A DNA stretch of 64,000 nt, taken from the IMG/VR virus record IMGVR_UViG_3300023109_000014, positions 18,462 to 82,461 of that record; one strand, given 5' to 3'. Made by a program: the position numbers and the translations under genes. The notes below the pieces were generated by a model. It made no database searches, was not told where the DNA came from, and saw nothing but the letters and a program-made list of their open reading frames with translations. Of the stretch, positions 1 through 64,000 are shown in pieces (positions within the stretch are counted from its first letter, which is position 1; each line of letters starts with the position of its first letter). Source of the stretch: a virus.

Positions 1-108
1 TTAGACTTTGTTAAAACTCCCCAGAAGTTAACATCTGGTCAAATTAACCATTGCAATAAAGCTGCTGATAAGTTGAGTGGTTATTTAAATGCAGATGATA
101 TCTGTTAA
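1..108 (+). CDS. 3' end of an unidentified gene (partial)
   Basis: An open frame enters from the left edge and runs in frame 1 for 35 codons (reading LDFVKTPQ at the edge and ending NADDIC) before TAA at 106-108. No start codon lies inside the window, so only the C-terminus is visible. It is polar, contains two cysteines, and gives no domain clue. It is followed after 42 bases by the zinc-ribbon gene on the same strand. The frame being open to the edge and the gene-like spacing support a real gene end, but function cannot be assigned. Confidence 0.55.
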   Translation, partial: LDFVKTPQKLTSGQINHCNKAADKLSGYLNADDIC

Positions 109-150
109 AAACAAAAGCTAGAATTTTAATATTTAAATATTATCATAGGT

Positions 151-507
151 ATGGCTTTTACCTACTGTCAACACTGCGGAACTAAACACGAATACTCTTC
201 ATCTATACCCAACTTTTGCACGAATTGCGGCACCTCCTTTGGCGCAGCAAGAGCACCTTCAGGCAATTTAAAAAATGAAGAAGAAGAAATTACTAAAAAA
301 CCCTCATCAATTCCAGAGATCAACAAGTTAGATTATGAGATAAAACATAATGATTATCAAGAATCTACAATTGGTTCAGTAATGAAGGAAGAAAAATTAA
401 ATATCTCTACTCCTCGAAGGTCCCGAAAAAGTTTAACTGGAGATTCAGTAAAAGACTGTATTGAAGAATGTAAGCCTGCCAGGGAAGCGAAAGAGATTGA
501 CGGATAA
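151..507 (+). CDS. Small zinc-ribbon protein
   Basis: This encodes 118 residues. The first 30 form a zinc ribbon with Cys6-x2-Cys9 and Cys23-x2-Cys26, the spacing of short ribbons that bind one zinc. The rest is hydrophilic, Glu/Lys/Ser-rich and probably disordered. Such proteins usually contact nucleic acid or other proteins, but the sequence does not say which. The start ATG has no Shine-Dalgarno sequence; a TATTAT hexamer lies at 138-143, seven bases upstream. The 3' end overlaps the next gene by 11 or 47 bases, depending on which TTG start that gene uses. It opens the packaging block and is probably co-transcribed with the terminase genes. Real gene likely; exact role unknown. Confidence 0.65.
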   Translation: MAFTYCQHCGTKHEYSSSIPNFCTNCGTSFGAARAPSGNLKNEEEEITKKPSSIPEINKLDYEIKHNDYQESTIGSVMKEEKLNISTPRRSRKSLTGDSVKDCIEECKPAREAKEIDG

Positions 508-1204
508 AAATAAAAAATTAACCTACGAAGAATGCCACGATATTGTGGTTGAAGAGATTTTAAAACGTAGGCATAAATGGTTCTTAACTTCTGTTTCGTG
601 GATGGATTTTGACGACGTTACTCAAATTATTTCTTCGCATATATACGTTAAGTGGGATAAGTTTGACCAGTCCAAACCACTAAAGCCATGGTTGAATAAA
701 ACAATCTCGAATCAATTGAAGAATATTCTTCGAAATAATTATTCTAACTTTGTTCGCCCATGCATGAGCTGCCCTTTTAACCTTTCTGGTTCTGGGGGTG
801 ATGATGGAGCTTGTTCATTTACCCCTTCAGGCGCACAAGATTCATCATGCCCGCTGTTTGCAAAATGGGAAAAAACAAAAAAAAGCGCTTATGACATAAA
901 ATTACCTTTATCAATTCACGCAGAAGAAACTGACTATATAGAAATAAAAGACTCTCATGCAGAAATTCAAAACCCAGAGCAAAGACTGCACCTAGAAATG
1001 AAAAAAGTACTTGCTCCTAGACAATACATAATCTATGATATGTTATATATACAACACAAGTCAGAAGAAGATGTTGCATTAAGAATGGGTTATAAAACTT
1101 CAGAAACTGGAAGGAAGGCTGGATACAAGCAAATAAAAAACCTAAAAAAACAATTTAAAGAAAAAGCAAAAATGTTAATTGCAACCAAGGATATTTTCAT
1201 TTAA
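461..1204 (+). CDS. Sigma-70-like factor with inserted Cys cluster
   Basis: This is a putative RNA polymerase sigma-like or related DNA-binding protein of 247 residues. Residues about 48-92 resemble sigma region 2: helical, with an acidic DFDDVTQ segment followed by a Trp-rich helix. Residues about 180-245 look like a C-terminal helix-turn-helix of the region-4 type, with a Lys-rich end. Between them lies Cys101-x2-Cys104-x13-Cys118-x11-Cys130, which could bind a metal. No ATG starts the frame. TTG at 461 gives the full length; an in-frame TTG at 497, with a purine-rich stretch before it and only 11 bases of overlap, is an equally good start. If it is a sigma factor, it could recognise the recurring GTGTAT late-promoter motif seen downstream. 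It could instead be a packaging or DNA-binding regulator. Confidence 0.45.
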   Translation: MKNVSLPGKRKRLTDKNKKLTYEECHDIVVEEILKRRHKWFLTSVSWMDFDDVTQIISSHIYVKWDKFDQSKPLKPWLNKTISNQLKNILRNNYSNFVRPCMSCPFNLSGSGGDDGACSFTPSGAQDSSCPLFAKWEKTKKSAYDIKLPLSIHAEETDYIEIKDSHAEIQNPEQRLHLEMKKVLAPRQYIIYDMLYIQHKSEEDVALRMGYKTSETGRKAGYKQIKNLKKQFKEKAKMLIATKDIFI

Positions 1205-2262
1205 TGAATAAAGTTAATTTAACAGAAGACCAAAAACAGTTTATTCAAAAAAACAAAGATAAACTTACCGACCTTGGAGAAATGACTCGGTCTGTATTTA
1301 TGGACGAAAGCCTTGATGGAAGAACTACTGAAGGTAGATCTGTGAGAGAATATTTGATTGAGATAGGTCAAAAGTTCGACACGACAAAAGCTGTACCCGC
1401 TAAAAATATTACTTTATCAGAAGAGCAAAAAAGTTTCATATCTGGCTATGCGAAAGACGGAATGAACGCTTTTCAGATTTCTAAAATTATTTTTGCAGAT
1501 GGAGGCGTAACCCCTTTGAGTAAAGAAACTATCGTTATAGCCGACTTTATTAGAGAGAGTATGCCTGAGGGCTTAGCAGATCAAGATTCTGCAAGAGGGG
1601 TTGAGTACAACCCTCCTTGTTCTGTACTTGCTGCAGTTAAAAAAATTAACTCCGTATCTGGAACAAAATTAAATCAAGAAAAACTCACGAGGCACGAAAA
1701 GCTTTGCGCAGAAAATTTAACTAACCTACTATCTTCTCCAAGGTTCACTTCTCAGATTAATAGTTATACCAGTCAGGGAGATAGGCTTTTATTTGAAGCT
1801 GAGTTTACGAGAGCTTGTTGGGATAAGCCAGACCTTACTCCTGATGAAATAAATATGTATATTAACGTATGTATGGACTATATTAATTTAAAACAGATTG
1901 AGATTCAAAAATTAAAATTGAATGATATGTTTAATGCTGCTGAAGAAGAGACTGATCTTACTATGCGACTTACTGAAATATTAAAAACAAAGAGCGAAGA
2001 ATATAATCAATGCATAAACAGAATTGATAGAGCAATAACCAAGCTGCAGGGAGATAGATCGAAAAGATTACAATCTAGACAGCAAAGTACAGCAAGTATG
2101 CTATCATTAGTTAAACTATTTCAAGAAGAAGAAGAAAGAAATATAATGATTAAAATGGCTGAAATGCAGAAGAAAATAATTAGTGAAGAAGCGGAAAGAA
2201 TGGAGGCCATGCCAGAATGGAAAGCTAGAGTACTTGGAATATCCAGAGATGAAGCAATATGA
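1204..2262 (+). CDS. Possible small terminase subunit or DNA-binding protein
   Basis: This 352-residue protein lies two genes upstream of the large terminase. Two related helical segments, beginning LTEDQKQFI (about residue 6) and LSEEQKSFI (about residue 71), look like repeated helix-turn-helix-like modules. The C-terminal half (about 215-340) is strongly charged and alpha-helical, probably coiled coil. A DNA-binding N-terminus, a coiled oligomerising C-terminus and this position suit a small terminase subunit, although 352 residues is long for that family. No decisive motif is visible. The start overlaps the preceding stop (TAATG) and the stop overlaps the next start (ATGA), indicating translational coupling. 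Confidence 0.4.
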   Translation: MNKVNLTEDQKQFIQKNKDKLTDLGEMTRSVFMDESLDGRTTEGRSVREYLIEIGQKFDTTKAVPAKNITLSEEQKSFISGYAKDGMNAFQISKIIFADGGVTPLSKETIVIADFIRESMPEGLADQDSARGVEYNPPCSVLAAVKKINSVSGTKLNQEKLTRHEKLCAENLTNLLSSPRFTSQINSYTSQGDRLLFEAEFTRACWDKPDLTPDEINMYINVCMDYINLKQIEIQKLKLNDMFNAAEEETDLTMRLTEILKTKSEEYNQCINRIDRAITKLQGDRSKRLQSRQQSTASMLSLVKLFQEEEERNIMIKMAEMQKKIISEEAERMEAMPEWKARVLGISRDEAI

Positions 2263-3224
2263 TTAATGAAGATAAAATGTATGTATGTAAAGTTTGCGGC
2301 GAATCCTTTAATACTGAACGTAGCCTACACGCGCATTTAAAAAAACATAATTTGACTGTTGCGGAATATTATACCACGCATTTTCCTAAAAAAGATTTAT
2401 TGACAGGAGACCCTTTACCTTTTAAGAATAAAAAAGATTACTTTAATAGAGATTTTTTATCTAGAAACAGATTGATAAAATGGTTAAGCATGCAGTCTAG
2501 GGAGGATGCTGAGGTAAGAAAATATATAATTAATAAACTTGAAAAAAGAATCAAGTCTAAAAATCTACCTCATGCTCCTTGCCATATAGAATTGCAATTA
2601 TGTCAATTACCGCCTATAGAATATTACAAAAAGATATTTGGGAGTTATAGCGAAGCCTGCAAGGAATTGCAGGGCAGCAATATGGAACCTATCTATTCCC
2701 AGAATATTGTATCTGATTTTTTTGAATCCAATAAGCGTTATGACGATGTTGAAGTATTGATAGACACTCGAGAGCAACAACCGTTACAGTTTAACAAATC
2801 AAGAATTTTAAAATTAGACTTTGGCGATTATACTACTGGTGGAGATCAATACTCTTACACTTACGTGGACAGAAAAAGCGAGGCAGACTTTAAGTCAACT
2901 CTTTCAGTTGGTTTCGAAAGATTTAAGAAAGAAATTTGCAGGGCTGTTGAGTTTGACAGTTTTTTATATATTGTTGTTGATTCTAGCATTAATCAAATAG
3001 AAAAGAATAATGGTTTCTCCGCTCATAAAGCTAACCTTGCTTTCATATGGCATAACATGCGATTTTTAATAAATGAATATCCTAAAAATTGCCAATTTAT
3101 ATTTTCTAGCAGTCGAGCAGCTTCTGAATTTTTAATTCCTAGATTACTAATTGAGGGAAAAAACTTATGGGGTTGCGACATGCAGTTTCATATAGACAAA
3201 AGAATAAGAGAAAAGAAACAATGA
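2259..3224 (+). CDS. C2H2 zinc finger-ERCC4-type nuclease
   Basis: This 321-residue protein has two readable parts. Residues 8-30 are a classical C2H2 finger: Cys10-x2-Cys13-x12-His26-x3-His30. Residues about 162-290 match the ERCC4/XPF nuclease fold: LIDTREQQPL (167-176), then FGDY (188-191), then VDRKSEADF (203-211). The last is a variant of the V-E-R-K-x3-D catalytic motif with Asp for Glu. The family cuts branched or structured DNA using a divalent metal. It overlaps its neighbours by ATGA on both sides and lies directly before the large terminase. That is where many phages place an HNH nuclease needed for packaging. I infer a role in resolving or trimming DNA during packaging; recombination or repair is the alternative. 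Confidence 0.75.
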   Translation: MINEDKMYVCKVCGESFNTERSLHAHLKKHNLTVAEYYTTHFPKKDLLTGDPLPFKNKKDYFNRDFLSRNRLIKWLSMQSREDAEVRKYIINKLEKRIKSKNLPHAPCHIELQLCQLPPIEYYKKIFGSYSEACKELQGSNMEPIYSQNIVSDFFESNKRYDDVEVLIDTREQQPLQFNKSRILKLDFGDYTTGGDQYSYTYVDRKSEADFKSTLSVGFERFKKEICRAVEFDSFLYIVVDSSINQIEKNNGFSAHKANLAFIWHNMRFLINEYPKNCQFIFSSSRAASEFLIPRLLIEGKNLWGCDMQFHIDKRIREKKQ

Positions 3225-5086
3225 CCTGGGATACTGGAAAACAACTTCAAAGAGAATCGTTTAAAGATATTAACGATATCATACTAAATAAAAAAGGTTT
3301 TTTAGAAGAAAGGGAGGCGAAGTTACTTTTGTATAAATTCTTAAGAAACAATATTACTTTTGCTGCCGATTTACTTGCAGGAGTAAAACTTTTTCCTTTT
3401 CAGCATATGGGTGTTAAGTCAATGTTTCAGACTGATTATTTCTTAGGCGTATGGAGTCGAGGAATGTCAAAATCATGGACTACTGGCGTTTTTGCGTTTC
3501 TCGACGCAATATTAAATCAAGGTGTTCAAATTGGTATTATCTCTAAGTCCTTTAGGCAATCTAAGATGATATTTAAAAAAATTGAAGATATTGCCAACAA
3601 ACCAGAAGCAGCTTTGCTTGCGCAATGTATCACTAAAACTTCAAAGACTAATGATCAATGGACTATGCATATCGGGGAAAGTCAGATTCATGCTTTGCCA
3701 TTGGGTGATGGAGAAAAATTGAGAGGTTTTCGATTTCACAGAATTATTATCGACGAATTTCTTTTGATGCCAGAAAGAATTTATAACGAAGTTATTATTC
3801 CTTTTTTGAGTGTTGTTGAGAATCCCACTCAAAGGGATGATCTTTACTCGCTTGAGACCGAACTTATTAATAGGGGAGAAATGGAAGAAAAGGATAGGTA
3901 TGTTTGGCCAAACAATAAGTTGATTATGCTTTCTTCTGCAAGTTATAAATTTGAATATATGTATAAAGTGTATTCACAATTTGATGAATTGATAAAGACT
4001 GGAAATAAGAAGCCTTCTGAAGCAAATAGGGTTGTTATGCATTTTAGCTATGACTGCGCCCCTACTCAATTATATGATCAAAATTTAATAGATCAGGCAA
4101 GAAGCTCAATGAGTCAATCTCAGTTTGATAGAGAATTTGGAGCCGTCTTTACTGATGATAGCTCAGGTTATTTCAAGACCTCTAAAATGGCAGAGTGTAC
4201 GCTTCCTGAAGGCGCTTCTCCTAGCGTTGAGGTCGCTGGAGAGGTTGGTCAGAAGTATATCCTCTCTTTCGATCCCAGTTGGGCCGAAAGTGAAAGTAGT
4301 GATAATTTCGCCATGCAGGTGTTTAAATTAAGTGATGCAAAAAAACTAGGTACACTTGTTCACAGTTATGCGCTTGCTGGTGCGCCCATGCGGTCACATA
4401 TATTGTATATGCATTACATTCTAACTCATTTTAATATTGTGGGAATGGTTGGAGATTACAATGGTGGCGTACAGTTTTTAAGCGCCGCCAATGAAAGTTC
4501 GATATTTAAAAAAGATGGAATTAATATAAAAATGATTGACGCAGACTTTGATAATATTGAAGAATACAATAAGGCTTTATTGGATGCTAAGTCGCAATAC
4601 GATTTAAAGAGCAAGAGAATATGTATTTTAAGAAAACCTACAAGTGCATGGATTCGAAGAGCTAACGAACTACTTCAGTCAAACTTTGATCATAAGAGGA
4701 TATTTTTTGCCTCTCCTGCTATTGATGATTTTTACGAAGAGCAAAGAAAAAAAAGGATTCCAATTAATAAATTAAAATTTTCAAACGTTATCGATAAAGA
4801 CAATAGTTCTGAGGCGTCGAAAATGATCGACTTTGTTGAGCATCAGGAATCTATGATTTATGCCACAAAGGGAGAATGTTCACTAATTCAAATTACTACT
4901 TCTCCACAAGGAACACAAACTTTTGACTTGCCTCCGTCTCTTAAAAGACAAACTGGCCCAGAGAAGGCTAGAAAAGACAGTTACTCCGCCTTAATCTTGG
5001 GCAACTGGATGATTAAGACATATTATGATTTTTCAAATTCTAAAGATAATACTATTTATACATTTACCCCAATGTTTATTCGTTAA
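3221..5086 (+). CDS. terL: Large terminase subunit (packaging ATPase-nuclease)
   Basis: This motor protein of 621 residues drives DNA into the prohead and cuts the concatemer. The ATPase domain shows a Walker A-like loop SRGMSKS (79-85) and a Walker B strand RIIIDEF (174-180). The RNase H-like nuclease domain shows its acidic residues at Asp351 (ILSFDPSW), Asp412 (GMVGDYNGG) and Asp586 (KARKDSYSA). Length is normal for the family. The frame is open upstream to an ATG at 3167, deep inside the nuclease gene. I chose ATG 3221 because it forms an ATGA overlap with that gene's stop, as at the 2259 junction. It closes the packaging block. Confidence 0.93.
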   Translation: MTWDTGKQLQRESFKDINDIILNKKGFLEEREAKLLLYKFLRNNITFAADLLAGVKLFPFQHMGVKSMFQTDYFLGVWSRGMSKSWTTGVFAFLDAILNQGVQIGIISKSFRQSKMIFKKIEDIANKPEAALLAQCITKTSKTNDQWTMHIGESQIHALPLGDGEKLRGFRFHRIIIDEFLLMPERIYNEVIIPFLSVVENPTQRDDLYSLETELINRGEMEEKDRYVWPNNKLIMLSSASYKFEYMYKVYSQFDELIKTGNKKPSEANRVVMHFSYDCAPTQLYDQNLIDQARSSMSQSQFDREFGAVFTDDSSGYFKTSKMAECTLPEGASPSVEVAGEVGQKYILSFDPSWAESESSDNFAMQVFKLSDAKKLGTLVHSYALAGAPMRSHILYMHYILTHFNIVGMVGDYNGGVQFLSAANESSIFKKDGINIKMIDADFDNIEEYNKALLDAKSQYDLKSKRICILRKPTSAWIRRANELLQSNFDHKRIFFASPAIDDFYEEQRKKRIPINKLKFSNVIDKDNSSEASKMIDFVEHQESMIYATKGECSLIQITTSPQGTQTFDLPPSLKRQTGPEKARKDSYSALILGNWMIKTYYDFSNSKDNTIYTFTPMFIR

Positions 5087-5109
5087 AGTTAAAAGTCGAC
5101 TTTAACTTT
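5085..5109 (+). other. AT-rich inverted repeat after terL
   Basis: Arms AAAGTTAAA (5085-5093) and TTTAACTTT (5101-5109) flank the palindrome GTCGAC with one extra A, beginning inside the terL stop codon. The left arm can also pair with ACTTTTAAACTTT at 5110-5122, giving an alternative hairpin. The stem is AT-rich and followed by T-runs, so it may be a weak terminator or an operator ahead of the portal promoter. Confidence 0.45.
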
Positions 5110-5125
5110 ACTTTTAAACTTTTTC

Positions 5126-5134
5126 GTGTATAAT
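5126..5134 (+). promoter_or_regulatory. Predicted late promoter of the portal gene (GTGTATAAT)
   Basis: GTG is followed by TATAAT at 5129-5134, ending five bases before the portal ATG at 5140. Transcription starting a usual distance downstream would begin at or next to the ATG, giving a leaderless mRNA. The same GTGTAT-N8-ATG spacing recurs at 7185, 15205 and 16077. No consistent -35 element is visible. Confidence 0.55.
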
Positions 5135-5139
5135 AATTT

Positions 5140-7179
5140 ATGTCTAGAAAATATACCAAACGTTCAGATTATTGGAAAAAATTTGACCAAACAAACAATA
5201 ACCTTTCCGACCTTACCTCTCAAGATAATCCTGTCGAGCCTAAGTTTTGCGGCACAAACTATTACAGCAAGTCTTCGCAAATATCCAGAAGCCAACCATC
5301 TTCGGGCCGATCTGGCGCAAGCAAAAGCAATTCAACTTTTAAGAAATCAAAGCAGAATAAATATTCGAATATAAGAGAGGGTATTCTTCCTTTTGAGCCT
5401 GGATCATCTGGAGTTTCAATTCAAGATGCTATTGAACTTTGCCAGAAAGCTTATGCAAATATTGCTATATTTCGTAACGCTGTAGATATAATGTCAGAAT
5501 TTGCAAACTCTAATATTCACCTTGAGGGAGGAACTGAGCCCGCTAGGCAGTTTATTGACCGTTGGTTAAATAAAATTAAAATCTGGAATTTAAAAGATCA
5601 ATACTTTAGAGAATATTACAGATCTGGAAATGTTTTCTTGTACAGGGTTGATGGCAAATTTGATAAAGAAGACCTTAAGAAGATTTCTACGATTTACGCT
5701 TCGTCTTTACCTTTAGGGCAAGTACCCGTTAAGTATATATTACTCAACCCCTATGATATTGTAGTAACAAAAACAACCTCTTTTGAAGAAGGAGATTATA
5801 AAAAGGTATTATCTGAGTATGAACTAGATCGATTAAGGAACCCAAAAACTCAAGAGGATAAAGAGTTCTTTAATGCGCTTCCCGAAAAAACTAAAAAAGA
5901 AATTAAAGAAAAAAGATTTTCTCGAGAAGGAATATATGTTCAACTTGATCCAACAAAATTAAATTATAGCTTTTATAAAAAACAGGATTATGAACCTTTT
6001 GCAATTCCTTTTGGCTTTCCCGTATTGGATGATATTAACTGGAAGTTAGAATTAAAAAAAGTTGACCAAGCAATTAGTAGAACTGTTGAAAATGTTATTC
6101 TTTTAATAACCATGGGTGCAGAGCCTGATAAGGGAGGAATTAATCCAACCAATCTAAATGCCATGCAATCTTTATTTATGAATGAAAGTGTTGGTAGAGT
6201 GTTGGTTAGCGACCATACCACAAAAGCAAATTTTATTATTCCAGAAATAAATAAAATTCTGGGGCCAGAAAAGTATGAAATTGTTAATGCCGACATTCGA
6301 GATGCATTACAGAATGTTATCGTCGGACAGGAAAAGTATTCTAATACTCAAGTTAAGGCTCAAATATTTTTAGAAAGACTCAAAGAGGCTAGAAACGCTT
6401 TTATTCAAGATTTTCTACAGCCTCAAATTAAAATGGTCTGCCGCAATATGGGGTTTCGACAATTTCCAGAAGCCAAATTTGAAGATATTGATATTAAAGA
6501 TGAAGTCCAACTGCAAAGAATCGCAACAAGATTAATTGAATTAGGAATTTTAACTCCTGAAGATGGATTACGCACAATTCAGTCAGGCGTTTACCCGACG
6601 ATAGATCAATTAGAGAAAAACCAAAAAGAATATGCAACTCAAAGAGAACAGGGGATGTATAACCCTCTAGTGGGCGGCGTACCTTCTGTAGAACCTCCTG
6701 GAGCAGAAGAAGATCGAAAGATTAACGAAAAACTGTCTAAGGAAAAGATTAAGCAGGATGCAAAAAATAAAAGCGAACAGGTTAAGCAACAAGGAGAGCA
6801 GGCTGGACAAAATCAAAATAAAGTACCTCAAGAAGTTGGTAGGCCAACAGGAGCAACAGCCAGCTATAGTCAAAAAGCAATCCAGGAAACCGTTTATGCT
6901 GTTGAGAGCTTGAGGTCTGAATTAAATAAAACAATGAAAAAGAAGATTAAAAAAAGAAAACTAAACGAACAGCAAGTTGATTCGATAGATAAACTCGTTC
7001 AGTCTGTTGTGGTTTCTTCAAAAATAGAAGATTGGCAAAATACTGGAACTCAATGTATTGAAGATTTTAATAAAATCTCTCAACTTAATATTCTTGATGA
7101 GGTTAGTGAAATATCATCTGCTCACGAATTAGCAGATTATCCTTCAGCGATTCTTTTTCACAGCAAGACAAAAAAATAA
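5140..7179 (+). CDS. Portal protein
   Basis: This is probably the dodecameric portal ring at the capsid vertex, 679 residues, immediately after the large terminase. The middle (about 95-480) has the portal pattern: an alpha/beta wing, YYRSGNVFLYR near residue 160, and a long helical stem with a conserved-looking linker near 330-400. Residues 1-80 are Ser/Lys-rich and probably disordered. Residues about 500-600 are Glu/Gln/Lys-rich, and a final helical part follows. Family assignment rests on size, position and this overall pattern rather than on a catalytic motif. It is preceded by the GTGTAT promoter-like element and lacks a Shine-Dalgarno site. Confidence 0.8.
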   Translation: MSRKYTKRSDYWKKFDQTNNNLSDLTSQDNPVEPKFCGTNYYSKSSQISRSQPSSGRSGASKSNSTFKKSKQNKYSNIREGILPFEPGSSGVSIQDAIELCQKAYANIAIFRNAVDIMSEFANSNIHLEGGTEPARQFIDRWLNKIKIWNLKDQYFREYYRSGNVFLYRVDGKFDKEDLKKISTIYASSLPLGQVPVKYILLNPYDIVVTKTTSFEEGDYKKVLSEYELDRLRNPKTQEDKEFFNALPEKTKKEIKEKRFSREGIYVQLDPTKLNYSFYKKQDYEPFAIPFGFPVLDDINWKLELKKVDQAISRTVENVILLITMGAEPDKGGINPTNLNAMQSLFMNESVGRVLVSDHTTKANFIIPEINKILGPEKYEIVNADIRDALQNVIVGQEKYSNTQVKAQIFLERLKEARNAFIQDFLQPQIKMVCRNMGFRQFPEAKFEDIDIKDEVQLQRIATRLIELGILTPEDGLRTIQSGVYPTIDQLEKNQKEYATQREQGMYNPLVGGVPSVEPPGAEEDRKINEKLSKEKIKQDAKNKSEQVKQQGEQAGQNQNKVPQEVGRPTGATASYSQKAIQETVYAVESLRSELNKTMKKKIKKRKLNEQQVDSIDKLVQSVVVSSKIEDWQNTGTQCIEDFNKISQLNILDEVSEISSAHELADYPSAILFHSKTKK

Positions 7180-7184
7180 AATAC

Positions 7185-7193
7185 GTGTATCTA
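7185..7193 (+). promoter_or_regulatory. Predicted late promoter, GTGTATCTA
   Basis: GTGTAT at 7185-7190 is followed by eight bases and then ATG 7199, identical in geometry to the portal, 15219 and 16091 genes. The -10-like hexamer would be TATCTA at 7188-7193. It lies in the 19-base gap between the portal and the following small gene, predicting a leaderless transcript. Confidence 0.45.
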
Positions 7194-7198
7194 TCCTT

Positions 7199-7393
7199 AT
7201 GATTCAATTTTACAACGTTAGAAAAAAAGAAAAAGTGCAGATTGATCCATCTAAAGTAGAAAAAAAAGTTTATACTAGAACTACTAAAAATGGAAAGATT
7301 AGTGAACGTTATGCATTCGCAGCGGTGGATGAAGATGGAACAAAAATGACTAAATTCTGCAGTAAAGCAGATTACGATAAATTAGAAAACTAA
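7199..7393 (+). CDS. Small basic protein of the head block
   Basis: This encodes 64 residues, rich in Lys, Thr and aromatic residues. The pattern alternates like two or three beta strands: FYNVRKKEKV, then KVYTRTTKNGKISERYAFAAVDEDG. I do not recognise a family. Small proteins between portal and protease often belong to the head, for example as minor capsid or portal-associated proteins, but this is by position only. The stop overlaps the next start as TAATG, indicating coupling to the protease-scaffold gene. It has its own predicted promoter immediately upstream. Confidence 0.65.
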   Translation: MIQFYNVRKKEKVQIDPSKVEKKVYTRTTKNGKISERYAFAAVDEDGTKMTKFCSKADYDKLEN

Positions 7394-8940
7394 TGAGTAA
7401 GTTTAAATATTCTACGACATTTAATTTTGAAGCAGTCGCTTCAGCTTCTCCAATTTCTAAAACAGAAATATCTAAGGCATCGATTACGAATCTAGAAGGC
7501 TTAATTCCTAAAAATATTGATCTCGAGAGAAATATTGATTTGTTAGGAGTTGCATTTAATGCAGCTGTTGTAAATAAATTCAATAAAAATGGCGACGGTA
7601 TTGATTCTAATACCGCTTTAGCTATAAAAGATTACTTTGTTCACAAACCTACAAACATAGAACATAATAGGGATCAGGTTGTTGGGCATATAGTTTCTTC
7701 TGGTTTTTCTTCTTATGAAGATAGCGTCATAATGTCTGACGAACAAGTAAAATCTCAAGAAGAACCTTTTAATATTTCTTTGGCTGCAGTAGTTTATAAA
7801 AACTCGAGTCCGCAATTTTCAGATCTTTTAGAATCATCTGCAGATGAAAATGGAGATTTTTCCACGATAATATCTACAAGTTGGGAATTGGGGTTTAATG
7901 AGTTTGCTGTATCAATTGGATCTGAAGAGTTAAAAGATAATGAGGTTGTTTACGGCGAAGATATAGAAAAATATAAAGAACATCTTGTGGCATTCGGCGG
8001 TAGTGGAAAATTAGAAGACGGAAGAACTGTTCATCGACTAGTTACTGGCGAAGTTTATCCTCTTGGAGTAGCGTTTACAACAAAGCCTGCTGCGGATGTT
8101 AATGGTGTTTTGCTTGCCGATCGGGAAGAAAATAATCAAGACGCTCCAAGCACTAATGATGCTTTTTTAAATAAAATTCAAGAAAAAAGTTCTCATCTGA
8201 ATAAAAACAATGTAATTCTACCAAAGGAAACAAATTTAGATAATACTATGGAAACAGAAAAAATAATTAATAGCTTAGAAGCTCTTCTTGATGAGAAGCG
8301 TCGTGCAAACGATTTCTCTGATGAAGCCGTGGCTAGCATTTCTAAACTCGTCAATGATGTGATTATAGAAAAGTCCTCAGAATGGAAGTCTCAAGTAGAA
8401 GAAGCTCAAAGTAAAGCTGAGCAACTTGAAAACTCCCAAGCTGAAATGGCTGAAAAATATGATTTACTTCAGAAGGATTTTGAAGATGCTAATAAAAATT
8501 TAGAACAACTGAAAATAGATAATGCCGAAAGAGATGCTCAGGAATCTTTCAATTCTAGAATGGAATCCCTTTCAAGCGATTACGATTTAAGCGAAGAAGA
8601 TCTTAAGATCGTCGCTTCGGAATTACAATCTATTCCTGTTGGTATAGAGGCTTTTGCAGGATACAAAGAAAAATTCATGCAAATTTGGTCTCATAAAAAT
8701 AAAGAAGTTATCGCAACTAAAGAAGCTGAAATTGAGTCTAGAATTCTTGCCGAAGTCGAAAAAAGAACTTCAGGCGAAGAAAAGCAAGACTCAGCAGAAG
8801 TTGTTGATGCTGCGCTCGAAAACGTAGAAGAGTCTGAAGAATTGATTCCAAATAACAATTCCGAATCCTTGGAAGAAGAATCTTTATCAGATCGATTTGA
8901 GAAAGCATTTTCTCAAGAAAACATTTCAATCAAATACTAA
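7393..8940 (+). CDS. Prohead protease with C-terminal scaffold domain
   Basis: This probable head maturation protease is fused to a scaffold (515 residues). The N-terminal part (about 45-255) resembles phage prohead serine proteases. It has a His in NIEHNRDQVVGHI (His91), an aliphatic strand ISLAAVVYK (128-136), and a Ser-containing strand IISTSWELGF (159-168) where the catalytic Ser is expected. Residues about 286-480 are highly charged and predicted coiled coil, as in scaffold proteins, and the tail is Glu/Ser-rich. Position between portal and capsid genes supports this. An in-frame ATG at 8248 begins exactly where the scaffold region begins and could yield free scaffold. The precise catalytic residues are inferred by analogy. 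Confidence 0.7.
   Translation: MSKFKYSTTFNFEAVASASPISKTEISKASITNLEGLIPKNIDLERNIDLLGVAFNAAVVNKFNKNGDGIDSNTALAIKDYFVHKPTNIEHNRDQVVGHIVSSGFSSYEDSVIMSDEQVKSQEEPFNISLAAVVYKNSSPQFSDLLESSADENGDFSTIISTSWELGFNEFAVSIGSEELKDNEVVYGEDIEKYKEHLVAFGGSGKLEDGRTVHRLVTGEVYPLGVAFTTKPAADVNGVLLADREENNQDAPSTNDAFLNKIQEKSSHLNKNNVILPKETNLDNTMETEKIINSLEALLDEKRRANDFSDEAVASISKLVNDVIIEKSSEWKSQVEEAQSKAEQLENSQAEMAEKYDLLQKDFEDANKNLEQLKIDNAERDAQESFNSRMESLSSDYDLSEEDLKIVASELQSIPVGIEAFAGYKEKFMQIWSHKNKEVIATKEAEIESRILAEVEKRTSGEEKQDSAEVVDAALENVEESEELIPNNNSESLEEESLSDRFEKAFSQENISIKY
8248..8940 (+). other. Possible nested scaffold protein from an internal start
   Basis: An in-frame ATG at residue 286 of the protease-scaffold gene (sequence METEKIINSLEALL) opens the coiled-coil half. 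It would give a 230-residue protein. GATAAT lies a few bases upstream (8240-8245), similar in placement to the -10-like hexamers of leaderless genes here. Nested scaffolds in the 3' part of a protease gene are known from lambda C/Nu3. This is a proposal, not a demonstrated gene. Confidence 0.3.
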
Positions 8941-8957
8941 TTTAACAAAGATAAAAT

Positions 8958-9572
8958 ATGGCTATTCGAATACTACCATTCCGACAGTACGACGAAAATG
9001 ACGTTGTCAATATGTTCTCTATGGACGTTGCTAACAGCAATCCTAGTGATACAGTTGCCGACGCTGGACTACTCGTCTCCGTGAGTGCGAAAGACATGGA
9101 CAAAGATCCTATCGAGCTTAACGCCGCTGACGGCGGACTGCTCGGAAAGAGAGATTATCCTCATGTTGCTCGCAACTATTACCCTTCAGTTCCACTCAAG
9201 ATTACAGCTTGCGATGGAGGAGTTCCTTTTGGAATTACTTTGGCTCAAACTTTAACTCACGACGAAAACGGCGAAAATCTTCTTCGTTATCCTCAAAAGA
9301 AAGCTGAATTATATGCAGTAACTTCTGGAGAAGCAGTTCCCGTTGCAACCAAAGGAATTTTTACCTTGGCTGAAAGCGCGTTTACAGCCGCTCCATTAGT
9401 CACCGATACATACGTTACAGCTGCTACTGGCAACAATAAAGGAAAATTAACCGCAGGAACCAATGCTTCTGGTGCTGTAGGAAAAATTCTTGGAGTTGGA
9501 AGCAGAACTTCTCAGAATGGAAATGCCGATCAGTTTGAGGGTAAATACGTAGTCGTAAAACTTGACCTTTAA
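8958..9572 (+). CDS. Probable capsid decoration or minor head protein
   Basis: This encodes 204 residues between the protease-scaffold and major capsid genes, where head decoration proteins commonly sit. It is rich in Gly, Ala, Thr and Asp and predicted all-beta: VPFGITLAQTL, LYAVTSGEAVPVATKGIF and a C-terminal strand YVVVKLDL. There are no catalytic motifs or membrane segments. Codon usage from here to the capsid gene shifts to more C-ending codons, as expected for a highly expressed virion protein. The function is inferred from position and composition. Confidence 0.55.
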   Translation: MAIRILPFRQYDENDVVNMFSMDVANSNPSDTVADAGLLVSVSAKDMDKDPIELNAADGGLLGKRDYPHVARNYYPSVPLKITACDGGVPFGITLAQTLTHDENGENLLRYPQKKAELYAVTSGEAVPVATKGIFTLAESAFTAAPLVTDTYVTAATGNNKGKLTAGTNASGAVGKILGVGSRTSQNGNADQFEGKYVVVKLDL

Positions 9573-9595
9573 TATAGGAGATAAATTATATAATT

Positions 9596-10735
9596 ATGGA
9601 AATTACACTTAAACATACTGACGAACAGGTAGAACTTGTAAAAGCTATGGCCTCAAACGATAGAGATATCGCTTATGAAGCTCAAGCAGCTTTAGCAAAA
9701 TTTATCGCTCCCGTCCTCGCAGAAGTTGTTAATCAAGCTCCTACGCTTGCTAATAAATTTCAAAGCTTTTCTTTTAATTCTGAAGATAACCCCAGTTTTC
9801 CTCTTGACTTGTACTATGATGTAACTGACGAAGATTACATTCATACTTGGAGTCAAACTCTTGCTGGTGGACTACCAACCAATCAGGTTCAGCCCACTCA
9901 TAGCGAAATGAAGTTTACCACTTATCGTCTTGATAGTGCTATTAGCTTCGAAAAACGTTATGCAGCTAAATCTCGCATGGATGTTATCGGAAAGAGCATG
10001 ACTCGCATTGCCCAAGAAATCATGATCAAGCAGGAAACTACTTCTGCTAATTTGATTCTTGGAGCTCTTGCAGAAGCTAAAACCGATAGCATATCTCATA
10101 TCCACGAATCTACTCATGGCAAGCTCATGTTGGAAGATTTTAATAAGCTTATCACTCTCTCCAAGAGAATTCATAAGTCCTGGTATGGCGGAACTCCTGA
10201 CAGCAGTGCTCGTCGTGGAGTAACTGACTTGTTGGTATCCCCTGAAGTTATCGAAAACCTTCGCTCGCTCGCTTACAACCCTGTTAACACCTCTGCTGGC
10301 GTTAAGGTTGATGGTACTGGTACTGGAGTAGCTGATTCTTCAATCGCTGCTACTGACTCTATGCGTGAAGGTCTCTGGCGTAACTCTGGCATTCCTGAAT
10401 TTTTTGGAATTCGACTTCAAGAGTTCTCTGAGCTTGGTAGAGGTGAGCGTTTCAATAATGTTTTCGCAAGCATGATTACTGCTGCTGGCAACAATAAGTC
10501 TGTATCTTCTTTCACTAGTGCTAGTGGAGCAGGAGATGAGATTGTTATTGGTCTTGACGCGTCTGTAAGTTCTCTTTGGAGAGCTGTTGCAACAGATTCA
10601 GAAACTGGTTCTGAATTCTCGTTGGCCGTGGACGATCAATACAGCGTTCGCCAAGGAAAGATTGGTTACTATGGAAGCCTTGAAGAAGGTCGAGTTATTC
10701 TTGACAATCGGGCTTTATATGGTATAAAGATCTAA
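9596..10735 (+). CDS. Major capsid protein
   Basis: This 379-residue protein is probably the main shell subunit, most likely with the HK97 fold. Support comes from its position after portal, protease and a decoration candidate. A long helical N-terminus (about 5-45) precedes an alpha/beta body with FTTYRLDSAISFEKRY (about 104-119), a long helix near 125-160 and a Gly-rich C-terminal part. It also carries an expression-optimised codon bias (many CTT/GCT/CGT) and is followed at once by the strongest terminator in the window. AGGAG at 9577-9581 lies too far from the ATG for a textbook site. No exact subfamily can be stated from motifs. Confidence 0.8.
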   Translation: MEITLKHTDEQVELVKAMASNDRDIAYEAQAALAKFIAPVLAEVVNQAPTLANKFQSFSFNSEDNPSFPLDLYYDVTDEDYIHTWSQTLAGGLPTNQVQPTHSEMKFTTYRLDSAISFEKRYAAKSRMDVIGKSMTRIAQEIMIKQETTSANLILGALAEAKTDSISHIHESTHGKLMLEDFNKLITLSKRIHKSWYGGTPDSSARRGVTDLLVSPEVIENLRSLAYNPVNTSAGVKVDGTGTGVADSSIAATDSMREGLWRNSGIPEFFGIRLQEFSELGRGERFNNVFASMITAAGNNKSVSSFTSASGAGDEIVIGLDASVSSLWRAVATDSETGSEFSLAVDDQYSVRQGKIGYYGSLEEGRVILDNRALYGIKI

Positions 10736-10759
10736 GTTTCTTTGTTCCCCCCACTCCTC

Positions 10760-10799
10760 AAAAGGGTCTGTGCCAAGTGCGCAGGCCCTTTTGTTTTTT
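10760..10799 (+). terminator. Intrinsic terminator after the major capsid gene
   Basis: A 14-base stem is formed by AAAAGGGTCTGTGC (10760-10773) and GCGCAGGCCCTTTT (10779-10792) with two G-U pairs and loop CAAGT. The run GTTTTTT follows at 10793-10799. This is a strong rho-independent terminator that closes the capsid transcript. Confidence 0.92.
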
Positions 10800-10817
10800 C
10801 ACAAGAAATGGACTTTT

Positions 10818-10826
10818 GTGTATGAT
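10818..10826 (+). promoter_or_regulatory. Predicted promoter of the neck block (GTGTATGAT)
   Basis: GTG plus TATGAT lies 19 bases after the capsid terminator and 27 bases before ATG 10853. This copy of the motif is followed by a leader that includes an AAAGGA Shine-Dalgarno-like site (10842-10847) just ahead of the start. It is therefore a leadered version of the same promoter element. Confidence 0.5.
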
Positions 10827-10852
10827 ATATATATAATATATAAAGGATAACT

Positions 10853-11251
10853 ATGGCAAAATCAAAAAATACAAATAAAAAAATCACCGATCAAGTTCAT
10901 GGAAAAGACGAAAGTCCTAGAGACGAGGTCCAGGCAAGAATTAAATTACAAAAAGATTTAAATGAAATAATGGGAATAAAGAAGAGCAATCCTTACAAGG
11001 TAAACTCTGAGAAAGAGTTGAGCGAAGCTTTATCTTCAATGAATTTATCTGACATGCGGGAGATGGCTGTTTCTGCAGGTATTTTTCCTAGTGGAAATCG
11101 AACTGTTTTAAAGAAAAAGTTAGAAAAAGGATTTTCTGAATATTCCCGAGGAGGTTCTCAAGATGTCAAGACAATACCTATGAATAATTCTGCTCGAGCT
11201 CCTGACTCGAAACTTCAAAAAGAAATTGATGAAATTTGGTCAAGAAAGTAA
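10853..11251 (+). CDS. SAP-like domain protein of the neck block
   Basis: This encodes 132 residues. The N-terminus is Lys/Asn-rich and disordered. Residues about 60-92 read LSDMREMAVSAGIFPSGNRT followed by a Lys/Leu helix. This resembles a SAP helix-extended-helix DNA-binding motif (Leu-rich helix, Gly turn, basic helix). The C-terminus is short and helical, with an IDEIWSRK end. SAP-like motifs occur in several phage head or neck proteins near capsid genes. It is the first gene after the capsid terminator and has a purine-rich AAAGGA site before its ATG. A structural or DNA-contacting role at the head-neck junction is inferred. Confidence 0.55.
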   Translation: MAKSKNTNKKITDQVHGKDESPRDEVQARIKLQKDLNEIMGIKKSNPYKVNSEKELSEALSSMNLSDMREMAVSAGIFPSGNRTVLKKKLEKGFSEYSRGGSQDVKTIPMNNSARAPDSKLQKEIDEIWSRK

Positions 11252-11263
11252 TGCTTAAAAATA

Positions 11264-11845
11264 ATGTACAAATTAGATGCTACCTATAATGTCGGCGATT
11301 TGGCTGATGAAATTTTTGAAAATGAATTTGATGGTGATTTAACACTTTCCAATACAACAAGGATTTCTGGCTGGCTGTCTGCAAATATAGGCAAGCTAAA
11401 CAATAGGATTTACACAGAATTCGTTGATGTTAGCGGGCATTTTGCTGCACCCGAAGAACTTGGATATTCTTTCGGTTATGAAGAAGCATCTATTTTTACT
11501 CAGATGTACATGGCAAATTATTACCAAAAATCTTCAAGAAAAACTTTAATGGGTCAAACCATTGAAATTCCGACTGGGGTTAGCGGAGGAACAAGTACAG
11601 GTGGAAGTAGCCAGGTTTATTTGGGAATGAGTGAGTGGACCAAAATACAAGAGGGAGATACAACTATTGAGCGGCAGCCATTATACACGACCTCTTCGGG
11701 AGCCACAGTTACTTCTGCTTCTTCTACCGTAGATATTGACGCTCTAGCTAAAGAATATCGAGGGTTAATGAATGATGCAAAAAGCCATATGGAGCAGTTA
11801 ATTATTGCTTACAATCTTCACGGCGCTAAGCCAAGGCAGACATAA
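11264..11845 (+). CDS. Probable head-tail connector (adaptor) protein
   Basis: This encodes 193 residues. The first 85 are mostly helical and begin YNVGDLADEIF, like helical adaptor proteins that bind under the portal. A Gly/Ser/Thr-rich stretch (about 105-150) looks like a flexible loop, and a final helix covers about 158-185. It is the second gene after the major capsid gene, the usual adaptor position. The stop overlaps the next ATG (TAATG). Assignment is by order, size and helical pattern only. Confidence 0.45.
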   Translation: MYKLDATYNVGDLADEIFENEFDGDLTLSNTTRISGWLSANIGKLNNRIYTEFVDVSGHFAAPEELGYSFGYEEASIFTQMYMANYYQKSSRKTLMGQTIEIPTGVSGGTSTGGSSQVYLGMSEWTKIQEGDTTIERQPLYTTSSGATVTSASSTVDIDALAKEYRGLMNDAKSHMEQLIIAYNLHGAKPRQT

Positions 11846-12297
11846 TGGCAAAAAACCTTATTGATTCAGAAATGAGGTCTCAAATAGAAGAGGCTCTTGA
11901 CGACGTGCATGAAACATTCGCAAAGGAAATTAAAATCTTTCAAAGGAAAACAGAAACATTTGTAGCAACATCTACAAGCACATATAATGCCCTGTACAAC
12001 CGTTTGAAAAACGAGCAAAAAACTTTAGGGAAGGTTACAGAAACTTCTGCTCAAGCTAGAGTTGAGTATATTAACACTACGGAAGATTCTCGGTTATCTG
12101 GAACAAGCGCTCAAACAAATTTAATTTTGCCTGACGGATCTGTTAGACTAAAAATAGATTCGGACGGATATCAAAAAATCAAAAGAGCTTCTAAAGTTGA
12201 AATTGATGAAAAGCTGTACGAGTTAGTTAGCGATTCTGGATTTACTGGACCATTCGAGACAAAGTATCACGTATTGTACCTAAAAAGGAAAGATTAA
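11845..12297 (+). CDS. Probable head-completion (stopper) protein
   Basis: This encodes 150 residues. A long N-terminal helix (about 5-55) is followed by a compact beta part (about 85-150) with strands SVRLKIDSDGYQKI and TKYHVLYLKRKD. Head-completion or stopper proteins have this size and lie between adaptor and tail-completion genes. No defining motif is visible. It overlaps the upstream gene by one base and is followed by two bases and then the GTG start of the next gene, so it is certainly part of one operon. Confidence 0.4.
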   Translation: MAKNLIDSEMRSQIEEALDDVHETFAKEIKIFQRKTETFVATSTSTYNALYNRLKNEQKTLGKVTETSAQARVEYINTTEDSRLSGTSAQTNLILPDGSVRLKIDSDGYQKIKRASKVEIDEKLYELVSDSGFTGPFETKYHVLYLKRKD

Positions 12298-12299
12298 TT

Positions 12300-12884
12300 G
12301 TGGCCTGGATTAACATGAAAGGTTTGCAGAGAGAGATATCTAAACAATACTCAATGGGATTCAGAAAAAGGGTTGAGAGAAAAATAAGACAAGATGTTAA
12401 AAAAGCTCAATTAAGAATGATTCTGGCATTTGAATCTCATGAAGTTACCCGAGATCTAGATAAAGGCGCTTCTGGTTCATCTTTTCCTGGGGGAGGAAGT
12501 TTATTTTCCTTTATAGGTTTTAATTCTGGGGATCAACCAACAAACGCATTGAGGCTTTTATTAACTAAAAATATTAAAGTTAAATTTATTAAGTCTGCAA
12601 AGAGCGAAATCGAAGCGACTTTCCAAATTGACTTACCCTCTCGAGAACAAATCGAAATGCTTACTCCAATGCCTTGGGCTTCAGGCAGAAGTTGGGCTAG
12701 GGAAGTTGAGTTTGGTATTCCTGGGCTTGGGCAATATTTAGTAAAAGATTCTCAAGCTAGTCGTTCTGGAAAAGCTATACAGGTAAAAAGTGTAATACGT
12801 ACCGCTCAGTTCGGAGCAAAACCATATATGACAAAAATCCTTTCAACTTTTATTTTGGACTTAACCAAAACATTATCCAAATGA
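12300..12884 (+). CDS. Probable neck or tail-completion protein
   Basis: This encodes 194 residues from a GTG start two bases after the previous stop. The N-terminus is a basic amphipathic helix (KGLQREISKQY through RKRVERKIRQDVKKAQ). A Gly/Ser loop (about 55-75) and an alpha/beta body follow, with PMPWASGRSWAREVEFGIPG near residues 120-140. HK97 gp10-like neck proteins have a similar basic N-terminal helix and size, but this is a position-led guess. The stop overlaps the following start as ATGA. Confidence 0.4.
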   Translation: MAWINMKGLQREISKQYSMGFRKRVERKIRQDVKKAQLRMILAFESHEVTRDLDKGASGSSFPGGGSLFSFIGFNSGDQPTNALRLLLTKNIKVKFIKSAKSEIEATFQIDLPSREQIEMLTPMPWASGRSWAREVEFGIPGLGQYLVKDSQASRSGKAIQVKSVIRTAQFGAKPYMTKILSTFILDLTKTLSK

Positions 12885-13792
12885 AAGAACAATTTGATCA
12901 TTTATTACAATCTAGTTTTTACTTATGGTTTGACGACCGACTAACTAGGGCTGGCCAGGCTTATACTCAGCCAGTTAATGGGCAGTCGTTTGACGTTGTT
13001 GTGAGGGGAGAAAATGGAGGTGGATTAGATTTACCCACAAATTATGATGCATATTACTGCGCTGATAGACAGCTTGTTGCAAACGGCTCCTCTGAGCCTA
13101 GTGGAATTTATATTAATGGATCGTTTGTAGAACAAGGAGACTTAACGCATAATTTAATCATCGATCACAACGAGGGCAGAATACTAACCAAAGCTGCGTC
13201 GCAAGGCGGTCAAGATTTATCAAGCTCAACAATTAGTGGGTATTTTAAAAAGAAAGAAATTAATGTTTATATTACAAACGAAACAGAAGAACAATTACTT
13301 CTTCAAAATGATTTTATATTAAGTGATATTGCTGGAGAACCAACATATCTTCAGCAACAATCAGACCTTGGCGATAAGAAATATTCTTTGCCAGCCGCTT
13401 TTATCAGTTTAAATTCTTCGTCTAATGAACCATGGGCAATGGGAGGTGTTGATGATACAAGAACAGTTATTAGAGTGGTTGTTATTGCTGATAGTAATTA
13501 TAGCCTTGACGCAACCTTGTCTTTGTTTAGGGACGCGCAAAAAACAAAATTTGACCTCGTTGAGTTTGAAGACTTTCCATTTGGAGAGTTTTTTAGAGTA
13601 AAAGAATTTCCTTATAGTTATCCAGATTTCATAAAAAATAAAAGCCAAAATAGATTTCCAGCGTTTATCGAGAGGGTTTTGGTCTCAAAATTATTTGATC
13701 GTTCAGGAACTCAGATTCCGCAAGGGTTAAGGATTGGATTTATGGACTTTGAGATATCCTCTATTCGAAAACCTAGAAGTGATAGTTATTAA
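12881..13792 (+). CDS. Probable tail terminator or neck protein
   Basis: This encodes 303 residues, the last gene of the neck block, overlapping its neighbour by ATGA. It is predicted alpha/beta. The middle (about 175-235) has strands such as TRTVIRVVVIADSNYSLDAT and a helix that fits tail-terminator proteins. The whole is longer than typical terminators, with an added N-terminal beta region with Gly-Gly-Leu-Asp and Tyr-rich turns. No catalytic motif or membrane segment is visible. The role is inferred from its place directly before the tail tube genes. Confidence 0.4.
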   Translation: MKEQFDHLLQSSFYLWFDDRLTRAGQAYTQPVNGQSFDVVVRGENGGGLDLPTNYDAYYCADRQLVANGSSEPSGIYINGSFVEQGDLTHNLIIDHNEGRILTKAASQGGQDLSSSTISGYFKKKEINVYITNETEEQLLLQNDFILSDIAGEPTYLQQQSDLGDKKYSLPAAFISLNSSSNEPWAMGGVDDTRTVIRVVVIADSNYSLDATLSLFRDAQKTKFDLVEFEDFPFGEFFRVKEFPYSYPDFIKNKSQNRFPAFIERVLVSKLFDRSGTQIPQGLRIGFMDFEISSIRKPRSDSY

Positions 13793-13877
13793 TTTTTTTT
13801 AAAAAAAAAGTTCTCATTTTAGTTTTGCCTATGTAATATAGGGTAACCCCTAATCTTACAATCAAAATTTAATAATT
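13793..13877 (+). promoter_or_regulatory. Intergenic region before the tail tube gene
   Basis: The gap holds a T8-A9 symmetric run (13793-13809). It also holds a promoter-like ATGTAATAT (13831-13839) and a short hairpin TAGGG-TAAC-CCCTA (13839-13852). An A/T-rich leader runs to the ATG at 13878. The T/A run could act as a weak terminator and the TAATAT as a -10 element. No clear -35 or Shine-Dalgarno site is present. Confidence 0.35.
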
Positions 13878-15149
13878 ATGGCTAGAAACAGAGTAATATA
13901 TCAATCAGAAGCTTTATTCGTAAAAGAGAAAGATCAACATCATCAGTTGTCTTCCGCTGACCAGCTTCTTCGTGTACAAGACATCTCTCATGGTGTTGAA
14001 ATTAATCGTACAGACATCAATGAATTTGGTCAATTGACCGCAATCGAAAGAAAAGTTGTTGAGCCTCCTGTAGTGAACCTTGACTTTAGTTACTATGCTC
14101 ATGGTGGACACAACGAGAAAAATGTCGGTTTTCAATTTACTACCGATCGTGCTGTTGACTCCGCAGATGGCTTAAAGCAAGCACTGTCTGGTTTTATGAC
14201 CGCCGCTTCTGACGACAAAAACTATTACATTAGTGTTGCTTCTTATGGAGACGACAATAATGAGTTGGTAGATGGAGCTCAAGAAGGTGTTATTGGTATC
14301 GGAAATGGTTCTGTTACTAGTTACAGTCTTGAAGCTGCAGTTGGAGATATCGCTACATGTTCCGTAAGTGTTGAAGCAAGTAATATCCTTTTCCAGTCTT
14401 CTGGAACAAACATTGCTAATCCTGCCCTTAATGCTGGAACTGGTGCAACGCTTTATCCTCAAGACGCAGGTGGCGCAGGAAATCTTACGGCTTTCCCTGC
14501 TGGTGCACTTGCTGGATCAAAAGCTGACGACTATGACGTTGCTTGTGTACGTCCTGGTGATATCATCATCAACTTCAATGACGCTGGTAATGCTGGAGCA
14601 AAAGACTCAAGTACTCTTACTGGAAACGCTGCCGCAATGGGTGGTGCATTCATGGAGAGTGATAGTTCCTGCCACATTCAAAGCTTTACTTTGGACGTGC
14701 CAATGTCTCGTACCGCTCTTAATCGTATTGGAAGTGTATTTCCTTATGGTCGTGAGCTTGACACCCCAATGACTCTTACCTTGAGTGTAAGTGCATTGAT
14801 GTCTGATATGGCTGACGGCGCACTTGCCGACTTGCTTTGTTCTGACGCAGAACAGCGTAACGTTCGTATCACACTTCGTGAGCCATGTTCCGCTGATGCA
14901 GCCGATGGTGAAAATGCAGCAAACTCTGAAATTGTTCAAGAATATCTTATCAAGGGATTATCCTTGGATAGTCAAAACTTCTCCGCTTCAATTGGAGATA
15001 ACAAGACTGTCGACTTGGTATTCAGCACACAACAAGGTGGCGCTAATGGTACTGGAAATGGTCTTTACATGTGGAAGACTAGCACCCTAGACTATGCAAT
15101 CGGAGATAATCCGAAGGTTTATGGTCAGGATAAATCAAACCCTAACTGA
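13878..15149 (+). CDS. Major tail tube-like protein
   Basis: This encodes 423 residues, strongly beta and rich in Gly, Ala, Asp, Ser and Thr. Its codon usage matches the major capsid gene (CTT, CGT, GCT), indicating a very abundant virion protein. The C-terminal half contains IQSFTLDVPMSRTALNRIGS, which lines up with IQSFNFQINVDRDPIFKLGS in the next gene, so the two share a tube-type domain. It stands alone between a promoter-like region and a strong terminator. Tail tube identity is inferred from abundance, order and paralogy; no sheath gene accompanies it. Confidence 0.65.
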   Translation: MARNRVIYQSEALFVKEKDQHHQLSSADQLLRVQDISHGVEINRTDINEFGQLTAIERKVVEPPVVNLDFSYYAHGGHNEKNVGFQFTTDRAVDSADGLKQALSGFMTAASDDKNYYISVASYGDDNNELVDGAQEGVIGIGNGSVTSYSLEAAVGDIATCSVSVEASNILFQSSGTNIANPALNAGTGATLYPQDAGGAGNLTAFPAGALAGSKADDYDVACVRPGDIIINFNDAGNAGAKDSSTLTGNAAAMGGAFMESDSSCHIQSFTLDVPMSRTALNRIGSVFPYGRELDTPMTLTLSVSALMSDMADGALADLLCSDAEQRNVRITLREPCSADAADGENAANSEIVQEYLIKGLSLDSQNFSASIGDNKTVDLVFSTQQGGANGTGNGLYMWKTSTLDYAIGDNPKVYGQDKSNPN

Positions 15150-15171
15150 TAAGTTAGATAAATCTTAAAAT

Positions 15172-15203
15172 AAAAAACCTCCGTCAATTGGCGGGGGTTT
15201 TTT
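15172..15203 (+). terminator. Intrinsic terminator after the tail tube gene
   Basis: The stem AAAAAACCTCCG (15172-15183) pairs with CGGGGGTTTTTT (15192-15203) with one G-U pair, around loop TCAATTGG. The T-run forms the right arm and tail. It lies 22 bases after the tube gene stop and abuts the next promoter. Confidence 0.9.
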
Positions 15204-15204
15204 T

Positions 15205-15213
15205 GTGTATATA
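15205..15213 (+). promoter_or_regulatory. Predicted late promoter, GTGTATATA
   Basis: GTGTAT at 15205-15210 begins one base after the terminator T-run and is followed by eight bases and ATG 15219. The -10-like TATATA (15208-15213) ends five bases before the start, as for the portal gene. A leaderless transcript is predicted. Confidence 0.5.
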
Positions 15214-15218
15214 TTACA

Positions 15219-16070
15219 ATGAGAGGGCATAAACACGATACTCAAAATTTATATATCAATCGAGAAAGAATACGAGGGGTTCAATCATGTGCAGTAGGAT
15301 GGTCCGCCGAAGAAACATATGTTAATGCCATCGGAAGAGATGCGGGTTTTTTAGGAGGTGTAGTTGAACAACCCTTAACATCTACGTGTGATATCGAAAG
15401 ATTCATGGTTTCTCCAACAGATCCTATTATTGATTTATTTAATAGCGTGGAAATTTATGGAGAAACAAAATATACAAATGGACAAAATTATATTTTTTCA
15501 AGAGCTCAAATAACAAATTATTCATGCGAATGCGCTGTTGGATCTATACCTACGCTAAATTTCTCCTTGTTGTGTTATGGAAATTCTGGAGGAGATACAG
15601 ATATATTTCTTAATCAATCCCCAGAACGTGATCCTACCATTATGATCGCTAGCCCAGGAAGCGTGTCTTTAAATGTTAAAGGTCATTCCTCTAATAGAAT
15701 TCAATCTTTTAATTTTCAAATTAATGTTGACAGAGATCCAATTTTTAAATTAGGCTCACTAGAGCCTTTAGATTTTCGGGTAGAATTTCCGATACAAGTG
15801 GATTGTCAGTTTGTTCTACATGTAGATGATTATGAATCTAAAAATTTATTTGATTTTATTTGTTCCCCCGAGATTCAAGATTTAACACTTGGTTTTAAAG
15901 ATTGTGAGTCAGGAGAAAATATTAGAAGTTTTTTCATGAAAGATGCTAAATTAATGGATTACAATCAGTCTGGTTCGATTCATGAATTTTTAGAGGCCAC
16001 ATTCTCTTATAAGTCATACATTACAAACATTCAAGACTTAAGAAAAATATTAAATGGTCTTTCTTATTGA
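15219..16070 (+). CDS. Second tail tube-like protein
   Basis: This encodes 283 residues, beta-rich, with 7 cysteines. Residues about 160-220 share IQSFNF...DRDPIFKLGSLEPLDFRVEF with the C-terminal half of the preceding tube gene (IQSF...RTALNRIGS...LDTPMTLTL). The N-terminus reads LYINRERIRGVQSCAVGWSAEE, the pattern of tube-family proteins. Low use of C-ending codons suggests it is less abundant than the first paralogue, so it may be a distal or initiator tube ring. It has its own GTGTAT leaderless promoter. Confidence 0.5.
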   Translation: MRGHKHDTQNLYINRERIRGVQSCAVGWSAEETYVNAIGRDAGFLGGVVEQPLTSTCDIERFMVSPTDPIIDLFNSVEIYGETKYTNGQNYIFSRAQITNYSCECAVGSIPTLNFSLLCYGNSGGDTDIFLNQSPERDPTIMIASPGSVSLNVKGHSSNRIQSFNFQINVDRDPIFKLGSLEPLDFRVEFPIQVDCQFVLHVDDYESKNLFDFICSPEIQDLTLGFKDCESGENIRSFFMKDAKLMDYNQSGSIHEFLEATFSYKSYITNIQDLRKILNGLSY

Positions 16071-16076
16071 TTTTTA

Positions 16077-16085
16077 GTGTATTAA
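16077..16085 (+). promoter_or_regulatory. Predicted late promoter, GTGTATTAA
   Basis: GTGTAT at 16077-16082 is followed by eight bases and ATG 16091. The surrounding TTTAGTGTATTAATA also resembles TTTAGTGTAAATACT ahead of the tape measure gene. The element defines 16091, rather than an upstream ATG, as the start of the next gene. Confidence 0.5.
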
Positions 16086-16090
16086 TAGTT

Positions 16091-16864
16091 ATGGCGATAT
16101 TTTATTCAGATGTGTTAGTTAAGATTGGTGAGCATGAATTTTTTGCTTCGAGCGCAAGCATGAATGCTCAGAAAGGGTACGAAGGAATTCGTAGTGTAGG
16201 TTATAAAGGTACGGTTGGCGTTGTTCCATCTGGCCCATCAGGAGGAGATGCTAATTTTGAAATGGTTGGTTCTGCTCTAGATCCTGAATATTTTGAAATG
16301 CTTAATCCAGAAGTGAATGGAGAAAACATACAGGTCGGAGGAAGTGCTGGCCAGGACGGTTTACTAACAGATCTATCTGTAGATGTTGAACCCAATCAAG
16401 TTGTTACTTCATCCGCTAGTTTTCAATTTTTTGCACCACCTTCTCTAGATCCAAATACCACCCCGAGGGGCGGAGGCATTGAGGTTGCAAATAAAGCGGT
16501 AGTCGGTGGAGATTTGCTTCACGGCGCAGGAGATGGAACTACTGTTGGTTTAGATTCTTTTCGAGCGTCATATAGTTTATCTCAAGGATTCGACTCGATC
16601 TATGGATTGGGAGGTTTTTGTCCAATTTTTAAATATCGTACAGACGGAACAGAAGAGTTAACTATGGAGGGAGATAATTTGAGTGGAGCTATTGGAGATT
16701 GCGGTTATAAATGCCCAGAAATGCAATCTCTTGTTCTAAATCTTGGAGGTCTTTGTGGAGGACAGTGGAAGCGTCAGGTCGATGGATTTATAACTTCTCA
16801 AGGAGTTACAGTGAGTGAAGGTGGCGTTTTAACTGGAACAATGACTGTAACTGATTTTAGTTAA
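16091..16864 (+). CDS. Third tail tube-like protein
   Basis: This encodes 257 residues from MAIFYSDVLVKIG, beta-rich and Gly/Ser-rich. The start YSDVLVKIGEHEFFASSASM resembles tail-tube N-termini in which a first strand carries the ligand-like name residues and is followed by a Ser/Ala segment. The C-terminus, with a GVTVSEGGVLTGTMTVTDFS strand pair, is also tube-like. The frame is open up to ATG 16067, but ATG 16091 has the exact GTGTAT-N8-ATG spacing and overlaps nothing. Together with the two preceding genes it forms a run of three tube-type proteins before the chaperones. Confidence 0.5.
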   Translation: MAIFYSDVLVKIGEHEFFASSASMNAQKGYEGIRSVGYKGTVGVVPSGPSGGDANFEMVGSALDPEYFEMLNPEVNGENIQVGGSAGQDGLLTDLSVDVEPNQVVTSSASFQFFAPPSLDPNTTPRGGGIEVANKAVVGGDLLHGAGDGTTVGLDSFRASYSLSQGFDSIYGLGGFCPIFKYRTDGTEELTMEGDNLSGAIGDCGYKCPEMQSLVLNLGGLCGGQWKRQVDGFITSQGVTVSEGGVLTGTMTVTDFS

Positions 16865-16886
16865 AAATAAATTTAAATTTTTAAAT

Positions 16887-16908
16887 AACTAGATATAATA
16901 GTCTAGTT
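16887..16908 (+). promoter_or_regulatory. TATAAT inside a perfect inverted repeat
   Basis: Arms AACTAGA (16887-16893) and TCTAGTT (16902-16908) are perfect complements flanking TATAATAG. The -10-like TATAAT is at 16894-16899, 22 bases before ATG 16922. The layout suggests a promoter overlapped by an operator, or simply a small hairpin at the start of the chaperone gene leader. Confidence 0.45.
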
Positions 16909-16921
16909 AAAACTATTTATT

Positions 16922-17791
16922 ATGGCCGTTACTGCAATTAACAAAGAATTATATTCCTTCTCCGTGTCTCTTGAGGTAAACTCTCAAAAAGAAGTTGAAG
17001 TCGAGAAAGAGGTTGAAATTGAAAAAGAAGTTGAAGTCGAAAGAAAAAGAAAAAACAAAGAAACTAAAAAAATGGAAACGGTTCTTGTTACAGAAACAAG
17101 AAAAGTTAAAGAGAAAAAAATCGTCAAAGAAATGCGAGATGTTGTTGAAGAGCAGCCCGTCAGAATTATTTTAAGGAAACCTACTCGTACTCAATTAGAG
17201 GATGGAGATATGTTTTATAGTATTTGGCTAAACAAGTACATTAAGATGGGTTTGCTTACTAGAGCAATGCTAGCCAAGCAACATTTAGATGTTGGTGGGT
17301 CCTTGACGGAAGAAGAAAAACAAAGATATTCTCAGCTTTACGTAAGACTTTACGAAAAGCAACAAGCTGTTCAAAGGTTTAGCTTAAAAACAGAAGAAGA
17401 AAGAACTAACGACGAATCAGAAAGATTAAAGGTCGCTGTAGAAGAATTAGGGATCATCAGGAAAGAATTGACCGATTTTGAAGCTGTGCAGGCCAGTATG
17501 TTTGATCATACCGCAGATATTAAAGCAAGAAATAAAACTATTACTTGGTACCTATTAAGTCTTGCAAATGTTTCTTATGGAGATCAAGATAATTCAGAAG
17601 TTATTCCTTTGTTTCCTGGAGAAACTTACGATGATAAGTATCAATCTTACCTAGAGCTTGACGAACAAAACGATGAAGTTTATTTGAGATCAATTGATAA
17701 AATTAGTTCTCTCGTCACAATTTGGTACATGAGTGGAGTCTCCAATCAAGAAGATTTTGATAGACTGTTAGAAGAGATTGACTCCGAATAA
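16922..17791 (+). CDS. Tail assembly chaperone candidate 1
   Basis: This encodes 289 residues. Residues about 20-75 are alternating Lys/Glu/Val (EVEVEKEVEIEKEVEVE), probably a charged hairpin or helix. The body reads RIILRKPTRTQLEDGDMFYS, then a helix ending LLTRAMLAK and GGSLTEEEKQRYSQLY. This resembles phage chaperones that keep the tape measure soluble. It is two genes upstream of the tape measure, where such chaperones sit. Many phages make the second chaperone by frameshift. Here the two are separate genes with a stop in the second frame at 17799-17801, so no fusion product is expected from this junction. Confidence 0.55.
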   Translation: MAVTAINKELYSFSVSLEVNSQKEVEVEKEVEIEKEVEVERKRKNKETKKMETVLVTETRKVKEKKIVKEMRDVVEEQPVRIILRKPTRTQLEDGDMFYSIWLNKYIKMGLLTRAMLAKQHLDVGGSLTEEEKQRYSQLYVRLYEKQQAVQRFSLKTEEERTNDESERLKVAVEELGIIRKELTDFEAVQASMFDHTADIKARNKTITWYLLSLANVSYGDQDNSEVIPLFPGETYDDKYQSYLELDEQNDEVYLRSIDKISSLVTIWYMSGVSNQEDFDRLLEEIDSE

Positions 17792-17804
17792 CATGCCATG
17801 AAGC

Positions 17805-18881
17805 ATGGTCGAGAAACCTTCTAAAGAAAAAGAGCTTAGTCCAGACAAAATTGAAGAGCTGAATGAAATTCGGCTCCGAAAAGTACTTAGTGCCCTAATT
17901 CAAGGATCTTCTTTGATTAAAATATCTCCCAGTAAAGATAGCGTTATGCATGACATTAGCAGGACAGAGATAAAGTGTTACGCTAAGCATTTCTCGCTTG
18001 CCGATCAAATTCATCTAGATCAGAAATATGAAGAGTTTTTTTCCAAAGCTCAGGCAGGAGAAATTCCTACTAAGCAAGAAGCCTTGCAAAGAATGTACGA
18101 TAATGGGCTATGGACAGAGGAAAATGAAAAATGGGTCGCCGCTCAAAAAGAATTTATTAAAAATCTAGAACAAACAAAGTTAAAATTGACTATGTCTGCG
18201 CAGATTGCTAGCGTCCAAAAAAGCATTGATGGGGTTGAAGGTAAACTTAAAAAGCAGCAAGAAAAACGAGCAAAGCATATAGGAACTACTTGCGAGAGTT
18301 ACGCAAACGTACAAATGAATTCTTATACAATGATTTATTGTTTGTTTTCAGATGCAGAATGTAGCGAGCCCTTATTCTCTAAAGAAGATCAGGATTATTT
18401 ATCTCACGAAGATATTGGTTTGATAGTCATGTCTTACAATCAAGGCATGAAAAATCTTGATATTAGCGCAGTTAAAGAGTTATCTGTTAGCCCTTTTTTT
18501 ACTTCTTATTTTTCTTTAATTGAGGAGTCTCCCGCAGATTTTTTCGGAAGGCCTGTGCATCAGTTGAGTTTTTACCAGTTAAATTTATTAAGCTACGCAA
18601 GAGTTTTGAGATCAATAATTAAAAATACAGCTCCTCCAAAACAATATCACAGAGACCCAGACAAACTATTTGAGTGGGCAGAAAAAGGAGATAAGGCTAG
18701 AAAGCTAATGGAAAAAGCTGGTAACGAAGACAAGGCCTTTTCAATGGTTGGCGCAAAAAAAGAAGATTATGAACAAGCGGGTGTCGAAAGGCAAGGTAAA
18801 GATATTTTTGATTTAGCTAAAAGCAAAAAAGGTAAAAAGTCAGGAACTTTATCAATTATGGATTTCTTGGATGAATCTTAG
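17805..18881 (+). CDS. Tail assembly chaperone candidate 2
   Basis: This encodes 358 residues, 13 bases after the previous gene and 35 before the tape measure. Residues about 75-110 read KQEALQRMYDNGLWTEENEK, parallel to MLAK...GGSLTEEEK in the preceding gene, so the two probably share a chaperone module. The middle is helical with a coiled segment (about 120-160). The C-terminus is Lys-rich and disordered-looking (about 315-350). The start ATG lies in a CCATG-AAG-CATGG palindrome. Function is inferred from its position and this shared module; a structural tail protein is possible. Confidence 0.45.
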   Translation: MVEKPSKEKELSPDKIEELNEIRLRKVLSALIQGSSLIKISPSKDSVMHDISRTEIKCYAKHFSLADQIHLDQKYEEFFSKAQAGEIPTKQEALQRMYDNGLWTEENEKWVAAQKEFIKNLEQTKLKLTMSAQIASVQKSIDGVEGKLKKQQEKRAKHIGTTCESYANVQMNSYTMIYCLFSDAECSEPLFSKEDQDYLSHEDIGLIVMSYNQGMKNLDISAVKELSVSPFFTSYFSLIEESPADFFGRPVHQLSFYQLNLLSYARVLRSIIKNTAPPKQYHRDPDKLFEWAEKGDKARKLMEKAGNEDKAFSMVGAKKEDYEQAGVERQGKDIFDLAKSKKGKKSGTLSIMDFLDES

Positions 18882-18898
18882 ATAAATAGATTAGTTTA

Positions 18899-18907
18899 GT
18901 GTAAATA
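18899..18907 (+). promoter_or_regulatory. Possible promoter of the tape measure gene (GTGTAAATA)
   Basis: TTTAGTGTAAATACT (18895-18909) resembles the element at 16077 and carries TAAATA at 18902-18907, nine bases before ATG 18917. Spacing differs from the four leaderless cases. There is no Shine-Dalgarno site in the remaining gap. Confidence 0.35.
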
Positions 18908-18916
18908 CTATTTGAA

Positions 18917-21900
18917 ATGGCGCAAGAAAATATTAGAGTAAGAGTTAAGGCGATTGGGTTAGATCAAGACATCGCCAACCAAGCAAAAATAGGCGAAAAG
19001 AAAATAAAACCTATTAAGCTTTCTTTGAATGAAAAAGGGCTTGTGCAACCTCTCGGTAGAATTACTGGGCAAATGGGAGAATTCGAGAAATCGATGGATG
19101 CTGCGGTTGCTCGTGTATTCGCTTTTGGAGCTGCTGTTTCTGTTATAAATGGAGTATCTAGCGCATTAAAAGCTATGGCGCAATCTGCAATGGAAGTTCA
19201 AAAAGCTTTGAAGGATATCAATGTTATTATGAATATGTCAGAATCTGCTTTGCAAAATTTTGGCGGAGCTTTATTTGATGTTGCTAGAGATACTGCTTCA
19301 TCATTTGATGATATTTCTGCAGCAGCAACTGAATTTGCCAGACAAGGCTTAAGCGCTGACGAAACACTGCAGAGAATTGCTGACGCTATGACCTTAACGA
19401 GATTGTCTGGCATGGACTCTGTAGAAGCTGTAAATGCTTTAACCGCTGCAATTAATGGTTTTAATGACGCAGCAATCAATTCCTCTGATATTGTGAATAG
19501 GCTAGCTAATGTTGATGCCGCATTCGCTGTATCTTCAAAAGATTTAGCTGATGGATTGGCGCGAGCAGGGGCAACTGCCCAAGCTGCAAAAGTAGAATTT
19601 AACGAGCTGCTTGCTGCAGTTACAAGCGTTCAACAGCAAACCGCTAGAGGTGGCGCAGTGATTGGAAACTCTTTTAAAAGTATATTTACTAGGCTTCAGA
19701 GATCGAGCGTAAAAGAAGCTATGGAGGCTATAGGTGTCGCGACCCAGGATGCTTCTGGTTCATTTAGGTCTGGAATGGCAATCTTGCAAGATTATGCTAG
19801 AGGTTATGATAATTTATCTGACTCGCAAAAAGCTGCCACTGACGAATTAGTTGCTGGGGTTTTTCAGGTTAATAATTTAAAAGCTTTGATTAAAGATTTA
19901 AATAGTGAGTTTAGTATATACGATCAAGCTTTAAAAACTGCAAACAGTAGTACAAACGAAGCCACTCAAAGAAATCAAGAATTGAACAAGACTATGTCGG
20001 CTTTGATGACTCAAACTGGTCTATCTATTAAAGAGCTTGCTGCAGGCCTTGGAGAAATGACCCTTGGGCCTGGGATCGAGAAAGTTCTCGAAACAGTAAA
20101 ATCTTTATCTGACGGTTTAAATAACTTAATAGGTGAAGATACTGGCTCAAGCATAGGTAAAACTCTTTTAAAAGGCATTGGTAGTTTTATTAGTGGTCCT
20201 GGGATGGTTTTAATTGGGGGTGCGTTTATTAAATTATTTGCGTTTGTCGCACAACAAGGTTCGAGTGCACTAAAATCAATCTTTTCCATCAATAGCGAAA
20301 CTAAAAGACAAGAAGGTTTGCAGGCAGCAATTCTGCAAATATTAATGAATGAAGAAAGTATTCGACAGAAAATCCTGGGTGGCGCCGCAAGTCAAGCGGC
20401 GAAAGAGCAAACGATTTTAAGCGTTTTAAAAAAGCAAACCATGGAAAGGCAGGCGCAAGATGCGCTTTTAAAAAAAATCGCTGCGTCGTCTACATTAGCA
20501 AATGTCGCAATAAGTAATCAAGGAACCATTGTTCCGCATGGTAGGGGTTCTAGAGCTGCCGCAGGCAGAAAAGATCTTGGAATGTCTAAGGGTTATGTTC
20601 CTCCAGCCACTAAAGATTCTAAATTTATTCCATCTTTCGAGGCTGAACAAAAAGATATAGAGAGAAGGGTTGGAGGCGCAACTAAATCAGCTTCTCCAGT
20701 TTTAATAAAAGGTTTTCAAAAAACTAAAACGCAAAAACAAGATGTCGTCGCTAATACGGACGAGGTTGTTGTTGAAAATTATATGGGTTCGGGCGCTTCC
20801 GCCATTTTAAACAAAAACATGGCTCAAAGGTTTAGTTTTGATAATGGGGTAGAGAAATATTACTCTGCTGCAGAATATGGTTCAAAAAATTTCTATTCGT
20901 CTGGCTATGTTCCTAATTTCAAAGCAACAAATAAGCAGGTAATTAAATTAAATGCAGCTGGACAAGGAATTATAACTGCAGAAGCTGGAAAGTCAGAAGT
21001 TGGTAAAAATCATACAGTTACTGCTTCTTCAGTTTTTGATGGCCCAGTTCCTCCAGCATTTAAAGGTTCAAAATTTGAAGCAAGAAATTTTACAGTTGGA
21101 AGATTAGAACAATCTAAAGGAGGCTTTCATAGTATTGTAGATAAGCATATGACTACTGCATTAAGAGACGTTGCCCAAGATGTTGTTCCAGGTGGAAAGG
21201 TTAAAGGTTCTGGACCCCTGAGTGATTATTTAGATAAATCTGCAGGACCTCAATTTACTGGAAGAATTTTTGAGGCAACCTTAAATTATATTAAAAATTC
21301 AGTAGTTAAAAATGATCCTGGAACAGCTGGCTGGGATTTTCCTGGAGGACAGTTTCAAAAAAATCTAACTACTGCATTTAATCTTGATTCAAGAAAAGGA
21401 AAAAATGTCGATGCAAAAGTGTCATCCAGCAAAAAAAACATAGGAAGCGGCATTAAGAAAATTATTGACTCTAGGGGTGGTTATAAAAATTTAAAGCAGT
21501 ACAAAGATTTTGAAAAACAAAATAAAACTAAAAAAGCTTCTGCAGTTGGAAAACCAAGAGCTTCAAAAGGAATGATTCCATCAAATACCGCAAGTGTTCC
21601 GAATTTTGTATCCACTTGGGGTAAACCAGAATTGCTTAAAAAGATTAGAGAAAAGAATTTATCAAGAGCTCAAAAAGATATTAAAGGTTTTGACGGCATG
21701 AAGGCAACTAATGAATGGAGCGGTCAATTACCTATTATACAAGTCGCCGATAAAAAAACTGGAACAACAACTAGATTTACTTATGGTAAGGGAGAGTATG
21801 ATAACGAAAATAAGACTGACATTTTATATTCAGAAAGAGCTAAAGGGGTAGACGTAAACGATCCTTCTATGAAAGGTGGAGCTAATAGAAATTTTGATAA

Positions 21901-24900
21901 AATCGCAGAGTTTACAGGAAAAAGAAGTTGGAAAAATAAAGAGATTCATAGCACCTTTGACCAAATTCGAGCTTCTTCAGGCAAGACTCCTTGGGAAACC
22001 ATAATCAATTCATTCCCGCAATTAAAACAAAGAGTTAAGCCAGGAATGTCAACCTCGGGAACTTTTCAAATTGGTACTGATGAAATCGAATATAGAAATA
22101 TTAAATCTTTAAAAACTAAAGTTAATAAATGGGTTAAAGAAAATGGTATAGAGTCATTTAATAATTGGTCAGAAGCAAATTTAGGCTTTAATACAAAAAA
22201 CTCAATTTTAAGCGGAACTGCATCTGGCGAATATTTTGCTATGGATGCATATACAAAAATATTAAAAAAAGGAGACAAGCATTTTAATCGAGATGAAAAA
22301 GCTGGCTTTTATTCTCAGGGAACTGTCCCTAATTTTATTATTGATAAGAATACTGAAAGATCTATATTGCTTAAACAATGGCAGGGAAAACTTGATCAAG
22401 CCAGAACTCTCGCTAAATCAGGAAAACCCAGAGCTCAAACAGACCCTCAAATTAGCCAACTGAATGGCGAAGCAAATGGAATATGGAGCCAGATTGTTAA
22501 AATGCAATCCCCTCAAAAGCCAAAAACCAAAAACGAAAAAAGCCACTCTGAAGGTTTGATCCCTAACTTCTCTAGTTATTTAGATGCTGGCAGCAATGTT
22601 GATAAAAGTTTTGGAGGAGGGATTGTTCCTAATTTTGTCAAGGTTGGCGAAACAAATCTAGAGAGAGACCGCCTTTTAAAGCAATGGCAAGGCAAACTTG
22701 CACAAGCAAAAACCTTATCTCAATCGGGTAAACCCAGAGCTCAAATAGATCCTCAAATTAGCCAGCTTAACGCAGAGGCAAATGGGGTATGGAGCCAAAT
22801 CCAAAGTTTAAAAACTTCAAAAAAAGAAAAAACAGGAAAATTAGGAAAAGGTTCTACGCTTAGAAGATCTGAGGGTCTTGTTCCCGCTTTGGCAAAAGGT
22901 GGAATACCAAACTTTAGCGAAGATAAGATGCGTGAAGAAACGTTAAGTAGGACAATATCGAAAATGTCTGAAGGTTTAGTTCCCAACTTTGCTCTCAAAA
23001 GAAATGCTGGACTAAGAAAGTTTTACGATTTTGACGAAACTTTAGGAACGTATTCTAAAAACGTTAAATCTAAGGATTTATTTCAAGCGGAGTCAGCAGG
23101 GCTTGCGAAACCAACCCCTCTCGCAAAAGAACTTGAGGGGCAAGCCGTAACTATTTTAACCGCAAGAGCAAAGCAGTCAACTCCATTTATTGAAGAAAAA
23201 TTAAAGAAGTGGGGTATTAATCCTGAAAAGATTATGACTACTGCGGATATGTTTAATAATCTTAAAATTGCTAATGACGGGTCTGGAAAAATTATTAAGG
23301 CTCAAGGAGGAAGAATCTCTGGTTATAGAAATTTAAAACCTGCCGAGAAAAAAGCTATTCTTCTTGAAAGAATATGGAAAAAACAAGGAGGTCAATACGA
23401 TTTAATTGATGATGCGATTGAAAACATCGAAGCAATTAAAAACTTAAGGAATGAAAATATAACTGGCACTCATTATCAATTTAGTGGTCAGCATTCTGGA
23501 AGAGGTAGTGGGAATGCCGAAGGTTTAGTTCCCAACTTTGTTCAATCAGAAAATACTCAAAAAGATCTTGTCCCCAATTTTGCTGCAAAAAGCATGCCTG
23601 TTCCTGGTTATTTAGAAAAAGTTTCCAGAGAAATTCAGTCTGCAGGGGGTAGTGCTCAAATTGTTGGTGGGGCTCCTAGAGATTTTTTAATGGGAAAATT
23701 TCCTAAAGATTGGGATGTAGAGGTTTTTGGTTTAGAACAAGAAAAGTTGCAAAAAATATTGTCTCCATCTTTAACTAAAGAAGGTTTAGTTGGTAAAGAT
23801 TTTGGAGTATTCAAAGCTAAAAGTGGAGGTCAAGATTTTGAGTTCTCGATGCCAAGAAGAGAAAAGAAAGTGGGTGTTGGGCATAGAGGTTTTGAGGTTG
23901 AAGTAGATCCTAACATGGGGCGTAAAGAAGCTGCACAAAGAAGAGATTTAACAATCAATTCTATTTCTTACGACCCCCTTACAAAGAAATTTATTGACCC
24001 CTTGGGGGGGAGGAAGGATTTACAAGACGGCATCATGAAGCCTACGTCTCCCAGATTTAAAGAAGACCCTTTGAGAGTGTTAAGATCTATGCAGATGGCT
24101 GGAAGGTTTAATCTTTCTGCAGATAAAGAATTGGTCAACTATTCTCGAGAAATGACTGGACAATTTAAAGACCTTCCGAAAGAAAGAGTGAGAGAAGAAT
24201 GGATGAAATGGGCATCTAAATCTACCAATCCAGAAAAAGGTTTACAATTTTTAAAAGAGTCTGGGTGGATAAAACATTTTCCTGAAATTGATCAATTGCA
24301 GGGAGTTCCCCAGTCTCCCAAGCATCACCCTGAAGGAGATGTGTTTAATCACACAAAGCTTGTGACGAATGCAATGGCGAATAATAAAAACTGGCAAATG
24401 CTTCCAGAGAAAGAGAGGGGTAAATTAATGTTTTCTGCTTTGACTCATGATTTTGGAAAAGTTACAAATACACAAATAAGTAAAGATGGCGCTATAACTT
24501 CTTATGGGCACGAGAAAGCTGGAGTAGCACCAATGAAAAGTTTCTTGGGTAGGATTATGTCTCAAGGAGAAGCGAGTAAATTATCTAAAGACTTAACGCC
24601 TTTTGTTGAAAGACATATGTTTCACTCAAATTTTCCTCAGAATTTGACGCAGAAATCTATTAATAGGTTGACTAAGGACGTAGGGGACCTAAGCAAGTTT
24701 CAAATATTGCTTGAATCTGACATGGGTAAAAATTTATCGGATGATGTAACTGCCAGAAAATTTACTCAGGTTGACGAAAAAAATATTAATAAGATGAGTT
24801 CAATCGCAAAAGAAAGTGGAATATATAAAGAGCCGCCTAAGCCGATTGTACAAGGTAGGGATTTGATGCAAGAAAAATTAATAGAACCTGGCCCTCAAAT

Positions 24901-27900
24901 GGGTTCTGTATTAAAACATCTAGAAGAAGCTCAAATAAGTGGAGAGTTTAAAACTAAAAAAGGGGGAATTGAATATTTTAAAAATAACAAAGAAGATATA
25001 TTAAAACGTATTAATAAATTTACCCCAAAAGGTAGAATGTTGAGAGGGAGAGCTAGCGGAGAAGTTCCAGAAAAAATAAATTATTCTCAAGGCTTGGTGC
25101 CTAATTTTGCTAGAATACCTTCTATGTTTAACGTTAAGCAAACTAAAACTGGCAAGGATTACGTAATGCAAAAAGATTTGGAACTTGCTAAGACGCAGTT
25201 TCCTGACGCAACTTTTAAACAATGGGGCAAGAATCCAAAGATGCATTTCATTTCTGGACATAAACCTCAAAATAAAATAACGAAGGACAAGGTATCCTTC
25301 GCGTCTAACGTAGACTTGCAGGAGTTCGGTAGCTTTGCCGCCCAAAAAGGATATCCAGAAGTAATGGGAGCGATTGTTAAGTCAACTCAAGTTAAACAGA
25401 ATTCTTCAGGTAATAGAAATTATGATCGATTGACATCTTGGAAAAACAAAAAAGAAGAAGTTCCTAATCAAATAAATATTAAAGATGCCCAATCTCTCTC
25501 TACTGAAGACTACAAATCTTTTCCAATGGGTAAAGCTGGAGCAGATTTAAAAAGATTATATAATCCTGACAGTTTTGATAATGTATCTAATACAATTTTT
25601 ACTTCTTCAGCACCTCAAAAAGCTCTTGCAAAATCCGCAGAGAAATTCACTACAAATAAGATAGAAAATTCTGAGGATATATTAAATTTTGTTAAGAAAT
25701 CTCGTGGGTCAGAATCAATTTCAACCGAACAAATAAATAAATTATATCAAGAGTTTGCTGAAATGAAAGGTCTTGCAGTTATGTCTGATGGACATGTGCC
25801 TAATTTTGCTTCTCCTGCTTTTAATAAATTCATAAAAGATAATATACATAATAAAAATTATAAAAATATTTCTGATAAAGTAACTAAATTGAATCTATCT
25901 GTTGGCAATGCGTATGGAGTTGGTGGTGATATTCCTCAAGATGTTAAAATTTTAAATCGTTTAACTTCTCAATTATCTAAAGTAACAAACCCGCTCATGG
26001 GTCCAACAGGCAAAGGTTCAAGGGATAGAGTATACGAATCAAAAGAATTTGCGCAGAAATTTAACAAAACTGAGTATGACAAAATCTCAAAAGAAATTAC
26101 AACATTGCAAAAAGAAAAGTTTCAATTAAGTCGCCCATCAAATCCAGACAAAAATCCAGACAGAGTTAAAAAAATTGAGTCTCAAATTTTAAAGAAAAAA
26201 GAGCAGGCAACTAATACGCAATTTTATAAAGCTAAATCTGAAGCGGTGAAGAAAGAAGATCAAGGAATAGAAAGGTTGTTTCAAGAAAAATTTACCGTCC
26301 AAAAAGATCAAATTGTTTCGCCTACAGGTAAAACTGTATCAACTAAAGATTTAAATTCTATTGAAGAAGAGTTTAATGAATATATGTTTGCCAAGCAACA
26401 AAAAAGAACTAATACAAACGAAGAATTAGTCTTGCCCAATTTTTCTGTTACTGCCCCAGAAACAGTCCCAAACTTTGTCAACGTAAAAGCAATGAGAGAG
26501 CTTGCAAAAAGAGGTGCAACTGAAGGAGAGAGAGCTGCCGCTCAAAACATGTTAGCAAAGCATGGGTTTAAGAGTAAAACAATCACATCTAGAAGTTGGC
26601 ACGATAAAATATTTTTAGAAAATTATATTAAAAATAACGGTCCTAAGTCTGACCTTGAGATGTTAATTAAGAAAGGTTATGCTGAGAAAGAATTAGTTTC
26701 CCTAAAAAAACAATATCAAAATGACCCTCAATCTGTTAAAATTGCAAATCACGGTATTGTTCCAAGCTTCTCAAAACAAAAAGACCGAATAAGTGAAGCG
26801 GATTACGAAACCCAATTGTATAAAGAAAACTTTAAAGACTCATCTCAAAAACAAAACGTCAACAATTTTAGCTTTGTCGATGACAGAACAACCTCTTCTT
26901 CAGGCTCTCAAAGTTTTGCAGAGGGTATGGTTTCTAAAGACGTAAGCTCTAGCAGTTCTTCTGTAGACTCCAAAAGTTTTGCAAGTGGAACTGTTTCCAA
27001 TATTTCTTCGCAAGAAACTGAAACTTTAGCAACTGGGTTTATTCCAAACTTTGGTATTCAATCTGACCGAATCAAGGAAGCGAGTCAAGCCTCTCAACTT
27101 TACGGACAAAATGTTGGGTATAAAGATACTCAAGTTAAAAAATTAGAAATTAACGGAAAGAAAGAGAGAGTTGTAGTAAACAATAAAGAAAAATTTTACT
27201 CTACTGGTTCAGAAGTTCAAAAAGCTTTTAGCCTCCCTTTTAAACCTAATGGAGGAATGGTTTTGCCTCCAAAAAATACTAAAGTCGGAAAAGAAAGAAG
27301 TAGAGAGTTTAGTAGTTTGGTTAATTCTTTTTCTAGCGGCGTAACTCCTACTGCCGATTCTTCTCCTCCTACTTTGGCTTATGGAGCTATGCCAAATTTC
27401 GCGGTATTCAGAAAATATTCTCCAAACACCTTAAGGAAATCCAAGATTAAGGATTATTCTAACGAAGAGTTTTCTTCGATAAGTAGAGCTTTATCGGAAT
27501 TTAACCTTATGTCTATGGGGTCTAGAGGAGGTTTGATGGGTCAAAAATTAAAGTCTGAGTCTCGAGCAGAAGGTTTATTTAAGACTAAGACGCAAGAGCA
27601 AAAAGATGATTTTAGACAATTTTTTAATTCAAGAGAGTTTAGAAGCTTAACAAAGAATGTTCAGGAAAAACTTAAAGTTGATTTTCCCGATTTATCCAGG
27701 GGTTACGGTTATAACGTTGACCCTTTTGCTGTGAGGCAACTCGAGAATGTAAGCGCTGGAACAGTTCCAAATTATGCAAATTTAAGTTTATATAGAGGGC
27801 AAAAAAAATCAACTATAGATAAACCCAGCGTTGGTAAAAATATGCCAAGCTTTGGCGGCGCACAAACTCCTCGAGACATTATTAATATAATTCAAAATTT

Positions 27901-30900
27901 TGTTAAGTCTCACGTCAGCGGCCCTCTCTCTGGAAGAAGAGATATTGGAGAGTTAGATAATGTTGCTCCGTCTGGCGCTACCTCATTTAGCACTTCAGAA
28001 ACTGTCGCTAAGAAATTTGCTGGAGGAGGTTTAAATAAGCCTGCAAAAGATAATATACTTTCCACTCAGGTTCCAGAAAAAAATGTATTTAATAAAAAGA
28101 AAATTCTTAAATTATTAAATCGAGGAGCTAATCCAAAAAAAGGCCAATACCCAGAAGTAGAAAAATTTAAAAAAGCGATGGCTTCTGGACAAATTCAAAA
28201 ATGGGCAGAGCAAGCTGGGGGACTTTTCTTGAATGTTTCTGGCAGAAGAAATGATAAGTCTCTTCAGAAATTTAATAAAACGGAATACGGTCGAAAAGAG
28301 TATGATTTTTATGATAGACCTATGAGTTCAATTGTGCCTGAGTCTGATATTGGTTGGAATCCTAGTGGAACTAAACAAATCAGTCCCCACGAGAATGAGG
28401 TTATGCAAATTTTTGACGAAGGAATTGTACCTAATTTTTCTGGAGCAGCTGGTTCTGCAGGCAGGCAAAAAAATAAAGCCTATCAGGACGACCCCGACAA
28501 TATTATAGATTTAAGGCCGTTTACTACATTTGATTATTCTTTATTATTTCCCCAAAGAGGTGCTGGAAAATCTAAAGATGAAACATTAAGAGGGAGTGGG
28601 CCATATGCAAAAAAATATCAAAGTCAATTTCTTGTTGGTTGGAATGCAAAAGGAATAAATCCAAAAATCCCTAAAGAAGCTGATAAGATCGCAAAAATAG
28701 GAGACGCTGTAGAAAGAGATGTTAAAACTATAGTTAAAGCTCATTCTGAAAATTTCGTTAGAGCTTTTGGCGAAGAAAAGATTAGAATACAGGATTCGTC
28801 TGCAATTGATGGAGTTGTTCAAAAACATTTTAACGAAGGAACTTTAACGGCGATGGCTGGGAACGCTTTTGAGGCCGCTGCAAATACAGCTTTTAGCAAC
28901 GTACCTGTAAACGCGGGAGGAGGAGATTTTGATGTTAGAGGCCCAACCGATCAGTTAAGGAGGTTTTTTAATTGGCCTTCTGCTCACGGATCCGTAGGAG
29001 ATTTTAAGGCCAACTCTCAGTCGGGAGATATTAAAGCTAGCATGGCGGACAAGATATTAAAGGAGCTTGATTATAGAGGTTTATTATCTGGACAAGTTGC
29101 AAAAGAAAAAGCTGACTTTGATCAGTATGATAAAGATAAGGCGGCAAAAAACAAAGCAGCTACCATCTCTCGATTTAAAAATGTTCCTGGGTCAAATTCT
29201 TTAAGAGGAGGGATTACCCAAAAAGCTCCAAAAGGTTCAGCACCTTCGGAATCAAACCAGCAACATTCTAAAATCGTCGGCTCTAGTCGATCGGGTCAGG
29301 AACAAGAGGATTTCTACTTTTCTCAAGATAAAAACTTATCTCTCGGTTGGGTTCCAAACTTTAAAATAAATCAAAATCTTGCGGGAGATTCTGTTCCAAG
29401 TTTTATTGATAAACCTAAGGAGCAGTTAAATAATTCGCTAAAAGTTAAAAGCGAAAAAGTTGACTTGCAAAAATCCCTTAAAGCAAAAAAAGGTACTTCT
29501 GTAGATTCTCAGAACGAGCTCAGAAGTCAAAATGTATCTAACGCTTCGGCGAAAAAGTTTGAGTCAATCATTAATAATCGATTTATTGATTCGCAGGAAA
29601 ACAAAAAGTTTTCTTCTAGCTCTTTCGCAGATTCCGCTCAGTCTAAAAGTTTACAATTTTCTCGATCATCCAGCAACCTTTCTTCAGATTTTCTTAATAC
29701 TCGATCTGAAAATAAAGTTTCGAAAGACGCTTCTGTGGATTCGCAAACTTACTCGCAGGGCATGGTGTCGAAAGACGCTTCTGTGGATTCGCAAACTTAC
29801 TCGCAGGGCATGGTGTCGAAAGATAACCAAGTGCCTTCTAAATCTTTAGAAGCCTCTAAATTTGATTTGACTACCATACATAGGCTGAGAGATAAATTTT
29901 TGTCAAGAGAGGAAGCTGTACAGAAAAATATTTCGCCTAGTGAGCGTAAGCTTGCGTTGCCTAAAGGTAAAAAGCAAGAAGGCAACTCTGAGTTAATCAA
30001 TTCAATTTATTCTCACGGCAAAGATTTCTCTGCGGATAGGTTATCTAATGGTTACATTCCTAACTTTGCAATTAATGCAAATAATTATTCAAAGACTAAT
30101 GATGCTTTAGGTTCCGCAATTAAAAGAGAAAATCAGGCGGGAATTCCAATGAATAAAATTAGAGTGGGTCAAAGCAATCGATTGAAAAATGAAAAAAATC
30201 CTGGAGGAGTTGGAGTGTTTAATACAATTGATGAACCAAGAGGTTTAAATCAAGGTATTAGTAGGTCTATATCTCAAGGAATCAATCCTCATAAACATGG
30301 CCTTGTTTCTTCTGGTTATGTCCCCCAACAAACAATTAACGTTCCTAATTTTGTTGGAAGGTTTATTCCTAAAATGTTTAAAGGCGGAAGTAAGGGGGGT
30401 AAAGGTGTTGACGCTCCAATTCCAACTTCGGGTGGAGGTGGAGGCGGAATGTTAGGGGGTGGCGGAGGCTTAATGAATACTATATTTATGGGGCAAATGA
30501 TGTTTGGAGGCATAGAAGGTAAAACTGGTACTGCAGGAGGATATGCGGCAGATGCTACTGGAGACGCTTTGCAGATTGCAGGAATAACATCAATGATCAC
30601 AGATAAAAAGAAGTGGGTTGCTTTAGCTGCAACAGTTGGAGCTTTGAATGGAATGCTTGACCAATATTCAAAAAGCTTAAAAATGCAGGGAGAGCAAATC
30701 CAGAAGAATATTCAAATTAATGGAAAAGCTATTGAGAGCGCAACTCAAGTTGTTTCTGCCCAAACAAGACTTAATTCTGCAATAGAATCTGGCAACACAG
30801 ACAATATATCTAAAGCTATTGAATCCCTCCAAAAAGAAATAGAAAGGTTTCCAACAAATGGAAGCGACGCTATAATTAAACTTCGCAGCGACCTTGTTGG

Positions 30901-33900
30901 CGCTGGTGGAGATGTAGAGATTATGTCGAAAGCTTTAGAATCATTTTCTCAATCTGCTCTTAAGGTTTCTAAATTAGGAGAACTAACAGTTAAAACTCAA
31001 GCTGTTAACGAAAATAGAGAAGGTTTAATTTTTGGAATGGGGCCTTCTCAACTGCCTGAATGGATGGGTGGAGCTAAAGGAGATTTAAAAGAAGAGGGTT
31101 CAAATGAAATTAGGCAAATAGGTAGAGAATCTGTGACTAACTTAGCGCTTGCAGAAGATCAGGTTTCAGCATTTTCTTCTAAAATTTCAAAAATTGATTT
31201 TACAAAAATGTCTCCCGATGATATTAAGTCTACGATTAAAGAGTTTTCTAGAACTTTAGACGAAGAAACTAGAGTTTTGTTCGATCAGATTGTTGATAAT
31301 GTTCCTGATGATGCTGTTGTCGATTTTACCATGGGTATTGGCGAGCAATTAAAGCTAAGAAAATCTTCCATAGAGGCTGGCAAGGCTGTTGGAAAAACAT
31401 CTCAAGCTCTTGGTAATTTAAAAAGTACAATTGTAAATTTATCTACAGCTGTCAGCAGAAGTATATCAGAATTAAATTCTAATATTTCTAAAGCTTTTGA
31501 TATTGCTGAAAACCAATTAAATTCTGAATTGAGTATTATGACAGGGATGAATTATATTAGCCCTAAGGAAGCGAATGAAACTAAGGAACAGTTTGAGGTT
31601 ACAAGAATCGAAAGTGAAGCTGCTGCAGGCACTGAATTTGAGGTATCTAAATTCGTATCTCAATTAATTAAAGATACGAAACTTGACGATGTAGAGGGTA
31701 AGGATGCATCTATTTTTTCTGGAAAACTTGGAAATATTCTTTCAAAAATGGGAGAGCGAGCAAATCCATTGCAAGACGAAGATCCGAGGTTTATGGCAAA
31801 TGAAATAGTTTCTGCTATAAGTCAAATGGATCCAGCAGACCGAACTCAAGGCGAACAAGAATTATTAGATGCAGTCAAGCAGATTGGGGACAAGGCCGCT
31901 TCTCAAATTACTTTATTAAAACAGGCTAACGAATTGGCTTCTAGACAGCAAACAATGCAGAGCAGAATGAACCTGCAAAATGCTCAAATCGATATGGAGA
32001 GAGACGGCGATACGCTATCTCAATTTTCATGGTCTCAAGGCTTAGAACCTAGAACTCAGCTAGATAAAGATATGCAGACTCGCTCTAGTATGGATATGAT
32101 TGGTTTACTTGAGCCTTTATTTGGACCTAGTGAAGATCTGACTAAAATGAAGCAAGACGTAGGCGTTCAAAATGCAATTGGCAATGTACAAAGAATACTT
32201 CTTGGAATGGGTATTGAAAACGATGCTGGTTTTGATGCTGGCGCTAATGAAGATATTAGTATGCAAACAATGATTTCTGAAATGCAAAAAGTTTTAGCTC
32301 AAGGAGATTTAAATAAAGGGCAAGAAAAAATCGTAAACTACATGGTTGGCCAATTAAAAAAGCAGGAGGCCGCTATTTCTGCAACCCCGCAAAATACAGA
32401 AGATCTAAAGAGACAGACTGTTCAGTCTACATCTGATGTTCTCGGTGTTGATTTAAGCGAAGTTGGTATTGATTTAGAGTCTTTGGATTTTAGTTCCCTC
32501 AATGCTATTGCTGATCAACTCGCAGAAGATGGCGTTGAGATAAAATATTTATCAAGCATCGAAGAAAATACGAAAGTTATGGCTGCAAAATTAAATGATG
32601 CCCAAGGAATTACCAAGGAAGATATAATAAGCGCTATACAGAACATACAAATTAAAGATGCTGAAAAAGTAGAGAAAAGAAAGGAAGCTGTTAAGCAAAA
32701 AGAAGACACTCGTAGTAAAATACAAGATATTGCTATATCTGGCGCCGATGTGAAAGTTGAAGGGGGTGCAGATATAAATGTAGGCGGTAGCACTACTATT
32801 AACGCTAACCCTCAAAGTTCTCAACCTCCTCAACCGCAATTTAATCCATTTGTACCTAACTTTGCAAAAGATGAGTCCAGCAATAATAAACAATCTCCAA
32901 TGCGAGGTTTTGTGAAATCCCTTAAAAGAGATAACAATACTGAAAACAGGGGTTTTGAAAAGTTTGATGGAAAAACTTTTACTGGCGGTAAGGCATTGCA
33001 AGTGGCAAATTATTATCCTGGAGCTATCGACTCAATCTATAGAGAAGTTGACGTTTTGGAAAATAGAGGTGTGCAGAATGCTATTAGCAAAATACAGTTA
33101 ACTGTTCCATCTACATCTAACTCGACCACAAAATATCAAGGCCCAGTAGTTACAAATATGATGGACGAAGGAAGCGTTTCTGCCCAAAGCTATTTGAATA
33201 AAATTAACAACGTACATAATTTAAAACATTCTGATTCAAATTTTAGTATTGCTGGCGCAGTTCCTAATTTTGCATCCTCTTCTCAGTCTCGCGGTTCAGT
33301 TAATGCTTCTGTGAGAAATGTTAATGCTAAATCAATTGCAAATAATATTTCAAGAATAAATCAAAAAAGTGATTGGAAGATGGCAAGAGGGGAAGAGAGC
33401 GCTGGAAAAACTTATTCTTCTGGAGCTGCATTAAGGGTTGCGAATTATTACCCAGAAACAAAAGAAATGTTAGACCAGGAAATTTCAATTCTTAAAAGTA
33501 GGGGTATAGATAGCCCATTAAGCCAAGTTCAGTTAACTGTTCCAGACGAAAACACTACAACTTTTCAAAATAAGAATACATTAGATCCTACAATATCGAA
33601 TCGATTTGATGATGGTTCTGTATCAATATCAAATTATACAAAAAAAATTAGGAACGCTCACAAGGTAGGGTTGCTGACTCCCCAGAAACCAGCAAGCGTC
33701 GGAGAGCATGCTCGTGAAAGGGCAAAAAATTTAGTTAATAACGAACAAGCTTTAAGGAATCAGCTGCACGAAAACATTCTTAAGAAAAGAAAATCCGTTG
33801 TTCTCTCCGAGGAGTTAAAATCCAGAAATGAAAGTATAGATGAGCCTGAGGCAAAAAAAATAAATATTACTGAGAAAGAGGGTTTGAAGTATGAAGGAGG

Positions 33901-36900
33901 AACATTTTCTGCGGGAGCTGCTTTGAGGGTTGCAAAATATTATCCTGGAGCAACAGAATCTATATTTAGGGAAATTCGATCTTTGGAAGAAAAAGGCGTT
34001 TCAAGCCCTCTTGATCAAGTCCAGCTTACTATTCCAGAAAAAGGTTCGAAAGAATTTTCTTCTTATAACGGACCAGTGGTTACGAACAAAATTGATGAAG
34101 GAGGAGTAAGTTCTAAAAATTATCTTAATAAAATTAGAAGCGTTCATAAGGTAACTCCTAATGAAGGGCAATTTGCTTCTGTAGGAATGCCTAATATTGA
34201 TGCGAAAAGTCAATATACTAGAGGGGCAATAAATAGCTTTTCTCAATTCGATTATGTTCCTAATTTTAGCAAAACAGAGGGTCGAGCAAAGGGAATTATT
34301 CGTTCTGCTAGAGAGCTAAGTATTGCTATGGAAAAAATGAATGAGCTTCCTGAAAATATTACCCCTTCTCAAATTGCGGAATTTAATCAAAAGGGGTCTG
34401 CCGTATTAGAAAATATTAATAGCTTAGGCAACCCAAACCAGCAAACTCTCACAAAAACACAAAAAGCTCTTGTTTCAAAAATGCAGGATCCAGAAGTTGT
34501 TAAAACTTTTCAGTCCATTGGGATAGATAACTTTAATTCTGATCTTGCTCAATTTGTTAACCCTGACAGTCTTGGAGAACCTCCTCAACCAGCTAGATTT
34601 AACCCTTTAGTTATTCAAAGTGCCGAAACAGGGCGGGCGGTTGAAAGCGGCACAAAGGTACTTCCGAGAGATATTAAGAGCGGTAAGTTTAACGTTGCGC
34701 AAGTTATGCTTAATGATGAAAATTTAGATGAATTTATTGAACCTTCAGAATCTAAAAATATTCAAGCAGTCGTTCAGTCTTCTCAAGACAGCGGGCAAAA
34801 GTTTAACGAAAATAAGAAAAAGTTACAAGAAAAGCGGCCAAATTATGCTAGTGGTAAGGGTACTCGCTATACTGATGAACCTACCGCTCCAAAAGCTGGA
34901 ACACTAACTACCGCAAAGAAAGAAGGTTTTGTTGGTATAGAGTCTCACGGCCCTTCAAAAGCGCTCGCAACCCAAGTGAGAAACGAGGAAAACGCTTTAA
35001 AGAACACTACAAAAGAATTAGTTAAGGATGGTGAAGGAGGATTCATGAGAAATGCTTCCTCTTGGATTCGCAAAAAATTACAAACTATAAGGTTTCTTGA
35101 TGGCAGCTCCAACGAGCAGAAACAAGGGATGTCTATAGAAAAAGAAAATGCTGTATTAAAGCAAATAGAAGATGATGGAATTGTTCGATACCCATCAGAT
35201 GATAGCGCTTCCCCTTTAGAGAAATCGCCAGAATTTAAACAACAAATTTCTGAAGTTTTAGACAATCAAGATTTGTCTTCTCAGGAAAGGGGTACGTCCC
35301 AAATTGAACAGCAAACAGAAACTTGGAGAAAAAGAGAGCACTCTCTTACAGAAAAAATTCAGAGAGCTACAAAAGCAAGACAACTCAAAAGACAAAGAAG
35401 CAGGGCTCAAGAGCTAGGTTCTGCCGAACGACAAAGAAAAACAAATTTAGATGCCAAAAATAAAAGACAAGAAGCTAAAGAAAGAGAGAAGCGGAAGGTT
35501 CGAGAAATCCAAGAAAGGCAAATTGATGAAGGTTTAGGTCGACAGAAAATTGGCACCAATTCAGAAACTGGAAAAAGTATTTATCATTACGATAACCCTC
35601 AACTTAGAGAATTAAGCTCTTGGGATAAGTTGAAGCATCACATGCTAAAATTTGTTGGGTTAGACGAGGGTTCGTATTACGAAGAGGTTGAACGTCAAAA
35701 TAAGATCGTAAGAAACAAACAAATGCAGGATATTGCTACTGGCGGAATTAATACTCAGCAATCTAAGTCTATGTCAACTCTTGAGAAGCTTAAATTAATG
35801 TCTGAACGCGATGTTCTAATTGAGTCTAGCGAGTTTGCAAAAGAAACAGACGGACAAAAAATATTAAGAGGAACTCCAGGCGAGCGAAGAAAATCTTCTT
35901 TGTTTGACATTCAACAAAAAGCAGGGGTCGGCGGAAAGCCTGCGGTTATTAATCTTGCGGGAGATATTTCTAGCCAAACGAATATCGCTGGCAGTTCATC
36001 TAAGTCTAGTAGTTTGACTCAATTATCTCAATCTAGAGCTGCCGAAGCTCAGCCCACGTTAATGGATAAGATAAGGAACGTTAAAAAACAACTGTCTGAA
36101 AAATTTGGAAAAGTAACATTAAGTCCAACAAGCTCGGCCTCTGTTCTGCAAGAGTATGATATTCTTGATTCTAGTGGAAGGGTCGTAGCTAAAATGGGTT
36201 CCAATGGTGAGGTGCTACCTTTTGAAGTTGATAATTCACCTGTTATATATAACGCTCAGGGTCAAAAAATAGGAGCGGATAAAGTAATTCAAGTTCAGGA
36301 GAAACAGTTTGCGTTGCAAAGCTCTCCCATGAATGATGGCCAGTTATCTACAAGCGTTAATCAATCTGACGTGTTAGAACAAAAAGCTTTATTTGATATT
36401 GGTGAAAAAATTAAAAGCGGAGCGCCTATTTCTTCAGCGGAAACTAATTTAGTTCAAAATTGGGCAAATAAAAATTCAGAACTTGTCGGCTCGATTAATG
36501 CAGACGATGTAGATAACGCTCTTTTGTTAGAAAATAACGTTGTCGATAATAAGCAAATTAGAATTGGTAGGATGGGCGAGGAACTTTCAAATTTAACATC
36601 TGTTACGAATGCAGCAAATGCAGAAGCTCAGGTAGAGTCTTTAATTAAAGACCCTCAGTTCGTTGATAGCGCAACTAGGACAATGCCTGGAGATAACTTG
36701 CATTTGCAAAGAGTTTTTGATTCTATAGATGATAAAAATAGGAAAACGAAAAGTACCCCAATCAAAACAGAGACTGCGTTGGATAGGGTTAAGAGCAATG
36801 CTAATATAAATCAAAGAGCAAATGCTTTAAGCAAAGAAATGGTATCTAGAGATATAAGAAAAAATTCATCCCTAGAACTTCAGAAAAGATTAAGACTAAA

Positions 36901-39900
36901 CAAAGGTTTTGATACAACCGAATTAAATACAAAGTTTTCCAACGAAAAATCCAGGCTTGAGGAGTTATTGAAAAATCCAAGTATTCCTTCTGATAAGAAA
37001 GTTGGCCTAAACGAAGATTTAAAAATATTGACAAGAAATCGGAATGAGCATTTAAATACTCTTAGACCTGGTTTTATGGAGAGAAAGGAAATATTAATAA
37101 ACGAACAGTTTAAAAATATTATGAGAGACACTGGTTTAATGTCGTTGACTGGAGGTGGCGCAGACGGAGTTTCTTCTAACGATCCAGTTAATCAGTTTAT
37201 GAAAGATAAGCTTGGGCCGAAAGTTTGGAACATGGATGGAAATTTTGTTAAAACTAAACAGCATTTGGCCAGCGCAATTTTTGGCGAAGAGCATAAATTT
37301 AATAAAGAGTTGACTGAGTCATTAGTTGATAGGCAGTTAAGATCGACAATATTAAATACAAAAAGTGAAACTTTTGGGTTGAGTGATCATATGCGTTCTA
37401 ACCTTATAGACATGGATAAATTTGTAGGTATGGGTTTAGGCGATGAATTTTTGAACAGTGCAAAAAAACAAGGATTACATCAATCAGATATAGGCGTTTC
37501 TAAAATGGTGGACTTTATGGATCTTATGGATCCTGCTGGCAATAAAATTGACGGAGAGGGTAAACAAAAATTAAAAAAACAAGGCATTCAAAAGATATTT
37601 CAAAAAATCCAGAACGGAGAATTATTTTCTCAAACTGCGATTAGAGGAAGAACAGTTCCTATAATACCTAAAGATGCAGAAACTGTCTTAAAGAACCTTT
37701 CTGGAGAAAGTACATCCGCACAAATAAACGCTGCGAGATTAATTGAAAATGAACAGAAGATATCTTCTTTAGCTGCAGAAAAAGGAAGTGGCGTAATTAG
37801 CCAGTCAAATTTAAAAATCGCTGCAAGTGAATTAGAGGCGGGAGATATTAACGAAAATGGTATAGACTTTGACAAAGTTAGGATGAGCTCTGAAGAAATT
37901 TCAAACGTTCAATCTATGATGGATTCTATTGACGCAGACCCCGATCAAAAAACAGATCAAAGAGTTTCTCAATTGTCTGAAGCTCTTGATCCACAATCAA
38001 GCAACGAATCTGTGCGAAGTTTATCTCAATTAAAATCTCTTGAATTAGAGGCTGACAGAGCTGCAGAAAAAGCAGAATTTAAAAAGTTATTAAGTTTGGG
38101 TAGCGGGGCTACTCCTGAAGATGTAGGTAGAATGTCTGACCTGCTTCAGTTACATGACCAAAAAATAGAATTAGGTAGATCTTCTAATTTTGATTTAGAA
38201 GACGTAAATCAAGCGAGAACAACTATTAAAAATACCGCCAAGGAAAAAGTTGCAACAGCTAGCTCCACTATTGGTAAAGAACTTTCTCAAAAGAGTGAGC
38301 CTGGACAAGCACAAAAAAGAGCTATAGAGGAATTAGAAAAAATTGATCAAGCTGATCCTGTTGAGCAGGCTGAAGCTATACGTTCAACAAATCAAGAGGC
38401 AGAGGCAAAGGTTCGGTCAGCGAGTTTGGATCAGGGAGAAGATATAGTTCAACAAACAGTTGATCAGGTCGAAGATGTTGATGAAACATGGAAGGAAACT
38501 AAGGAGTCTCACATGTCTGATCCAGATAGAGCTGCTTCTGCTGGAAGACTGGAAGAATTGGGTGAAAAGTATCGAGCAATAATCCAATCCGCTACAGATA
38601 GTAAAGCATGGAGAACGACAAGGTCATTAACTAAAAATGTTCTAGGTGCTGGAATGGGACTTGTTCATCTTCCAGGAAAAGCTAAAGATTTAACAACTGA
38701 AGCTTATGGAAGCGTTAAGGAAAGAATTGATGCATTTAAAAAGGCTCAGGCAGAGAAATTTAATAAAAGAAAAGCAGAACAAATAAAGCATCCAGACGGA
38801 AAATCTTCAGGAAATTTTGAACAGCAAGAGAAAAGCAGAGTAATTGACGCTAAACTAGCTCAGCTGCCAAACACGAAAACAAGCAGAGGGGATTCAAGCT
38901 TGGACGATAGCCTTCAGAAAACAAAAAGATTTCATATTGATGGAGAAAATATGACACCCTTTGAGCAAGATCTTCATGATAGAATGACTGGCAAAGTTAG
39001 AGTCAAGGATTCTGCAGGCAAAACAGTAGAAACTTTTTACGATAAAAAAATTGCATCAGTGATTACAAACTCAGATGTTGGTAGAATTTCCAGGGTTGAG
39101 GATTCTATTACTGGTAGCTCTTATACTAATCGAGGTTTAAAGTTGAGAAATCTTCTTCCTGGAACTGCAAGTAGAAACATTGAGGGTCGATCTTTTATTC
39201 CTCCAGCTTTGCAGGAGATCGCATCGCTAGGTGGTCTTGATGGTCAAGGTAGCAAATTAAAGCTTGATAAAGAAGGCCTTGCTCAAAGAGCTAAAAATAT
39301 TGGCTCAGAAATATTTACTGGAAAACTTAGCTCTCCCGTTCAGAGCCTTTTTTCTACTAAAGAATTTCAGACTCAACTTGCGGAAACTAAATCTAGCGGA
39401 GCTCATGTAGCAATTCCTGAAGAATTTTCAAAAACCGTAAAATACGGAAAAAAGGGAGAAGCTAGTGTTTTAGATATAGATGGTGCTGCAGATGAACTTA
39501 TAAAAGAAACAAGATTGATTGATCATGTTGGAGATGATGGCAAGCTAACTAGTTTTTCTTCAGATGAATTTCAAGCTTTCAGGGAATCAGAATTTCAAAA
39601 AATAGAACAAAGATTTGCGGGCGTTGATAATCCTGCAGATCCAGTTCAGAACGAACAAAGAATAACTCAAATTAACGAACAAAAAGAAATGTTCGATAAT
39701 AAAATTCTTGCCAATAATGCAGTTGATGAATCTGGCCAAGTTGTTGGTAGAAACACATTAACCTCAGAAGCCGCTCGAAAAAGAATTGCAAACATCCAAA
39801 AAATGTCGGTATCTGATGGTATGATTAGAAAGCAAAAGGCTATTAGTGATGCAGCCAATTTTGGTGGAGGGTCTGCCCGAGGAATGACTGTATCGAGCTT

Positions 39901-42900
39901 GATTAATATAGGAGCAATTGGTTTGGCTCAAACCGAAACTGGAATGTCTACTATTGATTCTCTCGCAGGGTCGTTTGATTTTAGCAGAAAAGATAAATTT
40001 GGCGTAAGGCTAGCTGGCGGCGAACTTGCGACTTCTTCTGGGGTAAGTGTTAAAAGTCAGCAACACTTACTTAACGAAGAAAAAATGAGTCAATTAAAAT
40101 CTATGGCCGAGAGCAAGCGAGATGGAGATCGAGCTGCTACGGAAAAATATAGAACACAAGGCAAAGACTTTTTAGAATCTACTGGCCTTGCAGAAGCTGG
40201 TTCCGCTAAACCAATTCTTTTTGACACAAAAGAAGAGGCAGAACAATGGTCTAAGACTATGACAGACAAACATGGTACTCAATTCGCTGGCACTCAAAAT
40301 TTATCAGCCTCCAAAGACGGACAGAAAATATTGAGAGAAATGGGGGTAAGTTTTTCTCAAGAAGAATTAATTGCTGGTCAGTCGGGCGCAACTGTAGTTG
40401 GCGCTACAGGAGGTTTACTTGCTGAAAGTGGCGCAATGGCTCTAAAGGCTAGAATAGGAATTAATGGAACAAGAATGACTACGGGAGCAGCTTTACGAAT
40501 AGGCGCTACACAGGCTTTCTTGCCTGGTTTAGCTATTGAGGCTGGTATTGCTACAGGAGAACATTTTAGAGATAGTCATTCTGGCCACCTGTTTAGTGTT
40601 GCGGGAATTGATGTCGATGAGGGCGAAGCTTTAGGTCTAGCTGGTTATATGGCAGGAGGCGCTGTTGCAGGAACTTTCTTGGGGGGCCCTATGGGTGCTG
40701 TGGTCGGTGGCCTTGCTGGAGCAGGGGCGTATGGGGCAAGAGTCGCAATTGGTGAGCATGTAAATTTTGACCCAGATGAAATAAATTCTGGAACGTTTAG
40801 AATGAGTCCCGATGAGCTTAAGGCTAGACAACAAGAAATTATAGAACTTGCAAGAAGTAAATCCAACGAAATTAGGAAAATTATGGATACTGCTGCAATG
40901 TCTAATTATACCTCTCGCAATAAAAAAATTAAAAGCGATTTTGTTTCAGAGGAGGGGTTTGAGACGTTTTATGAGAGATCTGAAATGCAAAAACAACAAA
41001 GACTATTGACTGAAAAAGCTTCAATAATAAGAGAGAGTTTTTTACTCGCAGAGAAAATGGACGCAAAAATATTAGCGAACAGAGAATTAAAGCAGAAAGG
41101 GGAGGTTAATGATAATTGGTTTGCTGAAGACGATCCAGTATTTAAGCAGAATTATACTGCTGACGCTATTTCTAAAATTTTAAGTGATACAACCTCTCTT
41201 TATGACCCTAATATGTTTACAGATATTAAGACTATGAGAAAGATGGCTAAAGAAGGAAAAACTCAAAATGAAATTCATGCAGAGATGCAGTCTGCAGATT
41301 TTAAGTTTGAAAGAATAAATCCAGACACTGGACAGATGGAAACTATTATGCCTAACACAGAAGAAGCTTTAGCGCAGAGAGGTATTAAGTCTCAGAAGTA
41401 TTTAAGTGGCTTAGGTAGAATAAATGACTTCAATGCCAAACAAGGCTTAATGAGATCTAGTACTGATTTTGCCTCTGCAAGTTCTGTAGAGGAAGCTATA
41501 GAAATTGGTTCTATGTCTCAAGGCCAGTTTGAGGAAGAAAAGCTTCGCTGGAATCCCAAGTCTGAAGGAAAATTTGCAAAGCTAAAAGACAGAAGACATA
41601 AATTATTTTATTCAGAAGGTAAAAAAATTACCAATCATGATCAGTGGTTAGAAGCTATTCAAAGAGGGCAATTGGATTACGGTCGAATTAACTATCCGAT
41701 GGAAATGGCTCAAGTAATGGGAGTACCTACAATGGAGGGGGAGAGAGTCGTGAAGAATGCTGATATCACTTCTGATGTCAAAAATGCATTTAATTATTTT
41801 CAAGATAAGGGTACTTTGTATAGAAAACCTATTCAGGCTACAGATAGAATTATAGAATCTATGGGAATGAAGAGTAAGGGTTCAGATGATCAGGGAGAGT
41901 CTAAAATTGATGAATGGATGTTAGGAAAGCAAGATGATGGATGGAATGTTCAGTATCATCCTGAATCAAAATCTGTTATGATGCAGCACGAAAAGCACGG
42001 CCTCATTTCTTTTCCAAGAGGAGCTGATCCTAGTGATCCTAGAAGTCTTGAAAGCTTGTATGAGAAATATATGTTTGATATTACAAAGAGTAAGTATGAG
42101 GATGGAATTATTCATAATAATAAGAGTGGGTATGACCCTGCTAATACTGCTGGAATGTCAGATTCTGACCCGCTTAGGGATATTAACTCTTCTGATCAAG
42201 TGGGTTTTTCAAAAAGTAAATTTAAAACATTTGAAGAATTTGATAAAACTATTCCCGAAGAACAGAGAGTTATGCTTTCTGCGATGTCCGCTTTGTTTAA
42301 AAGAGGCGAAGGCTTAAATGATGTTCGAAAAAATAGAGTAAGTACTGGCAATAAAGTTGACGAGTACGCTCAAGCTTTTGAGGATTTGAAAAATGATCAC
42401 AGTATGTATGGAGAATTCCAGAAAGCAATCACAGAAAGAAATATTGGAATAAACACTTCTAAAACAATGATTGGGCAAGCTGGTTTTGATATGCAAAAAG
42501 GTTTGGGTAATACAAGTCAGTTGGAAAATATTAATTCAGAACTTGGTATTAAAGATAAAGCTTATAATTTTAACCTTGGAAACTTAAGCGAAGAAGATCT
42601 TCAATCTTATACAAGTAGGTTTAGCGGAGCTATTGCAAAAAAACAACAAGATTATCAAGTAGTAAAAGAAAAGGTTTCAAGCAGGCAGGCAGAAATATCT
42701 CTCATAAATAAAAAAATAAATAGCGGAGTTAATCAAGACGAGAAAAATAAACTTATAACAAAAAGAACAAAAATTGAAGAAGCTCTAAAACAAACAAAAA
42801 TTAAAAAAGGCAACTTAGAATCTTTTATTACTGCTCCAGAAAAAATTAAACAAGCTAACCAATTAAAGAGAGGTTCTCAATTTAAGTTTCAAGAGAGTAT

Positions 42901-45900
42901 AAATAGGTTATCTAAGAAATTTAATATTGATGAGGGCGCTTCTCTGGGAAGTAAGGTCGCAAGATTGCAGGGTCACTTTGATCGCAATCCTGCACTCCAA
43001 TCAAAAAGTAGTTGGATGGATAGAGAAAAAGCTATTCAAATGAACGTTCTTAAGAACAGAAGACTCGCTAAACAAAAAAGAGATGGCAAGAAACTTTTAA
43101 CAGATCAAGATTTAACGGATGCAAATGGTAACTCTGTAGATAGCCTTGTCGCTCAAAGAGCAAAACGTTTAAAAGAGGGTGGAGCTAAAATGTTAGATAG
43201 TAATCTTTTTGCGTCAGATGTTGGTCGACAAAAACAATTAAAGCAAAATGTTGATGATTGGGCAAATAAAAGAGGCGATTACCACTTAGGCACAGTTGGT
43301 AATGTGAGTTATAGCCCAGAAACACTAAATTTGGAGAAAAAGATGAAGCTTTCTCAAAAACAGAAAGGTATGGTTATCGCTGATTTTGATAAAGAAAATA
43401 TTCATGGAGAAAGAAGAGAAACTGCAATCAAATTGTATGACAAAGAAATTCAAGATTACATGGTTAAATTTGAGGAAAGTAAAGCGAAAGATGTTCTTAA
43501 TTATAAATTAATTAATCCAACTGTAACGAAAAGCGCTGTAGAAGATCAGAAAAAATTCCAAGACCTCCAAAGCAAACATAGTCACTGGGATGAAGTTATA
43601 TCTAGCAACGAGTCTACAGATGATTTCGAATCTCTATATAAACAAAAACAGGAAGCTTTTCAAGATTGGGATTTGGTTCGAGGCTTACCTAATATGATGA
43701 AGCATACCGCTACCATGCAGGCTGCTGGAAGGAAGCAAGCTGGATTTTTCTTAGAGCCAGATGTAGCTGTTGGAGCAATTCCTTACAAAGAGATTAAAAG
43801 CGAAAAAGCTTCCTTAAATAAACATTTAAGTACTGCAGGGCTATCGATGGATTGGTGGCGACAAAAAGATGTTGGCTCCAGACCCGCAGAATTTAATAAA
43901 TTATTAATGCGTAACGCTAGAACTCAATCTAAACTTGTTGGAAAAGATCAAATTTCAGAAGTTGGAGGGGCTAGAATTTCTGGAAATTTAGGTCAAGGCG
44001 TTATAGATGGAGATAGGGCAAAACAAGACTTTACTAATATAGTCGATCCTGATGGAAACCTTGCTCGTTCTGGGCATGATAGGGCTAAGGGAGCCCTCAT
44101 GAAAGTAATCAAGAATGACTGGGACTTATTTGACCTCAATAAAGATGGAAAGTTAACTTCTGAAGAAATATCAATTATGGGTGGAACGTTTGATCCTACT
44201 AAGTTTACTTCTTCCGCTATTACTGGAAAGAATAATGATCCCTATAGCGAGCTGCAAAGAAATATGTTTGGCGCTAGAGCGGGCACAATTACGCCTGAAG
44301 TTTTTCAAGATTTACTTTCTTTTGATAAGGCAGTTAGCGGGGGAAATGAAGACGGCGTACTCGATCGAAATGAAATTTTTGCAAACGATCCAGAGAAGGG
44401 TAATGAAATTATACAAACTAGAGTCAAAGACTTTTTGACAAAAAAATATGTCAAGGAAGTTTCACCTTATGGAGAAACTTTAAAGCACGGGCTTGAGTCA
44501 TATTTCACTGGTTCGGACGAAGGCGGACTTTCCTCAATTAATACGTGGAAAGAATTATCTAATCTTGAGAAATCTAATTTGCCAGAAAATATTAGAGAAG
44601 AGTATTCTTCTGCCAAGACAGAAGCGGAAGCTTTGATTACTTCCGTTCCTTACCATAAAACAATTATTAATAAAGGTTCAAAATTAGAAGAAGACTCTCA
44701 ATCGAAGTTTGGGAAATTGTTTGACATGAAAGAAAGGATAAAGCTTTCTCCTTCAGAAATTGAAGCGGGTGGACAGCTAAACCTTCAGTTAAAAAGTATG
44801 AAGGGAAAAGAGGCTACTCCCGCTTACAAACAAAAGAAAGCTCAGTTTGATTCCTTAATGCAAAGAAAGCAAGATTATAAAAATATAGAAAAAGAACTTA
44901 ATTCATCTTTTACAGAAGATGGAATGATTAAGGGTCGACCATTTAGCTTGCCTCATTTTTTAACTAAAAAAGGTTTGCTTAATTCTGGAGATATTAAACA
45001 AAATCCAAACTGGGCTCCTGCTAGCATAGATGACAATTGGAAAAATTATGATGAAAAATATTTTGGAAATGTTCAGGGTGTTGCCAGACAGATAGATGCT
45101 GTGCAGGCAGCTACCGTAGATTCAAATATTGGTGTATCTGTCGGTGGTGGCGTTGCCGATGCAGAGGAAAATAAATTCTTTAATGAAACCATAAGAAAGG
45201 CGAAGGAAGAAAAAGTTACCAAAGAAAGAGAAAAGTTTCTTAAAGAAAATACCAACGAAAGAGCAAGAAAAATATTTGAACAAGAAATGATTGGAGCAGA
45301 CCCTTCTTCTAGAAACTTGTTTGATCCTTCTGCGAATATTAAGCTTCAGGCGCAAGGTTTTAGAAGTGGAGAAAAGCAGGCGCAGGAAAAGCGTGACGAA
45401 GGCTTAAAACGTATGGTTGATAATGCAAAACAAAGAAATGCGCAGCGTCAAGCTTTTACAGATGTTAGAGATCCGTTGCAGTTTATACAAAATTACAGCA
45501 GCGATTACAACGAAAGAAAAGGTCAGCTCTGGAGAAATGTTGATAGCGCAAAAGAAAACTACGAAGCAAGAACTCGTGATAACGCTCCAGTTGGAACTCG
45601 AGAGGCTGCATTTATTTCTTACCAAGAAGCTTTAAAGAAAGAGCTTGAGCATCGCAAGATAGTAGAGCCAAATTCAACATTAAGTGATGTGGTTAAGAGA
45701 AGTAATTATTCTGACATTTTAAATACAGACTGGTCTTTAGGGGGAGGATACCAACAATTCTTTGATCGTTATCACGAAGAAAAAATTATGATGAAGTCTC
45801 CAGAAGGGGTTGATGTTCCTGTTCAATCTAAAGAAGAAGCTGGTCGTCATTTGTTTAAATTGAGGCAGCAAGAAATCGTTGGGCCAATGAAGCAAAGAGG

Positions 45901-48900
45901 TTTAATGACTGAAGACGGACAGTTTGTTTCTAAGATTGGTGATCAACCCATATCTAAAGAAAAAATATACGAGTTAATTGCTGAGACTACTCCTGGAAAT
46001 AAATACGTTTATAAATCGGGCGATAAATTCTCAAGATTTCAAGAAATTTGGAGTAAGAAGTTTGGCGGCAATTTTACAAAAGGAGCTATGGGTCTTTTCG
46101 GAAACTCTTCCGCAAAGTTTACTTTAAGTAGTTCTGGATCTTTTTCCGATTTAGGGGACACTTCTTTTTCTGGAGAACAAGGGGGAGTATTTGAGGTTCA
46201 GAGAGCAAGGCAGGATGCTGCATTAGGCGCTCAGCCTCAAGCAGAGCCAGAAGTTTTAGGAAGGTATAATATTCTTGACCCAAATGAAAAGCTTATGATG
46301 TCTATACAGCAGAGCGCTAGAAATAATTTTAAAGGGGCGGAAGGCCCAACTGGTTTTAAAAGTATATACGAAGGAATGTCCTTGAGCGCTAGAGAGAGTT
46401 TTAAGAGGAAATATAAAGACCAAATCGAACAAAAGGTTCCGCCTTCTATAGTTAAACAACTTAATAATTATATTTCAAAAGTAGATAAAACTGATTTATA
46501 TGGAGTCGCTAAAGGAGATTTGGTTCCAAATTATCTCAAGAAAAAGATTGAGAATAGGTCTTCTTTAACAAGAGGAGAGAGGGATGAATTAAGAGAATAC
46601 AAAAGAAGAGAAGGCGAAGCTCAAAGAATTGTCCAAGAAAAAAGAAGGACTTCTGGAATATCTAGAGCTGCTGGTCATTTAATTGACCAACATAGTGTTG
46701 ATGAGCCTTTAGCTAGATTTATATCATCCTCTCCTGGTTATCAGTCTTTTAGGCAGTTGAGTAGTGCAGATAAATTAATTAAAGAAGTTCAAGCTGCTGA
46801 TATTTCTGTAGTGTCAAGAAAAATTGGCGGTTCAAGGATATCCTCAGAAAAAGATCGGCGCAAAAAATTAGAAAGTTTGCAAAGACAAAGAACTGCTTAT
46901 TATAATAACTTCAGGGCTAGCGTGGAAAGAGACCCTTCTTCAAGCAAGAATATCATTTTTGATTCTGTTCACCCCAGGGGATTTAGAGCCAACCCAGATA
47001 TTGCACAAATTTCAAATAATGTTATTCGTCGCCCAGTAATTTCTGAACTAAGTGACGCAGAAAAGAAAGCTGCTCTAAGATTGAATATTGACGTGGAAGA
47101 CGAGTTAATTAGAACTGACTCTAATGGTGTCCCAATGTACAAAGAGGAGAGTCGTAATGGAGTTCGTAGATTTGAAGGTACTGGGCCCTTTGATATTATT
47201 ACAAAAACAAACAAATTAGAAGGTGTTCATGAAACTTTTGATTTAGATGTTGTTCAAAAGGCTGCAGCTAATGCAGCTCGAGAGATAAGGGCAAAGAAAG
47301 ATATTCAAACAGAAAAAATTGAAAGCAATATTGAATTCGACCCAGCTTACGATACTAATAATGATGGAAAATTAACTGGAAAAGAGTTAGAAAGAAAAAG
47401 GACTATGGAGGAAATCGCAAAAAGAAACCAAGCTTCTAGTGTGAGGCCGTCTGCAAAAGGTTTTGCCCCTCCTAAAAAGTCAGCTCCTTTTCGACCCAAC
47501 CCTTCGAAACCTAAAAATTTCTCTGCAAAAGCTTCGTTACACCAAGCGTATTCAGAAATTAAGCAGTCCGTGCTCGCCAATTATAAAAAGCCTGTTACTC
47601 CAGATCAAGTTGGTATTGCTAACTTAAGGTCTGGAACAGGGAGGCACGAAAAGAGAGTTGTGAATTCTCAGGAAAAAATGTTTAATTATGGAGGTTTAGA
47701 TTTTGTTGCTCCACCTAAGAATTCAGGAGCTGCAAGAAAATATGCTTCAGATGTAGAATCTGATTTTGGAATTGATCCTTATGATAAAAATATTAAATAT
47801 GCTGCCGAAGGGTTTATTCCAGATAGAGGTCAAGTAGCCAAAGCAGAAAAAAATCCAATTCCTGGAATTAATAAATTAAACGTTAATATAGATTCTTTAT
47901 CAAAAGTTTTAAACACTAAAATGTTTCAAACAAAAGAAGTTCAAACAAATAAACATGAATCTGATTCAAGTGAATTCACGAAAGATAGTGGGTCGACCAG
48001 TTCCTTCGAGAGGAGTTCTGAAACAACAAGTATAATTAAGGGTATTTCTTCTATTGGTCCTGCAGTAGGATTAAGCGTTAGCGCTGCTTTAATCTCTGGT
48101 CTAACTAAAATGAAGGCAGACCAAAAAATTGAATCTAGGTTAAATAATAAAATAGGTTTAGCTCCAAGCGAGGATAATAATACCTCAAGGGAGGCGGTTT
48201 TTGACTTTAGTGCTGATTTTGATAAGCTCCGCGACGGTTTTAAGACACTTGATAAGGCTCCAGTTGGACGTGGAATTGAAGCTGTCGTCACTGGATTAAG
48301 CTCTCTTCTTTCACAATTTTCAGTTGATGGCGGCTCAACTCATTCTAACACTGAATCCGAAGCTATTAATGCACCTAAGGTTATACAAGATACCGTTACA
48401 TCATCCTCTGTCTCCGAGTTAATGGAGAAAGTGGCAAAACAGTTCTTAACTAAGCAGAGCGACAGGTTTAATAATAAAGAAGATAATAAACCTACTGGGG
48501 AAATTATGGACGCAACACTTAGTCCTTTAGTCGAGATCTGGAAAAAGGTTTCAACTTCAATCAAAGAGTCTATGGTTGAAAAGGAAAAAAAATCAAAGAT
48601 AGACGACGAAAGAAAATCAAAAGAAAGGGGAGATTTAAGAAAACAATCTAGCAAACTTGAATCAATGAATCAGGAAACTTCTGATTCTTCTACTGAAGAT
48701 GTTGATAGTTCCGACTCTTCTGAGATTGCTAAGGCATTTAAACCTTTTGATTCCTCTTTGCAAAAATTGATAGCTTTAACTAAGGCGTGTTGCAACGACA
48801 AGTCTTTGTTAAATTTAATTAAAGAGTCTAACACTCAGTTGGATTCAATAGAGTCTCCAGATCTAGATTCCGCCCTAAAGAAAATGATTAACTTTGAAAA

Positions 48901-50230
48901 GTCTGGTGGATCTGTCGACGAGTCTATGCCTAGTTTTACTACAGGTATAATTGAAGCATTTCGAAAAAGCGCCAAGTTACTTGTTCCAACAGGAGGGGTT
49001 AAGGCAGGTATGGAGGCAGCCAGAGCAATTGAGTTTGTTGAACCTAAAATGCCTAAAATTGATTCTGTAATAAATTCCATTGCTGGCGTGGCGACAACTT
49101 TGGGTATTCTTGATAGCTCAGAAAACAAAGAGTTGTCCGAGCAACTTTCTTCAGGTTCATCTATTGATAGTTCTCAGAATATGGTTAAGGAGAATTATAA
49201 GGAATTACAAAATACTAACCGTAGCAAAGAGACATCTGAAGCTTTAGATATTAAAAGATTTTTTGACGGAGAGGTAATGAATAAAAATGAAACTGGCGAA
49301 CCTGAACCAGCAAGAGAAGCTTTAGAGCAGCCAGAAGTAAGCTCAGAAAATGACTCTCTGATTACAGGTTTAGTTTCAGCATTAGGTGATTTTATAAATA
49401 AACTTGCAGAAGTAAGTATAGAGCCTGAAGATCCTTCTATTGTGGCCAATGTAGAGTCTGCTCCCCAAGTAGATATTAAACCCGATATAGATGTAGATAG
49501 AGAAGATTTTCAAAAAAGCACAGAAGCTGCCAGAGAAATAACTGACCAATACTCTGTCGATGGGCAAAGCAATTCCGAAAATTCTATCGACCGTCAATTA
49601 ATGGATGCTCAAACTCTGAGTTCCAATCAACCAACCATAGAAAATCCAGGACTTGTTAATAATTTATTTGATGGACAAACTCAAGAATTGCATAGTCAAT
49701 CTTCAGAGCTTAATTTAGTTGCTCAAATGCCAGAAGGAATAGAAGAATTATTAACTATTAAACCTCCTATAGAATCCCCTGATTTAAACCTGGACCCTTC
49801 TCAATTAAATCTTGCAATAGATCGACTTCAAGAAGTATTAAGAAGCGCTGGAGAAATACAAATTCTGCCTCCTGATAGCGAATCCTTGAGGCTATCCATG
49901 CCAGATAACTCAGAGGAGTTTATGACATTAAAAATGCCAACGGACCAGGAGCGCGTGATTTCTATTGATGCTACAGCTTTTAACGAAGCTATTGTCTCCC
50001 TGAATGAAGCTGTTGCAGGAGCAAGTAATATTACTCAAACTATAGAAACTAAAATAGATACTTCTGGAACAATTAATGTTAGCGCTGATTCTGCCGCACT
50101 TAATAACGCTATTAGACCTGCACTTTCTTCTTTTCAGCAAAACATTATGGATAGTACTGGATCCTTAATGAGTTCAAAGATTGCTCAAGCTATGAATACT
50201 ATTATTCAATTAATAGGAAGGTCAAGTTAA
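18917..50230 (+). CDS. Giant tail tape measure protein with embedded enzyme-like modules
   Basis: This is one uninterrupted frame of 10,437 residues. At the usual 0.15 nm per residue it would span roughly 1.5 micrometres if fully extended. Residues about 50-440 form the TP901-type tape measure core: an amphipathic helix around AVARVFAFGAAVSVINGV, then SSFDDISAAATEFARQGLS and ARGGAVIGNSFKSIFTRL. Residues 559-5114 are punctuated by (S/A)xGx(V/I)PNF motifs that bracket separate modules, entered individually. Residues about 3836-3920 are a Gly-rich hydrophobic stretch. Residues about 3930-4640 are coiled coil, and three roughly 90-residue repeats follow. The remaining 5,300 residues are polar and helical, with a glycine-zipper segment near 7160-7280 and EF-hand loops. 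Two chaperone candidates precede it and tail-tip genes follow. In established siphoviruses this protein sets tail length and is ejected towards the host envelope. Confidence 0.93.
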   Translation: MAQENIRVRVKAIGLDQDIANQAKIGEKKIKPIKLSLNEKGLVQPLGRITGQMGEFEKSMDAAVARVFAFGAAVSVINGVSSALKAMAQSAMEVQKALKDINVIMNMSESALQNFGGALFDVARDTASSFDDISAAATEFARQGLSADETLQRIADAMTLTRLSGMDSVEAVNALTAAINGFNDAAINSSDIVNRLANVDAAFAVSSKDLADGLARAGATAQAAKVEFNELLAAVTSVQQQTARGGAVIGNSFKSIFTRLQRSSVKEAMEAIGVATQDASGSFRSGMAILQDYARGYDNLSDSQKAATDELVAGVFQVNNLKALIKDLNSEFSIYDQALKTANSSTNEATQRNQELNKTMSALMTQTGLSIKELAAGLGEMTLGPGIEKVLETVKSLSDGLNNLIGEDTGSSIGKTLLKGIGSFISGPGMVLIGGAFIKLFAFVAQQGSSALKSIFSINSETKRQEGLQAAILQILMNEESIRQKILGGAASQAAKEQTILSVLKKQTMERQAQDALLKKIAASSTLANVAISNQGTIVPHGRGSRAAAGRKDLGMSKGYVPPATKDSKFIPSFEAEQKDIERRVGGATKSASPVLIKGFQKTKTQKQDVVANTDEVVVENYMGSGASAILNKNMAQRFSFDNGVEKYYSAAEYGSKNFYSSGYVPNFKATNKQVIKLNAAGQGIITAEAGKSEVGKNHTVTASSVFDGPVPPAFKGSKFEARNFTVGRLEQSKGGFHSIVDKHMTTALRDVAQDVVPGGKVKGSGPLSDYLDKSAGPQFTGRIFEATLNYIKNSVVKNDPGTAGWDFPGGQFQKNLTTAFNLDSRKGKNVDAKVSSSKKNIGSGIKKIIDSRGGYKNLKQYKDFEKQNKTKKASAVGKPRASKGMIPSNTASVPNFVSTWGKPELLKKIREKNLSRAQKDIKGFDGMKATNEWSGQLPIIQVADKKTGTTTRFTYGKGEYDNENKTDILYSERAKGVDVNDPSMKGGANRNFDKIAEFTGKRSWKNKEIHSTFDQIRASSGKTPWETIINSFPQLKQRVKPGMSTSGTFQIGTDEIEYRNIKSLKTKVNKWVKENGIESFNNWSEANLGFNTKNSILSGTASGEYFAMDAYTKILKKGDKHFNRDEKAGFYSQGTVPNFIIDKNTERSILLKQWQGKLDQARTLAKSGKPRAQTDPQISQLNGEANGIWSQIVKMQSPQKPKTKNEKSHSEGLIPNFSSYLDAGSNVDKSFGGGIVPNFVKVGETNLERDRLLKQWQGKLAQAKTLSQSGKPRAQIDPQISQLNAEANGVWSQIQSLKTSKKEKTGKLGKGSTLRRSEGLVPALAKGGIPNFSEDKMREETLSRTISKMSEGLVPNFALKRNAGLRKFYDFDETLGTYSKNVKSKDLFQAESAGLAKPTPLAKELEGQAVTILTARAKQSTPFIEEKLKKWGINPEKIMTTADMFNNLKIANDGSGKIIKAQGGRISGYRNLKPAEKKAILLERIWKKQGGQYDLIDDAIENIEAIKNLRNENITGTHYQFSGQHSGRGSGNAEGLVPNFVQSENTQKDLVPNFAAKSMPVPGYLEKVSREIQSAGGSAQIVGGAPRDFLMGKFPKDWDVEVFGLEQEKLQKILSPSLTKEGLVGKDFGVFKAKSGGQDFEFSMPRREKKVGVGHRGFEVEVDPNMGRKEAAQRRDLTINSISYDPLTKKFIDPLGGRKDLQDGIMKPTSPRFKEDPLRVLRSMQMAGRFNLSADKELVNYSREMTGQFKDLPKERVREEWMKWASKSTNPEKGLQFLKESGWIKHFPEIDQLQGVPQSPKHHPEGDVFNHTKLVTNAMANNKNWQMLPEKERGKLMFSALTHDFGKVTNTQISKDGAITSYGHEKAGVAPMKSFLGRIMSQGEASKLSKDLTPFVERHMFHSNFPQNLTQKSINRLTKDVGDLSKFQILLESDMGKNLSDDVTARKFTQVDEKNINKMSSIAKESGIYKEPPKPIVQGRDLMQEKLIEPGPQMGSVLKHLEEAQISGEFKTKKGGIEYFKNNKEDILKRINKFTPKGRMLRGRASGEVPEKINYSQGLVPNFARIPSMFNVKQTKTGKDYVMQKDLELAKTQFPDATFKQWGKNPKMHFISGHKPQNKITKDKVSFASNVDLQEFGSFAAQKGYPEVMGAIVKSTQVKQNSSGNRNYDRLTSWKNKKEEVPNQINIKDAQSLSTEDYKSFPMGKAGADLKRLYNPDSFDNVSNTIFTSSAPQKALAKSAEKFTTNKIENSEDILNFVKKSRGSESISTEQINKLYQEFAEMKGLAVMSDGHVPNFASPAFNKFIKDNIHNKNYKNISDKVTKLNLSVGNAYGVGGDIPQDVKILNRLTSQLSKVTNPLMGPTGKGSRDRVYESKEFAQKFNKTEYDKISKEITTLQKEKFQLSRPSNPDKNPDRVKKIESQILKKKEQATNTQFYKAKSEAVKKEDQGIERLFQEKFTVQKDQIVSPTGKTVSTKDLNSIEEEFNEYMFAKQQKRTNTNEELVLPNFSVTAPETVPNFVNVKAMRELAKRGATEGERAAAQNMLAKHGFKSKTITSRSWHDKIFLENYIKNNGPKSDLEMLIKKGYAEKELVSLKKQYQNDPQSVKIANHGIVPSFSKQKDRISEADYETQLYKENFKDSSQKQNVNNFSFVDDRTTSSSGSQSFAEGMVSKDVSSSSSSVDSKSFASGTVSNISSQETETLATGFIPNFGIQSDRIKEASQASQLYGQNVGYKDTQVKKLEINGKKERVVVNNKEKFYSTGSEVQKAFSLPFKPNGGMVLPPKNTKVGKERSREFSSLVNSFSSGVTPTADSSPPTLAYGAMPNFAVFRKYSPNTLRKSKIKDYSNEEFSSISRALSEFNLMSMGSRGGLMGQKLKSESRAEGLFKTKTQEQKDDFRQFFNSREFRSLTKNVQEKLKVDFPDLSRGYGYNVDPFAVRQLENVSAGTVPNYANLSLYRGQKKSTIDKPSVGKNMPSFGGAQTPRDIINIIQNFVKSHVSGPLSGRRDIGELDNVAPSGATSFSTSETVAKKFAGGGLNKPAKDNILSTQVPEKNVFNKKKILKLLNRGANPKKGQYPEVEKFKKAMASGQIQKWAEQAGGLFLNVSGRRNDKSLQKFNKTEYGRKEYDFYDRPMSSIVPESDIGWNPSGTKQISPHENEVMQIFDEGIVPNFSGAAGSAGRQKNKAYQDDPDNIIDLRPFTTFDYSLLFPQRGAGKSKDETLRGSGPYAKKYQSQFLVGWNAKGINPKIPKEADKIAKIGDAVERDVKTIVKAHSENFVRAFGEEKIRIQDSSAIDGVVQKHFNEGTLTAMAGNAFEAAANTAFSNVPVNAGGGDFDVRGPTDQLRRFFNWPSAHGSVGDFKANSQSGDIKASMADKILKELDYRGLLSGQVAKEKADFDQYDKDKAAKNKAATISRFKNVPGSNSLRGGITQKAPKGSAPSESNQQHSKIVGSSRSGQEQEDFYFSQDKNLSLGWVPNFKINQNLAGDSVPSFIDKPKEQLNNSLKVKSEKVDLQKSLKAKKGTSVDSQNELRSQNVSNASAKKFESIINNRFIDSQENKKFSSSSFADSAQSKSLQFSRSSSNLSSDFLNTRSENKVSKDASVDSQTYSQGMVSKDASVDSQTYSQGMVSKDNQVPSKSLEASKFDLTTIHRLRDKFLSREEAVQKNISPSERKLALPKGKKQEGNSELINSIYSHGKDFSADRLSNGYIPNFAINANNYSKTNDALGSAIKRENQAGIPMNKIRVGQSNRLKNEKNPGGVGVFNTIDEPRGLNQGISRSISQGINPHKHGLVSSGYVPQQTINVPNFVGRFIPKMFKGGSKGGKGVDAPIPTSGGGGGGMLGGGGGLMNTIFMGQMMFGGIEGKTGTAGGYAADATGDALQIAGITSMITDKKKWVALAATVGALNGMLDQYSKSLKMQGEQIQKNIQINGKAIESATQVVSAQTRLNSAIESGNTDNISKAIESLQKEIERFPTNGSDAIIKLRSDLVGAGGDVEIMSKALESFSQSALKVSKLGELTVKTQAVNENREGLIFGMGPSQLPEWMGGAKGDLKEEGSNEIRQIGRESVTNLALAEDQVSAFSSKISKIDFTKMSPDDIKSTIKEFSRTLDEETRVLFDQIVDNVPDDAVVDFTMGIGEQLKLRKSSIEAGKAVGKTSQALGNLKSTIVNLSTAVSRSISELNSNISKAFDIAENQLNSELSIMTGMNYISPKEANETKEQFEVTRIESEAAAGTEFEVSKFVSQLIKDTKLDDVEGKDASIFSGKLGNILSKMGERANPLQDEDPRFMANEIVSAISQMDPADRTQGEQELLDAVKQIGDKAASQITLLKQANELASRQQTMQSRMNLQNAQIDMERDGDTLSQFSWSQGLEPRTQLDKDMQTRSSMDMIGLLEPLFGPSEDLTKMKQDVGVQNAIGNVQRILLGMGIENDAGFDAGANEDISMQTMISEMQKVLAQGDLNKGQEKIVNYMVGQLKKQEAAISATPQNTEDLKRQTVQSTSDVLGVDLSEVGIDLESLDFSSLNAIADQLAEDGVEIKYLSSIEENTKVMAAKLNDAQGITKEDIISAIQNIQIKDAEKVEKRKEAVKQKEDTRSKIQDIAISGADVKVEGGADINVGGSTTINANPQSSQPPQPQFNPFVPNFAKDESSNNKQSPMRGFVKSLKRDNNTENRGFEKFDGKTFTGGKALQVANYYPGAIDSIYREVDVLENRGVQNAISKIQLTVPSTSNSTTKYQGPVVTNMMDEGSVSAQSYLNKINNVHNLKHSDSNFSIAGAVPNFASSSQSRGSVNASVRNVNAKSIANNISRINQKSDWKMARGEESAGKTYSSGAALRVANYYPETKEMLDQEISILKSRGIDSPLSQVQLTVPDENTTTFQNKNTLDPTISNRFDDGSVSISNYTKKIRNAHKVGLLTPQKPASVGEHARERAKNLVNNEQALRNQLHENILKKRKSVVLSEELKSRNESIDEPEAKKINITEKEGLKYEGGTFSAGAALRVAKYYPGATESIFREIRSLEEKGVSSPLDQVQLTIPEKGSKEFSSYNGPVVTNKIDEGGVSSKNYLNKIRSVHKVTPNEGQFASVGMPNIDAKSQYTRGAINSFSQFDYVPNFSKTEGRAKGIIRSARELSIAMEKMNELPENITPSQIAEFNQKGSAVLENINSLGNPNQQTLTKTQKALVSKMQDPEVVKTFQSIGIDNFNSDLAQFVNPDSLGEPPQPARFNPLVIQSAETGRAVESGTKVLPRDIKSGKFNVAQVMLNDENLDEFIEPSESKNIQAVVQSSQDSGQKFNENKKKLQEKRPNYASGKGTRYTDEPTAPKAGTLTTAKKEGFVGIESHGPSKALATQVRNEENALKNTTKELVKDGEGGFMRNASSWIRKKLQTIRFLDGSSNEQKQGMSIEKENAVLKQIEDDGIVRYPSDDSASPLEKSPEFKQQISEVLDNQDLSSQERGTSQIEQQTETWRKREHSLTEKIQRATKARQLKRQRSRAQELGSAERQRKTNLDAKNKRQEAKEREKRKVREIQERQIDEGLGRQKIGTNSETGKSIYHYDNPQLRELSSWDKLKHHMLKFVGLDEGSYYEEVERQNKIVRNKQMQDIATGGINTQQSKSMSTLEKLKLMSERDVLIESSEFAKETDGQKILRGTPGERRKSSLFDIQQKAGVGGKPAVINLAGDISSQTNIAGSSSKSSSLTQLSQSRAAEAQPTLMDKIRNVKKQLSEKFGKVTLSPTSSASVLQEYDILDSSGRVVAKMGSNGEVLPFEVDNSPVIYNAQGQKIGADKVIQVQEKQFALQSSPMNDGQLSTSVNQSDVLEQKALFDIGEKIKSGAPISSAETNLVQNWANKNSELVGSINADDVDNALLLENNVVDNKQIRIGRMGEELSNLTSVTNAANAEAQVESLIKDPQFVDSATRTMPGDNLHLQRVFDSIDDKNRKTKSTPIKTETALDRVKSNANINQRANALSKEMVSRDIRKNSSLELQKRLRLNKGFDTTELNTKFSNEKSRLEELLKNPSIPSDKKVGLNEDLKILTRNRNEHLNTLRPGFMERKEILINEQFKNIMRDTGLMSLTGGGADGVSSNDPVNQFMKDKLGPKVWNMDGNFVKTKQHLASAIFGEEHKFNKELTESLVDRQLRSTILNTKSETFGLSDHMRSNLIDMDKFVGMGLGDEFLNSAKKQGLHQSDIGVSKMVDFMDLMDPAGNKIDGEGKQKLKKQGIQKIFQKIQNGELFSQTAIRGRTVPIIPKDAETVLKNLSGESTSAQINAARLIENEQKISSLAAEKGSGVISQSNLKIAASELEAGDINENGIDFDKVRMSSEEISNVQSMMDSIDADPDQKTDQRVSQLSEALDPQSSNESVRSLSQLKSLELEADRAAEKAEFKKLLSLGSGATPEDVGRMSDLLQLHDQKIELGRSSNFDLEDVNQARTTIKNTAKEKVATASSTIGKELSQKSEPGQAQKRAIEELEKIDQADPVEQAEAIRSTNQEAEAKVRSASLDQGEDIVQQTVDQVEDVDETWKETKESHMSDPDRAASAGRLEELGEKYRAIIQSATDSKAWRTTRSLTKNVLGAGMGLVHLPGKAKDLTTEAYGSVKERIDAFKKAQAEKFNKRKAEQIKHPDGKSSGNFEQQEKSRVIDAKLAQLPNTKTSRGDSSLDDSLQKTKRFHIDGENMTPFEQDLHDRMTGKVRVKDSAGKTVETFYDKKIASVITNSDVGRISRVEDSITGSSYTNRGLKLRNLLPGTASRNIEGRSFIPPALQEIASLGGLDGQGSKLKLDKEGLAQRAKNIGSEIFTGKLSSPVQSLFSTKEFQTQLAETKSSGAHVAIPEEFSKTVKYGKKGEASVLDIDGAADELIKETRLIDHVGDDGKLTSFSSDEFQAFRESEFQKIEQRFAGVDNPADPVQNEQRITQINEQKEMFDNKILANNAVDESGQVVGRNTLTSEAARKRIANIQKMSVSDGMIRKQKAISDAANFGGGSARGMTVSSLINIGAIGLAQTETGMSTIDSLAGSFDFSRKDKFGVRLAGGELATSSGVSVKSQQHLLNEEKMSQLKSMAESKRDGDRAATEKYRTQGKDFLESTGLAEAGSAKPILFDTKEEAEQWSKTMTDKHGTQFAGTQNLSASKDGQKILREMGVSFSQEELIAGQSGATVVGATGGLLAESGAMALKARIGINGTRMTTGAALRIGATQAFLPGLAIEAGIATGEHFRDSHSGHLFSVAGIDVDEGEALGLAGYMAGGAVAGTFLGGPMGAVVGGLAGAGAYGARVAIGEHVNFDPDEINSGTFRMSPDELKARQQEIIELARSKSNEIRKIMDTAAMSNYTSRNKKIKSDFVSEEGFETFYERSEMQKQQRLLTEKASIIRESFLLAEKMDAKILANRELKQKGEVNDNWFAEDDPVFKQNYTADAISKILSDTTSLYDPNMFTDIKTMRKMAKEGKTQNEIHAEMQSADFKFERINPDTGQMETIMPNTEEALAQRGIKSQKYLSGLGRINDFNAKQGLMRSSTDFASASSVEEAIEIGSMSQGQFEEEKLRWNPKSEGKFAKLKDRRHKLFYSEGKKITNHDQWLEAIQRGQLDYGRINYPMEMAQVMGVPTMEGERVVKNADITSDVKNAFNYFQDKGTLYRKPIQATDRIIESMGMKSKGSDDQGESKIDEWMLGKQDDGWNVQYHPESKSVMMQHEKHGLISFPRGADPSDPRSLESLYEKYMFDITKSKYEDGIIHNNKSGYDPANTAGMSDSDPLRDINSSDQVGFSKSKFKTFEEFDKTIPEEQRVMLSAMSALFKRGEGLNDVRKNRVSTGNKVDEYAQAFEDLKNDHSMYGEFQKAITERNIGINTSKTMIGQAGFDMQKGLGNTSQLENINSELGIKDKAYNFNLGNLSEEDLQSYTSRFSGAIAKKQQDYQVVKEKVSSRQAEISLINKKINSGVNQDEKNKLITKRTKIEEALKQTKIKKGNLESFITAPEKIKQANQLKRGSQFKFQESINRLSKKFNIDEGASLGSKVARLQGHFDRNPALQSKSSWMDREKAIQMNVLKNRRLAKQKRDGKKLLTDQDLTDANGNSVDSLVAQRAKRLKEGGAKMLDSNLFASDVGRQKQLKQNVDDWANKRGDYHLGTVGNVSYSPETLNLEKKMKLSQKQKGMVIADFDKENIHGERRETAIKLYDKEIQDYMVKFEESKAKDVLNYKLINPTVTKSAVEDQKKFQDLQSKHSHWDEVISSNESTDDFESLYKQKQEAFQDWDLVRGLPNMMKHTATMQAAGRKQAGFFLEPDVAVGAIPYKEIKSEKASLNKHLSTAGLSMDWWRQKDVGSRPAEFNKLLMRNARTQSKLVGKDQISEVGGARISGNLGQGVIDGDRAKQDFTNIVDPDGNLARSGHDRAKGALMKVIKNDWDLFDLNKDGKLTSEEISIMGGTFDPTKFTSSAITGKNNDPYSELQRNMFGARAGTITPEVFQDLLSFDKAVSGGNEDGVLDRNEIFANDPEKGNEIIQTRVKDFLTKKYVKEVSPYGETLKHGLESYFTGSDEGGLSSINTWKELSNLEKSNLPENIREEYSSAKTEAEALITSVPYHKTIINKGSKLEEDSQSKFGKLFDMKERIKLSPSEIEAGGQLNLQLKSMKGKEATPAYKQKKAQFDSLMQRKQDYKNIEKELNSSFTEDGMIKGRPFSLPHFLTKKGLLNSGDIKQNPNWAPASIDDNWKNYDEKYFGNVQGVARQIDAVQAATVDSNIGVSVGGGVADAEENKFFNETIRKAKEEKVTKEREKFLKENTNERARKIFEQEMIGADPSSRNLFDPSANIKLQAQGFRSGEKQAQEKRDEGLKRMVDNAKQRNAQRQAFTDVRDPLQFIQNYSSDYNERKGQLWRNVDSAKENYEARTRDNAPVGTREAAFISYQEALKKELEHRKIVEPNSTLSDVVKRSNYSDILNTDWSLGGGYQQFFDRYHEEKIMMKSPEGVDVPVQSKEEAGRHLFKLRQQEIVGPMKQRGLMTEDGQFVSKIGDQPISKEKIYELIAETTPGNKYVYKSGDKFSRFQEIWSKKFGGNFTKGAMGLFGNSSAKFTLSSSGSFSDLGDTSFSGEQGGVFEVQRARQDAALGAQPQAEPEVLGRYNILDPNEKLMMSIQQSARNNFKGAEGPTGFKSIYEGMSLSARESFKRKYKDQIEQKVPPSIVKQLNNYISKVDKTDLYGVAKGDLVPNYLKKKIENRSSLTRGERDELREYKRREGEAQRIVQEKRRTSGISRAAGHLIDQHSVDEPLARFISSSPGYQSFRQLSSADKLIKEVQAADISVVSRKIGGSRISSEKDRRKKLESLQRQRTAYYNNFRASVERDPSSSKNIIFDSVHPRGFRANPDIAQISNNVIRRPVISELSDAEKKAALRLNIDVEDELIRTDSNGVPMYKEESRNGVRRFEGTGPFDIITKTNKLEGVHETFDLDVVQKAAANAAREIRAKKDIQTEKIESNIEFDPAYDTNNDGKLTGKELERKRTMEEIAKRNQASSVRPSAKGFAPPKKSAPFRPNPSKPKNFSAKASLHQAYSEIKQSVLANYKKPVTPDQVGIANLRSGTGRHEKRVVNSQEKMFNYGGLDFVAPPKNSGAARKYASDVESDFGIDPYDKNIKYAAEGFIPDRGQVAKAEKNPIPGINKLNVNIDSLSKVLNTKMFQTKEVQTNKHESDSSEFTKDSGSTSSFERSSETTSIIKGISSIGPAVGLSVSAALISGLTKMKADQKIESRLNNKIGLAPSEDNNTSREAVFDFSADFDKLRDGFKTLDKAPVGRGIEAVVTGLSSLLSQFSVDGGSTHSNTESEAINAPKVIQDTVTSSSVSELMEKVAKQFLTKQSDRFNNKEDNKPTGEIMDATLSPLVEIWKKVSTSIKESMVEKEKKSKIDDERKSKERGDLRKQSSKLESMNQETSDSSTEDVDSSDSSEIAKAFKPFDSSLQKLIALTKACCNDKSLLNLIKESNTQLDSIESPDLDSALKKMINFEKSGGSVDESMPSFTTGIIEAFRKSAKLLVPTGGVKAGMEAARAIEFVEPKMPKIDSVINSIAGVATTLGILDSSENKELSEQLSSGSSIDSSQNMVKENYKELQNTNRSKETSEALDIKRFFDGEVMNKNETGEPEPAREALEQPEVSSENDSLITGLVSALGDFINKLAEVSIEPEDPSIVANVESAPQVDIKPDIDVDREDFQKSTEAAREITDQYSVDGQSNSENSIDRQLMDAQTLSSNQPTIENPGLVNNLFDGQTQELHSQSSELNLVAQMPEGIEELLTIKPPIESPDLNLDPSQLNLAIDRLQEVLRSAGEIQILPPDSESLRLSMPDNSEEFMTLKMPTDQERVISIDATAFNEAIVSLNEAVAGASNITQTIETKIDTSGTINVSADSAALNNAIRPALSSFQQNIMDSTGSLMSSKIAQAMNTIIQLIGRSS
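19079..20230 (+). other. TP901-like tape measure core domain
   Basis: Residues about 55-438 match the conserved N-terminal core of phage tape measures. They hold long amphipathic helices, Ala/Gly-rich turns, NVIMNMSESALQNFGGALFD and TEFARQGLSADETLQRIADA, LARAGATAQAAKVEFNELLA, and RGGAVIGNSFKSIFTRLQ. This identifies the whole gene. A hydrophobic helix MVLIGGAFIKLFAFVAQ follows at about 20204-20255. Confidence 0.85.
21120..21520 (+). other. PD-(D/E)XK nuclease-like module A in the tape measure
   Basis: Between motif copies at residues 663 and 894 lies GRIFEATLNYI (Glu786), then GWDFPGG (Asp807), then NVDAKVSSS (Asp832-x-Lys834). The order Glu, Asp, Asp-x-Lys matches the restriction-endonuclease-like active site. 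A second module at about 28680-29100 has the same order and the same 25-residue gap between the last two elements. Confidence 0.45.
22358..22813 (+). repeat. Duplicated 50-residue helical mini-module
   Basis: Residues 1148-1197 (22358-22507) and 1250-1299 (22664-22813) are near-identical. They share LLKQWQGKL, SGKPRAQ, DPQISQLN, EANG and WSQI. Each is followed and preceded by a GL(V/I)PNF-type motif, so the duplicated unit appears to be a motif-plus-module cassette. The two copies differ at synonymous and a few non-synonymous sites. The unit is short, helical and unrecognised. Confidence 0.8.
23000..23460 (+). other. HAD-superfamily phosphatase module in the tape measure
   Basis: This sits directly after the motif at residue 1353. 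Motif I is FYDFDETL with Asp1371-x-Asp1373-x-Thr1375. Motif II is ILTAR (Thr1415). A Lys-containing stretch PAEKKAILLERIW follows (motif III region). Motif IV is LIDDAIENI with Asp1498-Asp1499. All HAD landmarks are present, so it should be catalytically competent. The order and the small size (about 150 residues) resemble nucleic-acid 3'-phosphatase or related HADs; the substrate is unknown. The module ends before the motif at 1536. Confidence 0.8.
23606..24800 (+). other. tRNA nucleotidyltransferase/poly(A) polymerase-like module with HD domain
   Basis: This module of about 400 residues lies between motif copies at 1550 and 2059. The nucleotidyltransferase head has GGAPRDFLMGKF (1584-1595) and the metal-binding pair Asp1598-x-Asp1600 in KDWDVEVFG. 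Next come RRDLTINSISYDP (1675-1687) with DPLGGRKDL, then EDPLRVLRSMQMAGRF. The HD domain has HHPEGDVFNHT (1803-1813) and LTHDFGK (1842-1848, His1844-Asp1845). Every class II CCA-adding/poly(A) polymerase landmark is present in the usual order. Enzymes of this family add CCA or A to RNA 3' ends; the HD part often has phosphohydrolase activity. Confidence 0.9.
27779..28410 (+). other. ADP-ribosyltransferase-like module in the tape measure
   Basis: This follows the motif GTVPNY at residue 2948. It has LYRGQ (Arg2960), then GATSFSTSETVAKKFAGGG with Ser-Thr-Ser at 3025-3027, then PHENEVMQIF with Glu3159-Asn-Glu3161. This is the R-S-E signature of mono-ADP-ribosyltransferases, and the Phe-Ser-Thr-Ser strand followed by an Ala-rich helix is typical. 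The STS-to-ExE gap (about 134 residues) is long, so the Glu assignment is less certain. The next motif copy begins at 3169. Confidence 0.6.
28680..29100 (+). other. PD-(D/E)XK nuclease-like module B in the tape measure
   Basis: Between motif copies 3169 and 3477 lies GNAFEAAANTAF (Glu3319), GGGDFDVRG (Asp3337, Asp3339), and SVGDFKAN (Asp3362-x-Lys3364). The arrangement parallels module A (Glu786, Asp807, Asp832-x-Lys834). The gap of 25 residues between the second Asp and the Asp-x-Lys is identical. A helix follows. A nuclease of the restriction-like fold is proposed. Confidence 0.5.
29721..29816 (+). repeat. Perfect 48-base tandem repeat in the tape measure gene
   Basis: Two consecutive identical 48-base units (29721-29768, 29769-29816) encode the 16 residues VSKDASVDSQTYSQGM twice, and a partial third copy begins at 29817. 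The sequence SQGMVSKD resembles SxG(M/Y)VPNF with PNF replaced, so it appears to be a degraded linker motif. Identity at the DNA level implies recent duplication. It lies in a Ser-rich, disordered stretch. Confidence 0.95.
30427..30680 (+). other. Gly-rich hydrophobic segment of the tape measure
   Basis: Residues about 3838-3922 hold a poly-Gly stretch followed by LMNTIFMGQMMFGG, and then DALQIAGITSMITDKKKWVALAATVGALNG. Such helices are common where tape measures interact with membranes or pack centrally. It marks the transition from the motif-punctuated modules to coiled coil. Confidence 0.5.
32960..34156 (+). repeat. Three copies of a roughly 90-residue tape-measure repeat
   Basis: Copies are at about 32960-33222, 33401-33670 and 33890-34156. 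Shared landmarks are G(G/A)(K/A)AL(Q/R)VA(N/K)YYP, then (I/V)QLT(V/I)P, then (M/I/F)D(E/D)G(S/G)VS and a final KI(N/R)(N/S)(V/A)H. They are separated by Ser/Asn-rich linkers that carry the motif at residues 4780 and 5090-5114. The copies are diverged, so the triplication is old. No family recognised; an alpha/beta fold is likely. Confidence 0.85.
40385..40756 (+). other. Glycine-zipper membrane-like segment of the tape measure
   Basis: Residues about 7157-7280 are strongly hydrophobic and Gly/Ala-rich. They include GYMAGGAVAGTFLGGPMGAV from residue 7243, continuing GGLAGAGAYGARVAIG. Small-residue zippers like this pack membrane helices or form pores. In known siphovirus tape measures, hydrophobic segments are thought to insert in the host membrane during DNA entry. 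This is the best membrane-channel candidate in the distal half. Confidence 0.6.
44132..44167 (+). other. EF-hand calcium-binding loop 1
   Basis: Residues 8406-8417 read DLNKDGKLTSEE, a complete EF-hand loop with ligands at positions 1, 3, 5, 9 and 12 and Gly at 6. A degenerate second loop (about 44330-44374; NEDGVLDRNE) follows about 60 residues later, as in paired EF-hands. Confidence 0.75.
47351..47386 (+). other. EF-hand calcium-binding loop 2
   Basis: Residues 9479-9490 read DTNNDGKLTGKE, again a complete loop with Gly at position 6 and Glu at 12. It is isolated from the first pair by about 1,070 residues. It lies near two late degenerate copies of the linker motif (residues 9201 and 9632). 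Confidence 0.7.
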
Positions 50231-50231
50231 T

Positions 50232-51905
50232 ATGGAAGAAAATATTTTAGAGATGGGTTTTTCTGTTAGTCATGAACATGACGCAGGTAAGCTTGTAAAG
50301 ACTTTTAAGAACATCAGCGTAAGAGCTTGGGTTGGAGAATCTGATACAGTTAATTTAGTATATCTCCCTGATATCAATGAAGGATATCAAACAATAACAA
50401 TATTAGGTAGAGAATATATTAATACAAAAATCATTGATAGACAATCCTCTATCGAGGACGGTCAATTGTATTATACATACGAACTTCAACAGCGTATAGA
50501 TAATTTAGATTGTGAAGTTATATCTGGTTTAAAAATTTCAGAAGTTGAGTCTTTTAATCATTCTGTTTCGACTAGTCGAAATAACGAATCTGTTTCTTAC
50601 ACTCGAAGCTTTTCTATACAGCTTGTTGATCAGTCTAATTATATTTCTACTCCAGAATCTGCTAGTGGGTCAGCTTTGATAGATAAGGCAATTAGCGCAA
50701 TTAATACAGCCCTACTTAATGTTCCTGATGATTTTGTATCAATTGATGAAGATATTAATGACTTAATTCAGAATGCTGCCCAGCCTTGCGCAGTGGACGA
50801 AGAAGGTCGTTATGAAAAAAATAGAAACGAACAAATTGATATAGTTAAATGTTCTGTGGAAATCAGCGAAACAACGTCAAAAAGAATTAGCGAAGATGAT
50901 TGCTGTATCACTTCTGATACTATTGGTTTAAGGTGGGATCAAAATGGATTAGTTGGTATAAATATTAATGGCTCAATAAGAGGGGCTTGTCAGAAATATA
51001 GCGGTTGCGAGGAAGAGAGGAAGATTACGAAAACAAAATATGATTTTGCATTAGAATGTTTCGACGAACCCGCAATTCGAGAAAAAATTATAGAACAATA
51101 TGAAAAGCATCAACTCGAGACTTGTGAGACTGACGTATGCCTTGCTTTGAGGGTTACTTCGAAAAGCGTCACTCATTGCCATCAGGCTGGAACGATAAAT
51201 TTTTCTTATAATGCTCAAGAAGAGGAGGTGTTGGATAAAGATAATGAAGCGATAGTTTTTATAGATGAAGACACAAGAAAGGATGGTTGCATTGTTGACT
51301 TGACTTTAAATTTTGATATATCTGCCCCCGTTAACTTTTCTTTCGTTGAAAAAAATCCAGATTATCTCATTGGGGATTGTAGCCATACAGAAGTAATAAA
51401 TACTCCAGAGGAAGCTATTAAAAAGTCAAGAGCGGCTTTCTCTAAAGCTGTGCAGGCTGGAAAATTTAATTCTCCAGAAGGTTTTTTTGGACCTTTAACT
51501 TTCAGCATGAATGAATGCCCATCAAAGGGTACCATTGTCGGATCTTTAAGATTCTCTAATGATTTAAAGTACGACGTAGAAACTAGCGATTCTTTAATTA
51601 AAAAAAGAGTTAGAGAGGAAACTGTTTGCGTTACAGAAATTGCAGATAATAGGTTTCAATCTCCTTGCGCTTGCCCAATAATACAAAAACAGGTTGTTAA
51701 GCCTGGTTATACTGATCATAGCGTATCTGTAGAAGCTTTTCCCTGCGCAACTTTATCTGATTTAAAAAGTCAAATACAAATACCTTTAGAGCAGGATTAC
51801 GTGTTAACTCAATCTTCTAGCTCTTTTAATGTGCAAGAGGGAGCTCTAAGCGCAAAAAGTAGAGCTGTATATCATACTCCAGAAGATTTAAACGAATGTA
51901 GATAA
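50232..51905 (+). CDS. Cys-rich distal tail protein 1
   Basis: This encodes 557 residues with 19 cysteines, an unusual number for a phage virion protein. It is beta-rich, with repeated strand pairs such as VSYTRSFSIQLVDQ and LVGININGSIRGAC. The following genes at 52193 and here share matching segments: VSYTRSFSIQLVDQ versus VPYTVSLDWVDQ, and NGLVGININGSI versus DGVVSISINGVL. They are therefore paralogues. It lies directly after the tape measure with the stop-T-ATG junction. By position it should be in the distal tail or tip complex; no enzymatic motif is visible. Confidence 0.65.
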   Translation: MEENILEMGFSVSHEHDAGKLVKTFKNISVRAWVGESDTVNLVYLPDINEGYQTITILGREYINTKIIDRQSSIEDGQLYYTYELQQRIDNLDCEVISGLKISEVESFNHSVSTSRNNESVSYTRSFSIQLVDQSNYISTPESASGSALIDKAISAINTALLNVPDDFVSIDEDINDLIQNAAQPCAVDEEGRYEKNRNEQIDIVKCSVEISETTSKRISEDDCCITSDTIGLRWDQNGLVGININGSIRGACQKYSGCEEERKITKTKYDFALECFDEPAIREKIIEQYEKHQLETCETDVCLALRVTSKSVTHCHQAGTINFSYNAQEEEVLDKDNEAIVFIDEDTRKDGCIVDLTLNFDISAPVNFSFVEKNPDYLIGDCSHTEVINTPEEAIKKSRAAFSKAVQAGKFNSPEGFFGPLTFSMNECPSKGTIVGSLRFSNDLKYDVETSDSLIKKRVREETVCVTEIADNRFQSPCACPIIQKQVVKPGYTDHSVSVEAFPCATLSDLKSQIQIPLEQDYVLTQSSSSFNVQEGALSAKSRAVYHTPEDLNECR

Positions 51906-51909
51906 TATT

Positions 51910-52191
51910 ATGAGTCAAAAAAACAATAGAAAATATGGCCCCAGTCATGAAAAAAAGACTATAGAGGATACACCCCCTGCGTTTGCCAACCATCAAAAAG
52001 GCAGCTTGGATTATTCTGTGAATTTTGTTAAGCAAATGGGGGGAGCAATTAATTACAATCCTCAAGTTGGTTACTTTTTTCCTCCTCCTGTTGGAACTAA
52101 TCCTAATGAGGTTGAATTTTTAAAAGCAAAAAGTGATCTCAATATAAATTGGGTATTCCGTTGCAAAGGATTACCAGGAAGTCGACCTTAA
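51910..52191 (+). CDS. Small tail-tip region protein
   Basis: This encodes 93 residues between the two Cys-rich paralogues: a polar N-terminus (Lys/Glu/Pro/Asn-rich), then FVKQMGGAINYNPQVGYFFP and a C-terminus with one Cys. No family recognised and no membrane segment. It is in the same operon, four bases after one gene and one base before the next, with no Shine-Dalgarno site. It may be a small structural or chaperone protein of the tail tip. Confidence 0.6.
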   Translation: MSQKNNRKYGPSHEKKTIEDTPPAFANHQKGSLDYSVNFVKQMGGAINYNPQVGYFFPPPVGTNPNEVEFLKAKSDLNINWVFRCKGLPGSRP

Positions 52192-52192
52192 T

Positions 52193-54079
52193 ATGCCAAA
52201 AAAACCTGGAATAGATTATTTTTCTCCTGGAGCTGATAAAGACTTCGAGTACCCACCTTGTGTAGATTTAAGTCTAATTCCAGATGCTAAGCTTGTTTTT
52301 TACAACTCAAATCAGGTGGCTCCTGGTATGCCTCCTCCGAAAGTACAAGTTCAACAAAGAATTGACAAAGGTAGTTGTTCGGGTAAAGATGGGGGTAAAT
52401 ACGGCTCAATAACTATAGAAGGTATTTTTGCTTGTTGTAGTTCGGAAGAAAAAATTTCCTCCAGGGAAGAACTTCTTGATTTATTTTCTGTTGACTGTGG
52501 TACGATAAGAGTCGATGGAAACGTATTTGAGCATGTTAGAGTTAGGCAAGTTAGTGTATCTTCTTCGAATTATTTAGGTAGCGTTCCATATACCGTATCG
52601 CTCGATTGGGTTGATCAAGAATACGGCGTTGCATTTGATGTAGAAAATTTAAGTAGTGTAATCGTTGCAGACGAAGACGAAGAGAAAGTTACTATTACGC
52701 ATTCTGTATCTGCCCAGTCCTCTAGCAAGGGGGAATGTTCTGACTGTACTTGCGATATTTCTAATGCAACAGAGTGGGTATTAGCGGAAATATCTGAAGT
52801 ATGCCCAAGTCCAATAACAATAAAGGTTCCAAGAAACCCTTTATCTCAAACTTTAAATTGTCCAAATATAGAAGAAAATGTTGATTTATCTTCTTGCTCT
52901 CATTCAATTTCAAAAACTTGGTTTATATACAAAAACATAGTCAAGGAAGACGACTGGGATGATAATAATAGTGTGACTAGCACTTATTGCAAAACCATTT
53001 CTGAAGGAAAAAACCAAAGACAAACTATTAATCATAGTGGAAATTTAACCTATAATCTTGTTCCTTCGTGCGATAATCCTCACGACCCAAAATACATGGA
53101 GGTCTTAGAGGGAATATTGGAAAGTGTTTTTGAGAAATATCAGGCGTACTCATCAAAAGTTGACGAAAGGAATATTACTAAATCTGAATCCCCTCCATCT
53201 ATTCAATGGTCAATAAGTTTTCTTCCAGATCCAGTTGAAGACGAAAGGGGGAAAACTATTGATGACTATTGTATGTCTACATCTGTTAGTGGGGATGGCG
53301 TTGTTTCTATATCTATAAATGGAGTTTTAAAAGCTAATGAAAATTATCCATTTTCAACAGTTTCTAGAAACTGTAAGTGCGAGGCCGTTCAAGATGCTTG
53401 GGATCCAAGTAAGTATTTTCCTTTGGCTGAGGAATTCTATATAAGATTTAAGTCTCAACTAGGAGAAAATTTATTAAGGAGATTAATGGGCCCTTGTTAC
53501 GATCTTACCAAGTTAAATCCAAATCCAGACCAAGAAAATGATAAAGAGGGTAAAGATGATTGTTCTAAATCATACAGTTTTGTTTTTACTGACAAGCCTG
53601 AAATTTCTAGAGAGTGGAATTATAGTGTTGACGTAACAGATCCTATAGAACGAGTAACTGTTAACCCCTTATTAAATCTTGATGACGATAATACTTATAA
53701 ATTCTGCGTTGTAAAAACCAGTGAATTTAGCGAAGGTAGGGTGACTGTAAATGGTCAACGAAGGCAAGATTGTCCAGATGATCCAGAATGGGATAAAGAT
53801 GCCGTAGCTTTAACTTTAGCTCAAAATATTCTTCCAGATGTAGATTTATTGGAGGTTGATGATCATTGTAATACTAAAACTGTTTATGAGTACGGTAAGG
53901 AGCATCCTAGTAGTTTCCAGAAATCTTTTAGATTTGAGCATGTTGACGCTTGCCAAAGTGGAGCTAAAGATCCGAGCGTAAGAAAGGGCAGTGTGTTTGC
54001 TATATCTAGGAACGAGGAGGTTGGTGGTACAAAAATAACAAAAGACAGCCATGCAAAGAAAAAAAGGAATTTAGAATAA
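52193..54079 (+). CDS. Cys-rich distal tail protein 2
   Basis: This encodes 628 residues with 22 cysteines, paralogous to the gene at 50232. It contains several Cys-containing beta modules, for example GECSDCTCDISNATEW, the SHSISKTWFIYKN strand and SYSFVFTDKPEISREW. The N-terminus reads PPCVDLSLIPDAKLVFYNSN. Cysteines could be disulfide-bonded in the released virion or bind metal. It begins one base after the previous stop. Tail-tip location is inferred from order. Confidence 0.65.
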   Translation: MPKKPGIDYFSPGADKDFEYPPCVDLSLIPDAKLVFYNSNQVAPGMPPPKVQVQQRIDKGSCSGKDGGKYGSITIEGIFACCSSEEKISSREELLDLFSVDCGTIRVDGNVFEHVRVRQVSVSSSNYLGSVPYTVSLDWVDQEYGVAFDVENLSSVIVADEDEEKVTITHSVSAQSSSKGECSDCTCDISNATEWVLAEISEVCPSPITIKVPRNPLSQTLNCPNIEENVDLSSCSHSISKTWFIYKNIVKEDDWDDNNSVTSTYCKTISEGKNQRQTINHSGNLTYNLVPSCDNPHDPKYMEVLEGILESVFEKYQAYSSKVDERNITKSESPPSIQWSISFLPDPVEDERGKTIDDYCMSTSVSGDGVVSISINGVLKANENYPFSTVSRNCKCEAVQDAWDPSKYFPLAEEFYIRFKSQLGENLLRRLMGPCYDLTKLNPNPDQENDKEGKDDCSKSYSFVFTDKPEISREWNYSVDVTDPIERVTVNPLLNLDDDNTYKFCVVKTSEFSEGRVTVNGQRRQDCPDDPEWDKDAVALTLAQNILPDVDLLEVDDHCNTKTVYEYGKEHPSSFQKSFRFEHVDACQSGAKDPSVRKGSVFAISRNEEVGGTKITKDSHAKKKRNLE

Positions 54080-54080
54080 T

Positions 54081-56507
54081 ATGAGTTATACAAATCCATC
54101 TGCATACTCCAATACATATCTACAAGCTTTTTATGATTTTACTAGTGGTCATTATTACAATAATGTTGATAATTTTGATGTGTCAGTTTGGAGCTCTTCT
54201 AACTTAGGTTATGAGAACAGTTACATCTCTGATAAAGCCATTATGTGTGATTTCGAACAATCAAATGATTCTATAGAATTAATCCAAGAGTACGGCATTG
54301 ATGTAGAGCTTTCTTCTATTAATTCTGGAATGTTTATTGGGGATTATTCAAATGTGACTGGACATTTTAATTCTGGTTATAGTAGTCTAGGTGCTAATTT
54401 TCAAGACTGCGCATTATATATTAAGAACTCTAGAAATTTTAATCACGGTTCTTCTACTTTTATTTTTAGTTATACAAAAAAAGACACTAAGCCAGAAATT
54501 CTATTTAGTTCTATAAATAAAGATACTGACATTGGTTTTGAGATAGGGGTTAATTCAGCAAATAAGTTATACCTAGAGTGGCCTGAAGAACATGGCACTC
54601 AGGTTATTACTTTAAATACAGTTAATTATAATAAAAATATTTATGTTATTGATATTGATATTAATATTAATAAGTTGGTGTTAAGTAGGTGGGATGGTTT
54701 TGAGGAGATTTTGTTAAGTAAGGTTGTAAATTTTAAGAATTGCGATTGCTTTAAAGGTGGTAATTTAGACTGGGTTATTGGTTCTGGTGTGTATCGAGGG
54801 GACGAGGGAATTAATTCTCAACCCGAACCTTATAAATGTGAGAGTTATATAGATAAGTTTTTATATTTTAATGGTTTTCTCGCTCAAGATTCTAAAATAG
54901 ATTTTATTAAAAGTTTTTACGAAAAAATTAATTATAATCCTAGATTGTATGAAGATATAAATTCGGGAATCACGGGTTATAATAAAGTTTTAGATTATAG
55001 CGTATCTGGAGTAACTGGATATGCGGATGTTATAACTGGGTATAAGGAATATTCATCTAATTATACATCTTTAATCTCCGAGGAGCTTAGGGGTAACGCT
55101 TCTATTGGAGATACTTATTATGAATTCGATTCTAGTTATCAAGATAATCTAAATGAATTAGGAGGTCCTTTAACGAGTGGAATATATTTAGAAAAAATAA
55201 CAAATTCAAATTTAACTGAAGTCATTACTGGTTTTTCAAGTACTGAATATGATACTGAGTATTCTTGGTCTGACGTTGGAGTCGAGAAAGAGCCTTTGTA
55301 TTATCATTCTGGGGTATCTGGAAAATTGTATGATGTTTATAGGCATGAACCAATATACGCTGATTCACGAGAACAACTTAAGGAAAAGGGTTCATATGTT
55401 ATGTCTGGAATTTTTCCTATCGAACATCTTTATGGAGAGATGGGTTATGGGGCAAATAAGTATACGTATTTAGGAGCAAGAAATAAAAGGACTGATTATC
55501 TTGAACACTTTCAGGGTGTTAATCAGTTTTCTATAGCAAGTTTTGCAGATATAGATATATTTAATGGGTTTACTCTTCCTTTTTCGATTACAATGTCTAG
55601 CGATTTGAGTTACGATTTTAATAAAATTGCTCTGTATATTAATGGAGTAAGCCAATCCTGGGGAGATCTTAAATTTGAGGATGATAAATGTAGCCCTAAC
55701 CAGGATCTTTGGAGCTTGCCTTCTGGTAATTTTGGGATTTATCAATGGGACGAAGATGATATTAAGGCTGGTATAAATAAAATTTTATATAATGATGAAA
55801 ATATTTCTTTGACTGTTGATCATCCAGTGGTAGATGTCCTTACTGACATTCCATCTACAGGCGTTTGGTTGGATTACGAAAAGTATTCATCTTATGAAAC
55901 TAATAATGAGAGTCTTCTACCTGAAGGTAATAAGCTGTTTTTTAATGGGCAAAAATTAATATCTGGGCAATCTTACTATTTTAATCCTGATGGTAACTTT
56001 AGGATAATTGATTCGGATGGTTTTTTCGCTAATGCTTCTGGTTATTTTCATAGCGAGAGTAGTTTTCATGAAGATCTGGACAGTAATTATCGCGAAGTAA
56101 TTAGAGGTCTTGCATCGTACGACATTAATCCTGTTAAAAGTTTTATACCTGGTTCTTGCGTATCTTTTTTAAATGGAGTTAGGCTTGACCCTAAGGCTTA
56201 TTTATATCATTCTGATGTAGATTTAATTAAGCAGGGAGAGGGTTTAATAGTTGAAACTGAGTCGTTTACTGCATATAATAATAGCGTGACAAATCAAGAT
56301 CAATTACCCACTGAAATGGAATTATACGAGCTACCTAAATATGATAAAAATTGGGCGTTAAGAAATGTTCTTGATGAATCGGGTAATATTGTTGATATTT
56401 CTGGCTCAGAGAAAATTATTACAACCCGTAGTACTCGAAGGAGTTCGGCTCGAGATGCAGTGGTGTACGAAAACTCTAAGGAAATATCTGAATTAACGTT
56501 CGATTGA
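54081..56507 (+). CDS. Lectin-like (LamG) tail-tip or receptor protein
   Basis: This encodes 808 residues, Tyr/Asn/Ser/Gly-rich. Residues about 5-290 have the pattern of a LamG/concanavalin A-like jelly roll. It runs from FYDFTSGHYYNN, through SSTFIFSYTKKD, FEIGVNSANKLYLEW and NKNIYVIDIDININKLVLSRW, to IDKFLYFNGFL. The rest is beta-rich with repeated Gly-Tyr and Asn-Gly turns and no catalytic motif. Such proteins often bind surface glycans. It is therefore a receptor-binding or tip candidate, without direct proof. Confidence 0.5.
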   Translation: MSYTNPSAYSNTYLQAFYDFTSGHYYNNVDNFDVSVWSSSNLGYENSYISDKAIMCDFEQSNDSIELIQEYGIDVELSSINSGMFIGDYSNVTGHFNSGYSSLGANFQDCALYIKNSRNFNHGSSTFIFSYTKKDTKPEILFSSINKDTDIGFEIGVNSANKLYLEWPEEHGTQVITLNTVNYNKNIYVIDIDININKLVLSRWDGFEEILLSKVVNFKNCDCFKGGNLDWVIGSGVYRGDEGINSQPEPYKCESYIDKFLYFNGFLAQDSKIDFIKSFYEKINYNPRLYEDINSGITGYNKVLDYSVSGVTGYADVITGYKEYSSNYTSLISEELRGNASIGDTYYEFDSSYQDNLNELGGPLTSGIYLEKITNSNLTEVITGFSSTEYDTEYSWSDVGVEKEPLYYHSGVSGKLYDVYRHEPIYADSREQLKEKGSYVMSGIFPIEHLYGEMGYGANKYTYLGARNKRTDYLEHFQGVNQFSIASFADIDIFNGFTLPFSITMSSDLSYDFNKIALYINGVSQSWGDLKFEDDKCSPNQDLWSLPSGNFGIYQWDEDDIKAGINKILYNDENISLTVDHPVVDVLTDIPSTGVWLDYEKYSSYETNNESLLPEGNKLFFNGQKLISGQSYYFNPDGNFRIIDSDGFFANASGYFHSESSFHEDLDSNYREVIRGLASYDINPVKSFIPGSCVSFLNGVRLDPKAYLYHSDVDLIKQGEGLIVETESFTAYNNSVTNQDQLPTEMELYELPKYDKNWALRNVLDESGNIVDISGSEKIITTRSTRRSSARDAVVYENSKEISELTFD

Positions 56508-56508
56508 T

Positions 56509-59500
56509 ATGAGCGACGAAGAAAAAATAGGGACTCCTTTTTTTAGCGCTTCGGGTGTTGATGGAAAACATATTGATTTAAATAACAATAGTCAGACAAG
56601 TTCTTTCGGTGGTAAAAATTGTATAATTCCTGGGTCTCTTTTTGGCGCAACCCCTTACGATATAACATTTCAGGGCGGATTTGGTGGAAGACCTGGAACT
56701 CATACTGTAAAATATGTTAATCCTGATGGCAAATATGATATTGATATTACAAATATTGATGTAAATAACCCTATCGAAGTTGGAATTAGTTCCTTGAAAA
56801 GGTCTCAGATTTTGACTGATTTTGAAATTGATAGATCTGTAGGAGGGAAAATTTTAACCGCAAGATTTCAGGATAAGGCAATTGTTGACCTTCAGAGACA
56901 TTTGATTGTTTGTCGACAGATTGTTAAATTTGGAAGCTTTTCTTCTCGATTAATTGGGGACGGTTTAAGTAGAGCTTGCGTGTCTGTATATGGTCGAATG
57001 TTCCATTTAAAACTTGGCGCGCCAAGTCGATTAGATATAGATACTTTAGCATTAGGACCATCTCCTGTAATTTATATTGGTGGAGATGCAAGTGGGAATA
57101 CGGGCGGAAGAAATAGTAGCGGGCCAGCATATAAGAAAGTTTCACAAGAATATGTTTTTTGGAACTCTACCTGGATAGCTAATGATGAAAAGATTTCAAA
57201 ATATATTGGGCCAGGACTGAAGAATCTTTTAAATAATGATAATAATAAAAACTTAAGATTTTTACAGAATAGTGGGAATGCTTTGGATATTATTGTAAGT
57301 TTGGCGGGCGCTTGCGGTTGGTTTCTTTATGCAAACGACGAAGGTAAGCTGGACGCATTAAGCTCGCTACCAAGAATATCCAGAGTTAATGCTTCTAATT
57401 TAGGTTCTCAATGTTCTGTTACTAGCATTAAGGAAAAAGTTTCTATTACTAATACTTTTGATAAAGGTGGTTGGGCCACTTGGAAGCATGATGATAATTA
57501 TGAAGCAGAATTTAAGGCTAATTTTTTGGCTATTGACTTGCTTGGAATACCTATTCCAGTTTGTGATCCTGAAGACCCTTTGGCTGAAAAAGACGACGCC
57601 CAGTCAAGACCACAGAATGCTGGAAATGGAGATGGAGCTGGGGAGGAAGTTGCTATAATTTCGAATTCTAGTTTTGTTTCTATGTATGAAAAAAAGATGT
57701 CAAAGGCGTATATCGCTCAATTAAAAAGATTTTTAAAAATGTCGGTTCTTGATCATTTATGGGAAAATTGGGAAGGGATGACATCCTATATTCATTTAAA
57801 AAGATTAAGAGAAGTTGATGTTGATGGAACTATTAAAGTTTTTACAACTCAAGCACAAAAACATCACGATGGTAAAAATATTAGGACCAACTGTCAGCAA
57901 AAAGGTATTCTACCTGTTAAAGGCGGAGATAAAGAAAAGATTGGGGAAAATGCAGCTGTAAATAAATTATTTCCTTGTCTTTCTCCTGCTGTATTAAATT
58001 TTCCAGTACAAAGAGATGAAGACCAGTGGAATAAAGCTATGTTAAATGATAATGCAAATAAAAACCAAGAAATAAAAGTTCCTCTGGGTGGAGGTCGACA
58101 AATTTTAGTTCTAGATGCTGGCCAGAATTTAGTCTGCGCTAATTTAAAAAATGGTAAAAGCCAGCCAATGCCAAATGGAGATCACGACCTTAAGGGCAAA
58201 GTTCAAGGGGGTAAATGGGCGGGTGGCGCAGCCGCAGATAGAGCTGAATTATTAAAAACTTTAGCTTTAACTATTGGTAGGTGGTGGATTCTTGCTGATG
58301 GTCGTGGAAACGGGGGCGGGGGCGGAGGTCTCATGACCGAAAGACAACATAGTTATAGGAATTACCACCCTGCTCACGGAACTATTTCTTGGTACGACAA
58401 AAGAATGTCAGTAAGAGATACTCCATTTTCAGCAGTATACGAAAGAGTTTACGGAGATAGATTAAGTGAGTGGGAATCAGTTGGTGGAATAAGAAGGGTT
58501 GGTACCCCAAAAGAAGAAGAAGAAAGGGAAGCAGCTTTAAAAGAGGGTAAAGAAGTTAAGGATACGTATGACGAAGTAAAAGATTTAACCATTAGTCAGT
58601 TTCTTCAACTTGCTTACAGGTTAAAATATAGAAATATTTCTGGCGATACGGGTAAAGTTAGCGATGAAGAAATAGAAGAAGAAGCTTTTAAGGGTGGGGG
58701 AGCAATGGATTCGGGAGAAATTGAAACTGCTAATGAAGCTGCTAAAGTATTATGCGCTAGGGGAGAACCTTTAGGTATTGTTATTTGGGATTCAAATATA
58801 AAAGAGCCAGAATTACCTTTGCAAAACGAATGGATGGCTTCTATTGGTGCAGGTATTGAGTCTAAAACAGACAAAATGGGTTCTGATATAGTAAGATGGT
58901 CAATGCAACAAGCAACAATAGGGGTTATTATGAACCCTATGAAGAATTTAAGAAATATGGTCAAGAAAAAAAATGGCGATATTGTAGAGGATGTTGATAA
59001 ACCAGATTCTTTAGATGCTTCGTTGGATAATATTATTCTCAATAGGGATTTTGAATACATTGGTAAAAATAGAGTTAAGAGAATACTTTTTGAATCAAAG
59101 AGAGCTAGGAGGTTTTTTAACCAATATATAGATCTGCCTAGCTGTGAGAATCAAGTTTTTAAATCTCAATTCGCTCACAAAAAAATGGACGGCCAAATAC
59201 TATGGAGGTCTTTAGATTGTTATGGGAATATTGAACCTTGGAGGTATTACAGTGAAGGTTATAATTCAGGAAACGTAAATAATATTTTACAAGCAGAAGT
59301 TTCAACAATGGTTGAGTCAGAACTTGATCCAGAGAGCTCTTATACTGTTACAACTTGCGGTCAGTCTGCGCCTAATTTACCTTCTGTTGGTCAAGGTTTA
59401 CAATCATATACAGTTTCTATTGCAAAAGATGGTTCCGTTATGACAACTTTTCAGTTAAGTCGGGAAGCAATGAGGTCTGGATCTTCTTTTAGTTCTGCTT

Positions 59501-59658
59501 ATTTTCAAAATAATGATTATAATTTAAATTCTCAAAAAGATACTACGGTCCATACTCCTTCTGCGGGATCTTCCAGTTATGACTCAACCTCGTTTGATAT
59601 AAATCAACAAAATTTACAAGCTCCAGTAAGGCTTCATAATGGTCAGTTTTTATTATAA
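56509..59658 (+). CDS. Tail hub or tip protein candidate
   Basis: This 1,049-residue protein begins one base after the previous stop and shares its last base with the next ATG (TAATG). Residues about 240-300 read NALDIIVSLAGACGWFLYAN then DEGKLDAL. This is the pattern of baseplate-hub or tip attachment proteins, where a helix-Gly-strand unit is followed by an acidic Gly turn. Upstream are beta strands (IEVGISSLKRSQILTDFEID). A Gly-rich loop (GRGNGGGGGGLM) sits near residue 600. Large tail-tip genes usually form the central fibre or hub; the identity is inferred. Confidence 0.5.
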   Translation: MSDEEKIGTPFFSASGVDGKHIDLNNNSQTSSFGGKNCIIPGSLFGATPYDITFQGGFGGRPGTHTVKYVNPDGKYDIDITNIDVNNPIEVGISSLKRSQILTDFEIDRSVGGKILTARFQDKAIVDLQRHLIVCRQIVKFGSFSSRLIGDGLSRACVSVYGRMFHLKLGAPSRLDIDTLALGPSPVIYIGGDASGNTGGRNSSGPAYKKVSQEYVFWNSTWIANDEKISKYIGPGLKNLLNNDNNKNLRFLQNSGNALDIIVSLAGACGWFLYANDEGKLDALSSLPRISRVNASNLGSQCSVTSIKEKVSITNTFDKGGWATWKHDDNYEAEFKANFLAIDLLGIPIPVCDPEDPLAEKDDAQSRPQNAGNGDGAGEEVAIISNSSFVSMYEKKMSKAYIAQLKRFLKMSVLDHLWENWEGMTSYIHLKRLREVDVDGTIKVFTTQAQKHHDGKNIRTNCQQKGILPVKGGDKEKIGENAAVNKLFPCLSPAVLNFPVQRDEDQWNKAMLNDNANKNQEIKVPLGGGRQILVLDAGQNLVCANLKNGKSQPMPNGDHDLKGKVQGGKWAGGAAADRAELLKTLALTIGRWWILADGRGNGGGGGGLMTERQHSYRNYHPAHGTISWYDKRMSVRDTPFSAVYERVYGDRLSEWESVGGIRRVGTPKEEEEREAALKEGKEVKDTYDEVKDLTISQFLQLAYRLKYRNISGDTGKVSDEEIEEEAFKGGGAMDSGEIETANEAAKVLCARGEPLGIVIWDSNIKEPELPLQNEWMASIGAGIESKTDKMGSDIVRWSMQQATIGVIMNPMKNLRNMVKKKNGDIVEDVDKPDSLDASLDNIILNRDFEYIGKNRVKRILFESKRARRFFNQYIDLPSCENQVFKSQFAHKKMDGQILWRSLDCYGNIEPWRYYSEGYNSGNVNNILQAEVSTMVESELDPESSYTVTTCGQSAPNLPSVGQGLQSYTVSIAKDGSVMTTFQLSREAMRSGSSFSSAYFQNNDYNLNSQKDTTVHTPSAGSSSYDSTSFDINQQNLQAPVRLHNGQFLL

Positions 59659-61265
59659 TGGCAATATTTTATCAATATTTTGATACTCCTTGTACTGGGA
59701 GTTACTTTGATTATACATTTGATATTGGACCTTTTAAGGATTATGCTGCGTCACAATTAGAGGAGGATTTTTCTTCTAATTTTGAACCCGTAAGTCATAG
59801 GAATCTAGCTTTTGGGTTTGTGAATATTCCAACTGGATATTTAAAAGTTATGGATAGAGATGAGGATTCAGGCTCTGCAGTTATTAAGGATTTTCCTACG
59901 GGAGAATATTATGATTGGGTTAATGGTAATGAATATAAACCTTATTACAGTAATAATTCTGGCTTGGAAACTTCTACTTTTGAAGATATGAGAAAAACAT
60001 TTATCTTGGATCCACGCTTAGATGAAAAACAAATACTTTCTGAGTTAGATTTTATAACTTTTTTTACTGGGGTTAATTGTAGGTTATATGACCAAGATAA
60101 TAATTATGTGTTTTCATATTCCGAAGAAGTTCAAGGTCCAATTAGTATACATGGTAACGTGTTTGAATATAATCAAAATTATTCTATAAATTCTCTGCCA
60201 GTTAATTCCAATGTTAGCAGGGGTTGTAGTAATCACGGGCATGTATCTGGGCTATTTTTTACAAGGTCTGATTTTGAATATAGTACTAGCGTAAGAAGTC
60301 ATGTTAATCTTGATAAATGGACTCCTGCGAATATGGATGATAAGGTATGGTTTAATGAATCAGGTCTATTTCCTTCGCATGTAGATTTACAGGGTAATCA
60401 TTATCCTCAATGGATTGCTAACTCTAGTATTACTGGGGAATATATCAACGATCAAATACTTTATTTAACAAGCGGTAATCGAAACAGTCCCGTGGATCTT
60501 AGAAATTTTCTTGCAGAAGGTTCTACAATAGTTCCAGAAACTGTTTACGAAATCTCTCAAGAAAAATCATGCAAAATGACCAGCGGTTTAAAAAGTGATA
60601 ACTGGGATAATATAACTGCTTGGAGGGGAGAAAATCTTTCTATAAATCTTGGAGAAACTCTGACTCCGCAATTAGGTTTAGTTATGTTAGTTAAGGTTGA
60701 TTCTTCGAGTGATGCTTCTACATATTTTAATGCTACGAGTGACAATAATGACCTTTTGTTTCTCGGCCAAAAAGGTTTAGCTAATAATTTACAAATTGAT
60801 TTTGGGGTAAATGGGGATGATTATGAATTTGATTTTAGTTTTGCTGGAACAAAATCCAAGACCCCTTTAGTTGTGAGTGATAACGATTGGCACATTTTAC
60901 ATTGGATTTATGACGAATTTTCTACTATGTTAAATAGTTGGCTTGATGGCACCAGAGTCGGAAGTGAACTTATAAACGTAAGTGAAACGCTTCCTACTGG
61001 TTTTAATTGTAATTTACAAAACCAATCTTTTATAGAAGTTGCCGAATTATTAATATACCCTCAACAGAGAACTGATGTCGAACTTTTTGATATGGAAAAA
61101 AACTATTTCATAGAGGGGTACTTATCTCATAAATGGAATTTAGATTTATTAAGCGCTAGTCATCCTTTTTACCATGGTTATCCTGCTAATTTAAAAGCGG
61201 GAATGAAGGGAGGGCCTTTAGAGCATTTATATACTGCAACAATCTCTAACCTAACTCATTTTTAA
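59658..61265 (+). CDS. LamG-like receptor-binding tail protein
   Basis: This encodes 535 residues. The C-terminal 220 have the concanavalin A-like (LamG) pattern: LGLVMLVKVDSSSDASTYFN, NDWHILHWIYDEFSTMLNSW, and then AELLIYPQQRTDVE. It ends in the characteristic EGYLSHKWNLDLL followed by HPFYHGYP, the closing signature of many bacterial LamG domains. The N-terminal half is beta-rich and unrecognised. It is the last gene of the long + strand block and shares a four-base TTAA overlap with the minus-strand gene. I infer glycan or receptor binding. Confidence 0.6.
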   Translation: MAIFYQYFDTPCTGSYFDYTFDIGPFKDYAASQLEEDFSSNFEPVSHRNLAFGFVNIPTGYLKVMDRDEDSGSAVIKDFPTGEYYDWVNGNEYKPYYSNNSGLETSTFEDMRKTFILDPRLDEKQILSELDFITFFTGVNCRLYDQDNNYVFSYSEEVQGPISIHGNVFEYNQNYSINSLPVNSNVSRGCSNHGHVSGLFFTRSDFEYSTSVRSHVNLDKWTPANMDDKVWFNESGLFPSHVDLQGNHYPQWIANSSITGEYINDQILYLTSGNRNSPVDLRNFLAEGSTIVPETVYEISQEKSCKMTSGLKSDNWDNITAWRGENLSINLGETLTPQLGLVMLVKVDSSSDASTYFNATSDNNDLLFLGQKGLANNLQIDFGVNGDDYEFDFSFAGTKSKTPLVVSDNDWHILHWIYDEFSTMLNSWLDGTRVGSELINVSETLPTGFNCNLQNQSFIEVAELLIYPQQRTDVELFDMEKNYFIEGYLSHKWNLDLLSASHPFYHGYPANLKAGMKGGPLEHLYTATISNLTHF

Positions 61266-61489
61266 TTTTTAGGATTCATTACATCTTTATATTCTAAGTT
61301 TTTTAATATATCAGCTAATAATCTAGAATATTTTGTTTTCATTCTTCTTCTTTTACAACTGGTGCATCCTGGTCCTTGAATTGAATTATTAAAGTCTTGC
61401 CAAAGCTTATCACACTCCTTGAAAGATAAATGCTTGCATCCTTGAGAGAAAAACTGTCTACTGATTTTATAAGAGTCGTACTGTTCCAT
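61262..61489 (-). CDS. Small Cys-containing protein at the end of the fibre operon
   Basis: This encodes 75 residues, basic and helical. Cysteines are at 18, 26 and 42, with 45 in a CTSCKRRRMK segment, so a metal site or disulfide is possible. It starts two bases after the stop of the membrane-protein gene, implying one operon. Its stop codon TAA (minus) overlaps the stop of the preceding + strand gene at TTAA 61262-61265, so the two transcription units converge with no spacer. Function unknown. Confidence 0.5.
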   Translation of the reverse strand: MEQYDSYKISRQFFSQGCKHLSFKECDKLWQDFNNSIQGPGCTSCKRRRMKTKYSRLLADILKNLEYKDVMNPKN

Positions 61490-61491
61490 TG

Positions 61492-61830
61492 TTATTCGAA
61501 TTTTTTAAAAAAATAAAATATAAATACTGGCCAAGAAAGAGCGCAGATTGGTATATACCATAGTGAAAAATTATTTAAATAAGTTATTAGTATTGAAAGA
61601 AAAATAGATAACCAAAATCCTAAGCATAACGGACAAAAAAGTAACTCTGATAATTTTGGATGTTTTTGAGAAATCATTAAAGCTAAGTCATCTATTGTGT
61701 CAAAGCTTTCATCTTTATATATCCATCCTATTGCATGAATACTAATAAAGGAAAAGTTCCATATAGTTATCATGCCTGAAGAGATTAACCCTCCCATAAT
61801 AAAGAATAAAATTTCTATTGAGTAGTCCAT
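61492..61830 (-). CDS. Integral membrane protein with CPLCLGFW motif
   Basis: This encodes 112 residues with three predicted membrane segments at about 5-30, 66-86 and 90-108. FCPLCLGFW (residues 65-73) has paired cysteines and is reminiscent of DUF1360-like membrane proteins of bacteria and phages, though this is a resemblance rather than a certain match. It begins immediately at the stop of the cyclophilin gene (TAG followed by ATG). Its place beside tail-fibre genes leaves a holin-like or envelope role possible, but unproven. Confidence 0.5.
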   Translation of the reverse strand: MDYSIEILFFIMGGLISSGMITIWNFSFISIHAIGWIYKDESFDTIDDLALMISQKHPKLSELLFCPLCLGFWLSIFLSILITYLNNFSLWYIPICALSWPVFIFYFFKKFE

Positions 61831-62670
61831 CTAAATCTCTTGATACTCGACGGGTCTATCAATCTTTATTTCGCTATTTTGCGTAAATTTTTTAAGCATG
61901 TCTTCCGCTGCATTATTTGCTTTTTTTTGAAGTTTAGTTTTTTCAATTCTTTTTTGTTCGTTCTTTTCGATAACTTGTTTAGCTTCTTTGCTTTCAGAGT
62001 CTGACCCGAAACTTGCGCTAATTAGGTCTGCGGCCTGCGCTCCTTCTTCAAGTAACTTTACGTAAATTTCTTTATTGTTTTTGTCTTCAGATTCTTCTTG
62101 ATTTTTTAAAGACAGGTATTCTTCAAAAGCTTTGGAAGATTTAAACTCTTCATCTAGCCACACTGATTTGATAACTATTTCTGATAGAGGGTTTTCTGCA
62201 TGAGCTTCTCTTTTTGAAATTTTAGATACTACCTCCATACCTTTTGATACATAACCAAAAATCGTATAACCTGGCTTCTCTGAGCTTGGGTTAGAGTTCC
62301 AGTTGTCGCTCAGGTTTATAAAAAACTGAGTTCTTGCGCTATCTGGCAATCTGTTTCTCGCCATTCCTATTGTTCCAGCCATATTCGATAAGCCGTTGAA
62401 TGATTCATTTTCAATTGTTGGATAATTTAAACAATCATTTGCTTCGTTATGTTTATCTAAAACATCATGCCCGCCGCCTTGAATAATATAATCTGGCATT
62501 ACCCTGTGGAATATTTTGTTTACATAAAAATCATCTATAATTAAATCAATGAATCTACTTACTGAAAGGGGTGATCTCCATGCATCAAGCATAACATCAA
62601 AACCTCCATCATTAGTATCTATTCTTGCTTTAATTAAGTGTTGTTGTTTAATTAATTCTTGTCGATTCAT
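61831..62670 (-). CDS. Cyclophilin-type peptidyl-prolyl isomerase
   Basis: This encodes 279 residues. Residues about 12-180 are a cyclophilin domain: FHRVMPDYIIQGGG (54-67, with the catalytic Arg56), GTIGMARNRLPDSARTQFFI (99-118) and PGYTIFGYVSKGM (133-145). The set matches bacterial prolyl isomerases, so activity is likely; the classical Trp and His positions are replaced as in many bacterial homologues. Residues about 180-279 are a charged helical extension, probably coiled coil. It lies 25 bases after the collagen-like gene, suggesting it isomerises prolines in that fibre or in other virion proteins. A phage-encoded cyclophilin is unusual. Confidence 0.9.
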   Translation of the reverse strand: MNRQELIKQQHLIKARIDTNDGGFDVMLDAWRSPLSVSRFIDLIIDDFYVNKIFHRVMPDYIIQGGGHDVLDKHNEANDCLNYPTIENESFNGLSNMAGTIGMARNRLPDSARTQFFINLSDNWNSNPSSEKPGYTIFGYVSKGMEVVSKISKREAHAENPLSEIVIKSVWLDEEFKSSKAFEEYLSLKNQEESEDKNNKEIYVKLLEEGAQAADLISASFGSDSESKEAKQVIEKNEQKRIEKTKLQKKANNAAEDMLKKFTQNSEIKIDRPVEYQEI

Positions 62671-62675
62671 AGTAA

Positions 62676-62681
62676 ATAATA
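62676..62681 (-). promoter_or_regulatory. Possible leaderless -10 element of the cyclophilin gene
   Basis: On the minus strand TATTAT is followed by TTACT and then the cyclophilin ATG, matching the five-base gap seen at the + strand GTGTAT promoters. The GTG part is not present. In this AT-rich region it could occur by chance, so it is listed with low confidence. Confidence 0.3.
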
Positions 62682-62695
62682 CTATCGTTTTGGTT

Positions 62696-64000
62696 TTAAT
62701 TTTCTACTATAAAATCTTTTTTACCGATTGTCTTCCAGAAGTTTTCATTCTTTTCGAATTCATCTTTTGATTTTTCAATTAACCTATGATTTCTGAAACC
62801 TAGTCTTGTACCCATTATTAAAAAGTTTATTTTTGAAAAAGTAAATAAATCAAGATCTTCTTTTTTGCATTTAATTAATACTTTTAATTGGTGTTGCTCG
62901 TTATTTGAATTGCTTGAGCCTATTTCTTTGAGGGTGATTTTTTCACTAATAATGTCAAACGCGATTATAATTGGTTGATTGCATGTATAAGACATTACTT
63001 CTATAGAATTTTTCTCGCAAGACTCTACGAAAATTGGGTCTATTTTGAATTCAATGTATTTATCTCCTTTGTTTTGAATAGATATGTTATCGAAAAATAA
63101 AACCTCTGGAGACTCTACGCAAGATAAAGCTCTGAATCCATAATTTTCAGTTTCTATTACGCAGCTTTTTGAACCTGGAGGGCCTGGAGGTCCTTGCGGC
63201 CCATTACCTCCACCTGGAGTTCCTGGAGTTCCATCAGTTCCTGGAGTTCCATCAGTTCCATCAGTTCCTGAAGTTCCATCAGTTCCTGGAGTTCCATCAT
63301 TTCCTGGAGTTCCGTCAATTCCGTTAATTCCGTCAATTCCGTTAATTCCGTCAATTCCGTCATTTCCTGGAGTTCCTGGATCTCCGTCAACTCCTTTGTC
63401 TCCGTCAATTCCTTTATCTCCGTCAATTCCTTTGTCTCCGTCAATTCCTTTGTCTCCGTCAATTCCTTTGTCTCCGTCAACTCCTGGAGTTCCATCAGTT
63501 CCTGGAGTTCCATCAGTTCCTGGAGTTCCATCAGTTCCGTGAGTTCCATCAGTTCCGTGAGTTCCATCAGTTCCGTGAGTTCCTGGAGTTCCATCAGTTC
63601 CTGGAGTTCCATCAGTTCCGTGAGTTCCATCAGTTCCTGGAGTTCCATCAGTTCCTGGAGTTCCATCAGTTCCGTGAGTTCCATCAGTTCCGTGAGTTCC
63701 ATCAGTTCCGTGAGTTCCATCAGTTCCATCAGTTCCGTGAGTTCCATCAGTTCCATCAGTTCCGTGAGTTCCATCGGTTCCGTGAGTTCCATCGGTTCCG
63801 TGAGTTCCTGGAGTTCCATCAGTTCCGTGAGTTCCATCAGTTCCATCAGTTCCATCAGTTCCTTGAGTTCCATCAGTTCCTGGAGTTCCATCAGTTCCTG
63901 GAGTTCCATCAGTTCCGTGAGTTCCATCAGTTCCGTGAGTTCCATCAGTTCCGTGAGTTCCATCAGTTCCGTGAGTTCCATCAGTTCCATCAGTTCCGTG
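62696..64000 (-). CDS. Collagen-like fibre protein, 5' end beyond the window
   Basis: On the minus strand the true frame is Gly-X-Y. It enters from the right edge and runs without a stop to TAA at 62696-62698, giving at least 434 residues. About 92 Gly-X-Y triplets come first (GTD, GTP, GTH, GID, GDK, GIN), with one break in register (GGG-N) just before GPQGPPGPPGSK. A unique 156-residue C-terminus with several Cys follows, and there is no membrane anchor. Collagen-like repeats form triple-helical rods in phage fibres; the C-terminus could be a knob or trimerising head. The cyclophilin gene follows closely. A shorter frame at 62696-62995 is just its C-terminus. Confidence 0.85.
   Translation of the reverse strand, partial: HGTDGTDGTHGTDGTHGTDGTHGTDGTHGTDGTPGTDGTPGTDGTQGTDGTDGTDGTHGTDGTPGTHGTDGTHGTDGTHGTDGTDGTHGTDGTDGTHGTDGTHGTDGTHGTDGTPGTDGTPGTDGTHGTDGTPGTDGTPGTHGTDGTHGTDGTHGTDGTPGTDGTPGTDGTPGVDGDKGIDGDKGIDGDKGIDGDKGIDGDKGVDGDPGTPGNDGIDGINGIDGINGIDGTPGNDGTPGTDGTSGTDGTDGTPGTDGTPGTPGGGNGPQGPPGPPGSKSCVIETENYGFRALSCVESPEVLFFDNISIQNKGDKYIEFKIDPIFVESCEKNSIEVMSYTCNQPIIIAFDIISEKITLKEIGSSNSNNEQHQLKVLIKCKKEDLDLFTFSKINFLIMGTRLGFRNHRLIEKSKDEFEKNENFWKTIGKKDFIVEN
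63167..64000 (-). repeat. Gly-X-Y tandem repeat region of the collagen-like gene
   Basis: Tandem 9- and 18-base units encode Gly-Thr-Asp, Gly-Thr-Pro, Gly-Thr-His, Gly-Ile-Asp and Gly-Asp-Lys. A block of GDK/GID units (about 63380-63480) and a GIN/GID block (about 63310-63365) interrupt the GTD/GTP/GTH units. All unit lengths are multiples of three. A second frame on the same strand is also open throughout because of the repeat, but it only spells Met/Thr-Glu-Leu triplets and is a shadow. Confidence 0.95.

What the first reader, a model, noticed from the sequence alone, without database searches (positions are those of the whole stretch)
61831..64000. A collagen-like fibre next to a phage cyclophilin
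The collagen-like gene is followed after 25 bases on the same strand by a prolyl isomerase with a helical extension. Prolyl isomerisation is rate-limiting in collagen folding and cyclophilins assist it in animals. A phage carrying its own cyclophilin beside a Gly-X-Y fibre suggests a dedicated folding partner. The tape measure's many V-P-N-F motifs are another possible substrate.
Basis: inference. Interest (0 to 1): 0.75.

Follow-up and report, generated by a model that had tools for sequence, protein, structure and literature searches.

The report
Phage collagen fibre with prolyl isomerase
A phage carries a collagen-like tail fibre gene directly followed by its own proline-folding enzyme, and in a relative the pair is joined by a prolyl-hydroxylase-like enzyme, so the phage may carry its own small collagen-maturation kit; this rests on gene arrangement and has not been tested in the laboratory.

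Summary
A cyclophilin gene (61831-62670, minus strand) starts 25 bases after a collagen-like fibre gene (62696 to at least 64000, cut by the contig end). The cyclophilin keeps its catalytic Arg, Gln and Phe. The fibre has at least 88 Gly-X-Y triplets and a C-terminal cap domain related to phage tail proteins.

Three IMG/VR contigs share this tail module, and they form a graded series. Relative G005 has collagen alone. The window has collagen plus cyclophilin. Relative G010 has collagen plus cyclophilin plus a 2OG-Fe(II) dioxygenase with an intact HxD...H motif, in one tight cluster. The two phages with the enzymes have many Y-position prolines (19% and 50%). G005 has 4%, although it is rich in X-position prolines.

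The evidence is one small clade. Cyclophilin is dispensable in G005, and a complete unrelated jumbo phage (FLC9) has a cyclophilin without collagen. None of 37 other cyclophilin-bearing viral contigs has the two genes side by side. Tape-measure folding remains a rival. I found no paper describing a phage collagen-cyclophilin pair.

The parts
62696..64000 (-). Collagen-like fibre gene: at least 88 uninterrupted Gly-X-Y triplets plus about 158-residue C-terminal cap; 5' part missing at the contig end
   Evidence: PF01391 E 3e-41; PHROG collagen-like minor tail / tail fibre hits; triplet count; contig end
62696..63172 (-). C-terminal cap domain of the fibre, probably the trimerising or receptor-facing tip
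   Evidence: 61/53/28/25% identity to caps in L088, L089, L095, L096; matches C-termini of Lactococcus phage PLgT-1 and Enterococcus phage tail proteins; model pLDDT 77; fold matches to phage tail proteins in BFVD, none significant in PDB
61831..62670 (-). Cyclophilin-type peptidyl-prolyl isomerase (residues about 16-170) with about 105-residue C-terminal extension; the sequence begins without a recognisable signal peptide (by eye)
   Evidence: PF00160 E 4e-33; R56, Q64, F117, A104 aligned to catalytic CypA R55, Q63, F113, A101
62671..62695 (-). 25-base gap between fibre stop and cyclophilin start (26 bases in G010)
   Evidence: ORF coordinates
61492..61830 (-). Small membrane-type protein (DUF1360-like, CPLCxGFW motif), next gene in the cluster; in G010 the 2OG oxygenase gene lies between cyclophilin and this gene
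   Evidence: PF07098 E 9e-4, below cut-off; phrog_781; 71/53% identity in G010/G005
61262..61489 (-). 75-residue protein with CxxC, last gene of the minus-strand cluster, conserved in all three phages
59658..61265 (+). Convergent tail-module gene (535 aa) shared by the three phages
   Evidence: 46/36% identity
56509..59658 (+). Tail-module gene (1049 aa), a marker of this tail type; only two other IMG/VR contigs were found to carry it
   Evidence: 66/54% identity; search

Best explanation
The cyclophilin is a phage-encoded maturation enzyme for the collagen-like tail fibre encoded just upstream. Fibre chains are made in the host cytoplasm, and the C-terminal cap is the likely trimerisation point. 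Three chains would then zip into a triple helix from the cap. Zipping needs every X-Pro bond in trans, and the cyclophilin speeds that step. In relative G010, a 2OG-Fe(II) dioxygenase gene directly downstream would additionally hydroxylate Y-position prolines (GPP), stabilising the helix, by analogy with the animal cyclophilin B / prolyl hydroxylase system. Shown here: gene order, domain identities, retained catalytic residues, synteny in a diverged relative, and a graded set of accessory genes. Inferred: the substrate, the isomerase activity, the hydroxylase activity, and co-expression.
For: Adjacency and gap are conserved in G000 and G010 although the cyclophilin is 53% and the cap 61% identical. 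R55, Q63, F113 and A101 equivalents are retained. In G010 the collagen, cyclophilin and 2OG oxygenase genes sit within 2.2 kb; the oxygenase has PF13640 E 5e-14 and its HxD/H motif. Y-position Pro is 19% (G000) and 50% (G010) against 4% in cyclophilin-less G005 and 0-3% in two unrelated fibres with a related cap. In unrelated cyanophages S-CAM9, S-PRM1 and S-8S56, genes annotated as 2OG-Fe(II) oxygenases closely follow collagen-like tail fibres (PF13640 confirmed for one). Cyclophilin B catalyses the rate-limiting step of collagen folding in animals (PMC11383833; PMC3900401), and phage collagen domains do form true trimeric helices (PMC3368898).
Against: Only one clade with two cyclophilin-bearing contigs, so effectively one acquisition. 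G005 has the same fibre with 77% X-position Pro and no cyclophilin. The window fibre is only modestly proline-rich, with no X-position Pro in the 88 triplets. Pocket-wall residues W121/L122 are N/S, so activity may be reduced. In 37 other cyclophilin-bearing viral contigs no collagen run lies near the gene. FLC9 has a cyclophilin without collagen. Hosts normally have their own PPIases (general knowledge).
Confidence: 0.5

Rival explanations
1. The cyclophilin is a general late-phase folding helper for virion proteins, above all the giant 10,437-residue tape measure with its V-P-N-F motifs, and its place beside the fibre is only late-gene clustering.
For: Host PPIases are known phage dependencies: PpiB for siphophage LL5, and FkpA for HK97, where it is linked to the tape measure and DNA entry (PMC7229145). 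VPNF motifs are more frequent in the two cyclophilin-bearing phages (16 and 15) than in G005 (3).
Against: G021, without cyclophilin or collagen, has 6 VPNF in a 4,561-residue tape measure, about the same density as the window (1.3 against 1.5 per 1,000 residues). The gene is next to the fibre on the opposite strand from the tail genes, not beside the tape measure.
Confidence: 0.25
2. The cyclophilin is an auxiliary gene acting on host proteins or the host stress response, placed in a variable cargo slot after the fibre.
For: Accessory genes vary at this slot (nothing, cyclophilin, cyclophilin plus oxygenase). The phage also carries Hsp20 and pyrophosphatase. Phage FLC9 carries a cyclophilin away from any collagen.
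Against: The cyclophilin has stayed beside the fibre over large divergence, and a third gene of possible collagen chemistry joined it in G010. Hsp20 is in all five contigs tested, whereas cyclophilin was found only with the fibre.
Confidence: 0.15
3. The enzyme is degenerate or acts only as a binding chaperone or virion structural part through its C-terminal extension, not as an isomerase.
For: W121/L122 equivalents are N/S and F60 is Y; the extension is conserved, with a KKFT-NS motif, in both copies.
Against: Arg55, Gln63 and Phe113 equivalents are all kept; E. coli PpiA and PpiB also lack W121.
Confidence: 0.1

Closest known systems
Animal cyclophilin B / P3H1 / CRTAP collagen-folding complex
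   Same: Cyclophilin plus a 2OG-Fe(II) oxygenase (in relative G010) associated with a Gly-X-Y protein
   Different: No sequence link beyond the cyclophilin and dioxygenase superfamilies; no CRTAP; cytoplasmic phage genes; no activity shown; the window itself has no oxygenase
Mimivirus collagens with their hydroxylases and glucosyltransferase (L230, L593, R699; PMC9546862)
   Same: A virus with collagen-like proteins and its own collagen-modifying enzymes
   Different: Eukaryotic giant virus; that paper does not mention a cyclophilin; not a tail-fibre gene cluster
Prophage collagen-like tail fibres of E. coli (EPclA, PMC3368898)
   Same: Phage fibre with a collagen triple helix and a C-terminal trimerisation cap
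   Different: That paper does not mention an isomerase; no match of our cap to EPclA was tested
Collagen-like tail fibre followed by 2OG oxygenases in Synechococcus phages S-CAM9, S-PRM1, S-8S56
   Same: Collagen-like fibre with 2OG-Fe(II) oxygenase genes closely downstream
   Different: No cyclophilin hit in any Synechococcus phage; repeats are Lys-rich in Y rather than Pro-rich
E. coli PpiA/PpiB cyclophilins
   Same: Closest solved relatives of the catalytic domain
   Different: No C-terminal extension; host enzymes; pocket-wall residues differ

Membership tests
Cyclophilin (PF00160) | Full-length cyclophilin domain over curated cut-off | tested here: met
   115.3 bits against a cut-off of 21.7, profile 3-157 of 159
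Cyclophilin (PF00160) | Catalytic residues Arg55, Gln63, Phe113 | tested here: met
   R56, Q64, F117; W121/L122 not conserved
Cyclophilin (PF00160) | Peptidyl-prolyl isomerase activity | not testable with these tools
   needs protein
Collagen-like triple-helix protein | Long uninterrupted Gly-X-Y run | tested here: met
   at least 88 triplets, PF01391 E 3e-41
Collagen-like triple-helix protein | Forms a stable trimeric triple helix | not testable with these tools
   Thr/Asp-rich with Pro in 19% of Y positions; needs CD and trimer assay
Phage tail fibre | Cap domain related to known phage tail proteins, in the tail gene region | tested here: met
   genomic position beside the tail module
Phage tail fibre | N-terminal virion attachment domain | tested here: inconclusive
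   the 5' end lies beyond the contig end in all three phages
Collagen-maturation cluster (cyclophilin plus prolyl hydroxylase) | Isomerase and hydroxylase genes both beside a collagen gene | tested here: not met
   present in relative G010 as far as domains go, but the window contig has no PF13640 gene; so the window is not filed as such a cluster
Collagen prolyl 4-hydroxylase | Substrate is Y-position Pro of Gly-X-Y | not testable with these tools
   G010 enzyme is assigned only to 2OG-FeII_Oxy_3 and phrog_61; nearest solved proteins are PKHD-type hydroxylases

The most novel reading that the evidence does not exclude
Tailed phages of this clade carry a collagen-maturation operon (fibre, cyclophilin and, in one member, a prolyl-hydroxylase-like dioxygenase). 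This independently parallels the animal collagen-folding machinery, and accessory enzymes are added as Y-position proline content rises.
Probability: 0.35. Interest if true: 0.85.

Novelty: new variant of a known kind. Interest (0 to 1): 0.62.

Why it matters
If true, collagen folding assistance by an isomerase, and probably hydroxylation, evolved as a compact gene cluster in bacteriophages. It would be the first phage fibre with its own prolyl isomerase, to the extent the papers searched here show. It would explain how phages fold long proline-bearing triple helices quickly in a bacterial cytoplasm, and it would offer a small bacterial system for making stable recombinant collagen. It also makes a testable prediction: accessory enzymes track Y-position proline.

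Tried and rejected
1) Wider conservation by terminase relatives: 50 contigs searched, cyclophilin in one and collagen in two. From the position of the terminase, most of these contigs end before the tail module (for example G006, G007), so these negatives say little. 2) Scans of IMG/VR with the single cyclophilin, the 1049-aa tail protein and the DUF1360 protein found nothing new. 3) A GTDB genome scan with the cyclophilin pair found only 25-27% identical proteins in Nostoc-type cyanobacteria, so no host or prophage copy was found. 4) AlphaFold of the cyclophilin from two sequences failed (pLDDT 36); nothing is concluded about the extension. 5) PDB fold search with the cap gave no significant match. 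6) VPNF motifs as the cyclophilin target: not supported by G021. 7) 'Phage' cyclophilins of Listeria, Enterococcus, Salmonella, E. coli and Acinetobacter records were set aside as probable host DNA; this was judged from record length, annotation and host, not tested. 8) My first Gly-X-Y regular expression would have missed the positive control; it was redone.

Full report
OBSERVATION. The window is bases 18462-82461 of an 82,461-base IMG/VR virus contig, so its right end is the contig end. On the minus strand a collagen-like ORF runs from 64000 (open) to 62696, and a cyclophilin ORF runs 62670-61831, with 25 bases between them. Pfam gives Collagen at 3e-41 and Pro_isomerase at 4e-33. The visible fibre holds 88 uninterrupted Gly-X-Y triplets, mainly GTD, GTH and GTP, followed by a non-repetitive C-terminal region. 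The true repeat length is unknown because the contig ends inside it; both relatives with the same gene also end inside it.

WHAT THE FIBRE IS. The 158-residue cap is 61%, 53%, 28% and 25% identical to caps behind Gly-X-Y repeats in four other viral contigs. Its first part matches the C-termini of a Lactococcus phage PLgT-1 tail protein and of Enterococcus phage tail proteins (phrog_6616 weakly). A model of the cap (pLDDT 77) finds phage tail proteins in the viral library with E down to 1e-7, including two annotated 'collagen triple helix repeat' proteins at weaker E-values, but nothing significant in the PDB. The gene lies beside a tail module. A tail fibre is therefore the natural reading; the N-terminal attachment domain was not seen.

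WHAT THE ISOMERASE IS. The nearest solved relatives are E. coli-type PpiA. In an alignment with CypA, PpiA and PpiB (their sequences typed from general knowledge), the residues matching CypA Arg55, Gln63, Phe113 and Ala101 are kept, Phe60 is Tyr, Met61 is Ile, and Trp121/Leu122 are Asn/Ser. PpiA and PpiB also lack Trp121. The protein begins without a recognisable signal peptide (read by eye), which fits folding in the cytoplasm, where phage fibres are made. The 105-residue extension is conserved in one relative. Its helical nature was predicted only at low confidence. PHROGs contains no matching family at E 0.01. Among 50,697 phage records only 22 match, most of them in records that look like host DNA; the clear exception is jumbo phage FLC9.

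CONSERVATION. Three contigs carry this tail module. G005 (collagen - DUF1360 - 75 aa) has neither cyclophilin nor 2OG oxygenase. The window has collagen - cyclophilin - DUF1360 - 75 aa. G010 has collagen - cyclophilin - 2OG oxygenase - DUF1360 - 75 aa, with a 26-base gap between collagen and cyclophilin. The oxygenase is 2OG-FeII_Oxy_3 at 5e-14, with HAD at residues 132-134 and a second His at 192. Divergence of the cyclophilin (53%) is in line with that of its neighbours (46-71%), so it has probably been inherited with the cluster. G021, a distant relative whose contig includes a tape-measure homologue, has neither gene. Most of the other terminase relatives are fragments that probably do not reach the tail module, so they are not evidence either way.

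PROLINE POSITION. Y-position proline is 19% in the window, 50% in G010, 4% in G005, 0% in L095 and 3% in L096; X-position proline is 0, 55, 77, 16 and 3%. Cyclophilin goes with Y-position rather than total proline. This is five data points from very few independent events, and the two relatives expose only 22-26 triplets in the longest run at their contig ends. It is a prediction, not a test.

RECURRENCE ELSEWHERE. Of 38 viral contigs matched by a strict cyclophilin DNA pattern, one is G010. Of the other 37, 11 have collagen-like repeats somewhere in the contig, but none has a Gly-X-Y run in the 3-15 kb held around the cyclophilin (the G010 positive control fires). The background rate of collagen in such contigs was not measured. 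The complete FLC9 genome has a cyclophilin and no collagen. In contrast, 2OG oxygenase genes closely following collagen-like tail fibres recur in unrelated cyanophages S-CAM9, S-PRM1 and S-8S56 but not within 10 kb in S-MbCM100, S-SSM5 or NCTB. After the L095 fibre the next gene is a family-2 glycosyltransferase. So the slot after phage collagen-like fibres repeatedly, though not always, holds enzymes that could modify or fold protein.

MECHANISM. Most likely the cap trimerises the chains, the helix zips from it, and the cyclophilin removes cis X-Pro blocks; in G010 hydroxylation would add stability. [quoted passage not shown] PMC3900401). Phage collagen domains form real trimers (PMC3368898). 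The precedent of host PPIases needed for phage growth supports both this view and the tape-measure rival (PMC7229145). The tape-measure rival is weakened because VPNF motifs are about equally dense in G021, which lacks cyclophilin.

NOVELTY. Searches for phage, cyclophilin and collagen-like proteins found no paper describing such a pair; the library is open-access only. The closest precedent is mimivirus, with collagens and collagen-modifying enzymes (PMC9546862). I rate this a new variant of a known kind, with a moderate chance of being a real phage collagen-maturation cluster.

Noticed in passing
L088 (G010:C1) 1547-2194 +: A 2OG-Fe(II) dioxygenase gene directly after the cyclophilin in the closest relative with the same tail module; part of the argument but outside the window.
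   Followed up: yes
window 18917-50230 +: A 10,437-residue putative tape measure gene (about 10,566 in G010, 8,172 in G005); at about 1.5 angstrom per residue (general knowledge) it would imply a tail of about 1.5 micrometres.
   Followed up: partly
L002 14462-14848 - and 15297-15803 -: Hsp20 small heat-shock protein and inorganic pyrophosphatase genes; Hsp20 is also in four relatives.
   Followed up: partly
L197 (S-CAM9), L199 (S-PRM1), L200 (S-8S56): Cyanophage collagen-like tail fibres with Lys in about 40% of Y positions are followed by two 2OG-Fe(II) oxygenase genes; these could be lysyl or prolyl hydroxylases of the fibre.
   Followed up: partly
L095 10394-12064 +: Family-2 glycosyltransferase gene 6 bases after a collagen-like fibre carrying a related cap domain.
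   Followed up: partly
window 2259-3224 +: Phage protein with an N-terminal C2H2 zinc-finger-like match (just below the Pfam cut-off).
   Followed up: no
L088, L089 and window right end: All three contigs break inside the collagen repeat, so assembly hides the N-terminal half of these fibres.
   Followed up: yes
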